From positions 1 through 11,569 of the forward strand of contig JAIRLW010000325.1 of assembly GCA_031259095.1 (NCBI GenBank): a stretch of 11,569 nucleotides of DNA, read 5' to 3'. Both the position numbers and the translations under genes were made by a program. This stretch comes from Planctomycetaceae bacterium (lineage in GTDB: Bacteria > Planctomycetota > Planctomycetia > Pirellulales > Thermoguttaceae). The notes below the pieces were generated by a model. It was not told the origin of the DNA. It ran no database searches and saw nothing but the letters and a program-made list of their open reading frames with translations. Shown here in pieces: positions 1 to 11,569 of this stretch. Position 1 is the stretch's first letter; each line of letters starts with the position of its first letter.

Positions 1-1
1 A

Positions 2-937
2 TCACAAATAATCGATAAAGGGTTTGACGAAGCGTTACTTGAACGTCTCCAATCGGAAAAGGATGCCGGACGGTTTGAAGTGATTGCCGATATTTTAAAC
101 CGACGTTACAACGCTTCGATTTTACCGATTCTTTTGGCACGAGCCAAAGCCGCCGACACTCCCAATCGTTTGGCGTTGATTCGCATTGCCGAAAGAGCGG
201 CAACAAAAGAAAATGTGAGCGATTTTATTATTGTTTGGGAATTGATTACTGATCGAGGGCAACGCGATCAGGCGGAACAAATTATTGCCCGACTGGTCAA
301 CGGCGATTCCGAAACAGTATTGAAACAACGTACTGAAAAGAATTACGCCGAAATGTTTTCGTTACTTGGACGAATCGGCGACGAAAAATCGATTAAGGAA
401 ATAACCGACCGCGTCTTCAAACGACCCCTTGATGCTGGAATGTCGCCAACGCCGGAATTAACAGCCGCCGCGTTAAGGGCAATGTGTAATTGGCCCGACG
501 GACGTGTTGCCAACGAATTACTTCGTGTTGCGGAAAATAAAACTTTTTCCGATACCGACCGAATTGCTGCTCTTCGCGGTTTTGCGCGGGTAGCGTCGTT
601 GCCGAATGACCGGATTAAAATCAAAATTAACGACCAAGAAAAAACCGCTCTACTTGCCAAAGGTTTTGATTATGCGATTCGTATTGACGAAAAACGTTTG
701 ATTATTCAACGTATCGGACAGATTCGTCATGCGGATTCGTTGAAATTCGTGTTGCGATATTTCGACGACACGGAACTTCAGGACACGGTGATTCGTTCCA
801 TTCTTGATCTGGCGCATCACACCGATTTACGGCGTTCCGATAAAGAAACATTCGGCGCGGCGTTGGATAAAGTTATTGCCGTAACAAAAGATCAGGAACT
901 TCTTGACCGCGCAAAACGGTATAAAAATAATTTTTAA
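2..937 (+). CDS. HEAT-like repeat protein, C-terminal part (5' end outside window)
   Basis: The reading frame is open from base 2, so the gene begins upstream of the window. A GTG at base 80 could be taken as a start, but 26 sense codons precede it in frame, so it is probably internal. About 311 residues are visible. They form a series of paired amphipathic helices of roughly 30-40 residues, with segments such as LPILLARAKAADTPNRLALI, ELTAAALRAMCNWPDGRVAN and SLKFVLRYFDDTELQDTVIR. That pattern is typical of HEAT/armadillo-type solenoids, which act as binding scaffolds. In Planctomycetes such repeats often form the tail of large secreted proteins with a catalytic or heme-binding domain at the front. 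No catalytic motif, membrane segment or metal-binding cysteine cluster is visible here, so the partner domain is unknown. The gene ends in TAA. Confidence is good for a helical repeat protein and low for any specific role. Confidence 0.7.
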   Translation, partial: SQIIDKGFDEALLERLQSEKDAGRFEVIADILNRRYNASILPILLARAKAADTPNRLALIRIAERAATKENVSDFIIVWELITDRGQRDQAEQIIARLVNGDSETVLKQRTEKNYAEMFSLLGRIGDEKSIKEITDRVFKRPLDAGMSPTPELTAAALRAMCNWPDGRVANELLRVAENKTFSDTDRIAALRGFARVASLPNDRIKIKINDQEKTALLAKGFDYAIRIDEKRLIIQRIGQIRHADSLKFVLRYFDDTELQDTVIRSILDLAHHTDLRRSDKETFGAALDKVIAVTKDQELLDRAKRYKNNF

Positions 938-952
938 ACGAAAATTAAAATA

Positions 953-1105
953 ATTCTGATTATTTCGGAATTTTAAAGGGGCAATTGTTTGGATCAATAA
1001 ATTCAAGTAGGCAACGTTTCACCGAAACGTTGGTCGGCGCTAGCCGATATGAAAGGTCGCCTATCACAAATTACCCTTCAATTTTCGAAATAATCAGGAT
1101 TTTTT
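953..1105. repeat. Nested inverted-repeat element with a three-stem core
   Basis: The outer arms are a perfect 12-base inverted repeat, CTGATTATTTCG at 956-967 and its complement at 1086-1097. The complementarity extends imperfectly a few bases on both sides. Inside lies a compact fold. TAGG at 1008-1011 can pair with CCTA at 1060-1063, plus a G-U pair outside. Enclosed by this are a perfect 9-bp hairpin (1012-1020 with 1024-1032, loop ACC) and a 5-bp hairpin (1034-1038 with 1043-1047, loop GCTA). A run of six T follows the right outer arm at 1100-1105. The element could be a MITE-like or REP-like mobile repeat, a structured RNA, or a complex terminator for the HEAT-like gene. The sequence alone does not decide. 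Most of the 938-1198 gap is accounted for by this element and the 9-base repeat next to it. Confidence 0.6.
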
Positions 1106-1113
1106 ATTCCATA

Positions 1114-1137
1114 GTCCCATTAGTCCCTATTGTCTCT
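1114..1137. repeat. 9-base periodic GTCCC repeat, copy set 1
   Basis: GTCCC occurs at 1114 and 1123 and the variant GTCTC at 1132, exactly 9 bases apart. The spacer bases are A/T. The array lies about 85 bases before the start of the ATPase gene. The same 9-base period recurs at 3610-3645 ahead of the asparagine synthetase gene. Confidence 0.65.
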
Positions 1138-1198
1138 AAATTTCAATGAGGACAAAAATTTGAACATTGCATGAACAATAATTAACAAAAAAACAATA

Positions 1199-2503
1199 AT
1201 GGCAAAAATAGAAGGATTTCGGGTAAAGAATTTTAAATCTCTAAAAGATGTTACGCTTGGACGGATTATGAATTTGCAGCAAGCCGAACCGCTCACTCCG
1301 CTGATAGTCGTTATCGGTAAAAACGGAGTTGGTAAGAGTTCACTATTTGACGCATTTGGTTTCTTGGCGGATTGTTTGAAAATTGGGGTTGAAGAAGCAT
1401 GCGACGCACGCGGTCGCGGCGGTTTCGAGAAAATTCAATCACAAGGACAAAACAAGCCAATCGAATTTGAAATCTATTACAAAGAAAATACGAAAGCCAG
1501 TCCGATTACGTATGAGTTGTCAATAGGACTTGATAAACTAAGCCGACCTTGTGTTCTCAAAGAACGTCTCAGACAACGCCGAAGCGGACAAAGAAATTAT
1601 GGACGACCGTATTCATTTTTAGTATTGAACAACGGAAAGGGAATTGTATGGAAAGGTGAAACAAAAGGTTTTCAGATTGATGAAACGAAAAAAGATTTTG
1701 ATCTGGCGAGTTGGATTAAAAATCTTAAATCCGGAAGATCCGGAAAAACTAAAGAAGAAACAAAAAATAGCGAGAAAGTCGAGTTGGATGATAATCGTAA
1801 ACTTGGTATTGCTACGTTGGGTTCTCTTAAACAACATCCGCGAATTTCTGCATTTCGCCGTTTTGTTGAGGGTTGGTATTTAAGTTACTTTACGCCTGAT
1901 GCGGCGCGAAGTATGCCGCTTGCCGTACCGCAAAAACATCTTAACATTCACGGCGATAATCTTGGAAATGTTGTGCAGTTCATGGAACGCGAACATCCTA
2001 AACAGTTTCAGAATATTCTGAAACGAATTGCACAAAAAATACCTGGAATAAAAAAAATAGATACAGAAAAAACCAGCGATGGAAGATTACTACTTCGGTT
2101 TAATGACGAAGGTTTTCAAGACCCATTTTATTCCCAACAAATGTCTGATGGAACGCTCAAAATATTCGCTTATTTACTTTTACTTGACGATCCGTCACCG
2201 CCGCCGTTTTTGTGTATTGAAGAGCCGGAAAATGGTTTGTATCATAAATTGTTGGAAACTTTAGCTTCGGAATTTCGAAAACATGCGGAGAAACGTGAAG
2301 ATGGATCGCAAGTTTTTCTCACAACTCACCAACCTTATTTGGTTGACGCATTAGAACCGTTGGAGGTTTGGATACTTGAAAAGGGGCAAGATGGTTTTTC
2401 TGTTGTTAAACGGGCAAGCGAAATACAAATTGTGAAACACTTAGTGGATTCCGGTTTACCTTTGGGCGGATTATGGTACAGCGATTATTTGGATAGGAGA
2501 TAA
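1199..2503 (+). CDS. AAA ATPase of the RecF/OLD-like (AAA_15/AAA_21) type, partner of the adjacent TOPRIM gene
   Basis: This 434-residue protein has the full set of motifs of the ABC/SMC-like AAA ATPases. An N-terminal strand region (FRVKNFKSLKDV, 7-18) leads to a Walker A GKNGVGKS at 40-47. A signature-like SDGTL lies at 316-320, a Walker B FLCIEEPENGL at 337-347 with the catalytic glutamate pair at 341-342, and an H-loop TTHQPY with His377. The middle (about residues 60-300) is the helical insertion typical of OLD-type ATPases; residues 155-200 are very rich in Lys, Glu and Asp. Proteins of this kind bind and hydrolyse ATP to sense a trigger and control a nuclease partner. The next gene starts 4 bases after the stop and encodes a TOPRIM-like protein, which makes a two-gene operon. 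The ATG at 1199 has no clear Shine-Dalgarno sequence, but the N-terminal beta strand begins right after it, so the start is credible. An anti-phage role is inferred from gene pairing and is not shown. Confidence 0.88.
   Translation: MAKIEGFRVKNFKSLKDVTLGRIMNLQQAEPLTPLIVVIGKNGVGKSSLFDAFGFLADCLKIGVEEACDARGRGGFEKIQSQGQNKPIEFEIYYKENTKASPITYELSIGLDKLSRPCVLKERLRQRRSGQRNYGRPYSFLVLNNGKGIVWKGETKGFQIDETKKDFDLASWIKNLKSGRSGKTKEETKNSEKVELDDNRKLGIATLGSLKQHPRISAFRRFVEGWYLSYFTPDAARSMPLAVPQKHLNIHGDNLGNVVQFMEREHPKQFQNILKRIAQKIPGIKKIDTEKTSDGRLLLRFNDEGFQDPFYSQQMSDGTLKIFAYLLLLDDPSPPPFLCIEEPENGLYHKLLETLASEFRKHAEKREDGSQVFLTTHQPYLVDALEPLEVWILEKGQDGFSVVKRASEIQIVKHLVDSGLPLGGLWYSDYLDRR
2495..2500 (+). promoter_or_regulatory. 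Ribosome binding site that fixes the upstream start of the TOPRIM gene
   Basis: AGGAGA lies 7 bases before the ATG at 2508, inside the last codons of the ATPase gene. It supports translation starting at 2508, with coupling to the upstream gene. It argues against the TTG at 2555 as the real start of the TOPRIM protein. Confidence 0.7.
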
Positions 2504-2507
2504 TGTT

Positions 2508-3172
2508 ATGCATTTTGAAATTCTTGTAGAAGACCAATCGGAAAAAAAAAAACGTTGGATATTCTGATTCCAAAAATCATTGGCAATAAACATACATTCA
2601 ATGTTCATCCGTATAAAGGCATTGGACGAATACCAAAAGACCTCAAAGAAAATACAACAGATGCGAATAAACGAATTTTATTGAATCAATTACCGAGATT
2701 GTTACAAGGCATTGGAATAACACATAACCAATACCCTAAAGATTATCGTGCTGCGGTCATCATTATTTGTGACTTGGATGACAAATGTTTGAAAACATTT
2801 CGCGCAGAGTTGGAAGCGATTCTTAATCATTGTGATCCGAAACCGGAAACTCGTTTTTGTATTGCTATTGAGGAAGGCGAAGCGTGGTTTCTTGGCGACA
2901 TTCCGGCAATCAAATCTGCTTATCCGAAAGCGAAAAATACTGTTTTGAATGCATATAAAAATGATTCTATTTGCGGTACTTGGGAATGTTTAGCGAATGC
3001 GGTTTACAAAGGCGGCAGTATTGCGCTTTCTGCGAAAGGATGGCAGGCGGTCGGTTTGGAAAAATCATGTTGGGCGGAAAATATTAGTCCTCACATGAAT
3101 GTTGAGAATAATAAGTCGCCGAGTTTTAATTATTTACGACAAAAATTACAAGAATTATTAGCGTCTTTGTAA
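2508..3172 (+). CDS. DUF4276/TOPRIM-like protein with a frameshift at an A11 run
   Basis: The gene starts at ATG 2508 behind AGGAGA and reads MHFEILVEDQSEKKK. The 11-A run at 2542-2552 then leads to a TGA at 2565-2567. A second frame, open from 2555 to 3172, continues with the rest of the protein. A -1 slip at the A run joins the two into about 221 residues. The joined product looks like the DUF4276 family (TOPRIM fold): the motif-1 Glu is in LVED (Glu8), and a DxD is in IICDLDD (about residues 89-91). Conserved blocks such as KGIGRIPK, TRFCIAIEEGEAWFLGD and SPSFNYLRQKL follow. Glu8 lies upstream of the A run, so a protein begun at 2555 would lack the likely metal-binding Glu. The partner is the ATPase gene 4 bases upstream. 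The break could be a sequencing or assembly error, a phase-variable tract, or a site of transcriptional or ribosomal slippage. Family assignment is from memory of its conserved blocks. Confidence 0.8.
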
Positions 3173-3268
3173 CATTATGGGATATACTTTTTTGCCGTCA
3201 TAAACATTATTTGTAATTATTCAGCGGAGTATTGGTAACGACTTTAACGTTCCCTATTTTCTGCGTCA

Positions 3269-3321
3269 TTTTGCGTATTCTGCGTTAAATTTAAACGCAA
3301 CATACGCAGAATATCGCAAAA
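3269..3321. repeat. Large imperfect inverted repeat
   Basis: TTTTGCGTATTCTGCGT at 3269-3285 pairs with 3304-3321, with one unpaired base and an 18-base loop. The loop contains its own palindrome (TTAAATTTAA). A partial third copy of the TCTGCGT motif lies at 3260-3266. There is no T-run directly after the right arm, so it is not a clean intrinsic terminator for the ATPase-TOPRIM unit, although it could protect the 3' end of the transcript. A REP-like interspersed repeat is an alternative. Confidence 0.55.
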
Positions 3322-3417
3322 CAGAATATTGAGGAAAAACAACTGAGCCGTTACTTGATTTTTAACCTTTTTATTTTTTAACCTTTAACCAAGTCGTTTA
3401 GCGATCTCAGAAGTTTT

Positions 3418-3564
3418 ATGACAAAAAAATTATTGTTGATTCTGTTGATGTTGTTTACTGCTGGTTCGCTTCAGGCGCAAACAGTTTCGTTGTCCGCATT
3501 GCTGGACGAAATGGTTGACCGTTATTCCGTAACACAGATTCCTGATCCGGCGTTCTCCAGTTGA
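3418..3564 (+). pseudogene. 5' remnant of a secreted DUF2961-like protein
   Basis: A 48-codon frame starts at ATG 3418 and ends in TGA. It begins with a clear signal peptide: MTKK, then the hydrophobic stretch LLLILLMLF, and a likely cleavage site after SLQAQ. The mature part reads VSLSALLDEMVDRYSVTQIP followed by DPAFSS. This matches, from memory, the start of planctomycete DUF2961 (GH172-type) secreted proteins, where a run LLxEMxDR...PDPAF precedes a TCxQ/SSYDR segment. Here the frame stops right after that block. The rest of the usual several-hundred-residue protein is absent, and the asparagine synthetase gene begins 155 bases later. This suggests a deletion remnant. A real short secreted peptide is possible but less likely. 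Confidence is high for the signal peptide and moderate for the family. Confidence 0.5.
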
Positions 3565-3609
3565 ATAATTTCCTAAACACAAATTTGATTTATGATTTAA
3601 AAATCATTC

Positions 3610-3645
3610 GTCCCTAAAGTCCCCTTTGTCCCTATCGTCCCTTAC
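3610..3645. repeat. 9-base periodic GTCCC repeat, copy set 2
   Basis: GTCCC recurs at 3610, 3619, 3628 and 3637 with an exact 9-base period and mostly A/T spacers. Just before it, ATGATTT at 3592-3598 and its complement at 3601-3607 form a small perfect inverted repeat. The array sits about 110 bases before the asparagine synthetase start. It shares its period and core with 1114-1137. Confidence 0.7.
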
Positions 3646-3719
3646 TCCAATTTTAAGAACATTAGTGCCAATAAATCTGTGATTAAAAATAAATTTTTAG
3701 AGGTTCCCAAAAGATTACA

Positions 3720-5612
3720 ATGTGCGGAATTTGCGGAGCAGTTTGGAGTGAACCTTCAAAGGCAATTAACAGAACAACATTAGACGCGATGACCGATATT
3801 CTTCGGCATCGCGGACCGGATGATCGCGGTATCTTGTTGCAACAAGGAATCGCGTTGGGACATCGTCGGCTGGCGATTATTGATCTGACTCCGTCAGGAC
3901 TTCAGCCAATGCCAAACGAAGATGAAACTGTTTGGATTGTCTTTAACGGTGAAATTTATAATTTTGAACAATTACGCCGCGACTTGATTAGTCGCGGACA
4001 TCGTTTTCGCAGCGAATCCGACACCGAAGTTCTGATTCATCTTTACGAAGAAAAACACGAAAATTTGTTGCAATATCTCAACGGAATGTTTGCAATGGCG
4101 ATTTGGGATGTTCGTGAACGAAAATTATTTTTGGCGCGTGACCGGATTGGTAAAAAGCCGTTGTTTTACCGTAACGAATCAAACCGGTTGATTTTTGCCA
4201 GTGAAATGAAAAGCATTCTGACGGTCAACGGAATTCCGCGTGATATTGATCCGTCCGCATTGGACGACTATTTAACGTATCAATATATTCCTCATCCGAA
4301 AACGATTTTTCTTGGTGTTTCAAAATTACCGCCGGGTCATTTTGCGGTTTGGCAGGATAATCAGTTGACGGTTCGGCGTTACTGGAATCCCGACTGGAAC
4401 GAAGAAAATGAACAATTAACGTTTGAAGAATGGTCGGAAGAACTTCGGGCGTTGGTTACGGACGCGGTGCGAATCCGTCTTCGAAGCGATGTGCCGGTTG
4501 GAGCGTTTTTGTCCGGCGGAATCGATTCGTCAATCACTGCCGGAATAATGCAACAGGAATGTCCGCAACAAATACGAACTTTCTGTATCGGTTTTCCGCA
4601 AAAAGAATACGATGAAACCGCGTTTGCCCGTCAAGCGTCGAATTTGTTCGGCACAAAACATCAGGAATTAATTGTTACGTCAGATATTGAAGATGTTTTG
4701 CCGAAAATAATCCGGCATTACGATGAACCGTTTGCCGATTCCAGCGCGATTCCGACTTGGTCGTTGTGTGAAATGGCGCGGCGCGAAGTTACTGTTGCGC
4801 TGAGCGGCGACGGCGGTGATGAACTTTTTGCGGGTTATGATCGCTATCGGGCGGTTCGGCTGGGAATGTTTGCGGAGAAGATACCGCCTATTTTAAGAAC
4901 AATATTAGCCAAACCGATTCACAATTTCATTCCCGCTTCAACACGTCAACGTTCCCTCCTTCGCCGGTTGAAACGATTTCTCGAAGCAATCGGCATGGAA
5001 CCGTTGGAACAATATTTACAATGGATTGCCATTTTTAACCGTGAACGGCGTCAACAACTGTACACGCCGGAATTTTCGGAACAAATTTATGGTTATGATT
5101 CGCTTGATTTTCTACGGCAAGCCGAACAACATTGTTCGCGGCGTGATCGTGTAACACGAATTGCGTTGACGGATATGCAGACCTATCTTCCGTGCGATTT
5201 AATGACGAAAGTGGATATTGCATCAATGGCGCATGGATTGGAATGTCGTGCGCCGTTACTGGATTACCGGATTGCCGAATGGGCGGCGCGGTTACCGATT
5301 CGGTACAAAATTAAAGGAAATTGCGGTAAAAAAATTCTTCGTGAAACGTTTCGTGATTTGTTGCCGCCGGATATTGAACATCGGCATAAAATGGGTTTTG
5401 GCGTTCCGGTTGATCATTGGTTTCGTAAACCGTTACGTGAAATGGTTCAGGATATTCTGCTCGATTCCCAAACAAGACAACGCGGTTTTTTTGAACAAAA
5501 ATTTATCAAACAACTCCTGAACGATCATTTTTCCAATCGATTCGATCACGCTTATCGGATTTGGGCATTATTCGTTTTTGAACATTGGATTCGATGCTGG
5601 GGTCAAAAATAA
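3720..5612 (+). CDS. asnB: Asparagine synthetase, glutamine-hydrolysing (AsnB type)
   Basis: This enzyme converts aspartate, glutamine and ATP into asparagine, glutamate, AMP and pyrophosphate in the cytoplasm. The 630-residue length fits the long bacterial AsnB/WbmJ-like group. The N-terminal class II amidotransferase domain begins with Met-Cys (MCGICG), so Cys2 is the nucleophile after Met removal. It has RHRGPDD (29-35), GHRRLAIIDL (47-56), FNGEIYNF (75-82) and SDTEVLIHLYEE. The synthetase domain has the PPi loop SGGIDSS at 265-271, YDEPFADSSAIPTW, SGDGGDELFAGY at 362-373 and MTKVDIASMAHGLECRAPLL near the end. All expected catalytic motifs are intact. The start at ATG 3720 is fixed by the required Met-Cys terminus. 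The only upstream purine stretch, AGAGG, is 16 bases away, so translation probably does not depend on a Shine-Dalgarno sequence. The gene stands alone, converging with the minus-strand gene 36 bases downstream. Some homologues amidate sugars or peptides in surface-polymer clusters, but no such neighbours are visible. Confidence 0.96.
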   Translation: MCGICGAVWSEPSKAINRTTLDAMTDILRHRGPDDRGILLQQGIALGHRRLAIIDLTPSGLQPMPNEDETVWIVFNGEIYNFEQLRRDLISRGHRFRSESDTEVLIHLYEEKHENLLQYLNGMFAMAIWDVRERKLFLARDRIGKKPLFYRNESNRLIFASEMKSILTVNGIPRDIDPSALDDYLTYQYIPHPKTIFLGVSKLPPGHFAVWQDNQLTVRRYWNPDWNEENEQLTFEEWSEELRALVTDAVRIRLRSDVPVGAFLSGGIDSSITAGIMQQECPQQIRTFCIGFPQKEYDETAFARQASNLFGTKHQELIVTSDIEDVLPKIIRHYDEPFADSSAIPTWSLCEMARREVTVALSGDGGDELFAGYDRYRAVRLGMFAEKIPPILRTILAKPIHNFIPASTRQRSLLRRLKRFLEAIGMEPLEQYLQWIAIFNRERRQQLYTPEFSEQIYGYDSLDFLRQAEQHCSRRDRVTRIALTDMQTYLPCDLMTKVDIASMAHGLECRAPLLDYRIAEWAARLPIRYKIKGNCGKKILRETFRDLLPPDIEHRHKMGFGVPVDHWFRKPLREMVQDILLDSQTRQRGFFEQKFIKQLLNDHFSNRFDHAYRIWALFVFEHWIRCWGQK

Positions 5613-5648
5613 CGTAATATTTCATGCGAATAAACGACGGGATATATT

Positions 5649-6413
5649 TTATTTCCGTTTCCATTGATTTTTTGGTTTGGAAGCAGCATCGATAGCGTCT
5701 CGACAGATGTTAAAAATTCTGCCGGCTGTTACGCCGTACTTTTGGGCAATTTGTTGATATTTTTGTCCGGCTTTTCGTGCTTTAAGAATTTCCGCTTTGG
5801 CATTGGCGTCAATTTTACATTTCCGTGTTGAAAAGTTCGGAAGCGGTAAACTCGGATCGCGTTTACACAACACTTTTATATCGTTTTTGATCCGGTCCTG
5901 AGACATTTTCATTTTTTTGACAATTTCCAGATAGGACAAGCCTGCACGCAATAATTCCGTAACTTTTCGACGGCGTTCAGTGATTTCCGGCGAAGGCTTA
6001 TTGATTGAGCGGAATAACGGCACAGGTCTCTTTGCGGTTTCGTTGTACTGGAAAACCGATTGCCGTACCCATTCGTTAGAGACATTGAACATCGCTCCAA
6101 CCGCTCGCAATGACAATCCGCTACGTCGGGCTTCGGCAATTTCCGCTAAACGGGCTTTTCTTGCCGCTTCCCGAATCTTGCGCTGTTTCAACATAATTTT
6201 TTCCCGCTCGCGTAATTTTTTCAGTCTTTTCTGGTTTCTTGCCGATTTTGCCTCTTTGGTTTTACGGCACGTCCGAATACTGATACCGTAATTTCGCGCT
6301 GTCGCGTAAACTGCGGCAGTCGTTATTCCATACGAATCGGCAATGGAGGCAATAGATTCGCCCATCGAAAACCGTCGTTTCATCTCCTTAATGTCCTTAA
6401 TATTCCAAACCAT
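5649..6413 (-). CDS. Basic protein with four helix-turn-helix units
   Basis: This 254-residue, strongly basic protein contains four related helix-turn-helix units of the resolvase/Hin or sigma-region-4 style. They lie at about 7-44 (SIASIADSYGITTAAVYATA), 88-125 (LSLRAVGAMFNVSNEWVRQS), 146-184 (LSYLEIVKKMKMSQDRIKND) and 204-241 (KYQQIAQKYGVTAGRIFNIC). Each follows the pattern G-x-S/K, two-residue gap, I/V, then V/I-T/S before the recognition helix. A Lys/Arg-rich helical linker fills 48-87. There is no recombinase, ligand-binding or receiver domain, so it is probably a DNA-binding regulator or architectural protein that contacts several sites at once. The start is well supported by AGGAGGA five bases upstream and a good promoter further out. 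It converges with the asparagine synthetase gene. No named family was recognised. Confidence 0.85.
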   Translation of the reverse strand: MVWNIKDIKEMKRRFSMGESIASIADSYGITTAAVYATARNYGISIRTCRKTKEAKSARNQKRLKKLREREKIMLKQRKIREAARKARLAEIAEARRSGLSLRAVGAMFNVSNEWVRQSVFQYNETAKRPVPLFRSINKPSPEITERRRKVTELLRAGLSYLEIVKKMKMSQDRIKNDIKVLCKRDPSLPLPNFSTRKCKIDANAKAEILKARKAGQKYQQIAQKYGVTAGRIFNICRDAIDAASKPKNQWKRK

Positions 6414-6418
6414 TAGAT

Positions 6419-6425
6419 TCCTCCT
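6419..6425 (-). promoter_or_regulatory. Strong ribosome binding site of the four-HTH gene
   Basis: On the minus strand the sequence reads AGGAGGA, five bases before the ATG at 6413. It is the strongest Shine-Dalgarno sequence in the window. Most other starts here have a weak one or none. Confidence 0.8.
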
Positions 6426-6480
6426 AATTTTTTTGTATCGTTAATAATATTCAAACAGTTGAATGATAATAATCGAATTT

Positions 6481-6508
6481 ATTATATCTTGAGCAAGAGG
6501 TACGTCAA
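6481..6508 (-). promoter_or_regulatory. Sigma70-type promoter of the four-HTH gene
   Basis: Read on the minus strand, TTGACG (6508-6503) is followed after 16 bases by a consensus TATAAT (6486-6481). Transcription would begin around 6474 and give a leader of about 60 bases before the ATG at 6413. Both hexamers are close to consensus and correctly placed for this gene. No experimental support is available. Confidence 0.65.
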
Positions 6509-6579
6509 TAGTCCCAATAGGATTTTAGTAATATTTCAGTGGATTTAGTGTTTTGAGTTTATCAATTTATTAAGGCAAC

Positions 6580-6656
6580 TTCTAAAAATTCATTTTTTGA
6601 CCGACCGAAATCGATTTTAGTCGATTTTAGTTTGTGAAGAAAGTAAGTTTTTAGAA
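6580..6656. repeat. Tandem 10-base repeat framed by 9-base inverted arms
   Basis: CGATTTTAGT occurs twice in tandem at 6612-6631. Around it, TTCTAAAAA (6580-6588) and TTTTTAGAA (6648-6656) are inverted copies. This is the most structured part of the 379-base gap 6414-6792, which otherwise holds only the promoter and RBS of the four-HTH gene and AT-rich sequence without a credible gene. It may be an operator region or the 3' end of the nuclease transcript. Confidence 0.45.
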
Positions 6657-6792
6657 TTTCCTTTAATTAAAATAATCAACCGACGCAACCGTAATTGTCT
6701 ATTTTAATTTTTCGTATTGTTTGGAAAACAACCTTATTTTCACCTTCGGCGAAACAATGTTCCGAAAATTTCGCAACAATGATATTGATCGA

Positions 6793-9684
6793 TTATTTAA
6801 CGATATTATCAAGGCAGATCGCCGCAAACGCTTCACTGTAACGCGGCGGCGAATCTGCCATTTTGAAGTCGTTGTTTAAGATATGCCGTGCGATGTTTTC
6901 CGCTTGCGTAACAGCCCTCTGAATATCGCCGGACGACCAGGGGGCAAGTTTCGCCTCTGTTTTTGTAACATCCTTCGGAAGCAAAATATAGCCGAGCGCA
7001 ATCTCTTCCGAATAACCCGATTGCCGTAAAATGTAATGATAAAGCGGTAATTGAAAATCAATCCATAGAAACTCGCCGTCCGTATTTTTCTTTCGGTGTG
7101 TCTTTTCCGGTTCCGCCGCTGAATCGGAAGTTTTGTAATCCAAAACGATCAACCGTCCGGTTTTTTCCTCTCGGTCAATTCGGTCAATACGACCATGAAG
7201 CGATATTTTTTGTCCATCAATATTGAGAAAAACAGAATCGTCTCTGAAATTAAGTTCTGTTTCGCAAATTGAATGACCGCCGGCAGCCCATTTTGCCTGC
7301 CATCCGGCAAACGCTTCAAGCCGTTTCAACGCCCGTTCCGTCTGAATCGCAATCACCGGTCGCGGCTGTTCGCCGTATTTTTTTGCAACATAATTTTTGA
7401 GCGCGGTTTCAAGAAACGGCGCAATCGTTTCTGCCGAAGTTGAATTTTTGATACTGCTTTGTCCGAATTGCCGGAGAACTTCGTGAATCAGTGTTCCAAA
7501 CGCCGGAGCGTCCAGCTCTTCATCGGTATCGTCGAGAGTGTCCAGCCGGAGACGATGTTTCAAATAATATCGGTACGGACAACGCAGATAATCGGCAAAT
7601 TCCGTAACACGCATCGATTTCGGCGTTTCAATCGGTTCGGCGTTGGGAACGCTGAACGCTGATTTTTCCGGCTGCCCCGATTTAATTTTTCCGGTAAAAA
7701 ACATTTCCGGTTCTTGCCGTATCTGACCAAAGTATTTCTGTATGCGCCGCGTAATTGTTTCATTATCGGCGGCAAAAAACAGTCGGCTTGGAAGCATCGG
7801 ATCGCCTTCCGTAGAACGCCGACCGCCAATCAGTTGGACAGCATGACCATGTTCGGTTGAAAGGCGTGTTCCTAAAATCACCGACAACGCATAAGCATCC
7901 CGCGCAAAACGCCGACGATTGTCCTCAATACCAAGTTCACGGCGAATCTTGTCCGGCAAAAACAAGTCCGAAGTTAAAAATGACGGAACAAAACCGTCGT
8001 TCATTCCTGTTACAATTGCAATCGGCGCATCGTCCATCGCCGCATCGAGCCAACCAATCAATTCCACCGCGTCATGATTTTCGTGCGGCGGAATATTATC
8101 CGATCCAATTTGTAACATAATCAGCCGCAACGTTTCCGCAAACGAAACGTCGGGAAACAATTTTTTCGGAACATCTTTCAGCGTTTCGATGGCGGCGTTA
8201 ACTTTGTTACGAACTTCCGTAATTTCTCTATCAAACGACAACTCCGCTTTTGATGAATCGTCTTTATCGTAAAGCCGTTGTAACATATTTTCAGTTTTTT
8301 CCAGCCAGACAAGCGGCGATTGTTTTTGACACGAAAAAGAATCAACGCCGGTCAATTCTTTGAACTTGTTCCAACATATTCGCAACAAATCAAACGATTG
8401 ACTGTATTGCGGATTTTCCATATCAATTTTCGACAGCCAGACGTCGCCGACGGTTACCGGTAAAAATTCCGTATGATAACGATCCAGTTCCGAAAGTAAA
8501 TCGCGTTTCGATTTTTGGTCTTGTTGCAAAAATAGTTCAACGTCGGGATGCCGAACCAGTTCCGCAAACGCGGAAAACGTTTGAGATTCCAAAAAGGTTG
8601 AGATCGTTTCAAGAAATCGGTAAACGGCGGTTTGTTTTATCGGAGTTCCTTCAACATGCCGCGACGGAATGTTTGCCTGCTCAAGCCGTTGTTCGATAAA
8701 CGGAATAACCTGCGAATCCGGCACGCCAATGATTATTTCATCGGCGACATACTTCTTGTTCAAACCGGCAATTTTGCGCAACACCGCATTCGCCTGATGT
8801 TCGGGACGTTCAACGACATTGATTTGTTCGTCGTCAATGGAAGGATTCAACACAAATTCTTCGTGATCCCATGTTCCCGGAATAAGACAACCAAAATGGT
8901 CAAACTTTTCTTTGAACGATTCCGGTGCAAAAACGATGGTCGTTACAAAATCGCCGAATTTGTTCAAAATTTCCTTTTGCACACGGTTCATGTCAACAAG
9001 ACCAAGAAGGAAAAATTGTGTGCCGTTTTCGTTAAAATTATTATAAATCCGTTGAAATTCATCGGGATTCTGCTGATGAATGGCGAAAAGTCTTGCCGTT
9101 TGCAAGTCCCAAACGTCGAGCGAATCAAGAAGATCGTGATATTTTTTCTGAAGCGCGGTCAAAGCATTCCAACGTTGGACTTCGTCATCAATGTTCAATT
9201 TATGGCAAAGTTTGGCAACTGCCGAAAAATCGAGCGTGTCGGCGGCGAGTTCACGGTGAAGGGTTGCAAACATTTTTCCCAACACCAGCCGCGAATTAAA
9301 ATCATCGCGTTTCGGCGGATGCGGTAACACTTGCGCCAATAAATCAGGATATTCATCGTCCAATTGGTCAACGGCATGAATCCATGCAAACCGTTGCGTT
9401 AATTCATCGGTGATTGATTTTCGCAGATCATAAAATTTTTCCGGCAATGTTCCGGGCGTTAAAAATTCCGGCGGATACCATGCGGAGTCCAGTTTTTTAG
9501 CGTCGGCGAGTTTTTCAACGTTCTCCGCGAGTAATTCTTCCAGACGATTGATTGCCCGACGACCCGGCAATGTAACAACAACACGGCTTAAATCAAGTTG
9601 ACCGTTTTTCGCAAACCGATCAATTAAAAAATCGGCAGCCGTCTGAAGAAGCGGACGATTCCAGTTAAGAAAAATACGACGCAT
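6793..9684 (-). CDS. AddB/RexB-like PD-(D/E)XK nuclease
   Basis: This 963-residue protein resembles the AddB/RexB-like branch of RecB-family nucleases, used in double-strand break processing. The C-terminal nuclease domain starts near residue 690 (MRVTEFADYLRCPYRYYLKH, 691-710). It carries GTLIHEVL with His734, GRIDRID with Asp834, VLDYKTSD with Asp849 and Lys851, and FQLPLYHY with Gln878; these are the expected metal-binding and catalytic residues. The middle shows a helicase-like remnant, GMNDGFVPS (560-568), as in UvrD/RecB relatives. The N-terminal segment VVVTLPGRRAINRLEELL takes the place where AddB has its P-loop, but no GK[S/T] is present, so ATP hydrolysis is unlikely. Only Cys702 and Cys957 remain near the positions of the AddB iron-sulfur cluster, so the cluster is probably missing. 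No AddA-like helicase is in the window. The ATG at 9684 has only a weak AAGG upstream. Identity as a nuclease is secure; the partner and pathway are inferred. Confidence 0.88.
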   Translation of the reverse strand: MRRIFLNWNRPLLQTAADFLIDRFAKNGQLDLSRVVVTLPGRRAINRLEELLAENVEKLADAKKLDSAWYPPEFLTPGTLPEKFYDLRKSITDELTQRFAWIHAVDQLDDEYPDLLAQVLPHPPKRDDFNSRLVLGKMFATLHRELAADTLDFSAVAKLCHKLNIDDEVQRWNALTALQKKYHDLLDSLDVWDLQTARLFAIHQQNPDEFQRIYNNFNENGTQFFLLGLVDMNRVQKEILNKFGDFVTTIVFAPESFKEKFDHFGCLIPGTWDHEEFVLNPSIDDEQINVVERPEHQANAVLRKIAGLNKKYVADEIIIGVPDSQVIPFIEQRLEQANIPSRHVEGTPIKQTAVYRFLETISTFLESQTFSAFAELVRHPDVELFLQQDQKSKRDLLSELDRYHTEFLPVTVGDVWLSKIDMENPQYSQSFDLLRICWNKFKELTGVDSFSCQKQSPLVWLEKTENMLQRLYDKDDSSKAELSFDREITEVRNKVNAAIETLKDVPKKLFPDVSFAETLRLIMLQIGSDNIPPHENHDAVELIGWLDAAMDDAPIAIVTGMNDGFVPSFLTSDLFLPDKIRRELGIEDNRRRFARDAYALSVILGTRLSTEHGHAVQLIGGRRSTEGDPMLPSRLFFAADNETITRRIQKYFGQIRQEPEMFFTGKIKSGQPEKSAFSVPNAEPIETPKSMRVTEFADYLRCPYRYYLKHRLRLDTLDDTDEELDAPAFGTLIHEVLRQFGQSSIKNSTSAETIAPFLETALKNYVAKKYGEQPRPVIAIQTERALKRLEAFAGWQAKWAAGGHSICETELNFRDDSVFLNIDGQKISLHGRIDRIDREEKTGRLIVLDYKTSDSAAEPEKTHRKKNTDGEFLWIDFQLPLYHYILRQSGYSEEIALGYILLPKDVTKTEAKLAPWSSGDIQRAVTQAENIARHILNNDFKMADSPPRYSEAFAAICLDNIVK

Positions 9685-9747
9685 AAATTACCTTGTTGGT
9701 TTGTTGTTGCAATTAATTCTCCAATCCCTAACTTTCTAATCCTTTCT

Positions 9748-10107
9748 CTACACAAACACGCCGTTATTATTGAGTTGTTTAATTTTTTCTTCGGAACAAG
9801 TTGCGCAACGAAATTCAGGATGTTTATCGTTGAGACGGTCATAGTTGGCAGTTTTGACCAACCGGTATCCTTTACAGATTTTCCCGCAGTTGGCGCAAAC
9901 GATGTTGTCTTTGATTTCCCACAACGGATTTCTGTATTCGACTTTGAAAATAATCCGATCCACCCAAAAGAAGATCAGACCGCCCAATAAATTGGCAATA
10001 ATCGTAACAACCCAGTCGTTATAGCCTCGCAATGTCCATAATACGAAGGCTAAAATGGGAGTTGAGAGTTGCCAGCGAAATAAATAAAACAAATATTTTT
10101 TAATCAT
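9748..10107 (-). CDS. Small membrane protein with a four-cysteine zinc-binding tail
   Basis: This 119-residue protein has a short hydrophobic segment (about 14-26, STPILAFVLWTL) and a second, clearer membrane helix (about 31-52, containing IIANLLGGLIFFWVD). A soluble tail follows, holding CANC and, about 27 residues later, CATC, a likely zinc-ribbon site. Similar short proteins with an RWQLSTPILA start and an ANLxGGLIFFWVDR helix seem to be widespread but, as far as I recall, have no assigned function. The frame stays open to 10293, but GGAG stands about nine bases before the ATG at 10107 and the protein starts properly there, so the longer version was rejected. The AddB-like gene begins 63 bases downstream on the same strand, so the two may be co-transcribed, although a functional link is not evident. 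Confidence 0.75.
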   Translation of the reverse strand: MIKKYLFYLFRWQLSTPILAFVLWTLRGYNDWVVTIIANLLGGLIFFWVDRIIFKVEYRNPLWEIKDNIVCANCGKICKGYRLVKTANYDRLNDKHPEFRCATCSEEKIKQLNNNGVFV

Positions 10108-10342
10108 AAAATATCTCCGATTGTTTTTATGTAATGATTCCCGAACACGAAAAGCGATTATTTTAATCGAAGGAGAGCCTACTGACAAGGGAGGAAAAAC
10201 TAAGAAGGACATTGGAAAACTCTTTTTGAGAAATGTTTCTTTGAACCTATGGACAAGACCCATTATCTGTAGTCTAATTTGAATTGATCGCAAGTTTTAC
10301 CTTTTGCGTTAAACAAAATAGACTTTCGGCAGTTATTATGAT

Positions 10343-10584
10343 CATGTTTTAATTGTTGCAACGATAGAAATGTTTGTATTTTTATCCCGTTAGGGACAAC
10401 ATGTTGGTAGAAAAACGATGGCGAGTAAAAACAGGCGTCCCGTAGGGATGCGATGTTGGTTAAAACCGGACGACAACACAAAATTTCACCAACATAACGT
10501 CCCTACGGGACGAGGATCATTTTTTTATTACATTTTTTCTGCCAACATGTCGTCCCTAGCGGGACGGACATGTTAATTGCTGCA
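10343..10584. repeat. Nested cluster of four REP-like palindromes
   Basis: Four related units occur. Unit a (10386-10409) and unit b (10436-10461) face one way. Unit c (10488-10512) and unit d (10541-10566) face the other way. Each combines a short GTCCC/GGGAC hairpin, for example CGTCCCTACGGGACG in c, with an ACCAACAT / ATGTTGGT block. Unit a is nearly the complement of d, and b of c, so the whole region forms one nested imperfect palindrome of about 180 bases. It is framed by similar direct sequences, CATGTTTTAATTGTTGCA at 10343-10360 and CATGTTAATTGCTGCA at 10569-10584. The arrangement resembles REP doublets (REPINs) or a MITE. The gap 10108-10709 holds this cluster; outside it I see only AT-rich sequence with no convincing gene. 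Confidence 0.7.
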
Positions 10585-10709
10585 AAAAATATCGTTTGAT
10601 TCCAGACACAATTTTAAACATTATAATCTTGACTGTTTATGGTCTTCAATAAACGACTTAATTATTTCGGAATATTTACTACCGTTTTATACGTTACAAA
10701 GTGTTATTG

Positions 10710-11162
10710 ATGATGATTTCGTTATATCTTGTTGTTCCGAATCGTCGGTTAAGTTGGGCGGTTCGTGTTGCCGATGAACAACGCCGGTTTGAAGTCGTGC
10801 GTTTTCGGTTACTGCAACACGTCATCGAAAAAGGAAATACGGAAGAAAATCCTTGCAAAATTCTTATTGTTCAATGGACAACAGAAGAAATTCTGCGTGA
10901 ACTCGCCCGAAATGAACCGTTCAACCGATTTCGTTCTTCTCCGCGTCTCATCGTTTATTGTCCTGAACTTGCACAGAAAACTGTTGAGGAAGGCGAAGAA
11001 ATCCGTTTTGCACTGCTTCAACTTGGAGTGATTGCTGTTTTCTCGCAATTTCGTGAACTGCCGACAATCCTTTCAATGGTTCAACGTTATGCGAACCGTT
11101 TCCCGTTGCCGCAACAACAATGGTCTCAAGTGATTTACGATTCGTTGCCTTGGAAAAAATAA
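10710..11162 (+). CDS. Unrecognised alpha/beta protein
   Basis: A frame of about 150 codons ends in TAA at 11162. Possible starts are GTG 10701, ATG 10710 and ATG 10713; none has a clear ribosome binding site, and ATG 10710 was chosen arbitrarily between the two adjacent ATGs. The protein alternates short hydrophobic strands (SLYLVVPN, KILIVQW, PRLIVYCPE, LGVIAVFSQF) with amphipathic helices (RRFEVVRFRLLQHVIEK, LPTILSMVQRYANRF). This suggests a small Rossmann- or receiver-like alpha/beta fold. The conserved Asp and Lys of a true response-regulator receiver are not evident. It has no signal peptide or membrane helix. The neighbours are repeats on both sides. Base composition and codon use look like those of the other genes, which supports it being real. 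Function is unknown. Confidence 0.6.
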   Translation: MMISLYLVVPNRRLSWAVRVADEQRRFEVVRFRLLQHVIEKGNTEENPCKILIVQWTTEEILRELARNEPFNRFRSSPRLIVYCPELAQKTVEEGEEIRFALLQLGVIAVFSQFRELPTILSMVQRYANRFPLPQQQWSQVIYDSLPWKK

Positions 11163-11238
11163 TTCGCAGATTATTTTGAGGGATTTTATAAGGATAATAA
11201 TATATCAGTGGAATTATTGTTTGAGGTTAAAAAAGTAT

Positions 11239-11288
11239 TTGCCCTGAAAGGGCAATAGGATTATAGCCTACCCCAACGGGGTAGGCTA
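11239..11288. repeat. Double-hairpin REP-like repeat
   Basis: Two perfect hairpins stand 8 bases apart. TTGCCCT at 11239-11245 pairs with 11249-11255 (loop GAA). TAGCCTACCCC at 11264-11274 pairs with 11278-11288 (11-bp stem, loop AAC). The second is the strongest short hairpin in the window. It lies 76 bases after the stop of the upstream gene and has no T-run after it, so an interspersed palindromic repeat is more likely than an intrinsic terminator. Confidence 0.65.
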
Positions 11289-11307
11289 CCTGACACGGGG
11301 TTGTTGT

Positions 11308-11441
11308 AAGTCTTTACTATAAAAAGACTTATGAAAACATATAAGCGTCTGTTCACGGACCCGTTCACTCCTCAAAACGGCGTTATTCACCAGGAGCAAG
11401 AAATGTTGCTAAAGTCTTGATTATAAACAGGTTATGAAATA
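11308..11441. repeat. Imperfect ~32-base direct repeat, 104 bases apart
   Basis: A copy starting at AAGTCTT 11308 and another at AAGTCTT 11412 share the series AAGTCTT, TATAAA, AG and TTATGAAA with a few substitutions and one gap. The first copy contains a perfect 8-bp hairpin (AAGTCTTT at 11308-11315 with AAAGACTT at 11323-11330); the second has lost it. The second copy overlaps the beginning of the transposase fragment. Confidence 0.5.
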
Positions 11442-11569
11442 TTTCAATACGAAACGAAATTATTCTTTGATTGGTACAACGAATATCGACCACATACGAC
11501 ATTAAATGGCAAAACACCAAACGAGGTTTATTATCATCGCCATGCCGCCAATGCAAAACCAAGAATCGA
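11427..11569 (+). pseudogene. C-terminal fragment of an integrase-core (DDE) transposase, runs off the window
   Basis: The frame is open from 11427 to the window end after an in-frame TAA at 11424. It contains FFDWYNEYRPHTTLNGKTPN followed by EVYYHRHAANAKPRI. WYNExRPHxxLxGxTPxEVY is the well-known C-terminal signature of rve-type transposases (IS3/IS481-like integrase core, last part with the final catalytic region already behind it). The DDE-bearing part that should precede it is not found in any frame upstream, so the gene is 5'-truncated or was interrupted by a deletion near 11420. The 3' part lies outside the window. The exact IS family cannot be given. Confidence 0.75.

Follow-up and report, generated by a model that had tools for sequence, protein, structure and literature searches.

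We suggest, with a probability of about 0.6, that a real and recent lesion in an A tract has disabled the effector gene of a HEC-01 module in this planctomycete, with a probable leak of full-length product. The window (the whole 11,569-nt stretch analysed here, 41.6% GC) is an entire contig (C327); the draft genome to which it belongs has 3.84 Mb in 653 contigs and is 78% complete with 5.1% contamination. If the reading is right, the window documents the loss of a candidate antivirus effector whose partner ATPase is still intact, by way of a homopolymer that possibly still leaks product. The lesion is indicated by the unbroken frame at this site in all of the best-scoring 80 of 387 relatives, a net gain of 2 nt and the loss of a conserved glycine. 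The features involved, all on the forward strand, are as follows.

1199..2503, + strand: HEC-01A-type AAA ATPase, 434 aa, intact, presumed sensor or partner (from profile matches)
2495..2499, + strand: AGGAG, Shine-Dalgarno-like, 8 nt 5' of ATG2508 (from the sequence)
2508..2567, + strand: 5' fragment of gene B with the native ATG, first strand, conserved Glu8 and the 0-frame TGA at 2565-2567; 19 aa
2542..2552, + strand: A11 tract, which breaks gene B just past the conserved Glu
2546..2552, + strand: A_AAA_AAA, a potentially slippery heptamer of the 0 frame (from the sequence)
2555..3172, + strand: remaining 205 codons of the gene (HEC-01B/DUF4276, TOPRIM-like), read in the -1 frame and with its conserved blocks retained

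The locus is a two-gene ATPase/TOPRIM module of antivirus type. The ATPase matches the PADLOC HEC-01A profile over positions 1-433 (E=1.5e-191), as well as AriA (PADLOC, E=1.9e-42) and AAA_21 (Pfam, E=3e-46), and the ORF at 2555-3172 matches HEC-01B (PADLOC, E=8.8e-87, profile positions 16-211 of 213) and DUF4276 (Pfam, E=1.9e-7). The split gene is thus HEC-01B, directly 3' of an intact HEC-01A ATPase. An ATPase neighbours gene B in all of the best-scoring 80 of 387 relatives (74 full length, 6 cut by a contig end), and the 4 nt between the ATPase stop and ATG2508 are also the commonest spacing, shared by 55 of the 74 loci whose ATPase is complete. HEC-01, a candidate defence system in PADLOC-DB that combines an ATPase with a DUF4276 protein, agrees with the window in both proteins and in gene order, and differs in that the effector gene here is split by the A11 tract, so that an unbroken effector frame is absent (TGA 2565). 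We infer an antivirus role for the module. In the literature searched, HEC-01 occurs together with phage in one paper, as no more than a name in a list of Desulfovibrio piger defence systems (PMC12724379); DUF4276 was not mentioned in the literature searched. Antiviral activity has been shown for several Hma-embedded candidates, HEC-06 included, in the excerpted text of PMC12988326. PARIS (AriA ATPase and AriB TOPRIM tRNase) and the OLD nucleases are among the closest known systems.

E8, D89 and D91 are invariant across 35 aligned relatives, and the window has LVED before the break and DLDD after it. The preliminary description of a TOPRIM-type gene split behind its conserved Glu is borne out by the HEC-01B/DUF4276 matches and by the LVED 5' of the break. 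A sequence-profile search of the PDB returned chance matches alone (E of at least 0.55), and Foldseek gave no significant match, which says nothing on the fold either way.

Translation from ATG2508 gives MHFEILVEDQSEKKKRWIF before the TGA at 2565-2567, the A11 tract leading the 0 frame into this stop, while the -1 frame is open through 3172 as a 205-aa ORF from TTG2555. These elements had been described correctly, including the good ribosome-binding site of ATG2508 (the AGGAG 8 nt upstream, with the start position kept in 80 of 80 relatives); only the single-frame length of 221-222 residues needs amending, to 220 or 221 by arithmetic. The downstream ORF aligns from HEC-01B position 16, so the first 15 profile positions are the missing part. 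No other run in the window is as long as A11, and the sole other A/T run of at least 8 is an A8 at 2050-2057. Under a first-order Markov model, 38 of 3000 trials produced an A run of 11 or longer on this strand in 665 nt, and the census of tracts in the genome leads to an expectation of about 0.003 A11.

For comparison at the site we used the best-scoring 80 of 387 relatives, a sample that therefore leans towards intact copies. All 80 have an ATG or GTG 15 codons before the position of TTG2555 and read on in a single unbroken frame, and their A run at the site is 2-7 long, compared with 11 in the window; hence the gene does not natively start at TTG2555, nor is the tract site conserved. From the Ser codon to the TTG2555 position there are 14 nt in the window and 12 nt in relatives, a net change of +2 nt. 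In addition, Gly12, which all 35 aligned relatives share, is replaced in the window, and it is lost whichever frame is read.

An ORF can be drawn from TTG2555, and if gene B natively began there, nothing would be broken; homologues starting at that point would remove the need for any frameshift, as had been pointed out. None of the best-scoring 80 of 387 relatives does so, all of them beginning 15 codons upstream, and we rule this start out as next to impossible. The TTG is preceded by the A tract and has no ribosome-binding site, and its product would be without Glu8, invariant in 35 of 35. Judging from a modelled relative, strand 2-7 and part of helix 10-24 would be missing as well.

Other copies were read more widely. 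The whole-genome loci (L002-L030, n=29) include 21 that match the family start motif, 20 of which stay in one frame over 219-240 codons, the exception being L005 with 68 codons; eight loci (L020-L027) do not match the motif, and L027 among them is nevertheless open. L003 and L004 are apparently identical records to L031 and L032. Protein-level searches of viral, plasmid and phage collections found 2, 2 and 1 relatives, respectively, and gene B is in one frame in the two viral loci; at the DNA level, the plasmid search gave one relative (68.7%). The closest copy among the 21 genus genomes searched has 84% identical DNA. The two nearest relatives of gene B are on contigs of the Planctomycetaceae MAGs Roe453_bin113 and Im510_bin130, bins that are presumably of termite-gut origin.

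The part of gene B behind the break shows no visible decay, in agreement with the earlier statement that it is free of stops and keeps family-like blocks. There are no stops in its 205 codons, and altered columns number 0 of 53 at a conservation of at least 98%, 1 of 69 at 95% and 3 of 85 at 90%. The single altered 95% column is common to the window and both sisters, and the window's proportion at 90% is similar to that of the sisters (3/77 in L031, 4/79 in L032). None of the eight window-specific residues falls within the 111 columns that are at least 80% conserved (P=0.0016 if residues were placed at random), which limits the unconstrained share of the window branch to roughly 15-21% at most, at the 5% level. 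Compared with the sister branches' own rate of 9/43, this 0/8 is unremarkable (P=0.15), and so gene B simply looks as constrained in the window as in its sisters. In a three-taxon codon model, gene B has w=0.45 on the window branch versus 0.16 elsewhere, a difference that leans weakly towards relaxation and is not significant: neither a shared w (2dlnL 2.5) nor w=1 (2dlnL 0.8) is rejected. NG86 branch estimates of w are noisy. The ATPase has w=0.14 on the window branch, and here w=1 is rejected (2dlnL 28.9). As there is no decay and conserved columns are kept, the frame was constrained until recently or is still constrained; continued expression of the gene would account for the missing decay equally well. 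A long-decayed pseudogene is ruled out by the 205 stop-free codons and the untouched 98% columns.

An error of sequencing or assembly in a homopolymer of a draft MAG, with gene B intact in the organism, would likewise leave the downstream frame free of decay. The fragmentation, incompleteness and contamination of this MAG add to that case. The closest relatives are on k119-named contigs, a naming that we take to be short-read assembly style, and a +2 change in an A11 tract is unusual for short-read assembly. Both the ATPase and the asparagine synthase in the window match their respective families over their full length, and miscounted A's alone would not have changed the Gly codon too. By the criteria used for GeneTack, a frameshifted gene is likely to reflect an indel or an error when no homologous frameshifts cluster with it (PMC3711429, excerpt). 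On balance we consider an error unlikely.

We favour instead a lesion in the organism itself, in which expansion of the A tract at the 5' end of HEC-01B would have shifted the bulk of this lineage's gene out of frame. Translation would then mostly stop after 19 residues, beside an intact ATPase, and the effector would thus be largely or wholly lost. Both RNA polymerase and ribosomes are made to slip by A11 tracts, so that full-length protein, changed at Gly12, is probably still produced as a minority. How large this leak may be can be gauged from other organisms. In Citrobacter rodentium tssM1, an A11 tract gives 20-25% slippage (PMC4256274), and a run of nine A's results in 50% shortened product in Thermus dnaX (PMC1088944); by comparison, the three best V_VV.A_AA.G heptamers shift at only about 0.3% in E. 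coli without stimulators (PMC4066793), figures taken from the excerpted texts. Transcriptional slippage would accordingly seem a likelier leak route than a ribosomal shift at A_AAA_AAA. The tssM1 case resembles the window in having A11 in a broken, otherwise preserved frame; it differs in that measurements there cover both slippage and the requirement for the two products, whereas gene B is known from sequence alone, and in the place of the tract, near codon 800 as opposed to codons 12-15 (PMC4256274). Lineage-specific poly-A indels in undecayed genes are likewise described in the excerpted account of Blochmannia, where genes with poly-A frameshifts gave no sign of faster evolution (PMC3017870). 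That genome is the reduced and extremely AT-rich one of an endosymbiont, unlike the present 3.84 Mb genome with a window of 41.6% GC, and the window gene, unlike the Blochmannia cases, is of defence type (PMC3017870).

The same slippage-prone tract could, alternatively, have been kept for control, with transcriptional slippage or -1 frameshifting yielding a low and safe dose of a toxic nuclease, as the preliminary description proposed. The strong slippage at the tssM1 tract (PMC4256274), the retention of such genes by Blochmannia without detectable decay (PMC3017870), both as far as the excerpts go, and the constraint on the window frame are consistent with this idea. The features of programmed frameshifting are present in part: there is a slippery A_AAA_AAA, but the site is conserved in none of the best-scoring 80 of 387 relatives, and there is no downstream stimulator beyond chance, since RNA downstream of the A11 folds no better than shuffles (z 0.32 and -0.29, pseudoknots left out). 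A conserved programmed frameshift is rejected on these two grounds. The invariant Gly is replaced, and gene B is simply damaged, independently, in two relatives of the family (below). We find dose control doubtful, and this part of the description is not supported.

A built-in switch fares no better. In this alternative, reversible phase variation would toggle the effector among cells through tract length, and a repeat of the hypermutable kind does stand at the frame break, at codons 12-15 and with a conserved frame behind it. Furthermore, the genus has poly-G tracts in or out of frame before DUF1559 genes. The recognised switch-like tracts of this genome are, however, these poly-G tracts and not poly-A, the long tract was seen only here (A2-A7 in the best-scoring 80 of 387 relatives, none above 7), and Gly12 is gone in either frame reading. 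We regard phase variation as improbable. It is also rather unlikely that A11 was recruited at codons 12-15 as an abortive-infection switch, heterogeneous or leaky, that leaves only a minority of cells or transcripts armed. A switching tract at this place would amount to phase variation in a defence effector of TOPRIM type.

The poly-G tracts merit description in their own right. In the window's own genome (G000) there are 34 of at least 9, versus 10 of exactly 8, and tracts of at least 11 occur in 20 of the 21 genus genomes, with up to 109 in one. Among the 28 of 34 examined (L205-L232), 13 precede a prepilin-type GFT-VELL motif, and an upstream ATG is in frame for 5 of them, the other 8 being out of frame; seven of eight chosen ORFs behind poly-G are DUF1559. 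From the sequence, this looks like genuine phase variation, and the matches listed in our literature search include none that joins poly-G phase variation with DUF1559. The tract type and the gene family are different from those of gene B, and the pattern lends some background to phase variation there; it is perhaps the more general finding.

Long A/T tracts are excluded from genes in this genome. It has 32 of at least 11, of which 5 overlap an ORF of at least 80 codons, none of these ORFs being above the Pfam cut-off. The tract in the window is the only one recognised as interrupting a known gene, the other tracts being judged by open frames alone. Two tracts (L132 and L134) are flanked on either side by at least 60 open codons of one and the same strand; for several tracts, an ORF is no more than 40 nt away. 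One contig (L199 987-1061, G000:C502) has T53 and T19 runs by its end, which are probably an assembly artefact.

Gene B is damaged in three of the eight readable ATPase-linked modules of the family, the window included. In G048 (L005 1489-2197, minus strand, G048:C162) it carries a frameshift and a TAG next to an intact 435-aa HEC-01A-like ATPase. In G018 (L171 3074-3371, minus strand, G018:C187) most of it is deleted right behind the ATPase stop, a deletion that abuts a contig end which also cuts the ATPase. Gene B is intact in G016:C452, G017:C67, G017:C305, G062:C438 and G051:C290; the modules of G013 and G020 are truncated at contig ends, and the eight do not include them. The simplest common account of the three damaged modules would be that a costly effector was lost and the ATPase kept, and three damaged effectors out of eight in one family suggest that carriage of the effector is costly.

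A second, intact homologue of gene B is present on another contig of the same genome (L002 1492-2154, minus strand, G000:C623), where the neighbouring ORF upstream does not, by eye, resemble an ATPase. This homologue could relax selection on the window copy.

Elsewhere in the window, a 254-aa protein at 5649-6413 (minus strand) has several helix-turn-helix-like segments and no PADLOC match. A 48-codon ORF at 3418-3564, with a signal-peptide-like start, an abrupt end and no Pfam match, looks from its sequence like the truncated start of a secreted protein. A 38-bp element at 10378-10415, which sits among imperfect repeats, shares 89% identity with DNA that precedes the HEC-01 module of G017.
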